From assembly GCA_016873395.1 (NCBI GenBank), contig VGXG01000024.1, positions 1 through 33,125 on the forward strand: a stretch of 33,125 nt of DNA, written 5' to 3'. Shown here piece after piece: positions 1 through 33,125 of this stretch. The notes below the pieces were generated by a model, which saw only the letters and a list, made by a program, of their open reading frames with translations, was not told where the DNA came from and made no database searches. This stretch comes from Nitrospira sp. GTDB lineage: Bacteria > Nitrospirota > Nitrospiria > Nitrospirales > Nitrospiraceae. Both the position numbers and the translations under genes were made by a program. Positions within the stretch are counted from its first letter, which is position 1, and every line of letters starts with the position of its first letter.

Positions 1-374
1 AGCTGCTGCTCAGCAAGCAGGTGGACGAGGTGATTGCGCCGGGCGCCGAAGGGGAGTTCGGCGTCCTGCCCGGCCATTGCCATTTCCTGTCCACGCTGAG
101 GATCGGCGAGCTGCGCTACCGCATCGGCGACGTGACCTCCTACATGTCGGTCCTTTGGGGCTTTGCTGAAGTCACGCCGACGAAAGTGACCCTCCTAGCC
201 GAGGTCGCCGAGAAAGCCGAGGACATCGACGTGGAACGGGCCGCGGCGGCCGTCGAGAAGGCCCAGAAGCGTCTGGAAGTCGGCGGCCTCCCGTCCGAGC
301 TCAAGGAAGCCCAGATCAGCTTGGAAAAAGCCCGCCTCCGCCAGAAGATCGCCGAACGCGCGCAACGCAGATAG
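1..374 (+). CDS. atpC: ATP synthase F1 epsilon subunit, 5' end cut by the window edge
   Basis: This is the C-terminal part of the epsilon subunit of the F1 sector, which sits on the central stalk and couples rotation to catalysis. The reading frame is open from base 3 and starts inside the gene: LLLSKQVDEVIAPGAEGEFG is the typical region shortly after the N-terminus, followed by the hallmark GVLPGH. An N-terminal beta-sandwich is followed by a two-helix C-terminal domain rich in E, K, R and A (about residues 75-120). Only about 15-20 residues should be missing. The rest of the atp operon presumably lies upstream. No terminator is obvious after the stop. Confidence 0.93.
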   Translation, partial: LLLSKQVDEVIAPGAEGEFGVLPGHCHFLSTLRIGELRYRIGDVTSYMSVLWGFAEVTPTKVTLLAEVAEKAEDIDVERAAAAVEKAQKRLEVGGLPSELKEAQISLEKARLRQKIAERAQRR

Positions 375-683
375 CCCTACGTCCCCGGATTAAACCAAGA
401 CTCGGCTGACGAACGGCGGATAGCGGGGTGATGCAGCCTTTCGCTGCCGGCACCTCTCGCAGCATCACGGAGAAGCGGCTGACGAAGGGTGGGCAGTTCC
501 GGCGTCGGCATGATGCCGCGTTGATCACACCGCCACCAGCGTCTTCGACCATCCCGGTCGCCTCATAGGATCGCAAGAGTCCGGCGCCCGGCACCACCTC
601 GGCCTTCGACATCTCGTTCCCGCCATGCCGAACGCCTCCATGCCCAACCCTTCCAGCCGCCAACAAGATAAAAACAAATCAGA

Positions 684-707
684 CGGCAGACCGCTACAAG
701 TCTGTCG
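684..707. repeat. REP-like hairpin, copy 1
   Basis: Eight-base-pair stem CGGCAGAC / GTCTGTCG (one G-T pair) around the loop CGCTACAA. The loop and upstream context match the second hairpin at 850-880, so both are probably copies of one family. Confidence 0.6.
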
Positions 708-849
708 CCTGAACGCTTCGCTCCGTTTGGTGTCTTGCTGCCCGCCGTTCGGTCGCTCTGGGTTATCCGTGCTATCACTCTGAAGGACGCCGCTGCATGC
801 CTCCTGGTGAAAATACCCCTTCCAGCCGAGGCAAAACAAAAAACAGTGC

Positions 850-880
850 GCGGGACAGGTCGCTTACAAACCTGTCCCGC
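850..880. repeat. REP-like hairpin, copy 2
   Basis: Perfect 11-bp stem GCGGGACAGGT / ACCTGTCCCGC with the nine-base loop CGCTTACAA. Loop and preceding sequence resemble copy 1. Such GGGACAGGT palindromes resemble REP sequences mobilised by REP-associated tyrosine transposases. No such transposase gene is present in the window, so the link is inference. Confidence 0.7.
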
Positions 881-927
881 AGGAAGCTCAGACTCAGACC
901 ATACATTTCTGCCCATTATGAGTTACA

Positions 928-984
928 ATGCCCGTAAATCAACCCCCTTATGAATGCCACAACGGGCACATCATGGAGCTCTAA
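928..984 (+). other. Apparent in-frame 5' extension of the next gene, ended by TAA
   Basis: In the same frame as the following PIN-like gene there is an ATG at 928 that would encode MPVNQPPYECHNGHIMEL and then TAA at 982-984, directly before the GTG at 985. The segment contains C-x-x-G-H, which would complete a zinc ribbon with the CPGC and CMSC pairs just downstream. This looks like the true N-terminus interrupted by a nonsense change, or a sequencing error. Alternatively translation simply restarts at 985. Confidence 0.5.
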
Positions 985-2172
985 GTGCTCGTAACACGGG
1001 TTTTGGGTGACTGCCCGGGGTGCGGTGGGAAAAGCAAATTCGGAAACGTATCCGTCCGCGGCAACTTTGTTCTTCGAGGTTGCATGAGCTGCAAGTATAG
1101 GACAACCGTTTCTCTTCCCGCCCTCCGAAAGAAGATTCTTTACCTAGACCAGTTTTTCTTCAGCAGTGCCTTTCACGAACGCGACCCTCGATTTGTGAAG
1201 GCAGCGGCGCGAATCCGTGAGATTTCCGCGATGCAGCTCTTAGTGGCGCCGTTTTCGTCTATTCACGAAGACGAAACTCACCTGTGGCGAGGATACGACG
1301 GCAAAAACAAAGACAATTTAATGGAGTTCATCAAGACTACTTCACGAGGCCATAAGTTCGAACGCAGGCACAACGTCGAACAAACTCAAATCGTCCGAGC
1401 GTTCAAAGCTTTCGTGTCAGAAAAAGGAGAGTCCCACAACCTCCAAGATCGTGATGCTGTTGCTGGAGATATTCATGGATGGGATGACTACTTTAGAATC
1501 GATGTCGGTCGCTACATAGGCGATATTGAGCTAATGCGAGACTTAAAGCGACAGTCCATTGAAAACCTAGTAGACGTTTTCCCAAGCTGGCGGAATTCCA
1601 CCAACACCTTCGAACAAGATGTAGCTGCTGAGGTACGGGCAGCCGCAAAAGGGTACCTAGAATCCTATATTCAACATGCCGCTCGGCTAATTAGCGGCGA
1701 CTATAATGCCTTATTTGATTCGCCAGAAATATCAATGGTAGTCGAGTCGCTCCTACATTGTTTGCCTGATAATGTTCCCCTAGAGGGGCAACTGGAGCGC
1801 ATCGGCGCATTCTTCAAATCCTCGCACTTTTCGGAAGTGCCCTTTATACGGCTTTCAGCGCGGATATATGCAACGCTAAAAGCTATGGTTAAGAGAGGGG
1901 CATATGTAGACCGAGTAGACGCGATACGGCGTTTGAGTGGCTTCTTTTTGGACGTGAAGCATGTTTCCACGTATGCGCCATACTGCGATGCTTTCATAGT
2001 AGATCAAGCAATGGCTTCTATTGTTGCCGATCCACTGGTCGGACTTGAAAGGGCATACGCAGTTAGGGTTTACAGTCTGAATAACTGGGATAAGTTCCTT
2101 TCGTGGTTGGATGGGTTGGAGTCAGCTATGACGCCAGAGCATCGCGCTGGGCTCGTTGCGGCCTATCAGTGA
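985..2172 (+). CDS. Zinc-ribbon protein with a PIN-like body, possible nuclease
   Basis: A 395-residue protein with CPGCGG (residues 10-15) and GCMSCKYR (32-39), a likely zinc ribbon. It is followed by ILYLDQFFFS (about 51-60), an acidic HEDE near 94, and a C-terminal DVKHVSTYAPYCDAFIVD in which spaced Asp residues resemble the acidic metal site of PIN-type ribonucleases. This assignment is tentative. The GTG start has GGAG about 6 bases upstream. An in-frame TAA at 982 blocks a longer product, although codons 928-981 look like the natural N-terminus. The gene is visibly lower in GC than its neighbours and follows two REP-like hairpins, so it was probably acquired horizontally. A defence or RNA-degrading role is possible but not shown. 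Confidence 0.8.
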   Translation: MLVTRVLGDCPGCGGKSKFGNVSVRGNFVLRGCMSCKYRTTVSLPALRKKILYLDQFFFSSAFHERDPRFVKAAARIREISAMQLLVAPFSSIHEDETHLWRGYDGKNKDNLMEFIKTTSRGHKFERRHNVEQTQIVRAFKAFVSEKGESHNLQDRDAVAGDIHGWDDYFRIDVGRYIGDIELMRDLKRQSIENLVDVFPSWRNSTNTFEQDVAAEVRAAAKGYLESYIQHAARLISGDYNALFDSPEISMVVESLLHCLPDNVPLEGQLERIGAFFKSSHFSEVPFIRLSARIYATLKAMVKRGAYVDRVDAIRRLSGFFLDVKHVSTYAPYCDAFIVDQAMASIVADPLVGLERAYAVRVYSLNNWDKFLSWLDGLESAMTPEHRAGLVAAYQ

Positions 2173-2222
2173 AGCGAATAAAGGGGGCAGGAGTCTTTTA
2201 GCCGGGCCGCTCAGGAGGCGAT

Positions 2223-2564
2223 ATGCCGGCGGAGCCGGGCGCAATGAAGAATGAACTTGAAGGCGTCGTGGCGCTGGCCGAGTTGGTCCAGTACCAGCCC
2301 GGCGCGGTCGTCAGTCGTACCATCGTCAAAAAGGCAGCGGGCACCGTCACGGCCTTTGCCTTCGACCAAGGCGAGGGCCTCAGCGAGCACACAGCGCCCT
2401 TTGACGCGCTTGTGCTCATGATTGAGGGCGAGTCTGACATCTCAATCACCGGGGTTCCTCATCGTGTGTCCACCGGCCAACTCTTGCGGCTTCCGGCCGG
2501 TCGGCCGCACGCTCTCAAGGCGGTGACGCGGTTCAAGATGCTCCTAGTCATGGTCAAGGCGTAG
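2223..2564 (+). CDS. Small cupin-domain protein
   Basis: A single-domain cupin of 113 residues. EHTAPFDALVLMIEGE (about 59-74) is the first conserved motif and LPAGRPHALKA (about 90-100) the second, with His and Glu in the positions that bind a metal in active family members. An excellent Shine-Dalgarno AGGAGG (2213-2218) lies 4 bases before the ATG at 2223, which fixes the start. Small cupins of this kind bind metals, sugars or small aromatic ligands, and the substrate cannot be read from the sequence. It stands alone, about 50 bases after the PIN-like gene and convergent with the heme protein that follows. Confidence 0.85.
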   Translation: MPAEPGAMKNELEGVVALAELVQYQPGAVVSRTIVKKAAGTVTAFAFDQGEGLSEHTAPFDALVLMIEGESDISITGVPHRVSTGQLLRLPAGRPHALKAVTRFKMLLVMVKA

Positions 2565-2732
2565 CGTTCTATAATCAGAGGAGAGAACAGGGACGCCTTT
2601 TCTAGGCTTTCTTATAGGACGAGCCAGTCGCGGAGCGCTTGATCAAGTTTCGACAGATCATGTGCCGAGAAGCGTTCAAAGGCGAAAATCCACCGTCCAC
2701 GCGGAACACCTCGACTTTTGGCCAGATGAACG

Positions 2733-3323
2733 CTATGGCCCCAGCGGGATCGTAATCACAATTGCGCCCATGACGTCGTTGGCTTTGAAATCGCGCTTGG
2801 GGCTCTTGGGGTGGGCGTTGTGGCAGCCGATGCAGGCCTGGGCGACCGCTCGGTCTGCGTAGATCGCCTGGAACTGCTGCGTCCCGCCGCTGGTGACAAT
2901 CCCGCTGTACCGACGTTCCGGGTTGGCCCGGACATCCTCCAACCCCTTGCGTTCGAACTCGGTCGTAGCCGCATTCTGGGGGTTGATCGGCCACAGACCG
3001 ATCAGGCGATACTGGACTCTGGTCCCGGTCAGCGACGCCAGCTCGCTGGACTCTTTCAAAAACTGGGCGGGTAACGGCAAGGTGTGAGAGCTCCGCCAGT
3101 CCTCCGACGCCACGATCTTGCCTTTCTTCTGCAGCCGTTCCACGACCTGGATCGTGTAGAAGGTCCGGTCCGCCTCGATGACGGCATGCAGATAGTCGGC
3201 GACCGTCTCCAGCGGAACGCCGCCCTGCGTCTCGGCCCTCGTTCCCTCGACCGGGAGACCCCAGAGTCCCGCGGCTGCCACGACACCGATCACCATCCCC
3301 CACAATCGTCCTCTACCAGACAT
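2733..3323 (-). CDS. Single-heme c-type cytochrome, DUF3365 (Tll0287-like)
   Basis: A 196-residue exported protein. An N-terminal hydrophobic segment (about 8-24) ends near an AxA-like site, then comes a PAS-like DUF3365 domain with the single c-heme motif CIGCH at 164-168, followed by HNAHPKSP and DVMGAIVI. The family is thought to sense redox state or carry electrons in the periplasm. The ATG at 3323 follows a GGGGG ribosome-binding stretch. A longer in-frame extension upstream lacks a signal peptide at its own N-terminus and was rejected. A paralogue sits at 10517-11095 with the same order of motifs. The gene is divergent from the pseudouridine synthase, with about 125 bases between them. 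Confidence 0.88.
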   Translation of the reverse strand: MSGRGRLWGMVIGVVAAAGLWGLPVEGTRAETQGGVPLETVADYLHAVIEADRTFYTIQVVERLQKKGKIVASEDWRSSHTLPLPAQFLKESSELASLTGTRVQYRLIGLWPINPQNAATTEFERKGLEDVRANPERRYSGIVTSGGTQQFQAIYADRAVAQACIGCHNAHPKSPKRDFKANDVMGAIVITIPLGP

Positions 3324-3448
3324 GGCGTACCCCCTTTTCACCGGACCGGCCTCCACGGTTCTGGCCCTCATCTTATGCTTTTTCAGGCGAAGAAGATACT
3401 CATTCTCCCTCCCCTTCATATTGCCGAACGAAGCTGCTACTCTACGCC

Positions 3449-4450
3449 GTGCATACGCAACCCATGTCCCGCGCCATTCAGACGGCCCCATCGGAGTTCG
3501 TCGTAACCTCGGGCGAATCGCCCAAGCGGCTCGATGTGTTTCTCGCCAATCGCGAGCCGGACTTGTCCCGTTCGGCGCTCCAGCGGCTGATCACCGACGG
3601 CCGCATTCGGATCAATGACCAGGCTGTCAAGCCCAGCCAGAAGATCAAGCCGGGCGACCGGATCACGCTGGAGATTCCACGGCCGGAGCCGCTGGAGATC
3701 AAGCCGGAGCCGATCCCGCTGGATATCCTTTTCGAGGACGACTCGCTCGTGGTCCTGAACAAGCAGGCCGGCCTGGTCGTGCATCCGGCGCCGGGGCACT
3801 GGTCCGGCACCCTCGTCAATGCGCTGCTGCACCACTTCGATCGGCCCGGCGGCTCTCTCTCCACGATCGGCGGGAAGGAGCGGCCCGGGCTGGTGCATCG
3901 GCTGGACAAAGAAACCTCCGGCGTCATGGTGGTGGCGAAGACCGACCAGGCCCATCGGTCTTTGGCCGCCCAGTTCAAGCTTCACAGCATCACGCGTGTC
4001 TACGAGGCGCTGGCTTGGGGTGTGATCAAGAAAGCCGAGGGGGCCATCGAGCTGGCCATCGGACGGGATACGAAGGAGCGCAAGAAGTTCTCAGCCCGCA
4101 CGGCCAAGCCGAAGTCCTCGTCAACGGGTTACAAGGTCATTCGCCGACTCGGCAAACAAGCCACGCTGGTCGAGCTGTTCCCCAAAACCGGCCGCACGCA
4201 CCAGATCAGGGTCCACCTGGCTGCCCTGGGCCATCCGGTGCTGGGCGATCCGACCTATGGCGGCCGCAAAGTGAAGGCCTTGGACCTTGTCACGATCCCG
4301 CGCGTGATGCTGCATGCGCGCACGCTGGGGTTCGTGCATCCATCGACCGGCCGGTCACTGACGTTCACGGCCCCACGCCCGTCGGACATGGAAGCGGTGG
4401 TGCGGACCTTGACAGGCGGGGATGGGCACGGTATGTCTCACGCTCGTTGA
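3449..4450 (+). CDS. rluD: 23S rRNA pseudouridine synthase of the RluA/RluD family
   Basis: A 333-residue RNA-modifying enzyme that converts selected uridines to pseudouridine. An N-terminal S4 RNA-binding domain (KRLDVFLANR through GRIRINDQAVKPSQKIKPGD, about 26-72) is followed by the catalytic domain with the family signature HRLDKETSGVMVVAKT, which contains the catalytic Asp. Further downstream are GRTHQIRVHL and GHPVLGDPTYGG. The S4 domain and length fit RluD or RluC better than RluA or TruC. The frame can start at GTG 3449 or at ATG 3464 (MSRAIQ...), and the sequence does not decide between them. Confidence 0.92.
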   Translation: MHTQPMSRAIQTAPSEFVVTSGESPKRLDVFLANREPDLSRSALQRLITDGRIRINDQAVKPSQKIKPGDRITLEIPRPEPLEIKPEPIPLDILFEDDSLVVLNKQAGLVVHPAPGHWSGTLVNALLHHFDRPGGSLSTIGGKERPGLVHRLDKETSGVMVVAKTDQAHRSLAAQFKLHSITRVYEALAWGVIKKAEGAIELAIGRDTKERKKFSARTAKPKSSSTGYKVIRRLGKQATLVELFPKTGRTHQIRVHLAALGHPVLGDPTYGGRKVKALDLVTIPRVMLHARTLGFVHPSTGRSLTFTAPRPSDMEAVVRTLTGGDGHGMSHAR

Positions 4451-4455
4451 GCGGC

Positions 4456-4911
4456 ATGGTCAAGGCAGTGATTCTCAGGCGGGAGTCTATGGAGACGGGC
4501 GAAGCCCTGGATTTGATCGGCAGCCTGGTGGCGGCGCTCAAGGGCTATACGGCGAAATTACCCGCTGTGGTGCACCTTGCGGCCATGCCAGGCGGGCTCA
4601 AGCCCCAGCCGGAAGCGGTCACCGCGTACGAACAGGTTGTCTATCGGTTCCGATCACAGGCCGCCGCGTCGGCCTTCAAGCGGCTCAGCGAGCCACTGAT
4701 CGACTCGCTGGAAGCGTTTGAAGCGGGAGAAATCCTCAAGGCCGTGCAGCCGCTCCTGCTGGCGCTCGATCTCCTGGAGCTCATGCAGCGCGAGAAAACC
4801 ATCGCCGTCGCGCCGGCCGAGGAAGGCCGCCTGCGCGATTATCGCGCCGCGCTCCACCGCATGATGCCGGGCAAGGAACCGGAACTGGAAGGGGCAGGGA
4901 AAGGACTGTAA
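4456..4911 (+). CDS. Hypothetical protein, helical
   Basis: A 151-residue protein of unknown function beginning 5 bases after the pseudouridine synthase stop, so probably cotranscribed with it. It is predicted to be mostly helical, with no membrane segment, cysteine pair or recognised motif. The C-terminal part is rich in Leu and Glu. An alternative in-frame ATG at 4489 (METGEALDL) is equally plausible. The same frame stays open upstream through the rluD gene in a different register, but that region is an antisense-free shadow and was not counted. Confidence 0.65.
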   Translation: MVKAVILRRESMETGEALDLIGSLVAALKGYTAKLPAVVHLAAMPGGLKPQPEAVTAYEQVVYRFRSQAAASAFKRLSEPLIDSLEAFEAGEILKAVQPLLLALDLLELMQREKTIAVAPAEEGRLRDYRAALHRMMPGKEPELEGAGKGL

Positions 4912-4921
4912 GATTTGGGGA

Positions 4922-5015
4922 AGCTGTCAGCCATCAGCTCTCAGCCATCAGGTTCGGAGAAAGGTCATCGAATCGAGAGGTCCGTCTGTAGAGCTGAGCG
5001 CTGACGGCTGATTGC
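4922..5015. repeat. Palindromic heptad repeat (CAGNNNN words)
   Basis: The left arm (4922-4952) consists of head-to-tail 7-bp words CAGCCAT, CAGCTCT, CAGCCAT, CAGG. The right arm (4993-5015) has the reverse-complement form GCTGAGC, GCTGACG, GCTGATT. A 40-base spacer separates them. The architecture matches the repeats at 6543, 7425 and the AGTC/GACT family, but the words differ. Confidence 0.75.
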
Positions 5016-5020
5016 TTAAG

Positions 5021-5200
5021 TCAGTGGCCCATTTTCGGACCGGCTGCATTGGCGCCGACCGTGACCAGCTTGAATCGCACGGTCTGTTGGCAGTGGGGAC
5101 AGGTCATGCTGATCGTGTTTTCGTCGAGCATCTGGATCTGCTCATCCTTGACCCACATGAGCTTCGTGCACTTGGGACAGGCTCGGACTTGCGTCGCCAT
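5021..5200 (-). CDS. Small zinc-ribbon protein
   Basis: A 59-residue protein starting MATQVRACPKCTKLMWVKDE. It has two Cys pairs, CPKC near residues 8-11 and CPHC near 35-38, spaced as a treble-clef or zinc-ribbon structural site. The C-terminus is short and ends AAGPKMGH. Length and spacing fit a stand-alone zinc ribbon. The partner is unknown. It is divergent from the acetyltransferase at 5287. It is one of several small zinc-ribbon proteins in the window. Confidence 0.75.
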   Translation of the reverse strand: MATQVRACPKCTKLMWVKDEQIQMLDENTISMTCPHCQQTVRFKLVTVGANAAGPKMGH

Positions 5201-5286
5201 CGATCGACCTCAACGATGATTCATCTGCGCACCGAGACAAACATCAGGCCCTACTCTAATACAAGGGAGCCGTCTCTCTCAAGAGC

Positions 5287-5700
5287 ATGATCACGTTTTC
5301 GGAACGCAAGGATTTCGATCCGGCCCAACTCCTTCGGCTCTATGCCCAGGCTCCCTGGGCCCAGGAGCGCACCCGGGAAGACATCCGCGAGATGCTGGCC
5401 CAGACGGACCTGGCCATCTCGGTCTGGGAGAGTGATCGCCTGGTTGGGTTCGGCCGGGTCCTGACCGACTATGTCTATCGGGCTTCGATCTGGGACGTGA
5501 TCGTGGACGAAGCCTACCAGGGCCAGGACATCGGCAGCGAGATTATGCAGCGCATCCTGCACCACTCGTCGCTGAAACGCGTGGAACTGTTCTGGCTCTG
5601 CACCAGGGACAAACAGGCCTTTTACGAGAAGCTGGGCTTCAGCGCGAACGAGCAGACCGGCATGGTGTGGGACAGAGCAAAGCACGCCAAACCGCAGTGA
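5287..5700 (+). CDS. GNAT family N-acetyltransferase
   Basis: A 137-residue single-domain GNAT enzyme that would transfer an acetyl group from acetyl-CoA to an amine. LVGFGRVLTDYVYRASIWDVIVDEAYQGQDIGSEIM covers strand 4, strand 5 and the acetyl-CoA pyrophosphate loop, with QGQDIGS in place of the usual Q/R-x-x-G-x-G/A. KQAFYEKLGF near the C-terminus is the conserved last motif. The substrate is unknown. The gene is convergent with the znu-type operon, with only about 14 bases between stop codons. Confidence 0.88.
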   Translation: MITFSERKDFDPAQLLRLYAQAPWAQERTREDIREMLAQTDLAISVWESDRLVGFGRVLTDYVYRASIWDVIVDEAYQGQDIGSEIMQRILHHSSLKRVELFWLCTRDKQAFYEKLGFSANEQTGMVWDRAKHAKPQ

Positions 5701-5714
5701 TGACCGATGACTCA

Positions 5715-6536
5715 TTACCCGACCGTTACCCGCCGGAGCCGTTTGGGAGAGAGCAGGACGGAGAGAAAGAAGAGCGTCGTCGCCAGGAGGACAATGGCGG
5801 GGCCTGACGGCAGGTCCCACACGTAGGAAAGCAGCACCCCGCCGACCGCCGAGGCCACCCCGATCGTCACCGCGTAGGCCGTCATGCGGGAGAGGCTGTG
5901 GGTGAGCTGGTAGGCGGTTGAGGCCGGAATCAAGATCATCGCAAAGACCAGAATCGCGCCCACCGTCTTGAGCGACACCACGACCGTCAGCGCCACCAGC
6001 GTCAGCAGTAGGTAAAAGATGCGCCGCGCCGGCACGCCAGAGGCTTCGGCCATTTCCTGGTCGAAGGCGATAAAATACAGCTCCTTGGAGAAGGCGAGCA
6101 GGACTCCCATGACGATCAGGCTCAACAGGAGAATTGCGCGGAGTTCCTCCGGCGTCACCGACAGGACGCTCCCGAACAAGTATCCGTAGACTTCGGCGTT
6201 GTACCCCTTCATCAGCCCGATGAACAGGATGGCCAGCGCCATCGTGGCGGTGTAGAGAATCCCGATCGAGACGTCCAGCTTCATCCGCCCCTGCTCTTCC
6301 ATCACGCCGGTGATCCAGACCGTCACCAGCCCGAACACCACCGCCAGCGGCAAGGGCGGCAGCCCGACCAGGTAGGCGAACGCGACGCCGGCAAAGGCTG
6401 CGTGGGCGGTCCCCGCCCCGACAAACGCCAGCCCGCGCAGGACGACGAACACGCCGATCACGGAGCAGACCGCCCCGACCAGCGCCGCCGCCAGCAGCGA
6501 GCGCTGCATGAACTCGTATGCGAGCATCTCGACCAT
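5715..6536 (-). CDS. znuB: Metal ABC transporter permease, ZnuB/MntB family
   Basis: A 273-residue inner-membrane protein with about eight hydrophobic segments. It starts MVEMLAYEFMQRSLLAAALVG and carries the family features RGLAFVGAGTAHAAFAGVAFAYL near the N-terminus and TVGAILVFAMILIPASTAY in the C-terminal half. It forms the channel of a zinc or manganese importer with the ATPase at 6634-7416 and the binding protein at 7512-8489, all on the same strand in the order binding protein, ATPase, permease. The choice between zinc and manganese rests on family resemblance only. A palindromic heptad repeat fills the gap to the ATPase gene. Confidence 0.9.
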   Translation of the reverse strand: MVEMLAYEFMQRSLLAAALVGAVCSVIGVFVVLRGLAFVGAGTAHAAFAGVAFAYLVGLPPLPLAVVFGLVTVWITGVMEEQGRMKLDVSIGILYTATMALAILFIGLMKGYNAEVYGYLFGSVLSVTPEELRAILLLSLIVMGVLLAFSKELYFIAFDQEMAEASGVPARRIFYLLLTLVALTVVVSLKTVGAILVFAMILIPASTAYQLTHSLSRMTAYAVTIGVASAVGGVLLSYVWDLPSGPAIVLLATTLFFLSVLLSPKRLRRVTVG

Positions 6537-6542
6537 AGAGCC

Positions 6543-6627
6543 GGGCTAGGGGCGAGCGGCGAGCGGCAAGAGGCGACCACTGATCGGATTCATTAAGCCT
6601 CTAGCCACTTGCCTCTAGCCTCTCGCC
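6543..6627. repeat. Palindromic heptad repeat (GGCNAGN words) between znuC and znuB
   Basis: The left arm (6543-6576) reads GGCTAGG, GGCGAGC, GGCGAGC, GGCAAGA, GGCGA. The right arm (6595-6627) is the reverse complement of GGCGAGA, GGCTAGA, GGCAAGT, GGCTAGA. The arms are 7-bp head-to-tail words and can fold on each other. It lies inside the transporter operon. Confidence 0.8.
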
Positions 6628-6633
6628 ATTCCT

Positions 6634-7416
6634 TTACCGGTGATGGTGATAGTCCTCGACAATCACGAGATCCTTCTCCGTGATCACGAGGTCCTTCCCA
6701 TACACTTGCCGCAGCAGGTCCGGCCGCAGCACCTCGTCCGGCGGGCCGGCTGCGTAGAGACGGGTCTTGAGCAGCACGAGCCGGTCCACGTGGGGTCGAA
6801 TCATGTTGATGTCGTGGGTGATCAGCAGGATCGTCAGCTTCAGGTCCTGATGGAGGCGCCGGATCAGATCGACCACGCTGTGCTGGGTGGTGATGTCGAT
6901 GCCGGTGGTCGGTTCGTCCAGCAGCAAGACCTCCGGTTGTTGCGCGAGAGCCCGTGCGATGAAGACCCGCTGCTGCTGGCCGCCTGACAAGCCTCCCAGC
7001 GCGCTGTCCCGGTGGTCCTGCATTCCCACGTTGTTCAAGGCGTCCAACGCGATCTCGCGGTCCCGCCCGGTTGGTCTCCGGAAGAGGCCCAGCGCCCCGT
7101 AGCGGCCCATCATGACAGCCTCCAGCACCGTGATCGGGAAGTTCCGGTCCAGGGTTCCCTTCTGCGGGAGATAGCCGATGCGGGCCCGATGGTGGCAGCG
7201 CAGTTCCTGGCAGGCGCAGTCGAAGATCTGCAGGCTGCCCCCCATCGGCTCCATGAGTCCCAGGACCGCCCGGCAGAGGGTCGTTTTCCCCGACCCGTTC
7301 GGCCCGATCACCCCGACGAATTCCCCTTCGGCGATGTCCAGCGAGATGTCCTGCAAGGCAATGACGCCGGGGAACCCGAAGGTGGCGTGGGCGAAGCGGA
7401 TGATGGTCTTGGTCAT
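6634..7416 (-). CDS. znuC: Metal ABC transporter ATP-binding protein
   Basis: A 260-residue ATPase that powers metal import. Walker A is GPNGSGKT (about 38-45), the Q-loop lies at GYLPQK, the ABC signature is LSGGQQQR, Walker B is LLLDEPT and the switch His is in LLITHD. The C-terminus ends in DYHHHR, a short His cluster that might bind metal. Start ATG at 7416. It sits between the permease and binding-protein genes of the same operon, about 95 bases from each, and both gaps are filled by palindromic repeats. Confidence 0.93.
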   Translation of the reverse strand: MTKTIIRFAHATFGFPGVIALQDISLDIAEGEFVGVIGPNGSGKTTLCRAVLGLMEPMGGSLQIFDCACQELRCHHRARIGYLPQKGTLDRNFPITVLEAVMMGRYGALGLFRRPTGRDREIALDALNNVGMQDHRDSALGGLSGGQQQRVFIARALAQQPEVLLLDEPTTGIDITTQHSVVDLIRRLHQDLKLTILLITHDINMIRPHVDRLVLLKTRLYAAGPPDEVLRPDLLRQVYGKDLVITEKDLVIVEDYHHHR

Positions 7417-7424
7417 GGTTCAGG

Positions 7425-7499
7425 AAAAGTCGGAAAGTCGAAAGTCTTAACGTCTTCGGACTTGACGACTTGATGACTTTAAGACTTGAAGACTTTTGA
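7425..7499. repeat. Palindromic octad repeat (AAGTC / GACTT words) between znuA and znuC
   Basis: The right part is a run of 8-bp words GACTTGAC, GACTTGAT, GACTTTAA, GACTTGAA, GACTTTTG. The left part has the complementary AAAGTCGG, AAAGTCGA, AAGTCTTA. It is like the heptad palindromes nearby but has a period of 8. Confidence 0.75.
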
Positions 7500-7511
7500 C
7501 CGGCTTTCGGC

Positions 7512-8489
7512 TCAATGTGTCTTCGCAGCCTCTAAGGCTTCCGCGAGCCTCGTGACATTATACCGGAGCATGTCCAGGTAGGTCTCGGTGCCGGCGATGC
7601 CGCCGGGGAGCGCCGTCAGCATGACCACGCGGGCGCCGGTCTCCTGCGCCAGGACTTCCGGGATCTTCTGGTTCAACTGCGGCTCCGACACCACCACGCG
7701 GATATGGTCCTTGCGGATCGCGGTGATCAGCTCCTGGAGATGACGGGCTGAGGGCTCCGCGCCGGCCTGTCTGACGATTTCACCGGCAATCTGGAACTTG
7801 AACCGGCGCGCGAAATAGGGCCAGGCCGGATGGTGCACGATGATCCGCCGGTCGGGAACACGGCTCAGCCGTTCCGCCAACTCCGCCTGAAGCTGGTCGA
7901 GTTGACGAAGGTAGGCCGCCTGGTTGTCCCGATAGGCTGAGGCATGGGCGGCATCCGCTGCGATGAAGGCTTCCGTGATATGCCGCGTCATGATCTTGGC
8001 GTTCTCCGGGTCCAGCCAGATGTGAGGATTCCCCTCCTGGTGGTCCCCTTGCAGCGTAAATCGTCCGTCCGCTTGCAGTTCGCCGGCTCCCTTCGGCGGC
8101 TCGTGGTCCCGAAGGAGCGCGATGCCCTTGCTTGTGGTAATCACGACGAGCCGGCTGTTGCCTGAATTCCTCACCAGGCTGGCGACCCAGACTTCCAGTC
8201 CAAGCCCGACCTCGAGCAGGACCCTGGCCTTGCGGACCGCGACCAGATCGCTGGGCTTGGGCGAATAACTATGCTCGTTTTCCAGGCCCGACAGGAGGGA
8301 CACGACGCGGACGCGAGAGCCTCCGACATGCTCCGCCAGGTCTTTGAGCACCGGGATTGTGGCGATGACCTCGAGGGGCTCGGCCTCGCGAGGTTGCTCC
8401 GCAGCGTCAACCGTCGCCCAGGCAACCAGGCACAGCACCGGCGTCATGACAGCGAGCATGATCTTCGCACGAGAGGATCCGGCCGGCAT
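7512..8489 (-). CDS. znuA: Zinc/manganese-type ABC transporter substrate-binding protein
   Basis: A 325-residue cluster A-I binding protein. A signal peptide (about residues 5-28, ending VDAAEQ) precedes VIATIPVLKDLAEHVGG. Metal ligands are expected at His in ENEHSYSPKPSD, His in GNPHIWLDPENAK, His in IIVHHPAWPYFARRF and the acidic residue in VVSEPQLNQK. There is no long His-rich loop, only RDHEPP and GDHQEGNPH. ATG 8489 was chosen over TTG 8525 because the TTG lies inside the -35 box of a well-formed promoter. First gene of the transporter operon. Confidence 0.9.
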   Translation of the reverse strand: MPAGSSRAKIMLAVMTPVLCLVAWATVDAAEQPREAEPLEVIATIPVLKDLAEHVGGSRVRVVSLLSGLENEHSYSPKPSDLVAVRKARVLLEVGLGLEVWVASLVRNSGNSRLVVITTSKGIALLRDHEPPKGAGELQADGRFTLQGDHQEGNPHIWLDPENAKIMTRHITEAFIAADAAHASAYRDNQAAYLRQLDQLQAELAERLSRVPDRRIIVHHPAWPYFARRFKFQIAGEIVRQAGAEPSARHLQELITAIRKDHIRVVVSEPQLNQKIPEVLAQETGARVVMLTALPGGIAGTETYLDMLRYNVTRLAEALEAAKTH

Positions 8490-8496
8490 GGGCGGG

Positions 8497-8525
8497 ACCG
8501 TAACACCGCACTCCGGCAAAGTCAA
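8497..8525 (-). promoter_or_regulatory. Predicted sigma70-type promoter of the znuA operon
   Basis: On the minus strand TTGACT (8525-8520) and TACGGT (8502-8497) are separated by exactly 17 bases. The ATG at 8489 lies only 7 bases past the -10 box, so the transcript would be leaderless or nearly so. No clear Zur box was identified. Confidence 0.5.
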
Positions 8526-8588
8526 CGAACCGGAAAGCCCGCAATTCAGCTTGACCCCCCTGCAAGACTTCGGCTAGCCTGCCACCTT

Positions 8589-9743
8589 GTGAACGTGATC
8601 GGCTTGATGTCCGGAACGTCGGGCGACGGTGTAGATGCGGCGCTGGTCTCCATCCGAGGGACCGGCCTGAACCTCACCGTGACGCAACGGGCGTTTTGTC
8701 CGACCCCCTACCCGGCCTCGCTGCGGCGTCAGGTCCTGGCGGTCTCCACCAAAGGGACGGTGGCGGAGGTCTGCCATCTGAACGCCGTGCTGGGCGAGTG
8801 GTTCGCCAAGGCGGCGATGAACGTGCTCGCCCGGGCGCGCCTCCGCCCTTCCGATGTCCATCTGATCGGATCGCACGGGCAAACCGTCCATCATCTCCCC
8901 AAGCCGATCCGCGTGCCCGGGGTCGGCCCGATCCGCTCGACGCTGCAGATCGGCGAGCCAGCGGTCATCGCGGAACGGACCGGGATCACGACCGTTGCCG
9001 ATTTCCGCCCCCGCGACGTGGCGGCCGGCGGAGACGGAGCCCCGCTGACCCCCTACGTCCATTATCTCCTGCTCAGAGCCGGCCGGCGCTCCCGGCTGGT
9101 CGTCAATCTGGGCGGCATCAGCAACGTGACCTACTTGCCGGCGGGTGGAGGCTTGAGCGATGTCCGTGCCTTCGACACGGGACCGGGCAACATGGTACTG
9201 GATGCGCTGGTCTCGCGCATGACCGGCGGCCAGCAATCCATGGATCGGGGCGGCAGGATGGCGGCCAGGGGCAGGGTGGACGTGCGGTTGCTGCGGCAGT
9301 TGCTGGCCCATCCCTTCTTTCACCAACGGCCCCCTAAATCCACCGGCCGGGAGGAGTTCGGCGAGGCCTTTCTGGCGCGGTTGCAAGCCACGGGGCGTCG
9401 GCGCAAGCTCCGGCCGGAAGACCTCCTGGCCACTTGTTCCCTGGTGACCGCCATGTCGATAGGGATGGCGCGCCGCTGGCTGAAGGGGAACATCGACGAA
9501 GTCGTGGTCGGGGGCGGAGGAACTAACAACCGGACGCTCATGCGGAACTTGGCCGCCGTGTTCGATCCGACGCCGGTGCGGACCTTCGACGAAGTCGGAT
9601 GGGACAGCAAGGCCTTCGAGGCAGTGGCCTTCGCGGTCCTCGCCTACCAGACGCTCAAGGGTGAGGCAACCAATGTTCCGGCTGCCACCGGCGCCGCCCA
9701 CCCGGTTGTACTTGGGACAATCGTACCCGGGGGCCGGCGATGA
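8589..9743 (+). CDS. anmK: Anhydro-N-acetylmuramic acid kinase
   Basis: A 384-residue cell-wall recycling enzyme that opens and phosphorylates anhydro-MurNAc to MurNAc-6-phosphate. The N-terminal phosphate loop IGLMSGTSGDGVDA (4-17) is diagnostic. Further motifs are GSHGQTVHH, TVADFRPRDVAAGGDGAPL, VNLGGISNVTYL, FDTGPGNMVLD and the C-terminal VVVGGGGTNN. The start is GTG 8589 (VNVIGLMSG). The frame stays open upstream, but that part is the shadow of znuA and would place unrelated residues before the loop. It is divergent from znuA and overlaps the next gene by 4 bases (ATGA). Confidence 0.95.
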   Translation: MNVIGLMSGTSGDGVDAALVSIRGTGLNLTVTQRAFCPTPYPASLRRQVLAVSTKGTVAEVCHLNAVLGEWFAKAAMNVLARARLRPSDVHLIGSHGQTVHHLPKPIRVPGVGPIRSTLQIGEPAVIAERTGITTVADFRPRDVAAGGDGAPLTPYVHYLLLRAGRRSRLVVNLGGISNVTYLPAGGGLSDVRAFDTGPGNMVLDALVSRMTGGQQSMDRGGRMAARGRVDVRLLRQLLAHPFFHQRPPKSTGREEFGEAFLARLQATGRRRKLRPEDLLATCSLVTAMSIGMARRWLKGNIDEVVVGGGGTNNRTLMRNLAAVFDPTPVRTFDEVGWDSKAFEAVAFAVLAYQTLKGEATNVPAATGAAHPVVLGTIVPGGRR

Positions 9744-10252
9744 CCGAGTGGCTGATCGCAACGAGCTTTCTGCTCGTTGGCGGGCTGGGGTGGTCCTGGC
9801 CGGGAAAAAGAACGGGGCAGAAGAAGGCCGGCCAGGCCTCCGTGCCGGCCGACATCTCGCTGCAGGCCCAGCCGTTGCTGACCGAAGCCGAGGCGTTCTT
9901 TTACAATCTGCTGCGCTTGGCCGCCCAGGATCACTACCTGGTCTTGGCGCAGGTGCCTTTGTGGTGCCTGCTCGACGTCACGGCATCAGATCGTGACGTG
10001 CAGGCCTCATTTCTGAAACGCATCGCACTCAAGCGGGTTGATTTCGTCCTGGTCCATCCGGGTACGAGGACCGCCGTCAAGGTAGTCGAACTGGACGACG
10101 GTTCGGACGTCTCCCCCGGGCGGCAGGCGCGGAATCGGCTGGTAGAGGCGGTCTTGAACGAAGCCGGGATCGAGTGCATCCGCCTGAAGGCCCCCCAACC
10201 CTCTACGGTCTCCCAACTGGCCAAGCTCCTGGGCATTGAGCCCCCCGATTAG
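9740..10252 (+). CDS. DUF2726 protein with N-terminal membrane anchor
   Basis: A 170-residue protein with an N-terminal hydrophobic helix (about 4-21) and a DUF2726 domain. The domain features are PLLTEAEAFFYNLLRLAAQDHYLVLAQVPL, then KRIALKRVDFVLVHP and VVELDDGSDVSPGRQARNRLVEAVLNEAGIECIRL. The last part resembles the acidic core (VDF...ELDD) of restriction-endonuclease-like folds, so a nuclease-like fold is possible. It overlaps anmK by ATGA, which suggests translational coupling. Its stop codon TAG is immediately followed by a 202-bp mobile palindrome. Confidence 0.82.
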   Translation: MTEWLIATSFLLVGGLGWSWPGKRTGQKKAGQASVPADISLQAQPLLTEAEAFFYNLLRLAAQDHYLVLAQVPLWCLLDVTASDRDVQASFLKRIALKRVDFVLVHPGTRTAVKVVELDDGSDVSPGRQARNRLVEAVLNEAGIECIRLKAPQPSTVSQLAKLLGIEPPD

Positions 10253-10454
10253 CAGGATGCTGAAAAAGTCCGCCAGCTTTGTTCTCGCATCGCTTAGAGG
10301 CTCCACGTACGGCAAAGAGTACGCATCGCCTCCTCGCTCGCTGCGGCCGCGCTGGACGGCCTTTTTGACCATCCTGCAGGGCCACTGCGCCGGCATCCGA
10401 GACGTTCTCGCTCCGACGGTTACAAGGGGACAAGAACAGTTTTTCAGCAGCCTG
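10253..10454. mobile_element. 202-bp MITE-like palindromic element, copy A, target duplication TTAG
   Basis: It begins CAGGATGCTGAAAAAG and ends TTTTTCAGCAGCCTG, so the ends are imperfect inverted repeats. A second, inner inverted repeat pairs the start with GGCCTTTTTGACCATCCTG about 125 bases in. The centre has CGTAC...GTACG. TTAG occurs immediately on both sides (10249-10252 and 10455-10458), a likely 4-bp target duplication. The left TTAG contains the TAG stop of the DUF2726 gene, so insertion left that gene intact. Copy B at 26987 has the same length. The A5/T5-flanked stem could also terminate transcription in both directions. Confidence 0.8.
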
Positions 10455-10516
10455 TTAGACCGTTCCTCCGGCGGATACACCGGGCCCCGGCGTCGCGTCG
10501 TTCCTCGTCGGTCCGC

Positions 10517-11095
10517 TCACTTGACCGGCCGATTCAGCCGCACCACGATCGCGCCCATCAGGTCCCCTTTCTTGAAATTTCTCCAGGGACTGTTCGGGTG
10601 GTTGTTATGGCAATCCACGCAGGACTGCACGATGGCAATGTCCGCCGACACCCCCTTGAACTGCTTGCCGTCCGCGAACGTGAGGACCGACAGTTGCCGA
10701 TCGGTCGCCAGTTGCGTCAGTGCGTCAGTCTCGGCCTGGGTTTTCGGCAGGTTGCTCTTGTACACGGGGGTGAGGCCGATGAGGCCGATTTCAAACGAGC
10801 TGATGTCGGCGCCGGCGGCTTTCACGAACTGGGCCGGCAAGGGAATGGCATGGGCGTCCTTGATCCATTCCTCCTTCGATTGGACGCCGCTTTCCTTGAC
10901 CCGCTCGACGATGTTGATCACGTAGGCCGTGCGGAAGGCCTTGACCGTTTCCAAGATATACCGTGCGGCCATATCCAGCGTCACGTCCTGCGCCTGTCCC
11001 GCCGGGACCGAGAGGCCCAGGATGGCCGTCCCTACCAGTGCCGCAATGAATCCGATTTTCGCCCCGACTTTCACCTTCGTTTGCCGTCGATGCAT
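10517..11095 (-). CDS. Single-heme c-type cytochrome, DUF3365 (second copy)
   Basis: A 192-residue exported protein with signal peptide (about 10-35, cleavage near GQAQD), a DUF3365 domain and heme motif CVDCH at 159-163 followed by NNHPNSP and GDLMGAIVV. It shares the order IPLPAQF, IGLIGL, heme, MGAIV with the copy at 2733-3323 but is clearly diverged, so it is an old paralogue. ATG 11095 was preferred to ATG 11107 because GGAGG lies 5 bases upstream of it. That Shine-Dalgarno belongs to the end of a repeated leader (11104-11234) shared with three other genes. Confidence 0.9.
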   Translation of the reverse strand: MHRRQTKVKVGAKIGFIAALVGTAILGLSVPAGQAQDVTLDMAARYILETVKAFRTAYVINIVERVKESGVQSKEEWIKDAHAIPLPAQFVKAAGADISSFEIGLIGLTPVYKSNLPKTQAETDALTQLATDRQLSVLTFADGKQFKGVSADIAIVQSCVDCHNNHPNSPWRNFKKGDLMGAIVVRLNRPVK

Positions 11096-11103
11096 GAAGT
11101 CCT

Positions 11104-11234
11104 CCATACCGCGCTTGCTAGAAAGTAGTCAGTTTTCAGTCATCAGTCATCAGTCTTCAGTCATGAAACTGAAAACCGAGCACTGAGGACTAATAACTTT
11201 TCCTTTGCTGTGAGCGGAGAGTTATTTTGCCTCC
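11104..11234 (-). repeat. Leader-type palindromic repeat, copy 1 (adjacent to DUF3365 gene)
   Basis: Read toward the gene on the minus strand it has three blocks. The first is GGAGGCAAAATAACTCTCC then CAGCAAAGGAAAAGTTAT. The second is a palindrome of 7-bp words (CAGTNNN, then NNNACTG). The third is CTAGCAAGC followed by GGTATGGAGG, which provides the ribosome binding site of the cytochrome gene. Related copies are at 11255, 18526, 27427 and 29376. AATAACT upstream can pair with AGTTATT. Confidence 0.85.
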
Positions 11235-11254
11235 CGTAGGCTTAAATTCTTCAA

Positions 11255-11369
11255 GCTTGCTAGCGAGTAGTAAGTTTTCAGTCATCAGTCTTCAGCCATG
11301 AAACTGAAAACCGAAAACTGAGGACTGATAACTTTCCCTTTGCTGTGAGCGGAGAGTTCCTTTGCCTCC
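11255..11369 (-). repeat. Leader-type palindromic repeat, copy 2 (tandem to copy 1)
   Basis: Same blocks and orientation as copy 1, but it ends in GCAAGCTTGAAGAATTTAAGCCTAC and runs into copy 1 instead of a gene start. Copy 4 (27427-27620) has the same connecting sequence, so tandem units share a fixed joint. Confidence 0.85.
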
Positions 11370-11524
11370 AGCGAGCTTTGTTTGAATGCCAACACAGCCG
11401 TCTTTGCCCGGATCAGACAGGGGGCCGATGATACTGCAAAGCAGAAGACTGCACAAGGGATCGATTCCGACTGCGTAACGTGGTACAAAGGACTCGGCAA
11501 CTTCAGACAACAGGAGGGTAGCCG
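11370..11524. other. Intergenic stretch, nothing recognised
   Basis: About 155 bases between the tandem repeats and the next gene. It holds the AGGAGGG ribosome binding site (about 11512-11518) of the gene at 11525. No promoter boxes with good spacing were identified. Confidence 0.5.
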
Positions 11525-11842
11525 ATGAATCGGAAAGAGTACGGCACGATAGCGGCGCTGGCATTGATGGCAGGACTGGCGGGAGGGCTCTTGGCCGGGC
11601 GGTTTTTCGTCGATGAACCGGCGATGGCCCAGCAGCGGTACAAGGTGGTCAATTCGGAAGAGTTCCTGTTGGTGGACCGGTCCGGCAAGACTAGAGCCGG
11701 ACTCGGCTTGGACCCCAAGGGAGAGATCGGCTTTATCCTTTACAACAAAGAGGGCACTAGGAATCTGTACATCTCGCCCGACGAGAACCATGTTTTGCAA
11801 CTGAAGGATAAAGAAGGCAGGGTCCTGTGGTCCGCCCCGTAA
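11525..11842 (+). CDS. Small exported or membrane-anchored hypothetical protein
   Basis: A 105-residue protein with one N-terminal hydrophobic segment (about 7-27) ending near EPAMAQQ, which could be cleaved or stay as an anchor. The rest is beta-rich with repeating turns: VDRSGKTRAGLGLDPKGEIGF, YNKEGTRNLYISPDENHVLQLKDKEGRVLW. This short strand-turn-strand pattern resembles small beta-meander repeats. The start has AGGAGGG 6-7 bases upstream. The function is unknown and the location is probably periplasmic. The lipoprotein gene follows 56 bases later. Confidence 0.75.
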   Translation: MNRKEYGTIAALALMAGLAGGLLAGRFFVDEPAMAQQRYKVVNSEEFLLVDRSGKTRAGLGLDPKGEIGFILYNKEGTRNLYISPDENHVLQLKDKEGRVLWSAP

Positions 11843-11898
11843 GTAACGGGCCGTGCGCGGGCCGCCCTGCGCAGCACCGGCCAGAGAGGTGGAAAACG

Positions 11899-12264
11899 AT
11901 GCGGCCGATGAAGCAAGCGGGACTTGCGTTGATGATGGTCATGCTGGTGAGCGCCGGCTGCGCCAGCGGGCCCCAGCCCGGCGTTGCCGGCATCTACAAT
12001 ACCTGGGACGACGTGATCAACCGGTGGATCGGGAAGCAGAAGACCGATCTGTATTACGAGCTGGGTCCGCCCAACCTACACCCCAAGGAATCGTCGGACG
12101 GCTATACGGAAATGGTCTGGGACTTTGCGATCGACCGGATGCCCGGCCAGGCCGATGAATACGGGACGCTCCCCCTATACGGCGCCAACGTGAACTGCCA
12201 GCTCATGTTCATCGCGAACCAGGATGGGCTCATCGTCTCGGGGCGCCGCATCGGCTGCGACTAA
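11899..12264 (+). CDS. Small lipoprotein of unknown function
   Basis: A 121-residue protein with a lipoprotein signal peptide: MRPMKQAGLALMMVMLVSAG followed by Cys, lipobox SAGC. The mature part contains YNTWDDVINRWIGKQKTDLYYELGPPN and ends NCQLMFIANQDGLIVSGRRIGC, where two Cys could form a disulfide. It resembles small outer-membrane-assembly-like lipoproteins with a gating GPP turn, but no family is claimed. The ATG at 11899 was chosen over an upstream GTG at 11827 because it gives the complete signal peptide and follows AGAGGTGG. It is convergent with the SDR remnant, one base away. Confidence 0.8.
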   Translation: MRPMKQAGLALMMVMLVSAGCASGPQPGVAGIYNTWDDVINRWIGKQKTDLYYELGPPNLHPKESSDGYTEMVWDFAIDRMPGQADEYGTLPLYGANVNCQLMFIANQDGLIVSGRRIGCD

Positions 12265-12265
12265 C

Positions 12266-12527
12266 CTACCAATCTGCGCCGAGCCGGTCCACGATCACCT
12301 GATGGACGACGGCGTGCGGGCCGAGCGTAGCCAGGTACACGGCCGTCTCCGCGATGTCATAGGGGCTGATCTGTTCGCTCCGGAGAATCTCGTCCGGCGG
12401 GGCATCCACGAGCCCGTCGGCCACCCCGCCGGGACAGATGGCGCTGACCTTGATCTTGTAAGGCCGCCCCTCATCGGCCAGCGATTTCGTCAGGGCCATG
12501 ATCCCGTGCTTGGACGCGCTGTGGTGC
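12266..12527 (-). pseudogene. 3' fragment of a duplicated SDR oxidoreductase gene
   Basis: This segment nearly repeats 13298-13560, the 3' third of the complete SDR gene, with scattered substitutions. It encodes HGIMALTKSLADEGRPYKIK through VDRLGADW with few changes. Homology stops at about 12527, just upstream of the sequence for the catalytic YxxxK motif, with a one-base loss (GCACCACAGC versus GCACCTACAGC) that breaks the frame there. The catalytic Tyr and the whole NAD-binding half are missing. The promoter of a toxin-antitoxin cassette starts at the very next base. Confidence 0.85.
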
Positions 12528-12556
12528 TTGTCAGTAGTACGCCATTGGCGTATAGT
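12528..12556 (+). promoter_or_regulatory. Promoter with embedded palindromic operator for the HigBA cassette
   Basis: TTGTCA (12528-12533) and TATAGT (12551-12556) are exactly 17 bases apart. The spacer contains the perfect palindrome TACGCCA-T-TGGCGTA (12538-12552), placed where an antitoxin repressor would block RNA polymerase. The toxin ATG at 12562 is 5 bases beyond the -10 box, so the mRNA is probably leaderless. Confidence 0.7.
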
Positions 12557-12561
12557 ATCGT

Positions 12562-12879
12562 ATGCGCTTCGTCGAGACGCCCGTCTTTACAGCCGCCATT
12601 CAGCGGCTGCTCGACGCTGAGCAATACCGCCGACTCCAGATTGCGCTCATGTTGCGGCCGGAACAGGGACCCGTCATCGGCGGCTCAGGTGGGCTGCGAA
12701 AGGTGCGATGGGCCAGAGCCGGAGGTGGGAAGCGCGGCGGGGTCCGGATCATCTATTACTGGGCGCGTGCGGAGACGGTGTTATACATGCTGTATGCCTA
12801 CACCAAGAGTGAGCAGGGCGATCTCACACCGGGGCAGGTCCGAACCCTGGGTCGCCTTGTTCGGGAGGAGTTCAAATGA
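12562..12879 (+). CDS. higB: RelE/HigB-type toxin
   Basis: A 105-residue protein of the RelE/ParE superfamily, close in layout to HigB2-type toxins that cut mRNA on the ribosome. Typical features are VETPVFTAAIQRLLDAEQYRRLQ at the N-terminus, GPVIGGSGGLRKVRWA in the middle, RGGVRIIYYW as core strand and LYMLYAYTKSEQGDLTPGQVRTLGRLV at the end. The start overlaps the expected transcription start, so translation is probably leaderless. It overlaps the antitoxin gene by 4 bases (ATGA). The toxin-first order is typical of HigBA. The cassette lies between two copies of an SDR gene end. Confidence 0.88.
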   Translation: MRFVETPVFTAAIQRLLDAEQYRRLQIALMLRPEQGPVIGGSGGLRKVRWARAGGGKRGGVRIIYYWARAETVLYMLYAYTKSEQGDLTPGQVRTLGRLVREEFK

Positions 12880-13187
12880 AGAAAGCGGCGTTTCAGGAAC
12901 TGCTGACGAGCGTGCGGCAGGCTGGCCGGATAAGGCGTGGAACTCTCAAGGCATCCCGTGCGACGGTGTTCCGCCCAGCCGACGTCAGAGCGGTGCGTGC
13001 AAAGATCGGCGCCTCGCAGACTGAATTCGCGCTGATGATCGGAGTGAGCGTTGCGACGCTCCGTAACTGGGAGCAGCGGCGACGCACGCCGGACGGTCCG
13101 GCGTTGGCCCTGCTCCGGGTGGCGGCGAAGAACCCCAAGGCGGTCGCTGATGCGCTGCACGGCGACACAAAGCGAGGCGCAGCCTAA
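12876..13187 (+). CDS. higA: HigA/NadS-type antitoxin with helix-turn-helix
   Basis: A 103-residue DNA-binding antitoxin. The N-terminal part (MKKAAFQELLTSVRQAGRIRRG) wraps the toxin in known relatives. The C-terminal XRE-type helix-turn-helix runs from VRAVRAKIGASQTEFALMIGVSVATLRNWEQRRRTPDGPALALLRV. It most likely binds the palindrome at 12538-12552 and represses its own promoter. Translation is coupled to the toxin through the ATGA overlap. Confidence 0.88.
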   Translation: MKKAAFQELLTSVRQAGRIRRGTLKASRATVFRPADVRAVRAKIGASQTEFALMIGVSVATLRNWEQRRRTPDGPALALLRVAAKNPKAVADALHGDTKRGAA

Positions 13188-13297
13188 CCATGTGCTGAAC
13201 CGGAGCGGTAGGCCGTACGGGCTCGGTTTGACAGTCGCCTCAGTCATCATCAACCACCGCCTTTGACCCCTCTTCCGCCGGCAAGAGGATCAAGGTC

Positions 13298-14020
13298 TCA
13301 CCAGTCCGCACCGAGCCGATCCACGATCACCTGATGGACGACCGCGTAGGGCCCGAGCGTGGCGAGGTACACGGCCGTCTCCGCGATGTCATAGGGGCTG
13401 ATCTGCTCGCTGCGCAGAATCTCGTCCGGCGAGGCGTCCACGAGCCCGTCGGCCACCCCGCCGGGGCAGATGGCGCTGACCTTGATCTTGTAAGGCCGCC
13501 CCTCATCGGCCAGCGATTTCGTCAAGGCCATGATCCCGTGCTTGGACGCGCTGTAGGTGCCGGTCCCTGCCCACGCTTGAATCCCGCAGACGCTCGACAT
13601 GTTGAGGATCGTGCCGCCGGTCTTCTGCTTCATCATCTGGCGGAACCCGGCCCGACAGCAGAAAAAAGTGCCCCGCAAATTCGTATTCAGGACGCGATCG
13701 AAGTCGTCCGTGCCGGTGTCGGCGATCCGGCTTCCGCCACCGATGCCGGCGTTGTTGACCAGAATATCGAGCCGGCCGTACGCTGCGACGGTGTCCGTGA
13801 TAAGCCGCTCGACCTGCGCTTCGTCGGCCACATCCGTCGGCATCGCCATCGCCTCGCCGCCGCGCTCCTTGATCTGTGCCACGACCTCCCGGCAGAGGGC
13901 CTGCCGCCTGGCGCTGACGACCACCCGGGCCCCTTCCTGCGCGAAGGTCAGCGCGATTGCCTTGCCGATCCCGCTGCTGCTGCCGGTCACAATGGCCACT
14001 TTCCCTTGCAAACGTTTCAT
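13298..14020 (-). CDS. SDR-family oxidoreductase (FabG-like)
   Basis: A 240-residue short-chain dehydrogenase/reductase. The NAD(P)-binding motif TGSSSGIGKAI lies near residues 13-23, NNAG and MSSV follow, and the catalytic YSASK is present. The substrate is unknown. The FabG-like length does not by itself prove a role in fatty acid synthesis. ATG 14020 was chosen over GTG 14026 because GGGAG lies 5 bases upstream. The 3' third is duplicated at 12266-12527 on the other side of the HigBA cassette. Confidence 0.9.
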   Translation of the reverse strand: MKRLQGKVAIVTGSSSGIGKAIALTFAQEGARVVVSARRQALCREVVAQIKERGGEAMAMPTDVADEAQVERLITDTVAAYGRLDILVNNAGIGGGSRIADTGTDDFDRVLNTNLRGTFFCCRAGFRQMMKQKTGGTILNMSSVCGIQAWAGTGTYSASKHGIMALTKSLADEGRPYKIKVSAICPGGVADGLVDASPDEILRSEQISPYDIAETAVYLATLGPYAVVHQVIVDRLGADW

Positions 14021-14159
14021 GGTCACTCCCTCTGTTCAGTCACAGTCTGTTCTGATCCGGAGCGCGCTGCTGTTCCCGGTTGCATTCGACAGAGCATCCT
14101 CCGTATCCTTGGTTGAGCGGCCGGCGCCCATTGTAAGCCAGAAGAAAGGCGCGTGCATT

Positions 14160-14363
14160 ATGAACATCTCCGACCTGTCGCTGGAGGAATTGAAGACCCT
14201 CGTCAACAGCCTTGTCGATGATCGGCTGCGGGAATTGCTGGGGGACCCCGACCTTGGCCTGGAGATGGGCGAAGCGGCACGAGCGCGGCTCAAGCAATCG
14301 TTGAGCAGCAGCGCACGTCTTACTGGTGACGAGGTAGCGGAGAAACTCGGCCTGCGCTGGTAA
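14160..14363 (+). CDS. Small antitoxin-like protein
   Basis: A 67-residue acidic helical protein: MNISDLSLEELKTLVNSLVD, then GDPDLGLEMGEAARARLKQS and a final GDEVAEKLGLRW. Size, charge and position 158 bases upstream of a RelE/ParE toxin gene suggest an antitoxin. The LEELKTLV start resembles short antitoxins paired with ParE-like toxins. No DNA-binding motif is evident. The ribosome binding site is weak (AAAGG). A folded element lies between it and the toxin gene. Confidence 0.7.
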   Translation: MNISDLSLEELKTLVNSLVDDRLRELLGDPDLGLEMGEAARARLKQSLSSSARLTGDEVAEKLGLRW

Positions 14364-14371
14364 GGGGGGCA

Positions 14372-14492
14372 CGGGTGGCGAGGCTACTCCGTGCTCGCGC
14401 AACGCGCGGCCTCAGAAGGCCCCGGGTACCCGTTGCTCTCTGAGAATGCAACGGGTGATGACGCGCGCAGTTGTGAGTAACCTCGCTACCCG
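14372..14492 (+). other. Three-way-junction structured element between antitoxin- and toxin-like genes
   Basis: The outer stem 14372-14389 pairs with 14475-14492 (17 of 18 positions). An inner stem CAACGCGC (14400-14407) pairs with GCGCAGTTG (14465-14473, one bulged A). Two closed hairpins follow: GGCCT-CAGA-AGGCC (14408-14421), and ACCCGTTGC / GCAACGGGT (14428-14436 / 14448-14456) with an 11-base loop. Four helices fit without conflict. It could be a structured RNA controlling the toxin, or a mobile palindrome. Confidence 0.7.
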
Positions 14493-14521
14493 CTTGAGAA
14501 GAAGTTGGAGGATAGGGAAAG

Positions 14522-14797
14522 ATGCCCTGGTACCGAATCGCCTATCAGCCAGAGGTCGTGGCAGACCTCATCACGTTGGAGAAAGACACGGCTCAGCGCC
14601 TATTCGACAAGACCAAGTGGCTGGCCTCCAATGTGGAGAACCTCCGTCACGAGTCGGTCGATCCCGAACTGCCCGGTCTGTCGAAATACGCCGTCGGCGA
14701 TTGGCGTATCTTCTACTCGATCGACCGCAGCGAGCACCTGCTGGATGTGCACATGATCGCGTCACGCAAGGCTCTGTACCAAACACACGACGACTGA
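14522..14797 (+). CDS. RelE/ParE-family toxin
   Basis: A 91-residue basic protein with the RelE/ParE pattern: [35 protein letters not shown], then [38 protein letters not shown]. The GDWRIFY core and the [11 protein letters not shown] end are typical of this superfamily. The ATG at 14522 follows GGAGGA (14507-14512). The probable partner is the 67-residue protein at 14160. Whether the toxin acts on mRNA or on gyrase cannot be told. Confidence 0.85.
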
Positions 14798-14840
14798 CAC
14801 ACGCACCCCCCTGCACGATCAACCAAAAGAAGGAGAGCAC

Positions 14841-15185
14841 ATGGCTGAAGTCACGTCCCCGTCAGGCCTCACGTTCGAAGACACCAAGGTTGGAACCGGT
14901 CCGGCGGCCAAGGGAGGTCAAACCGTATCCGTCCATTACACCGGCTGGCTGACGAACGGAAAGAAATTCGATTCCAGCAAGGACCGCAACCAGCCCTTCG
15001 ACTTTCCCCTGGGTCTGGGCCAGGTCATCAAGGGCTGGGATGAAGGTGTGCAGGGCATGCAGGTCGGGGGTGTCCGGAAACTGACCATCCCACCGGGCCT
15101 GGGCTATGGCTCTCGCGGGGCGGGCAACGTCATTCCTCCCAATGCCACGCTGGTCTTTGAAGTCGAGCTCTTGAAGATCACCTAG
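14841..15185 (+). CDS. FKBP-type peptidyl-prolyl cis-trans isomerase
   Basis: A 114-residue single-domain FKBP that accelerates proline isomerisation during protein folding. It shows [58 protein letters not shown] and [14 protein letters not shown], which together carry the conserved aromatic and Asp residues of the active pocket. It has no signal peptide or extra domains, so it is cytoplasmic. AAGGAG lies shortly upstream of the ATG. The methyltransferase gene follows after 6 bases, so the two are likely cotranscribed. Confidence 0.95.
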
Positions 15186-15191
15186 AGCCCC

Positions 15192-16379
15192 GTGAGCCTC
15201 TCCCATTTCTTTGCGCCCTGCCCTCGCGGGCTGGAGCCGGTGCTCTCAACCGAGCTGGAGGAGCTTGGGGCGCAGGACATCATTGCCACGCAGGGCGGGA
15301 TCGGCTTCGCCGGTCCCTTCGAGCTCTGTTACAGAGTCAACCTGGAAAGCCGGATCGCCAGCCGCGTGCTCTGGCAAGTCGCGCAGGGTCCCTACCGCCG
15401 TGAACAGGACCTCTACCAGGCCGCCTATGCGCTGCCCTGGCGCGAGTGGTTTTCCGCCCGTCACACGATCAAGGTCAAGGTCAGCGCGCAACACTGTCCG
15501 CTCACAAGTCTCGATTTCGTCACTCTCCGCATCAAGGACGCCGTCTGCGACAAGTTCACCGCCAGCGTGAAAATCCGTCCCAGCGTGGAGACGCGCCGGC
15601 CCGACATCCGCATCGACGCCTTCCTGGATGAGAAGGAATACACGTTGTATCTGGACACGTCAGGGGAACCGCTGTTCATGCGGGGGCTGCGTCGGGCACG
15701 CAGCGAGGCCCCGCTCCGCGAGAATCTGGCCGCGGGGATCCTCATGCTCTCCGGCTGGACGCCGGACCAGACCCTGCTGGACCCCATGTGCGGAGGCGGG
15801 ACGATCCTCATGGAAGCGGCCCTCATGGCCCATCACGTCGCCCCCGGGCTGGGCCGCCGGTTCGCCTTTGAAAAGCTGCACAACTTTCACCAAACGCACT
15901 GGCGCGACATCTGTGAAGCCAGCAAGGCTCGCCAGACGGTACCCGGGCAAGCCATGATCTTCGGAAGCGACCGGGAAGGCGCGGTGCTGAAGGCGGCCCG
16001 GATCAATCTGGAGGCGGCTGGGCTGTCCGAGGCCGTGCACCTCAGACAGGCTGATGTGCTGGACCTTACACCCCCGGCCGAGACCGGCATTCTGGTCACG
16101 AACCCACCCTATGGAGTGCGTCTTGGTCAGGAGGAGCGGTTGGCCGACCTGTATCCCCGGTTGGGCGATGCGCTCAAGCAGCGGTTCCCCGGCTGGCGCG
16201 CCTATATCTTTACAGCGGACATGCGCCTGCCCAAGCTGATCGGGCTGGCCGCCTCCCGCCGCACGCCGCTCTTCAACGGGGCGCTGGAATGTCGGCTGTT
16301 TGAGTTCGTCCTCGTGCGAGGGTCCATGCGCCGGGCAAGAGCGCCGTCCACAGAGACGGGAGAAAACGACGAGCGGTGA
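15192..16379 (+). CDS. THUMP-domain class I RNA methyltransferase (RlmL N-domain/TrmN type)
   Basis: A 395-residue protein. The N-terminal THUMP RNA-binding region (about 1-160) follows SLSHFFAPCPRGLEPVLSTEL. The Rossmann methyltransferase part has LLDPMCGGGTILMEAA (about 195-210, SAM binding), GSDREGAVLKAAR, and the catalytic NPPYG at 304-308. This NPPY motif and length fit guanine-N2 methyltransferases such as the RlmL N-terminal half. The RlmK-like C-terminal half is absent. GTG start at 15192. The last 4 bases overlap the next gene. Confidence 0.9.
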   Translation: MSLSHFFAPCPRGLEPVLSTELEELGAQDIIATQGGIGFAGPFELCYRVNLESRIASRVLWQVAQGPYRREQDLYQAAYALPWREWFSARHTIKVKVSAQHCPLTSLDFVTLRIKDAVCDKFTASVKIRPSVETRRPDIRIDAFLDEKEYTLYLDTSGEPLFMRGLRRARSEAPLRENLAAGILMLSGWTPDQTLLDPMCGGGTILMEAALMAHHVAPGLGRRFAFEKLHNFHQTHWRDICEASKARQTVPGQAMIFGSDREGAVLKAARINLEAAGLSEAVHLRQADVLDLTPPAETGILVTNPPYGVRLGQEERLADLYPRLGDALKQRFPGWRAYIFTADMRLPKLIGLAASRRTPLFNGALECRLFEFVLVRGSMRRARAPSTETGENDER

Positions 16380-18376
16380 TCCGGCTGAGCTCGACAGGGC
16401 GAGACCTCGTCCTCGGAACGTTTGTGGTCCTTCTTGCTGGTTGCGTTTTGACGACCATCAGCTCCGATGATGTTCCGTTTGCCTTCTTTCAGCCGGCCGT
16501 TCCCCGCCTCCGGCAAGCCGTGCAGGGGGAGCTGACCCGGCACCTGGCCGCGCAGCAGGCCGCGACGCTCAAGGAGCTCGCCAACGCGTCTGTCGAGCCG
16601 GCGGTCTTCAAACAGCCCCTCGTCCTGCAATCGCTCACGGACCCCTGGGCCGGCATCGCCACCCTCGAACAACAGGGTCAAGGAATTGCCAACCTGGCCC
16701 GCGCCGGTTCCCAGGCGCTCCCGGCCTTGATCGCCGCCCTGGAAACGGGTATGGACCGGGCTCCTGCTGCCCCCTTGACGGTGCACTTCCCAAGCGAGCG
16801 AGAGCCGGAGGAATTTCTGACGACGCTCATTGTGACTGAGCGGGCGGCGCACCGGTTGCGTGAGCAAGCCTTGCGGAGACTCAGCCCGGAGGAACGGCAG
16901 TTCCTCTTCGACCATGCTGCGTCTCTTGTCCAACGCTTCACCCCGCAGGTTTCGGAAATCGGCGATGAGACGATGGCGCAACTCGATGCAGACCGGCGGT
17001 TTCTCCGGCTCATCGGAGAGCAGGTGGACTACCACTCATTGGCCGCGGCGGCGCTTGTGGTGGCGCAACTGGCCGATGAAGCCTGGCTCCAGCAGCTCAA
17101 GGAGGCCTTCCAGGGTCGCCCGGCGGTGGCAGTCAATCCGGTCGGCGTGACCGGCACAGTCCTCCTGATGAAGGAGACGTCTGATGGCCTGATCGTCATC
17201 GGCGGGCCTGGTCCGAACCGCTATGAGCTGGATCAAAAGATAGCCGTGGTGATTGACCTGGGAGGGGATGACACCTACCGAGGCGCGATCGCGGCGGCAA
17301 CCGATGTCCGGCAGGGAGTCAGCGTGGTCGTGGACCTGGACGGCAACGATGTCTATCAACCCTCTCCGCTGGGGTTGGCCACCGGCCGTGCCGGCGTCGG
17401 CCTGCTGATTGATCGAACAGGGGACGATGTCTACGATCTGGCGCCTGGATCGGGCGGTACCGGCTTCGCCGGGTTGGGCATCCTCCTCGACCTGACGGGC
17501 GATGATCAGTACAAGGGGACAAAGTTCACGCAGGGCGCAGCGGTCGGCGGTCTCGGGTTGCTGCTGGACCAGGCCGGCTCTGATACCTACACGAGCTTCG
17601 GGTACGCAGTCGGCTTCGGCGGCCCTCTAGGCGTGGGAGCGGTCATCGATGCGGCCGGGAATGATCGCTACCAGTGCGGCGGGCGTGATCCCAGCAGCTA
17701 TAACGCCGTCGAGGGGCCGGACCGTCAACCAGACGATCCGCTTTTCCAGTACGACTGCTTCGGTCTTGGGGCCGGTGTCGGTACACGCATCTTCACGCGT
17801 GACCCGGAGCAGCGAGCCAAGAGTCTGGCCGGCGGCTGGGGCCTGTTGATCGACCTGGCGGGCGACGACCGCTATCGGGGCTCCAACTTCTCGCAGGGCG
17901 CGGGCTACTTCTTCGGTGCCGGGCTGAAATTGGACCTGGCCGGCAATGATGAGCATGTGGCGGCCCGCTACGGCCTCGCTGCCGGCGCCCACTGGGCCAC
18001 GGGACTTTTCGTTGATTACGGCGGAAACGATCGGTACACCTCGACTGGCCCCTTTTACAATGGAGGTGCGGCCTGGGACCATTCCGTGATGGTGGGGATT
18101 GATGCGGGTCCGGGCGACGATCAGTATGACCTCCAAGGCTCCGACGGTCTGGGTCTTGCGGATCGCCAGGCCTGGAGCCTGTTTCTTGAAGAAGGCGGTC
18201 GAGACCGCTATCGGGTTCCGAGGGGCATGGGCACGGCGCTCAATGCCAGCCTCAGTGGATTCTTCGACCTGGCCGGCGAAGATGAGTACGCGCTGGTTCC
18301 GCCATCTGGACTAGGCAGGCGCGGGAACCGGCAGACCCTGGTTGATTCGGCCGGCGCCCTGTTTCAAGACCGGTAG
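16376..18376 (+). CDS. Large lipoprotein with tandem GxDxY repeats
   Basis: A 666-residue protein with a lipoprotein signal, LLAGC with Cys at residue 23. Residues 24-270 are helical and without recognised motif. From about 285 to 650 there are roughly eleven units of 25-45 residues with the core hydrophobic strand-D-x-x-G-x-D-x-Y: GGDDTY, DGNDVY, TGDDVY, TGDDQY, AGSDTY, AGNDRY, AGDDRY, AGNDEH, GGNDRY, PGDDQY, GGRDRY. This suggests a beta-solenoid or propeller-like surface domain, with Asp residues possibly binding calcium. The GTG start overlaps the methyltransferase stop (GTGA). No known family is claimed. Confidence 0.8.
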   Translation: MIRLSSTGRDLVLGTFVVLLAGCVLTTISSDDVPFAFFQPAVPRLRQAVQGELTRHLAAQQAATLKELANASVEPAVFKQPLVLQSLTDPWAGIATLEQQGQGIANLARAGSQALPALIAALETGMDRAPAAPLTVHFPSEREPEEFLTTLIVTERAAHRLREQALRRLSPEERQFLFDHAASLVQRFTPQVSEIGDETMAQLDADRRFLRLIGEQVDYHSLAAAALVVAQLADEAWLQQLKEAFQGRPAVAVNPVGVTGTVLLMKETSDGLIVIGGPGPNRYELDQKIAVVIDLGGDDTYRGAIAAATDVRQGVSVVVDLDGNDVYQPSPLGLATGRAGVGLLIDRTGDDVYDLAPGSGGTGFAGLGILLDLTGDDQYKGTKFTQGAAVGGLGLLLDQAGSDTYTSFGYAVGFGGPLGVGAVIDAAGNDRYQCGGRDPSSYNAVEGPDRQPDDPLFQYDCFGLGAGVGTRIFTRDPEQRAKSLAGGWGLLIDLAGDDRYRGSNFSQGAGYFFGAGLKLDLAGNDEHVAARYGLAAGAHWATGLFVDYGGNDRYTSTGPFYNGGAAWDHSVMVGIDAGPGDDQYDLQGSDGLGLADRQAWSLFLEEGGRDRYRVPRGMGTALNASLSGFFDLAGEDEYALVPPSGLGRRGNRQTLVDSAGALFQDR

Positions 18377-18389
18377 CGGAAAGCCATGT

Positions 18390-18412
18390 GTCTGTGATGG
18401 GTGGACACAGAC
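18390..18412. terminator. Hairpin after the repeat lipoprotein gene
   Basis: Perfect 7-bp stem GTCTGTG / CACAGAC with a 9-base loop, 14 bases after the stop codon. No T-run follows, so intrinsic termination is uncertain. Confidence 0.35.
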
Positions 18413-18525
18413 GGCGACGACCCTGCTACGCTACCGGCTGATGTATAATTGACCTCCTCCACATGTCGGAAGTCTGTAAGGAAAGGGGCCTGGCCGCGAC
18501 CAATGGGCGGAGGATGATATTTACT
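18413..18525. other. Intergenic part of the 280-base gap before msrB
   Basis: It contains an isolated TATAAT at 18444-18449 without a good -35 box at the right distance. Nothing else was recognised. The leader-type repeat copy 3 fills the rest of the gap. Confidence 0.4.
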
Positions 18526-18650
18526 GGAGGTAAAATAACTCTCTGCTCACAGCAAAGGAAAAGTTATCAGTCCTCAGTTTTCGGTTTTCAGTTTCATGAC
18601 TGAAGACTGATGACTGAAAACTGACAACACGCTAGCAAGCTTGGTATGGG
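18526..18650 (+). repeat. Leader-type palindromic repeat, copy 3 (adjacent to msrB)
   Basis: GGAGGTAAAATAACTCTC, CAGCAAAGGAAAAGTTATCA, then the palindrome of 7-bp words centred on CAGTTTCATGACTG, then GCTAGCAAGCTTGGTATGGG. It ends within 10 bases of the msrB ATG, and its terminal GGTATGGGGGG supplies the purine-rich ribosome binding site. Confidence 0.88.
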
Positions 18651-18658
18651 GGGCACCC

Positions 18659-19168
18659 ATGGAACGAAGAACCCTGCTCAAAGCCGGCCTGGTCCTGGGA
18701 ACGGGTCTTTTGGCCAAGGCCGTCGGCCTGGCCCCAGCTCAAGCCAAGGAGTCCAAAGCCATGAAAGAAACGTTTGAAGTCACCAAGACCGACGAGGAAT
18801 GGAAGAAACTCCTCACGGAGGAGCAATACCTTGTGTTGCGCAAGGAGCAGACGGAGCGGGCGTTCAAGAATCAGTATTTCGACAACAAGGTTGCCGGCAC
18901 CTATCTCTGTGCCGGCTGCGATCTGCCGCTCTTCTCCTCGAAGGAAAAGTATGACAGCGGCACTGGCTGGCCCAGCTTCTGGAAGCCGATTGCCGACGAC
19001 GCTGTCCGTACGAGAACCGACTACCTCTTGATCTTTCCGAGGACCGAAGTACATTGCCGGCGCTGCGGCGGCCATCAGGGGCATGTGTTTGAAGACGGTC
19101 CGCCGCCGACCGGCCTGCGCTACTGCATCAATTCCGCCGCCCTGACGTTCGCGCCGGACAAGTCCTGA
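18659..19168 (+). CDS. msrB: Peptide methionine-R-sulfoxide reductase with Tat-type signal
   Basis: A 169-residue enzyme that reduces methionine-R-sulfoxide in damaged proteins. The N-terminus [20 protein letters not shown] has a twin-arginine motif (RRTLLK) and a hydrophobic stretch ending PAQAKE, so it is probably exported folded. The MsrB domain has zinc pairs CAGC (84-87) and CRRC (133-136), [12 protein letters not shown] and the catalytic Cys in RYCINSAAL (156). Thr replaces the resolving Cys in SGTGW. The start follows the repeated GGTATGGGGGG leader. Confidence 0.93.
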
Positions 19169-19182
19169 CAGGGTCCCCTTCC

Positions 19183-19227
19183 TTGACACCCAGCGAGGGC
19201 GGTCCTATCCTGGACTCACCCTCGCTG
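19183..19227 (+). promoter_or_regulatory. Near-consensus promoter with inverted repeat over the -10 region
   Basis: TTGACA (19183-19188) and TATCCT (19206-19211) are separated by exactly 17 bases. CAGCGAGGG (19191-19199) and CCCTCGCTG (19219-19227) form a perfect 9-bp inverted repeat enclosing the -10 box, a plausible operator or 5' hairpin. Confidence 0.65.
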
Positions 19228-19262
19228 AACATTTCCATCCGTCATCAACGGGAGGTTGGCGC

Positions 19263-19376
19263 ATGAGACTCTCGCACAGCCTCGGACTGGCTCTCGTGAT
19301 CGGCTGGCTGGCGGGCGGTACACCAGCCAGCGCGGCCGACAACCTGGCCCTCCTGACGTCAGCTCGCCCGGAGTAG
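19263..19376 (+). CDS. Tiny ORF consisting almost only of a signal peptide
   Basis: A 37-codon ORF: MRLSHSLGLALVIGWLAGG, then TPASAADNLALLTSARPE and stop. It has a textbook signal peptide with cleavage site ASA, a strong GGGAGG ribosome binding site, and a near-consensus promoter at 19183. Only about 14 residues would remain after cleavage. It is either the 5' stub of a truncated exported-protein gene or a real secreted peptide. It ends 3 bases before the convergent lipoprotein gene, which favours loss of the original 3' end. Confidence 0.55.
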   Translation: MRLSHSLGLALVIGWLAGGTPASAADNLALLTSARPE

Positions 19377-19379
19377 ATG

Positions 19380-20027
19380 CTATTTGATCAGCCGATCTCG
19401 GTCGCGGAGCATCTGATCGCGAATCTGCTGGACCGCCTCGGTGAAGGCAAGGTTCAAACGCGCATGGGCCGGGTAGAGGGGCATGGACCAGTAGCGGCTG
19501 TCATGCTCGGCGACCTCCTGATAGGCAGCACGCCCTCGATAGGTACCGACGACTTGACCGTCCGGTCTCGTCACGGTCAATTCCAGGTCCACCGCTCCCT
19601 GCCATTCTTGCGCGGGTGACGCAAAGGCATTGACCGCCCACCCCACGCCCGGAATCATCAGCCAGGACGGGATCGTCGCCTGCCCATAGAACCGGTGAAT
19701 CGTCCCGCTCAGAATCAGATCAGGATGATCCCCGTCCCTTCGGCCCGCTTGATCTGCTCTGATCGACTGGAAGACCCCCGTCGCGCTGAAGTCCGCCACG
19801 ATTGCCTGGGCCACCAGCTCGCTCAAGTCCCCTTCCATCGACTTGGTCTGCGACACCGTGCCCTCGGCCAGGTCTTCTTTATCGTCCGGCGGGGAAGCAT
19901 CGCGCAGGAGCTGGACCGAAACCGAAGCGGGAATCGTGTGAGGACTTTTCTCCAGCGACAGCGTCGGCTTGTAGGGCACACAGGCGGCGAGGAGGAAGGC
20001 GCTGCACCACATCAATAAATTCTTCAT
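19380..20027 (-). CDS. Lipoprotein of unknown function
   Basis: A 215-residue protein with a lipoprotein signal: MKNLLMWCSAFLLAACVPYK, lipobox LAAC. The mature part has DLILSGTIHRFYGQATIPSW, GWAVNAFASPAQEWQGAVDLELTVTRPDGQVVGTYRG and a long C-terminal helix. The layout of a secreted alpha/beta domain with an amphipathic helix resembles several envelope lipoproteins, but no family is assigned. ATG 20027 gives a compact signal peptide. A GTG at 20048 adjoins the TGA of the dehydrogenase gene and would add 7 residues. The two are probably cotranscribed. Confidence 0.78.
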   Translation of the reverse strand: MKNLLMWCSAFLLAACVPYKPTLSLEKSPHTIPASVSVQLLRDASPPDDKEDLAEGTVSQTKSMEGDLSELVAQAIVADFSATGVFQSIRADQAGRRDGDHPDLILSGTIHRFYGQATIPSWLMIPGVGWAVNAFASPAQEWQGAVDLELTVTRPDGQVVGTYRGRAAYQEVAEHDSRYWSMPLYPAHARLNLAFTEAVQQIRDQMLRDRDRLIK

Positions 20028-20048
20028 GCGATAGCCGAACCCAGACAC

Positions 20049-20912
20049 TCACGGCCCTGGATTTACCGCCTCATAGAGCGCTGAATAATCTATGTCGGCC
20101 AGGCCTCGCTCAATGGTCTTCGTCAAAAGTGTGTGCGCACCCTCCAGGCTGCTCGTGCATAGGCCAAGAGCGCCAGCTTCCTTAAGAAAGAGCTCCACGT
20201 CTTTCAGCAGGTGCTTGGTGGAGAAGTTTGGGTTGGCATAGTCGCGTGTGAGCAGGCGCGGAAGCTTCTTCTCAAAGGCCGGGGCAAAGAGCGCGCTCTG
20301 CTTCAGGATGGCCATGAAGGTGTCCACAGGGATACCCTCTCTCTGCACCAGCCCCAGGCTCAACGAGAAGGCGGCGATCTCTGCTGCGATCAGTTGGTTC
20401 AAGGCCAGCTTGAGCGCGGCGGCCTGGCCGACTTGGCCGATCAGGCGCGGCTCCGGCCCGAAGCATCGGAACAGGTCGGCCCAATTGGTAAATTGCTCCG
20501 GCGTCCCGCCCACCATGACCAGCAACTTGCCGGCCTGCACCTCCGCGATGCTGCCCAGCACCGGCGCTTCCAAATAGTCCCCGCCTGCCGCCTGCACGTC
20601 GCGTTGGATCGCCTGGCTTTCCCGTGGGCCGACGGTCCCCATCTGGATCACGGTCCGCCCCTTCAACTCCTGCCGCACCGTGCTTGAGAGCAAGACCGTT
20701 CGAATGGCTTTGGCATCGGCCAACATCAGGATGACGCAGAAGGCAGCGCGCACCGCTTCTTCCGGTCGTTCGGCAACAGTAATCCCTGCCTTTGCCAAGT
20801 CCGCAACCTTGTCTCTCGTTCGGTTAAAGACCGCGATCGCATGGCCGGCGGCTTTCAGCCGCTCGGCCATCGGCCGTCCCATCAGTCCGGCGCCCAAGAA
20901 CGCAATGTTCAT
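20049..20912 (-). CDS. Beta-hydroxyacid dehydrogenase family oxidoreductase (GLYR/HIBADH-like)
   Basis: A 287-residue NAD(P)-dependent dehydrogenase. The Rossmann motif IAFLGAGLMGRPMAERL is at the N-terminus, the substrate loop is APVLGSIAEVQAGKLLVMVGG, and the catalytic Lys lies in GQAAALKLALNQL. FSTKHLLKDVELFLKEA is a typical C-terminal motif. Relatives reduce succinic semialdehyde or glyoxylate or oxidise 3-hydroxyisobutyrate, and the substrate here is not defined. It is divergent from the RuBisCO-like gene, with about 140 bases between starts, which may mean a shared pathway. Confidence 0.92.
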   Translation of the reverse strand: MNIAFLGAGLMGRPMAERLKAAGHAIAVFNRTRDKVADLAKAGITVAERPEEAVRAAFCVILMLADAKAIRTVLLSSTVRQELKGRTVIQMGTVGPRESQAIQRDVQAAGGDYLEAPVLGSIAEVQAGKLLVMVGGTPEQFTNWADLFRCFGPEPRLIGQVGQAAALKLALNQLIAAEIAAFSLSLGLVQREGIPVDTFMAILKQSALFAPAFEKKLPRLLTRDYANPNFSTKHLLKDVELFLKEAGALGLCTSSLEGAHTLLTKTIERGLADIDYSALYEAVNPGP

Positions 20913-21051
20913 AGAAAGTCTCCGTTACATCTTTTGGGCGATGTGGCTCGCGTCAATCATCGGGGGAATTCTACCGTTTCTGCTCATGATCGTCACGCCT
21001 TGTTTGGGAGCCCCTGGCATTTCGCTTGGTTCCCCGGTACTCTTGCAGGTC

Positions 21052-22215
21052 ATGAGCGCTGACCTCTCGTCTCACCTGTCCGGCCTCCGCTTCACCGTGG
21101 ACTATCACCTTACCGGCACGGAAGCAGAGACTCGTGCGAATGCGGAGGTACTCTGCATCGAGCAAACGGTCGAGGCGCCTCTGGAGATCCTGCCGGCCGG
21201 CCCGATCCGCGAGCAGGTGCTGGGGCGGGTGGAGAATTTCACAAGCTGCGCGGCCTGCCGCCATGAGGCGGTCATCAGTTATCCCGTGGAACTGCTGGAT
21301 GGGACCTGCGCGCAACTGCTCAATGTGGTCTTCGGCATGAGCAGCCTCAAGCCGAGCATCCGCCTGGCGCGGCTGCACCTGCCTGACGAGATACTAAAAG
21401 GATGGCCCGGTCCCCGCTTCGGCCGGGCCGGATTGCGTCGTTTGGTCGGCGTGCCTCAGCGGCCCCTGGTCTGTGGAGTGCTCAAACCCCTGGGCCTCGC
21501 TCCTGCCGACCTTGCCGAGTTGGCCTACCAGTTCGCCCTGGGCGGCGTTGATCTCGTCAAGGATGACCAGGGACTTGCCGACCATTCCTTCTGTCCGTTT
21601 GAGGAGCGGGTGGCCCGCTGCGTGGAGGCGGTGGCAAGGGCAAACCAAGAGACCGGCCGCATCTGCCTCTACGTGCCGCATGTGACTGGGCCTTGGGAGG
21701 CGCTGCGCCGACGTTCCCTCTTTGCCAAGCAGGCCGGCGCCGGCGGCCTGCTGATCTGTCCGGGCCTCGTCGGCTTCGATACCCTCCGTGACGTGGCTCG
21801 GGATGAGGCCATTGCCCTACCGATCGTCAGCCATCCGGCCCTGCTCGGAAGTTTTATCGTGTCTCACGAGAGCGGACTCGCTCCCTCAGTCGTCTTCGGC
21901 CAACTGCCCCGCCTCGCGGGAGCCGATGCGAGCATCTATCCAATCTATGACGTGGGCTATGCCGTGAGCCGGGAGGACTGCCGAGTGGTGGCCTTTGCCG
22001 CCGCCGAGCCGATGGGCGCCCTGAAACCGATCTTTCCGACCGCAGCCGGCCGCATGGGATTGGACCGGGCGCGCGAGATGAGCGAGCTGTATGGATCAGA
22101 GGTGCTCTTCATCCTGGGCAGCGGCCTCCAGCGGCATGAGGAGGGCTTGGTGAAGGCCTGCCGGACCTTTGTGGATTTGGTGGCCCGCTTTTCACAACAG
22201 CCAGCCAAGGCCTGA
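21052..22215 (+). CDS. RuBisCO-like protein (form IV)
   Basis: A 387-residue homologue of the RuBisCO large subunit. GVLKPLGLAPADLAELAYQ carries Lys145 (equivalent to catalytic Lys175), and GGVDLVKDDQG carries Lys170 (the carbamylated Lys201) but Gln173 in place of the metal-binding Glu. IVSHPALLGSF has the conserved His. Loop 6 reads FPTAAGRMG without the catalytic Lys334, so CO2 fixation is not expected. Such proteins act as isomerases, enolases or decarboxylases. ATG 21052 was chosen because homology starts at RFTVDYHLTG. The frame is open further upstream without support. Confidence 0.9.
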   Translation: MSADLSSHLSGLRFTVDYHLTGTEAETRANAEVLCIEQTVEAPLEILPAGPIREQVLGRVENFTSCAACRHEAVISYPVELLDGTCAQLLNVVFGMSSLKPSIRLARLHLPDEILKGWPGPRFGRAGLRRLVGVPQRPLVCGVLKPLGLAPADLAELAYQFALGGVDLVKDDQGLADHSFCPFEERVARCVEAVARANQETGRICLYVPHVTGPWEALRRRSLFAKQAGAGGLLICPGLVGFDTLRDVARDEAIALPIVSHPALLGSFIVSHESGLAPSVVFGQLPRLAGADASIYPIYDVGYAVSREDCRVVAFAAAEPMGALKPIFPTAAGRMGLDRAREMSELYGSEVLFILGSGLQRHEEGLVKACRTFVDLVARFSQQPAKA

Positions 22216-22228
22216 CGAGCGCCGAGGG

Positions 22229-23104
22229 TCAGGTGGGAAGCCGCCAACCGGCCACGACTTTCTTGACTCCCTCATCTTCCCGGCTCGCGAAGGCGATCCC
22301 CAGCTTGTAGAATTGCCTCCCCTGTTCGTCCACGCACGGCTGCGCGCGGACGACCTTGCTTCGAACGGAGTCCAGTTTCTCGCCGCTGGGGGTCGTGAAC
22401 GAGAGGACCAGCTCCGTCCCGGCCGGGAACGGCTCGCGCGTGCTGAGCTGAAGGCCGCCGCTGCTGATGTTCTTGATCGAGCCCTGGTACGCGCGGCTCA
22501 CGTTCGGCTCGTGGAAGACCGCGAAGAGCGACACGTCTTTGCGCTCATCCTTCCGCAGATTCTTGGCGGATTTGATCTCGCCGGTGATTTCCTGCAGCGC
22601 GTAGACTTCGACCTGGCCGGTCCGCCCCTTGACCTCGATGGGAGACAGCTTTTCAACCTGGACGATGTCCTTGACCAATTGATACGTCGCGTCGCTGATC
22701 AGGATGCCGCCCGGCTGCGCTTTGGGCTCCAGGCGGGCGGCGAGGTTCACGGTGTCTCCGATGACCGTGTATTCAATGCGGGAGGGGGACCCGATGTTGC
22801 CGGCCACGCGGCTGCAAATGTTGGTGCTGATCTGCCACTTGGCCTTGTCCGTGAGCCGTTCCTCCATGTTGCGGGCGACCTGCATGGCGAGTTCGCCGGC
22901 TTCCTGGTCCTTGAGCATCAGAAAGCCCCGCTCCGCCCCCATCACCTCGATCGCCTTGTCCATGATGAGGTCCAGCAACTGGTTCATATCGAGGACCGAG
23001 TTGATCAACTTGGCGACCTCGGCCAAGGTCGCCATCTGCCGCTGGGCCACAAAACGACAGAAGCCGCCCCCATCCGTTCGATGGAGGGCGGCTCTCTCGT
23101 TCAT
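22229..23104 (-). CDS. GAF fragment, cyclase-domain remnant and PilZ domain in one ORF
   Basis: A 291-residue protein in three parts. Residues 24-100 are the first half of a GAF domain (LINSVLDMNQLLDLIMDKAI, EVMGAERGFLML, NICSRVA). Residues 101-172 are the second half of a class III adenylate cyclase domain (GNIGSPSRIEYTVIGDTVNL) without the metal-binding Asp half. Residues 180-291 are a PilZ domain with RKDER (184-188) and NISSGG (212-217), which bind c-di-GMP. The junction near base 22803 falls at the shared dipeptide Val-Ala, as if an internal in-frame deletion joined the ends. No cyclase activity is expected. An alternative start is ATG 23035. Confidence 0.82.
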   Translation of the reverse strand: MNERAALHRTDGGGFCRFVAQRQMATLAEVAKLINSVLDMNQLLDLIMDKAIEVMGAERGFLMLKDQEAGELAMQVARNMEERLTDKAKWQISTNICSRVAGNIGSPSRIEYTVIGDTVNLAARLEPKAQPGGILISDATYQLVKDIVQVEKLSPIEVKGRTGQVEVYALQEITGEIKSAKNLRKDERKDVSLFAVFHEPNVSRAYQGSIKNISSGGLQLSTREPFPAGTELVLSFTTPSGEKLDSVRSKVVRAQPCVDEQGRQFYKLGIAFASREDEGVKKVVAGWRLPT

Positions 23105-23145
23105 TCCTCTTGCCCGAGGTCCCTGCTTCTCTGCGTGCCTTCTTA

Positions 23146-23775
23146 CTACTTCGGCTGCGTCGTATAGCGCAGGTACGGCTTCACCGTTCGGTAGCCGGGG
23201 AAGAGTTTCTTCGCTTCATCGTCCGGGACCGCCGGCGTGATGATGCAATCTTCGCCGTGCTTCCAATTCACCGGAGTCGCAACCTTGTGCTTCGCCGTGA
23301 GTTGCAGCGAATCGATGGTCCGCAGCAACTCGTCGAAGTTCCGTCCGCAGGAGGCCGGATAGGTCAGCATGAGTTTGATCTTCTTATCCGGTCCGATGAC
23401 GAACACCGACCGCACCGTCATGTTGTCCAGCGCGTTCGGGTGGATCATGTCGTAGAGCGTGGCCACCTTCCGCTCCGGATCGGCGATCAGCGGATAGGCC
23501 ACGGTGCATTGCTGGGTTTCATTGATATCCTTGATCCACCCCTTGTGCGAATCCAAGGGGTCCACGCTGATGGCCAGTACCTTCACGCCGCGTTTCTTGA
23601 ACTCCGGCACGATCCTGGCCATGTAGCCCAATTCGGTCGTGCAGACCGGCGTGAAGTCCTTGGGGTGCGAGAAGAGGATGGCCCAGCCCCCGCCCAGCCA
23701 CTCATGAAAGTTGATGGTCCCCTCCGTCGTTTCCGCCGTGAAGTTCGGCGCCTCGTCTCCCAGTCTTAGTGCCAT
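23146..23775 (-). CDS. 1-Cys peroxiredoxin (Prx6 type)
   Basis: A 209-residue peroxidase that removes peroxides. The peroxidatic Cys45 is in HPKDFTPVCTTELG. The Prx6 subgroup is indicated by VKVLAISVDPLDSHKGWIKDI, by TYPASCGRNFDELLRTIDSLQL, and by the extended C-terminus GEDCIITPAVPDDEAKKLFPGY. ATG 23775 follows AAGGAG. An in-frame ATG 18 bases upstream lies within that ribosome binding region and was rejected. It probably defends against oxidative stress together with the exported MsrB elsewhere in the window, which is an inference. Confidence 0.94.
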   Translation of the reverse strand: MALRLGDEAPNFTAETTEGTINFHEWLGGGWAILFSHPKDFTPVCTTELGYMARIVPEFKKRGVKVLAISVDPLDSHKGWIKDINETQQCTVAYPLIADPERKVATLYDMIHPNALDNMTVRSVFVIGPDKKIKLMLTYPASCGRNFDELLRTIDSLQLTAKHKVATPVNWKHGEDCIITPAVPDDEAKKLFPGYRTVKPYLRYTTQPK

Positions 23776-23860
23776 GGCTCGCTCTCCTTTCAACTATGGA
23801 TGTGATGAGTGGTTTCCGTGGATGGTCGAAAACAAGTCTAAGAGTAGCGCTATTCCGGGT

Positions 23861-23872
23861 CCTTGCGCAAGG
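23861..23872. promoter_or_regulatory. Palindrome in the peroxiredoxin promoter region
   Basis: CCTTGCGCAAGG is a perfect 12-bp palindrome about 85 bases upstream of the peroxiredoxin start. On the minus strand TTGCGC within it could be a -35 box, with TACTCT about 18 bases downstream. Operator function is speculative. Confidence 0.3.
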
Positions 23873-23905
23873 GAGCGCCGATGGTTGCCGGTCCTTTCAG
23901 GAAAA

Positions 23906-24268
23906 TCAGCGATTTGCGACGTCCGCCTGCGAGTCCACGATCATCGTGCCGGTCATGCCGGCGTGACCGCGCATCTTGCAGCGGTACAGATAGACGCCGG
24001 CCGGCGCAAGGAGCGTGAGCGTGATGGAGCGGCCGGGGGCGATCTTGATCGTGCCCTGACCGCGAACGTCCGCCGGTTCCACGGCGAGCAGACGGACCTG
24101 ATGGTCCGTCAGGAGCGGGCTGGTGAACTCATGGGGTTCCCGCCCCTCATTCACCACCAGCAGGCGGATGGGACGGGCCGCGTGGAGGCGGACTTCCGGA
24201 GGGTCGAAGCGAAAGTCTTGCGCTGCGAGCCGGACATCTTGCACGCTGGAATCACAGGCATTCAGCAA
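23906..24268 (-). CDS. Cupredoxin-like copper protein, N-terminus lost
   Basis: A blue-copper-like domain of about 120 residues. VQDVRLAAQDFRFDPPEVRLH is the first strand region. Copper ligands are expected at His in REPHEF, Cys in LYRCKMRGH, and His and Met in GHAGMTG. Only LLNAC, a possible lipobox remnant, precedes the domain, starting at TTG 24268 after an upstream in-frame TAG. A normal export signal is therefore missing. It overlaps the end of the truncated SulP gene by 17 bases, so a deletion probably removed its 5' end. It may not be expressed or exported properly. Confidence 0.75.
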   Translation of the reverse strand: MLNACDSSVQDVRLAAQDFRFDPPEVRLHAARPIRLLVVNEGREPHEFTSPLLTDHQVRLLAVEPADVRGQGTIKIAPGRSITLTLLAPAGVYLYRCKMRGHAGMTGTMIVDSQADVANR

Positions 24269-24941
24269 GGGGGCCTAAGCCCACATAAGTCACGATGCCG
24301 CCGGCAAGACCGACGATCGGAGCCGGCACCGCCTGCGAGATGCTGGGGGCCAGCACCATAGCGGCCACGCTGATCCCGCCGACGAGCAGGCCGGGCCACT
24401 GCCACAGCGAGGGCGAGGTAAGGCCGGCCCACAGGCCTGTCCCCAGGGGAACGCCCAAGAGCTTCGGCAGTTGCCCCATGACGATCAGCAGGCCCACCGC
24501 GCTCAGGAATCCGGCCACGACCGGATAGGGAATGTATTTGATGAGCCGGCCCCCGCCGGCGGCGCCGAAGAGGAGCTGCATGGTCCCCGCCAGCACCACG
24601 ACCAGCGTCGACAGCAGGAGGATCTGCTCCGGACCCAGGGCACCGGCCTGCGCCGCGCCCGCGGGTCTCTGCAGGTCCATCGCCAAGGCTCCCATCAGGG
24701 CGGCAGCCGGAGCGCAGGGGGCCGAGACCAGGCGCGGCGTCCCTCCGAACAGCGGCGCTATGATGCCGACGGCGATCGTTCCGATCATGCCGGCCAGCGC
24801 CCCCTGCGCCGCGTACGACGACCCCAGCGGCGCGTAGATCACCAGACCGAAGGCGATCGCGGAGGGAAGGGCGACCAGCATCGCCGCGAGTCCGCCCCAG
24901 AGGTCGCCCATCCGGCTGCCTGTGTGAGCCTTCTTCAGCAT
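24252..24941 (-). pseudogene. Truncated SulP-family anion transporter
   Basis: A 229-residue product that covers only the first part of a SulP permease, which is normally 500-700 residues. Clear features are MGDLWGGLAAMLVALPSAIAFG, LFGGTPRLVSAPCAPAAALM, and YIPYPVVAGFLSAVGLLIVMGQLPKLLG. After GGIVTYVGLG the frame ends in PLAECL at the junction with the cupredoxin gene. The remaining membrane segments and the STAS domain are missing, so activity is unlikely. The first codons (MLKKA) match the end sequence of the 202-bp palindromic elements. The genuine start may be ATG 24911. Confidence 0.82.
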
Positions 24942-24945
24942 CCTG
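24928..24945 (-). mobile_element. End fragment of the 202-bp element family, flanked by CTAG
   Basis: On the minus strand CAGGATGCTGAAGAAGGC matches the left end of elements A and B with one or two changes, and is preceded by CTAG (24949-24946), a target-type tetranucleotide. It begins 3 bases after the TGA of the methyltransferase gene. Only the end is present, fused to the truncated SulP gene. Confidence 0.5.
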
Positions 24946-24952
24946 CTAGGGA

Positions 24953-25582
24953 TCAGGGCTTCCTGGCGATCAGGCTGCTATACGCCGCCTTCCCGTCGTC
25001 GTAGGCTTGGTAGCGAATGACCGTAAAGTCTCTGAAGAGATCCAGCAGTTCATTGGGCTGAAGGAGGTACTCTTTACGGAATTTGGGATTGTATTTGAGG
25101 TGGTCGAGGTTGTAGGTCTCCATCACCACCACGCCGCCGCTCTTCAGCGCGCCTTTGATCTGAGGCACGAGGTCGCGTTGCAGGTAGTAGAGGCAGAGCA
25201 CCACATCGTAGACGTTCGGCTCCAACCGGGCCTGCTCCAAATCAACGACGCGGGTCTCGATGCCGACCTGCTGCTCCTGGGCCAGTTGCCGGGCCTTGGC
25301 GAGTCCCTTTTCGGAAATGTCCAATCCGATCACCTGGAACCCCTGAGTGGCGAGGAACACCCCGTTGCGTCCCTCCCCCATCGCCAGGTCCAGGGCCTTG
25401 CCCTTCGGCAGCAGATGCACGTGCTCTTTCAGAAAAGCGATGGGCTCCTTGCCGAAGACGTACCCTTCCTTGGCATATTTCTCGTCCCACCGCTCCTGAT
25501 CCTTCGGATCGGCGAGGACGGAACCGGACCAGGTAAGAACTGCAACAAGCAGGAGAAAAAAGCTCAAGGCCTTTGACAACAT
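24953..25582 (-). CDS. Class I SAM-dependent methyltransferase with a signal peptide
   Basis: A 209-residue protein that starts with a clear signal peptide (MLSKALSFFLLLVAVLTWSG, then SVLADPKDQ). The following TehB/thiopurine-type methyltransferase has LPKGKALDLAMGEGRNGVFLATQGF (motif I), VIGLDISEKGLAKARQLA (motif II), and YDVVLCLYYLQRDLVPQI. Export of a SAM-dependent enzyme is unusual because SAM is not expected outside the cytoplasm. The segment may instead be an anchor. The substrate is unknown, and metalloid or thiol methylation is possible by family. The truncated SulP gene follows. Confidence 0.87.
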   Translation of the reverse strand: MLSKALSFFLLLVAVLTWSGSVLADPKDQERWDEKYAKEGYVFGKEPIAFLKEHVHLLPKGKALDLAMGEGRNGVFLATQGFQVIGLDISEKGLAKARQLAQEQQVGIETRVVDLEQARLEPNVYDVVLCLYYLQRDLVPQIKGALKSGGVVVMETYNLDHLKYNPKFRKEYLLQPNELLDLFRDFTVIRYQAYDDGKAAYSSLIARKP

Positions 25583-25723
25583 CCCTCGGCTCCATGGACA
25601 GCGGGCGCTATTCTATCGGCTGCTCTTCACGGGGGTCAATCAAGAAACGCAACAGTCAGACCATGCCAGGCAATCACCGCGATCGCCTCGACCTCGACGA
25701 GTCCGGACTGCTCAGAGGAGTGG
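25583..25723. other. Intergenic stretch, nothing recognised
   Basis: About 140 bases upstream of the methyltransferase gene and downstream of the small Cys protein. No repeat or promoter with good spacing was seen. Confidence 0.4.
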
Positions 25724-25873
25724 TCAACCGGCTTTGTCGAAGAGTCGGCGGTTCTTGATCGGCGGGCTTGCCATTTGTTCCCGCTCCACCAGCTTCTGGC
25801 AGGCCTCGCAGAGCTCCCCGTGTGTCTCCGCGTAGAAGGTCTCGGCGACCTCGCCGCGCCGCTCGCAGATCAT
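25724..25873 (-). CDS. Small Cys-containing zinc-ribbon-like protein
   Basis: A 49-residue ORF: MICERRGEVAETFYAETHGE, then LCEACQKLVEREQM and a basic tail. It looks like a treble-clef zinc ribbon (C...LCEAC) in which the first pair is reduced to a single Cys. Reading may begin further upstream at GTG 25897 (VAIGLRAVMICE). Coding potential is suggested by the family-like YAETHGELCEAC. No strong ribosome binding site was seen. It could be a small regulatory protein or a decayed gene. Confidence 0.5.
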   Translation of the reverse strand: MICERRGEVAETFYAETHGELCEACQKLVEREQMASPPIKNRRLFDKAG

Positions 25874-26060
25874 GACCGCCCTCAGGCCAATCGCCACCCA
25901 GGGTCGGCCTCGATCATCCCCGGGCGCCGGTCAAGAGTCAATCGTGGCGCTCAGAAATGATCCGCAAAGCTGGGTGGATCGTGGGAGGGGCAAGGCGCGG
26001 AAGGAGGTTGACTCCGGCCGGTCAGGGCGCTAGCGTGGGGGGACAACGACGCTGCCGAAT

Positions 26061-26073
26061 ACGGGAAACCCGT
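26061..26073 (+). promoter_or_regulatory. Small hairpin just before the CDF start codon
   Basis: ACGGG-AAA-CCCGT forms a perfect 5-bp stem ending 4 bases before the ATG at 26078, where the ribosome binding site should be. It may lower translation. No other Shine-Dalgarno is evident. Confidence 0.3.
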
Positions 26074-26077
26074 CACG

Positions 26078-26986
26078 ATGGCCACTCCGCGAAAAGACAT
26101 CCTGGCCAAATACAAGACGATCGAGCGGTCCGTCCGGTTTAATTTCCTGAACGGAGCCCTCTCGTTTTCGCTGAAAATCTTCGCCACCTCGATCGCCAAC
26201 TCCGTGACCCTCTTCTCCGACCTGCTGCGCAGCGGCTCGGACACGTTCGCAGGCCTTCTGTCCTGGCTGACGATGCGCCGGATCGCTTCGGGGAAGGCGT
26301 TGGCGTACGATTACGGCTACGGCAAGCTGGAGAATCTAGCCAGCCTGACCGTCGCCGTGACGATGCTGGTCTCCTTGTCGGTCGCCTTGTACGGCGCCGT
26401 GGTGCGGTTCCGGGAGCCGGTGCTCATCCGCCAAGCTGGCCTGGGCTTCTTCGTCGCGCTCTATTCTGCCGGGATCAACGCCTGGTCGTGGAGACGGACG
26501 TTTTTGCTGGCGAAACGCGAACGCTCATCGATCCTCGAAGCGCAATGGCACAACCTCCGCACGAAGACCATTGCGAATTCCTGCGTCGTCGTGTCGCTGG
26601 GATTGAGCCTGACGCTCCAGCAGTATCCCTGGGCTGAGTACATCGACCCCCTCTTCTCCCTGGTGCTCTCCGGGTTTCTGGCCTATTCCATCTACAGCAT
26701 CGTGTCGATGAACGTGTCGGACCTCCTCGATCGGGCCTTGGAGGAATCCCTGCAATTGGTCATCCTGCGGGAGTTGGCCGCCTATTTCGACGACTACGTT
26801 GCCTTCCACGGGATGCGGTCCCGACGGTCGGGGAAATCCGTTTACATCGACCTGTTCCTGGAATTCGACGGAACGAAAACCATGGCGGAGGTACAGAAGG
26901 TCATCGACGCCATGCGAGCCGGCCTGGAGCAGAAAATCCCGGGCAGCCATGTTGCCATCGCCCCCGCTACCTCGCGCGTCGTCTGA
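26078..26986 (+). CDS. Cation diffusion facilitator family transporter, atypical metal site
   Basis: A 302-residue membrane protein with six predicted helices and a C-terminal cytoplasmic domain (about 225-300). SLKIFATSIANSVTLFSDLLRSGSDTFAGLLS covers helices 1-2, DYGYGKLENLASL is the conserved loop, and EAQWHNLRTKTIANSCVVV lies in helix 5. Classical family members have two His/Asp-xxx-Asp pairs. Here Arg51 replaces the first residue of the first pair (Asp55 kept) and Thr142 replaces the Asp of the second (His138 kept). Metal choice or function may therefore differ. The stop TGA directly adjoins a mobile palindrome. Confidence 0.88.
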   Translation: MATPRKDILAKYKTIERSVRFNFLNGALSFSLKIFATSIANSVTLFSDLLRSGSDTFAGLLSWLTMRRIASGKALAYDYGYGKLENLASLTVAVTMLVSLSVALYGAVVRFREPVLIRQAGLGFFVALYSAGINAWSWRRTFLLAKRERSSILEAQWHNLRTKTIANSCVVVSLGLSLTLQQYPWAEYIDPLFSLVLSGFLAYSIYSIVSMNVSDLLDRALEESLQLVILRELAAYFDDYVAFHGMRSRRSGKSVYIDLFLEFDGTKTMAEVQKVIDAMRAGLEQKIPGSHVAIAPATSRVV

Positions 26987-27188
26987 CAGGATGTTGAAAA
27001 AGGCCCCCAGCTTTGTTCTCGCGTCGCTCAAAACCTTGACGTACGAGAAGAGTACGCCTCGGCTTCTCGCTCGCTGCGGCCTCGCTGGGCGACCTTTTTG
27101 ACCATCCTGCAGGGTCTTGGGAAAACCGTGCAAGCCCTTGCGGTTTCTGGCAATGGAACTTCTTTCTTTGGAGTTTTGGAACAGCCTG
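26987..27188. mobile_element. 202-bp MITE-like palindromic element, copy B, target duplication CTGA
   Basis: It begins CAGGATGTTGAAAAAGG and ends AACAGCCTG. The first 128 bases align well with copy A at 10253, and the remainder is diverged except for the end. CTGA precedes (26983-26986) and follows it (27189-27192), a 4-bp target duplication whose TGA is the stop codon of the CDF gene. Both copies have identical length and the same zero-distance placement after a stop codon. Confidence 0.8.
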
Positions 27189-27426
27189 CTGAGTGCTCGT
27201 CTGTCTCTCCCCTAGCCATAAGCTTTTCCCATCCTTAAGCACTTTTAATCTCCCCTTAATGGCCGTCTCATCTTCCGCTGCTAGGCTGTGCCAACTTGAT
27301 GAGCCAAATCGACTCCGAAGCCCCCTCACCTTAGTCCTCTCCCCCTGGCAAGGGGGAGAGGGGAGGGTGAGGGGGTCGGTCGTTGGTCCAAATAGATTGG
27401 AACAGCACTGGGCTTCACGCCGGATC
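27189..27426. other. Gap between element B and the leader repeat
   Basis: No gene was recognised. It holds the GC-rich palindrome at 27321-27375. The rest is AT-richer, with no clear promoter. Confidence 0.5.
27321..27375. repeat. GC-rich palindrome of the CCCCCTCACC/GGGTGAGGGGG type
   Basis: CCCCCTCACC...CTCTCCCCC pairs with GGGGGAGAG...GGGTGAGGGGG around TGGCAA. This is a common dispersed intergenic palindrome in many bacterial genomes and may fold strongly in RNA. Confidence 0.75.
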
Positions 27427-27620
27427 ACAGCAAAGGAAAAGTTATCAGTCCTCAGTGTTCGGTTCTCAGTTTCATGACTGAAGACTGATGACTGAAAACT
27501 GATGACTGAAAACTGACGACTCGTTAGCAAGCTTGAAGAATTTAAGCCTACCGGTGGCAAAAAAACTATCCGCCACGAGTTGATCGAACGTGGCGGTTCA
27601 AGCGAAGCTTGGTATGGGGG
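27427..27620 (+). repeat. Leader-type palindromic repeat, copy 4 (extended, adjacent to a zinc-ribbon gene)
   Basis: CAGCAAAGGAAAAGTTATCA and a longer run of 7-bp words are followed by TTAGCAAGCTTGAAGAATTTAAGCCTAC. A partial second unit follows, in which the word palindrome is replaced by the hairpin CCGCCACG (27570-27577) / CGTGGCGG (27589-27596). It ends AAGCTTGGTATGGGGG just before ATG 27628. Confidence 0.85.
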
Positions 27621-27627
27621 TGAAGCC

Positions 27628-27804
27628 ATGACATGCAGACGCTGCCGGGGACTCATGGTGCAGGAGTGGTGCTCGGAGCTCCTCTCGTGGGAGGCCTATG
27701 TGTGGAAGTGCCTGAACTGCGGCGCGATGGTGGACCCGGTCATCAGCCGCAACCGGGGCCTTGCACCGCCGGAACTGCGCGCGACGGTCGGCTCACGCCG
27801 GTGA
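27628..27804 (+). CDS. Small zinc-ribbon protein
   Basis: A 58-residue protein: MTCRRCRGLMVQEWCSELLS, then WEAYVWKCLNCGAMVDPVI and a tail. CRRC and CLNC form a likely structural zinc site. The Trp-rich middle is typical of small conserved zinc-ribbon proteins of this kind. The ATG at 27628 lies 7 bases after GGTATGGGGG, the end of a repeated leader shared with msrB, a DUF3365 cytochrome and a small membrane protein. An in-frame start at 27580 would run through the repeat and was rejected. Function unknown. Confidence 0.75.
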   Translation: MTCRRCRGLMVQEWCSELLSWEAYVWKCLNCGAMVDPVISRNRGLAPPELRATVGSRR

Positions 27805-27831
27805 GCCGCCCGTCGGTGACAGATAGACGCG

Positions 27832-28605
27832 CTAGATTGCGAACTCTGCCCAGAGAAAGGTATGGTCGGAGGGGTCCTTGGCCCGGCGCGGCTCGAGGTC
27901 CACGGCCACCTCGGTCACTTTCTCAGCCAGGGGCATCGTCGCCAGGATGTGGTCGATCCGCCAGCCCTTGTTGGCCTCCAGCGAGCTGGGCTGGCGGTAG
28001 TCCCAGAAGGTGTACTGCTGGCGGTCCGGGTAGAGTTTCAAGAAAACGTCCGCAAACCCCCAGGCGACCGTCTCTGCATAAGCCTTGCGCGCGGCTTCAT
28101 GATAGCAGACGTGCTGGAGGTGCTTCTCCGGGCTGTGGACGTCGATCGGGCGTGGCGCCACGTTCATGTCCCCGCACCAGATCGCCGGCATCTTCGGGGA
28201 GAGGTGCTTGTCGAAGTAGCGGCGTAACCGCGTGAACCATTCCAGCTTGTACTGATACTTGGGCGAATCGATCAAGTAGCCCTGGGGGATGTAGGTGTTG
28301 ATGATCGGGATCCCCTGATACGTGATCCGAATCAGCCGCGCCTCATCCGGCTCGCCTCCGTCGTCCAGCCCGTAAGACACCTGATCCGGCGGCTGCCTGG
28401 TCAGCACGGCGACGCCGTTATAGGCCTTCATGCCGCGGAAAGTCAGGTGATAGCCGGAGGGGGCCAGGGCCAGCGACGGAAAGTCTTCGTCCTGGACCTT
28501 GGTTTCCTGGAGACACAGCACATCCGGCCGGTGCTGCTCGAGCCAGTCCAGCACCAGCGGGAGACGTTTGCGAAGCGAGTTCACGTTGAAGGTCGCGATC
28601 TTCAT
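27832..28605 (-). CDS. xthA: Exodeoxyribonuclease III / AP endonuclease
   Basis: A 257-residue DNA repair enzyme of the exonuclease-endonuclease-phosphatase fold. MKIATFNVNSLRKRLPLVLDWL and VLCLQETKVQD contain the metal-binding Asn and Glu. YNGVAVLTRQ, NTYIPQG, WCGDMNVAPRPIDVHSP, GWRIDHILAT and SDHTFLW carry the remaining catalytic residues, including the final Asp-His pair. It cuts at abasic sites. The first 4 bases overlap the stop of the upstream PilZ gene (ATGA), so the two are translationally coupled. Confidence 0.96.
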   Translation of the reverse strand: MKIATFNVNSLRKRLPLVLDWLEQHRPDVLCLQETKVQDEDFPSLALAPSGYHLTFRGMKAYNGVAVLTRQPPDQVSYGLDDGGEPDEARLIRITYQGIPIINTYIPQGYLIDSPKYQYKLEWFTRLRRYFDKHLSPKMPAIWCGDMNVAPRPIDVHSPEKHLQHVCYHEAARKAYAETVAWGFADVFLKLYPDRQQYTFWDYRQPSSLEANKGWRIDHILATMPLAEKVTEVAVDLEPRRAKDPSDHTFLWAEFAI

Positions 28606-29147
28606 CCCGGGCGGGGCGCCTTCTCCTTGAGAGCGGATTCGCTGTTCTCGGTGCGCAGAAGCCGTTCCGCGTAGCTGCCTTCCGCCTGGAGAAATTCGGC
28701 CAGCCGCTTGTCCTCCCGCGCCGCGCGCAGAAACTTGAACCTGATTCCCCTCCCGCCGACCGAGCGGACGATCGCGGCCAACTCCAGGGGCGGGCCTTCT
28801 TCAGCGATGGAGAGCCGCAGGTACATAATATCGTCGATGCCCACCGCCATCTGGCTGTGGATCAGGCAGCCGCCCATCGAAATATCCACCAAGGTTCCCT
28901 CCCCCCGCACCCGATCTCCCGAGAAGGACAAGGCGAGCCGGACCGGAATCCGGCGGTGCTCTCGCCGCTCCAGAAGGTGCCGGGGATAGGTCCGCCCCCA
29001 TCGAAAGGCCAGGAACCGGTGGGTGCAGAACTGGCACCGAAAAGGCAGGAACGCCAGCAGGCCGGCCAGACGGTCGCTGAGCGAGCGACAGGGGGCTCTG
29101 AGCACGGAATCCTTTCCACACTGGGGACAGGTCAATGGTCGCATCAT
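28602..29147 (-). CDS. PilZ-domain protein with N-terminal zinc ribbon
   Basis: A 181-residue protein. CPQCGKDSVLR and FRCQFCTHRFLAFRWG give two Cys pairs for a zinc site at the N-terminus. The PilZ domain follows with RREHRRIPVRLAL (RxxxR) and DISMGGCLIHS (DxSxxG), the c-di-GMP contacts. It probably changes the activity or location of a partner in response to c-di-GMP. Cotranscription with xthA (4-base overlap) is conserved here but functionally unexplained. A second PilZ domain occurs in the fusion gene at 22229. Confidence 0.88.
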   Translation of the reverse strand: MMRPLTCPQCGKDSVLRAPCRSLSDRLAGLLAFLPFRCQFCTHRFLAFRWGRTYPRHLLERREHRRIPVRLALSFSGDRVRGEGTLVDISMGGCLIHSQMAVGIDDIMYLRLSIAEEGPPLELAAIVRSVGGRGIRFKFLRAAREDKRLAEFLQAEGSYAERLLRTENSESALKEKAPRPG

Positions 29148-29151
29148 CCGG

Positions 29152-29367
29152 TTACTTCTCAGTCTCGTTCCTCTCTTTGATCCGCCGCACTGTGCAATAG
29201 AGCGCGTAGCCCTGCGCGAGCAGGCCGGTGACGATCAGCCCCAGCGCCGTCCGGAGCCAGATCGAGTCCGGACGATCCAAGCCCTGCATCCCCAGGATGA
29301 AGCCCAGCGCGATGCAGACAACCCCCACTGATCGCGCGATCAGGGCCCCGATCCCGGCGCTGCCCAT
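29152..29367 (-). CDS. Small two-helix membrane protein
   Basis: A 71-residue protein with two hydrophobic helices (IARSVGVVCIALGFILGMQGL and TALGLIVTGLLAQGYALYC) joined by a short DRPDSIWLR loop, and a charged tail RRIKERNETEK. Function unknown. ATG 29367 (MGSAGIGAL) is preferred to ATG 29379 because GGAG of the repeated GGTATGGAG leader lies 6 bases upstream. The PilZ gene follows 4 bases after its stop, so it probably heads the PilZ-xthA operon. Confidence 0.7.
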   Translation of the reverse strand: MGSAGIGALIARSVGVVCIALGFILGMQGLDRPDSIWLRTALGLIVTGLLAQGYALYCTVRRIKERNETEK

Positions 29368-29375
29368 CGGATTCT

Positions 29376-29498
29376 CCATACCAAGCTTGCTAGAGAGTCG
29401 TCAGTTTTCAGTCATCAGTCTTCAGTCATGAAACTGAAAACCGAACACTGAGGACTGATAACTTTTCCTTTGCTGGGGCGGAGAGTTCTTTTGCCTCC
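29376..29498 (-). repeat. Leader-type palindromic repeat, copy 5 (adjacent to small membrane protein gene)
   Basis: Read on the minus strand: GGAGGCAAAAGAACTCTCC, CAGCAAAGGAAAAGTTATCA, the 7-bp word palindrome, then CTAGCAAGCTTGGTATGG, ending at the start region of the gene at 29367. Nearly the same sequence as copies 1-3. Confidence 0.88.
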
Positions 29499-29549
29499 AG
29501 TGAAATATCAGCCCCGCACGGTACACCGAATGACCGGGCTTGTCCATTT

Positions 29550-30041
29550 TTAGCGAATGAAGGTTTCCTTCACGCGCTTGGAGAGTAAAAAATAGGGCAC
29601 GAGGATCGCACAGACCAGAACGGCACCTAGTAAATCCAGCTTGGATTCTGTTTCCTGCTGGCTCGCCACGGCCGGGATCTGGTGCGATGCCACGTAGTCC
29701 GCCACATAGAAGAGCAGGGCCAGCGAGAGGAAGCTGACCGCTTGGACGGGCAACCACCGGTGCCGCTTGAAAAAGAGGAGCACGAGCCACAGGGCATACA
29801 GCAGGAGCATAAGATTGCCGGCCAGCTCGAAGGGGAGTATCGGCCCGTTGAAGGGATGATAGGCCTGCGAACCAGGCGTCGTCAGCAGGGACCAGACCTC
29901 CTTCTGAAAGGCCGGCAGGAGGTCCTCATAGATGAAGTCGGCCAGGCGCAGCGGGAAAGCCAGCACCCCGACCGCGACGAGCAGCAACCAGCCCCGGATC
30001 TTCCCAGGCCGGGACCGTTCCTCATCGCGGCGTCTTTTCAT
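29550..30041 (-). CDS. DUF2569-like membrane protein
   Basis: A 163-residue protein with four predicted membrane helices. GKIRGWLLLVAVGVLAFPLRLADF opens the domain, FELAGNLMLLLYALWLVLLFFKR follows, and LLFYVADYVASHQIP is typical of DUF2569. The function of the family is unknown. ATG 30041 follows AGGGGGG and overlaps the stop of the upstream flavoprotein gene by ATGA. A longer in-frame extension upstream is the shadow of that gene and was rejected. Confidence 0.8.
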   Translation of the reverse strand: MKRRRDEERSRPGKIRGWLLLVAVGVLAFPLRLADFIYEDLLPAFQKEVWSLLTTPGSQAYHPFNGPILPFELAGNLMLLLYALWLVLLFFKRHRWLPVQAVSFLSLALLFYVADYVASHQIPAVASQQETESKLDLLGAVLVCAILVPYFLLSKRVKETFIR

Positions 30042-31357
30042 GGCCCCCCTGTTTGCGGAGTTTGACCAGAAACCGCGAACGCGGCCGCCGCCCCGCGGCC
30101 GGCCAGGTAGCCGGTCGCCCAGGCCCATTGAAAGTTAAACCCGCCGATCCGTCCGTCGCAGTCCAGCATCTCGCCGATCAGATACAGACCCGGCCTGATG
30201 CGGGACTCCATGGTTCGAAAGTTGATTTCCTCCAACGGGACACCGCCGGCCGTGACTTCGGCATAGTTCCATCCACGGTCCCGCCTGACTGGCAAGACCA
30301 GGCCGGTAAGGGCTTCGACCAGCGTACGCCGTGACGCTCGACCGAGCTGGCCGGCCTTGGACTCCGGATCGATGTCGCAGGCGCGGCAGAGGGCTTCAGC
30401 CAGCCGTTCCGGGATCTGCTGAGCCAGGAGCTTGCTCAAGGCTAGCTTCGGTCGGCCCTTCACCTGCTCGATCAGCCGTCGTTCCGCTTCTTCCCTGTTG
30501 ACTCCCGGCCAGAAATTGCACCGCACTTCAACGGGCTTTCCGTCGGCATGGGCAATGGTCCAGAAACGACTCGTATCCATGACCACCGGGCCACTGACCC
30601 CGAAGTGGGTCCAGAGCAGGCTCCCGCTGCGACGATCCACCACCTTGCCGTCAACCAGGGTCGTCACCTCGGTCTGCTGGGACAACCCTGTGAGCGAGGC
30701 GTGAAACAACCGGTCCTCCAGCAGAAGAGGCACCAGAGCGGGGTAGGTGGATGTCACCTTATGGCCCAGCCCCTGGACGATCTTCCAGCCATGCCCATCG
30801 CTCCCGCTGCGAGGCAGCGACTTGCCGCCTGTCGCCAGGATGACCAGACGAGCCGGCAAGGTTCCCTGTTCGTGGAGCACGAGAAAGCCGTTTCCATTGG
30901 AGGGATGCACCTCCAAAACACGATGCTGAGTCCAGATAGGAACCTTGAGCGCCTGGCACCGATCGGTCAAGGCTTTCAGGATGGTGCGGGCCTTGTCCGT
31001 GACCGGAAAGAGCTTGCCGCTCTCCTCGCGCTTCAATTCCACCTCCAGGGAGGCAAACCACTCGCGCGTGGCCCGCTCGGTGAAGGCAGCCAGGATATTG
31101 CGGATGACCGGTTTTGTGCCGCACAGGCTGCTGAAATCTTCCGGGTGCACCGACTCATGAGTGACGTTGCACCGTCCTCCGCCGGAAATCAGAATCTTGG
31201 CCCCGATGGTCCGGGCGCTATCCAGCAGCACGATGCGAAGGACTGTGCCTGCCGCTGCCTCGGCTGCAAAAATTCCTGCCGCGAGCCCTGCGGCCCCGGC
31301 CCCGACAATCGCGATATCTACTCTGTCTCTACCATCGTCATGCATGGGCCGGCACAT
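30038..31357 (-). CDS. BaiN/HI0933-family FAD-binding protein
   Basis: A 439-residue flavoprotein. The dinucleotide-binding motif VDIAIVGAGAAGLAAGIFAA (about 13-32) is followed by GAKILISGGGRCNVTHES, a hallmark of the aminoacetone oxidase/BaiN family, and LILATGGKSLPRSGSDGHGW. The C-terminus has AEVTAGGVPLEEI, LYLIGEMLDCDGRIGGFNFQWAWATGYLAG. The physiological substrate is not known for most members. The ATG at 31357 follows GGAG. It overlaps the DUF2569 gene by 4 bases. Confidence 0.92.
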   Translation of the reverse strand: MCRPMHDDGRDRVDIAIVGAGAAGLAAGIFAAEAAAGTVLRIVLLDSARTIGAKILISGGGRCNVTHESVHPEDFSSLCGTKPVIRNILAAFTERATREWFASLEVELKREESGKLFPVTDKARTILKALTDRCQALKVPIWTQHRVLEVHPSNGNGFLVLHEQGTLPARLVILATGGKSLPRSGSDGHGWKIVQGLGHKVTSTYPALVPLLLEDRLFHASLTGLSQQTEVTTLVDGKVVDRRSGSLLWTHFGVSGPVVMDTSRFWTIAHADGKPVEVRCNFWPGVNREEAERRLIEQVKGRPKLALSKLLAQQIPERLAEALCRACDIDPESKAGQLGRASRRTLVEALTGLVLPVRRDRGWNYAEVTAGGVPLEEINFRTMESRIRPGLYLIGEMLDCDGRIGGFNFQWAWATGYLAGRGAAAAFAVSGQTPQTGGP

Positions 31358-31542
31358 TGTATCTCCGACACGGTGTCAAGTCACGGCTGCTGCAGGCCGC
31401 AGCGATGAACCAGAAGGCGCATCCAAGTCCGTGTTAACGCACATGTTTTTCAAACCCCTTGACCGCTGCTTGGAAAAGCCCTACAAACTCCCTCATTGTT
31501 TTCATCATTCAGCTTTGCACGTTTAATTCGGGAGGAGAAATC

Positions 31543-32073
31543 ATGAAGGACTCCGTACCGACGATGAATCTGCTGCTGGTCGGGGTAGCTGCGTTGCTGG
31601 TCTCCACCATTTTTATTTTGGATCTTTTCACACCAATAGGCGTCACGATTCCTCTGTTGTATACCATCCCACTCCTGATCACCTTACTGTCCCCGGAGCG
31701 GTCGTTGTTTTTCACCACAGCCGCCGCCTCGGCCCTGTTGACTATCCTGGGCCTCTTCCTCTCGGCCCCCGGCGGGATTTTCTGGATGGCTTTCACCAAC
31801 CGCGCGCTGGCCGTCCTATCCATCGGGGTGGCAACGGGTTTTTGCCTGCTCCATAAGAAAGTGGCAATGCGGCTCAAGAAGCTGGAAGACCTGCTGCCTT
31901 TCTGTTCAGGTTGCAAACGGGTTCGTGACGACCGGGGCTACTGGAAGCAGTTGGAGCTATACCTGGAAGAGCATGCGGTCACACATTTCAGCCGGGGGCT
32001 CTGTCCGGAGTGCCTGCCGAAAGAGCACGACACGGTGTTGAGCACGCAGGACGCTAGCCCGCATTATTCATGA
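31543..32073 (+). CDS. Membrane protein with C-terminal CxxC...CPEC sensor-type motif
   Basis: A 176-residue protein with three or four hydrophobic helices (about 8-100), then a short coiled linker KKVAMRLKKLEDLL and CSGCKRVRDDRGYWKQLELYLEEHA...GLCPEC. This Cys-bearing motif often follows PAS or membrane domains in histidine kinases and response regulators, but no kinase follows here. ATG 31543 has GGGAGGAG upstream. The last codons SPHYS-stop lie inside the terminal repeat of a mobile element, so the original C-terminus may have been replaced. A redox or metal-sensing role is inference. Confidence 0.82.
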   Translation: MKDSVPTMNLLLVGVAALLVSTIFILDLFTPIGVTIPLLYTIPLLITLLSPERSLFFTTAAASALLTILGLFLSAPGGIFWMAFTNRALAVLSIGVATGFCLLHKKVAMRLKKLEDLLPFCSGCKRVRDDRGYWKQLELYLEEHAVTHFSRGLCPECLPKEHDTVLSTQDASPHYS

Positions 32074-32238
32074 CGGTTCGTCACGAAATCGCGCAGACGC
32101 GTTACGAGACGGGCGCGCGGAGCCGCGAGGGACCGACGCGTACTTGAACAGTACGTTGAGGGACTGAGCAGCGAGCCCGTCCGTCGCAGTAGCGTATCCG
32201 CGATTGCAGTAGAAGCGTTCATGAATAATGCGGGCTAG
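32054..32238. mobile_element. 185-bp MITE-like element C with perfect 20-bp terminal repeats
   Basis: CTAGCCCGCATTATTCATGA (32054-32073) is exactly repeated in inverse at 32219-32238. The outermost CTAG on each side may be a 4-bp target duplication, leaving 16-bp terminal repeats. Inside are AATCGCG / CGCGATT and a central hairpin CGTACT-TGAAC-AGTACG. There is no transposase. The left end provides the stop codon of the gene at 31543, and the right end provides the TAG that stops the truncated vapC. Confidence 0.85.
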
Positions 32239-32390
32239 GATGAGCAGCTTACGATAACGCTCTTTCCCCACTCAGGCGGAGGCGCCGCATACGCCTCCGC
32301 CCCGGGCCTCTCGGAGACGGCCCGGTGGTTACGGTCTTTGCGATTGAGCGCGGCATAGAAAGCGCGCGTGTCCACAAAAACCTCTTTCAT
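32235..32390 (-). pseudogene. vapC: Truncated VapC-like PIN toxin
   Basis: The ORF starts MKEVFVDTRAFYAALNRKDR followed by NHRAV, the typical PIN-toxin N-terminus with the first catalytic Asp. After about 29 residues the sequence turns into non-homologous GC-rich codons, including a perfect hairpin GGCGGAGGC / GCCTCCGCC (about 32275-32301). It stops at residue 51 within the end of element C. Normal VapC has about 130-140 residues, so three quarters, including the other acidic residues, are lost. It overlaps the antitoxin stop by ATGA, confirming the original operon. Confidence 0.82.
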
Positions 32391-32671
32391 CGTTTCTTGT
32401 CGGCCGCTCGGCTGAGGTACTTATATTTGTTCGCGCTGACATCGGGGGCCTTGTCCGCCCCTTTCCCGATCAGCTTGAAAAAAGGGTGTTTCCTGCTAAG
32501 GATACCCTGCCTGCGCCTAGGCTCCTTCAGGTCAAGCTCCTCTCCGGCGATCTTAATCAGCATGGCCCTGGGTTTGCCGTGATAGGTGATGACCACTTCC
32601 TCGCCTTCTTCGACTTCCTGCAGCAGTTCGGCGGTGTTCATCTTGAGCGCCCGCACATTCGTGAACTTCAT
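32387..32671 (-). CDS. Phd/YefM-type antitoxin, orphaned
   Basis: A 94-residue antitoxin of the Phd/YefM fold: MKFTNVRALKMNTAELLQEV then EEGEEVVITYHGKPRAMLIKI. This part binds DNA, and the C-terminal tail (KKR end) would bind the toxin. ATG 32671 follows GGGAG. A longer upstream start is unsupported. The paired VapC gene is truncated by element C and adjacent sequence, so the antitoxin now stands alone. It may still repress its promoter or neutralise related toxins. Confidence 0.88.
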   Translation of the reverse strand: MKFTNVRALKMNTAELLQEVEEGEEVVITYHGKPRAMLIKIAGEELDLKEPRRRQGILSRKHPFFKLIGKGADKAPDVSANKYKYLSRAADKKR

Positions 32672-32775
32672 GGCTCCCTCCGTTGCCCGGGCGACATAAT
32701 TGTGACTCAATTGAATCACAAAGACAAGCCCTCTCCGACCCGCGCTCCTGCTTATTACCTCTCACTCATGGCTCA

Positions 32776-33125
32776 TCACTTCCCCAGAAACTTCCACCGC
32801 GCGAACGTGGCAGCCTGGCCCACGTTCCTGCCCGTCTCATCCACCACATTCCACACGAGGGCGTCCTCGACGAGAAAGCGCTTGCCGGTGCTGGAAATGC
32901 GCACCCCCCGGTAGTCATCGAAGAAGCCGCGCGCGGCCGCCTGGGTCAGCATCCGCTCCCGCTCGGCCCGGTTCACCGGTTCCGCAGTCAGGCGGGAAGG
33001 TGTTCCGGTGAACTGCTCCCAGGTCAGTTCCCAGAGCTCCAGTGCCATCCGATTCCCGTAGTTCAGAATCGGGTCCGTCTCGGTCCCGTGCGAGGCCACC
33101 ACGAAGGGGGCGGCAAAGAGCGCCG
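32776..33125 (-). CDS. MEKHLA-domain protein, 5' end beyond the window
   Basis: The frame is open to the window edge, so the start lies outside. Visible features are LFAAPFVVASHGTETDPILNYGNRMALELWELTWEQ, SRLTAEPVNRAERERMLTQAAARGFFDDYRGVRISSTGKRFLVEDALVWNVVD and an end at KFLGK. This matches the MEKHLA domain, a PAS-related small-molecule sensor-like fold of about 150 residues. About 30-40 residues are probably missing. The function is unknown. Confidence 0.85.
   Translation of the reverse strand, partial: ALFAAPFVVASHGTETDPILNYGNRMALELWELTWEQFTGTPSRLTAEPVNRAERERMLTQAAARGFFDDYRGVRISSTGKRFLVEDALVWNVVDETGRNVGQAATFARWKFLGK

Follow-up and report, generated by a model that had tools for sequence, protein, structure and literature searches.

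The 33,125-nucleotide stretch of Nitrospira sp. DNA analysed here (the window, which is the whole of contig C24 in a draft genome of 2.34 Mb and 97 contigs) carries a well-supported gene-truncating junction between a SulP transporter gene and a cupredoxin gene. This junction probably arose when a rearrangement disrupted two genes that have no relation to each other. It would have placed the first (5') third of a SulP-STAS-cNMP transporter gene just ahead of the lipobox cysteine of a lipoprotein cupredoxin gene, with loss of the SulP remainder (approximately 515 residues) and of the cupredoxin leader, and the same event, or one connected with it, probably cut an element of a 202-bp family at the upstream edge of SulP. 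The two truncations were observed directly; it was likewise observed that the assembly does not contain the missing part of SulP and that the gene neighbourhoods in relatives differ. The features of the region are as follows.

23146-23793, minus strand: peroxiredoxin gene, downstream of the cupredoxin frame (Pfam)
23906-24268, minus strand: cupredoxin frame, 120 aa from TTG, beginning at the lipobox (LLNAC), without a signal peptide
24252-24941, minus strand: SulP fragment, 229 aa, approximately the first 223 residues of a protein of about 740 aa; the final codons run into the cupredoxin gene
24255-24273, no strand: junction interval; the likeness to SulP is certain as far as 24273, and that to cupredoxins begins with certainty at about 24262
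24929-24949, minus strand: element end with CTAG flank; 17 bases of the 202-bp inverted-repeat element, providing the ATG of MLKKA
24953-25582, minus strand: methyltransferase gene (TehB-like), the upstream neighbour (Pfam; comparison with G011)
26078-26986, plus strand: CDF cation efflux gene, paired with the methyltransferase gene both in G011 and in the window (Pfam; comparison with G011)
26983-27192, plus strand: complete 202-bp element (26987-27188) with CTGA on each side, abutting the end of the CDF gene
27832-28605, minus strand: exonuclease/phosphatase gene, a usual cupredoxin neighbour in relatives (Pfam; neighbourhood comparison)
28602-29147, minus strand: PilZ-like gene, a usual cupredoxin neighbour in relatives (label from the sequence alone, no Pfam scan)

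Transcription on the minus strand runs from the methyltransferase gene (25582-24953) through SulP (24941-24252) and the cupredoxin (24268-23906) to the peroxiredoxin (23793-23146). The frame listing reproduced the positions of the SulP and cupredoxin frames given in the preliminary description, together with their 17-base overlap at 24252-24268. A promoter-like site was seen upstream of the methyltransferase gene (25639-25610). Elsewhere in the window, a 511-aa frame (20680-22215) that we take, from its sequence, to be RuBisCO-like lies beside a 6-phosphogluconate-dehydrogenase-like gene.

The SulP frame matched the Sulfate_transp profile over positions 3-185 of 380 (Pfam, E 5.6e-19), and so does not contain a complete membrane domain. 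The closest homologues among the 61 genomes searched were in G049, G019, G004 and G037. Compared with SulP (SLC26) transporters that carry STAS and cNMP-binding domains, the first 223 residues are 55-65% identical to same-order homologues across the conserved membrane core, but the second half of the membrane domain, the STAS domain and the cNMP domain are missing. Two full-length homologues (739-741 aa) contained Sulfate_transp, STAS and cNMP_binding domains in the Pfam scan; no STAS domain was detected in the 229-aa frame. In the best full-length homologues (frames of 589-761 aa), similarity to the window frame stopped at residue 223-224, and in the alignment it ended after GLG (residue 223), any likeness of the last residues being at most fortuitous. 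The 80 related SulP loci kept from a scan of a species collection had frames of at least 700 aa in 73 cases; the end of the locus cut the frame in six and one was interrupted. These lengths agree with the earlier claim that SulP is cut after about 225 residues. The SulP gene of G037 is itself divided between two contig ends.

No separate remainder of the missing SulP part was found when all contigs of the genome's own assembly were searched with a full-length homologue, and none turned up at the end of another contig. Only two Sulfate_transp matches exist in this genome, the second being a SulP gene on C20 that is 42% identical to the fragment over the matching part. The full-length homologue gave three weak extra matches, on C36, C57 and C8. 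They were rejected as the remainder: two are general cNMP-type stretches (25-31% identity) and one was unconfirmed by a second comparison.

What is left of SulP is well preserved. None of 33 near-invariant sites (at least 95% conserved in 78 homologues) is changed in the fragment; at the same sites, 60 of the 78 homologues have no change and the other 18 have between one and seven. Seven long helices were predicted from hydropathy, and a low-confidence fold model (mean pLDDT 58) showed seven long helices and a single short helix. The SulP fold comprises fourteen helices on a two-repeat plan, of which seven are half. The piece lacks the STAS and cNMP domains along with the second half of its membrane fold; it would therefore make no working transporter, and most likely it does nothing. 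Since it is undecayed (0/33 sites changed), the event would appear to be recent, unless the fragment remains in use or the assembly is wrong at the join.

The cupredoxin frame matched Cupredoxin_1 (PF13473) over profile positions 19-104 of 104 (Pfam, E 7.9e-9; score 35.9 bits, cut-off 27). Set against the lipoprotein cupredoxins of this family, the domain is whole, 61% identical to the G002 protein, and retains the lipobox cysteine and the copper-site residues, but the gene has no signal peptide and begins two residues before NAC. The His, Cys, His and Met residues that align with those of relatives are all kept; we take them to be type-1 copper-site ligands, copper binding being presumed from type-1 sites generally. 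In each of the 17 cupredoxin relatives aligned, a leader is present and its final cysteine aligns with Cys5 of the window protein; in the latter, no signal peptide precedes the lipobox cysteine and only four residues lie ahead of it. The cupredoxin had previously been described as lacking its export signal, and this comparison bears that out. An upstream start that would restore a leader was ruled out by an in-frame stop immediately upstream. If translated at all from its TTG, the cupredoxin would be cytoplasmic and its normal role would be lost.

On the minus strand the junction includes five consecutive C (CCCCC), at which the SulP and cupredoxin frames are offset by one base, and the stretch that follows slightly resembles both genes. 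Consequently, with short bases shared, the exact joining point is ambiguous and is given as 24255-24273. The join lies outside any repeat, and a search for the 202-bp element found no remnant at the cupredoxin junction. On the SulP side the break lies close to where the seventh predicted helix ends, and the lipobox comes directly after.

At the opposite edge of the SulP fragment, the minus-strand bases at 24929-24949 are a 21-base match to one end of the 202-bp element and differ by a single base from the usual GAAAAAG form. The pattern used for this element end found 23 sites in the genome within two mismatches, and a reversed-pattern control found none; the pattern was composed with the 24929-24949 copy in view, and its zero mismatches there are not independent. 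This match carries a CTAG flank and supplies the ATG of MLKKA, and the earlier suggestion that MLKKA derives from the element beside CTAG proved correct. No second inverted end was found within 330 bases of this copy, and the CTAG flank is on one side only. Two complete copies with both ends are present in the window, at 10249-10458 (flanked by TTAG and TTAG) and 26983-27192 (CTGA and CTGA). Among the 23 copies of this end in the genome, six have an outer end 201-231 bases away with the same 4-base flank, while four, including that at 24929-24949, are without a second end within 330 bases. Homologues differ freely in both the length and the sequence of what precedes the conserved GD-WGG motif. 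Because these N-terminal tails vary so widely, the SulP start may be uncut at the element edge.

Several other properties of the repeats were observed. The 4-base target duplications of the 202-bp family are TTAG, CTGA, CTAA, CTGG and CCAG, and all four one-ended sites adjoin CTAG. The inner part of the element (approximately 124 bp) is likewise bounded by an inverted end. The methyltransferase-CDF pair has element ends on both sides in mirrored orientation (24929-27192). A second family of imperfect CAGTCATCAGTC-type repeats occurs in both orientations at 11116-11378, 18524-18652, 27425-27573 and 29376-29508. We consider the 202-bp element to be MITE-like; the literature listings and the opening parts of abstracts contained nothing specific on it or on the junction.

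The neighbourhoods of both genes were compared with those in relatives. In G002, G012 and G016 the cupredoxin gene lies between the PilZ-like and exonuclease genes and is transcribed opposite to both, and in G020 it adjoins the PilZ-like gene, again in opposite transcription. These neighbours were not seen in the other four of the eight cupredoxin stretches examined (G011, G008, G014 and G032), that of G008 being at a contig end. The ancestral place of the cupredoxin gene may have been beside the PilZ-like and exonuclease genes. In the window these two genes are 4.3 and 3.6 kb from the cupredoxin, respectively, and on the same strand, which is reversed relative to the relatives. The PilZ-like gene is also on the opposite side of the exonuclease gene (27832-29147) compared with G002, G012 and G016, which again points to local rearrangement. 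In G011, as in the window, the methyltransferase and CDF genes are a divergent pair, but there they are without SulP and on a different contig from the cupredoxin. The peroxiredoxin gene is sited apart from the cupredoxin in all eight relatives searched. In the stretches read from G019, G004, G049 and G037, the related SulP genes are flanked by none of the genes that surround the junction in the window; the G037 contig does contain a match to the window frame at 31438-32073. As the neighbours differ between the window and the relatives examined, the region is a mosaic in which the junction joins loci that lie apart elsewhere.

Comparison with the sulP and cupredoxin loci of relatives, which the preliminary description had proposed as a check, did not reveal the same short pair. 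SulP was present in three of 175 family genomes (E 1e-30 or better) and the cupredoxin in eight (E 1e-25 or better), and only G000 has both. No cupredoxin match was found in the flanks of the 80 related SulP loci elsewhere. A conserved operon of short SulP and cupredoxin was ruled out by these counts (none in the 175 family genomes besides G000, none in the 80 flanks).

The junction could be an artefact, the contig having misjoined two loci whose genes are both whole in the cell. The draft state of the assembly (97 contigs), the lack of decay in the SulP piece and the restriction of the arrangement to one genome would all fit such an error. It is nevertheless unlikely, as the join is outside a repeat with few bases shared, the missing SulP part is on no other contig, and the contig that carries the cupredoxin also has its usual neighbours less than 5 kb away, a proximity that a random join would not produce. 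Improbable, too, is a simple deletion between once-neighbouring SulP and cupredoxin genes. Both genes are on one strand, head to tail, and a single event would take exactly the 3' part of SulP and the cupredoxin leader, but the genes were never neighbours in any relative with flanks that were searched, and the orientation of the cupredoxin is reversed with respect to its conserved neighbours. On both of these grounds rearrangement with loss is the better fit, though a deletion might still have been the final step following an earlier move. Of the deletion scar proposed earlier, what stands is a junction that truncates both the SulP and cupredoxin genes, not its origin by simple deletion. An element-mediated origin of both boundaries is likewise upheld at most for the upstream SulP edge (24929-24949), no element having been found at the cupredoxin junction.

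The arrangement might also have been kept because it works: a seven-helix SulP half and the cupredoxin would be made together, the latter exported via a frame shift at the five-C run. The cut at the end of the seventh predicted helix, the lipobox that follows at once, the one-base frame difference at the C run and the unchanged conserved sites would fit such an arrangement. This is very improbable: it occurs in no relative, the fold model is of low confidence, selection cannot be shown from one lineage, and the coincidences are few and were spotted after the fact. Even fainter is the prospect of a new chimeric membrane cupredoxin, in which the seven-helix SulP half would anchor the copper-protein domain, a slip or a sequencing difference at the C run joining the frames so that the lipobox comes after the seventh helix.

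Rearrangement with loss is thus the preferred reading, although an element remnant at a single boundary counts against it, as do the draft contig, the lack of decay (equally expected of a product in use or an assembly error) and the four of eight cupredoxin stretches without the PilZ-like and exonuclease neighbours. As the genomes compared include no sister species with an intact arrangement, any order of events would be tentative. The case resembles gene truncation by rearrangement beside a small inverted-repeat element in its broken gene ends, in the one edge that lies on an element end and in the complete copies with 4-bp target duplications nearby. It differs from that type in that the second edge is without an element, and the part of the element in the event is putative.

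For this organism, the finding most likely means two disabled genes, an ordinary kind of gene breakage and a clean, recent example of it in the lineage. In this genome it would be wrong to annotate either frame as a working sulfate transporter or an exported copper protein. The 202-bp element family with its target duplications may help in the study of genome rearrangement in the group more generally.

What the first reader, a model, noticed from the sequence alone, without database searches (positions are those of the whole stretch)
32054..32238. Element C replaces a gene's stop codon and breaks a VapC toxin
Perfect 20-bp inverted ends, including CTAG on both sides, enclose a nested palindrome. 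The left end encodes the last residues SPHYS and stop of the membrane protein at 31543. The right end stops the truncated vapC. Its tetramer CTAG fits the YTRR pattern of elements A and B, although the end sequences differ.
Basis: partly seen in the sequence, partly recalled or inferred. Interest (0 to 1): 0.65.

Follow-up and report, generated by a model that had tools for sequence, protein, structure and literature searches.

The report
Palindromic mobile element at gene ends
The feature is one of about 25 copies, in this Nitrospira-family genome, of a small gene-less jumping element that lands on the sequence C/T-T-A-A/G (which always contains a stop codon); it did not break the toxin gene, and its body is a conserved, self-pairing hairpin whose core is also found inside jumping elements with different ends.

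Summary
The repeat is real: a 177-bp palindromic MITE at 32058-32234 with perfect 16-bp ends, CCCGCATTATTCATGA, between two CTAGs. The genome holds about 25 copies, a complete relative about 110. The exact end occurs in 52 of 79 family genomes and 4 of 216 others in the phylum. Flanking tetramers are 4-bp YTAR target duplications, the pattern of IS5-type transposases. No transposase with these ends was found.

The vapC claim fails. The 51-aa ORF is a vapC-like start joined, 78 bp from the element, to the last ~26 codons of selO; its TAG is selO's own stop. The genome has no other selO. The element supplies the last residues of the membrane protein, but only in its variable tail.

New findings. 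(1) Across 59 copies the whole element is held self-complementary (33 of 61 pairs with double compensatory changes), with conserved tandem G·A mismatches stepping up the stem. So one hairpin core sits in MITEs with different ends. (3) A sister genus shows filled and empty sites at the selO stop.

The parts
32054..32057 (.). left CTAG, target-site duplication copy
32058..32234 (+). 177-bp palindromic MITE; + is the strand carrying the G·A mismatches; nearest copy is L010, 96% identical
32058..32073 (+). left terminal inverted repeat CCCGCATTATTCATGA
32111..32182 (+). GA-ladder hairpin core shared with MITEs that have other ends
32219..32234 (-). right terminal inverted repeat
32235..32238 (.). 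right CTAG, target-site duplication copy; 32235-32237 read on - is the TAG stop of the selO remnant
32235..32315 (-). remnant of selO: about the last 26 codons and the native stop
32316..32390 (-). first ~25 codons of a vapC-like (PIN) gene, fused in frame to the selO remnant
   Evidence: the VapC identity rests on position and motif only (one search gave no family hit for the 24 residues)
32387..32671 (-). Phd/YefM-type antitoxin gene, open, overlapping the vapC-like start by 4 bp
31543..32073 (+). membrane-protein gene (176 aa); codons from 32053 on (A-S-P-H-Y-S-stop) come from the CTAG and the element

Best explanation
The feature is a non-autonomous cut-and-paste transposon (MITE) of a multi-copy Nitrospiraceae family with ends CCCGCATTATTCATGA. 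A DDE transposase of the IS5 kind, acting in trans and not identified, inserts it at YTAR and duplicates those 4 bp. Because YTAR contains TAA or TAG on both strands, a copy that lands on a stop codon leaves the stop in place; here it sits on selO's TAG. Between the ends the element is a rod-like hairpin held under selection, with a core of 2-bp steps separated by tandem G·A mismatches. That core is a module also carried by MITEs with other ends. The vapC-like gene was truncated by a separate rearrangement that fused it to the last selO codons. Shown: copy number, target duplication, covariation, shared core, selO identity. Inferred: the transposase type, selection as the cause of the pairing, and what the hairpin does.
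For: Copies: 28 exact ends in the genome, 24 complete elements extracted, about 110 per strand in complete relative G012, 52 of 79 family genomes against 4 of 216 others. Duplication: of 73 copies with YTAR on both sides, position 1 agrees in 62 and position 4 in 61 (Fisher 2e-9 and 2e-6); a TA-only model shows no association (p = 0.23 and 1.0); 17 copies have identical non-palindromic tetramers TTAG or CTAA. In relatives, several PF01609 (IS4/IS5-like) transposons are flanked by CTAG/YTAR. Structure: 61 pairs, 97.0% of cells paired, 33 pairs and 298 cells with double changes (shuffle means 17.1 and 98.5, 0 of 500 shuffles as high; slid controls 28-46% paired). The innermost tandem mismatch is GA/GA or AA/GA in all 59 copies, while the adjacent 2-bp step switches between GG/CC and CC/GG about half and half. 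Core: model R1, built without the ends, gives as its only hits in the window below E = 0.5 element C (1.6e-18), A (0.007) and B (0.018). In 433 kb of the own genome 8 of its 9 weaker hits lie in elements with CAGGATG-type ends. SelO.
Against: No transposase gene with these ends was found among the IS630, IS1380 or PF01609 members of these genomes, so the mover is inferred from target type alone. In the own genome only 6 of 16 tetramer pairs are identical, so these copies are old, or have recombined, or the rule is looser here. Copies are related to each other, so the shuffle control overstates significance.
Confidence: 0.82

Rival explanations
1. The element was left by recombination between two MITE copies, one behind the membrane gene and one behind selO, which deleted the oxidoreductase gene that lies between them in relatives.
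For: Relatives have membrane gene (+), oxidoreductase (-), selO (-). Core-bearing palindromes sit behind the membrane gene in L080 and L116 and behind selO in L079, L151 and L153. In the window a single element stands exactly between the membrane gene and the selO end.
Against: The window copy is a normal, symmetric family member, 96% identical to copy L010 elsewhere, and its two tetramers agree. The palindromes in the relatives have the other type of ends. The closest orthologue (G011) has no selO there.
Confidence: 0.25
2. It is not a transposon but a REP/ERIC-like regulatory hairpin, an RNA element kept for its effect on transcripts (terminator or stabiliser) and spread by recombination.
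For: Strong covariation, and the G·A-strand RNA is more stable in 59 of 59 copies. Copies often abut ORF ends.
Against: 4-bp target duplications across copies. No clear bias of the G·A strand towards the upstream gene (13 same, 9 opposite in the own genome; crude gene calls). In the terminal repeats G·U and A·C deviations are about equal (26 against 20, p = 0.46), as for double-stranded DNA.
Confidence: 0.1
3. One reading: the element inserted into vapC and truncated it.
For: The 51-aa ORF stops in the right CTAG.
Against: About 78 bp of selO, in frame to its own stop, lie between the vapC part and the element.
Confidence: 0.03

Closest known systems
IS5-family MITEs (IS5 group, YTAR 4-bp target)
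   Same: terminal inverted repeats, no gene, 4-bp YTAR duplication; IS5-like transposons with YTAR flanks are present in the same family of genomes
   Different: no IS with CCCGCATTATTCATGA ends found; long conserved hairpin body shared with other end types
ERIC/IRU, Correia and RUP palindromic elements (from memory)
   Same: 100-200 bp palindromes, mostly between genes, many copies, able to fold as one hairpin
   Different: those are recalled as TA-duplicating elements; here a 4-bp YTAR duplication was measured; no relation of sequence was tested
REP sequences as IS110 targets (PMC1525189; bridge RNA PMC11208160)
   Same: five identical IS110 copies in G012 all sit in copies of this MITE, at one shared site where the left junction was read
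   Different: here the target is a MITE core, not a REP

Membership tests
MITE (non-autonomous DNA transposon) | short, no gene, terminal inverted repeats, many copies | tested here: met
   139-267 bp in the own genome, 16-bp ends, about 25 copies
MITE (non-autonomous DNA transposon) | target-site duplication | tested here: met
   4-bp YTAR association across 73 copies; weak within the own genome alone
MITE (non-autonomous DNA transposon) | autonomous partner with the same ends (helpful, not required) | tested here: inconclusive
   none among IS630, IS1380 and PF01609 transposons of the relatives searched; other transposase families not searched
IS5-family derivative | ends recognised by an IS5 transposase | not testable with these tools
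   only the target type agrees
Tc1/mariner-IS630 derivative | TA dinucleotide duplication, with the neighbouring bases part of the ends | tested here: not met
   no association under this model, p = 0.23 and 1.0
Rfam RNA family | match above the gathering score | tested here: not met
   no match in the element at E <= 1; the single hit (E = 0.089, below gathering) lies outside it at 32262-32328
SelO (remnant ORF) | C-terminal sequence ending SCSS-stop | tested here: met
VapC / PIN domain (ORF start) | profile match | tested here: inconclusive
   24 residues are too short, no hit; inferred from the overlapping Phd/YefM antitoxin and the start motif

The most novel reading that the evidence does not exclude
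The GA-ladder hairpin core is a functional RNA or single-stranded-DNA module in its own right that has repeatedly acquired the ends of unrelated YTAR-targeting transposons, a structured cargo that swaps vehicles, and its repeated landing at gene stop codons is part of how it works or is tolerated.
Probability: 0.3. Interest if true: 0.8.

Novelty: new variant of a known kind. Interest (0 to 1): 0.5.

Why it matters
Bacterial MITEs are usually seen as remnants defined by their ends. Here the conserved part is the inside: a hairpin held by compensatory change, with conserved tandem G·A mismatches, shared by MITEs with different ends. If the core has a function, it gives a handle on why palindromic MITEs persist in compact genomes. 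The YTAR target offers a simple reason why such elements can sit on stop codons without harm. The case also warns that a truncated gene beside a MITE need not have been cut by it.

Tried and rejected
IS1380 (PF13701) and IS630 (PF13358) as the parent: their copies in these genomes have other ends. PF01609 transposons: YTAR flanks but other ends. Long end pairs of about 1.3-1.5 kb in G012 looked like full-length ISs but are IS110 insertions inside the MITE. Two viral-contig matches (L056, L057) are chance matches in coding sequence. A strand-orientation bias relative to neighbouring genes was not found. Plasmid searches with the element and with the fused ORF found nothing. Literature: no paper held contains the inner 13 bases of the end, and no description of such elements in Nitrospira was found; subscription papers and ISfinder were not searchable. 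Quasipalindrome correction (one arm copied onto the other) as the sole cause of the pairing was considered: it should turn G·A mismatches into pairs, yet none of 59 copies has done so at the innermost one; at the next one 11 of 59 copies are paired, so it may act there.

Full report
OBSERVATION. Window 32054-32238 holds exactly what was described: two 20-bp ends that are perfect reverse complements, CTAG included, and a nested palindrome. It is far beyond chance. The 16-mer CCCGCATTATTCATGA occurs 28 times exactly in the 2.34-Mb genome and never in the reversed control; with up to 3 mismatches the ends pair into about 25 elements of 139-267 bp. The window copy is 177 bp; its nearest sibling, L010, is 96% identical.

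DISTRIBUTION. The exact end occurs in 52 of 79 genomes of the same GTDB family and in 4 of 216 other genomes of the phylum (counted). One complete relative, G012, has about 110 ends on each strand at up to 3 mismatches. Named relatives carrying the orthologous locus are Nitrospira and Nitrospirota assemblies, so the host is taken to be a member of the Nitrospira family. One uncultivated viral contig, L029, also carries a copy between CTAGs.

TARGET. The two flanking tetramers are mostly YTAR. Among 73 copies with YTAR on both sides, outer positions agree between left and right as a 4-bp duplication predicts (62 and 61 of 73; Fisher 2e-9 and 2e-6). The alternative, in which only TA is duplicated and the neighbouring bases belong to the ends, shows no association. 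Identical non-palindromic pairs, TTAG/TTAG and CTAA/CTAA, occur 17 times. YTAR is recalled as the target of the IS5 group, and PF01609 transposons with YTAR flanks do exist in these genomes, with different ends. In the own genome only 6 of 16 pairs are identical, so these copies are probably old. YTAR contains TAA or TAG on both strands (sequence logic), so a copy landing on a stop codon leaves the stop intact.

NEIGHBOURS. The minus-strand 51-aa ORF is not a vapC cut by the element. Its last ~26 residues are the C-terminus of SelO, 79% identical in DNA up to the stop, and all SelO ends read in relatives finish ...VSCSS-stop. So the TAG in the right CTAG is selO's own stop. The vapC-like start (about 25 codons behind a Phd/YefM-type antitoxin gene) joins the selO tail in frame near 32315, 78 bp from the element. 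The assembly has no other SelO. In a related genus the order is membrane gene (+), oxidoreductase (-), selO (-), so the window locus has lost most of selO. The membrane gene (no Pfam hit) does take its last residues from the element, but its closest orthologues end about 9-14 residues earlier in a variable tail. In that related genus, G062/L078 has no element at the selO stop and reads straight into the next gene, whereas L079, L151 and L153 have a palindromic element directly behind it: a natural filled/empty comparison for a related element type.

STRUCTURE. On 59 aligned copies the consensus fold has 61 pairs, 97.0% of cells paired, 33 pairs and 298 cells with changes on both sides; no shuffle in 500 reached these values and slid controls drop to 28-46% paired. 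The core is a ladder: an apical stem, then 2-bp steps separated by tandem G·A mismatches. The innermost mismatch is GA/GA in 46 and AA/GA in 13 of 59 copies; the neighbouring step is GG/CC in about half and CC/GG in the other half. Copying of one arm onto the other would erase the mismatches, so their persistence argues for selection on the folded strand. The G·A strand is more stable as RNA than its complement in 59 of 59, and G·U outnumbers A·C deviations in the body (207 to 54), but not in the ends (26 to 20, p = 0.46). The body count leans on an RNA-derived structure, so this is a hint only.

SHARED CORE. In 433 kb of the own genome all strong hits are CCCGC-type; of nine weaker hits eight lie in palindromes with CAGGATG...CATCCTG-like ends. 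Those ends resemble those of an IS5-type transposon of G012. A palindrome in L266 with CATGAGCA ends may be a third type. So a homologous hairpin core is carried by MITEs with different ends.

IS110. Five 100%-identical IS110 copies in G012 sit in copies of this MITE. In the four whose left junction was read (L091, L101, L166, L169) the insertion is at the same point beside the apical stem. IS110 insertion into REP palindromes is known (PMC1525189), and IS110 is guided by a bridge RNA (PMC11208160).

VERDICT. A real, multi-copy MITE, a new variant of a known kind; the 'breaks vapC' claim is rejected, the 'new stop' claim is true but minor. The interesting part is the conserved GA-ladder core and its presence under different ends. 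What moves the element and what the hairpin does are not shown.

Noticed in passing
10253-10381 and 26987-27114: Taken to be elements A and B: MITEs with CAGGATG-type ends resembling an IS5-type transposon of a relative (L265-L268); they share element C's hairpin core.
   Followed up: partly
L091, L101, L161, L166, L169 (G012): Five identical IS110 transposons inserted in copies of this MITE, at one shared site where the left junction was read; a ready natural case of an RNA-guided IS using a MITE as target.
   Followed up: partly
L029:801-1044: A viral contig (IMG/VR) carries a copy of the MITE between CTAGs, a possible vehicle between hosts.
   Followed up: no
window 11116-11378, 18522-18650, 27425-27573, 29376-29508: Another dispersed repeat built on CAGTTTTCAGTCATCAGTC, in both orientations, about 74-98% alike.
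   Followed up: no
L080:4530-4800 and L078:2970-3200: The apical loop of CAGG-type palindromes holds a further inserted palindrome (GAGGTAC...), so these elements nest.
   Followed up: no
G012 copies such as L092, L098, L106: Longer MITE copies (up to 450 bp) carry extra internal hairpin modules such as ACCCGTTGC...GCAACGGGT.
   Followed up: no
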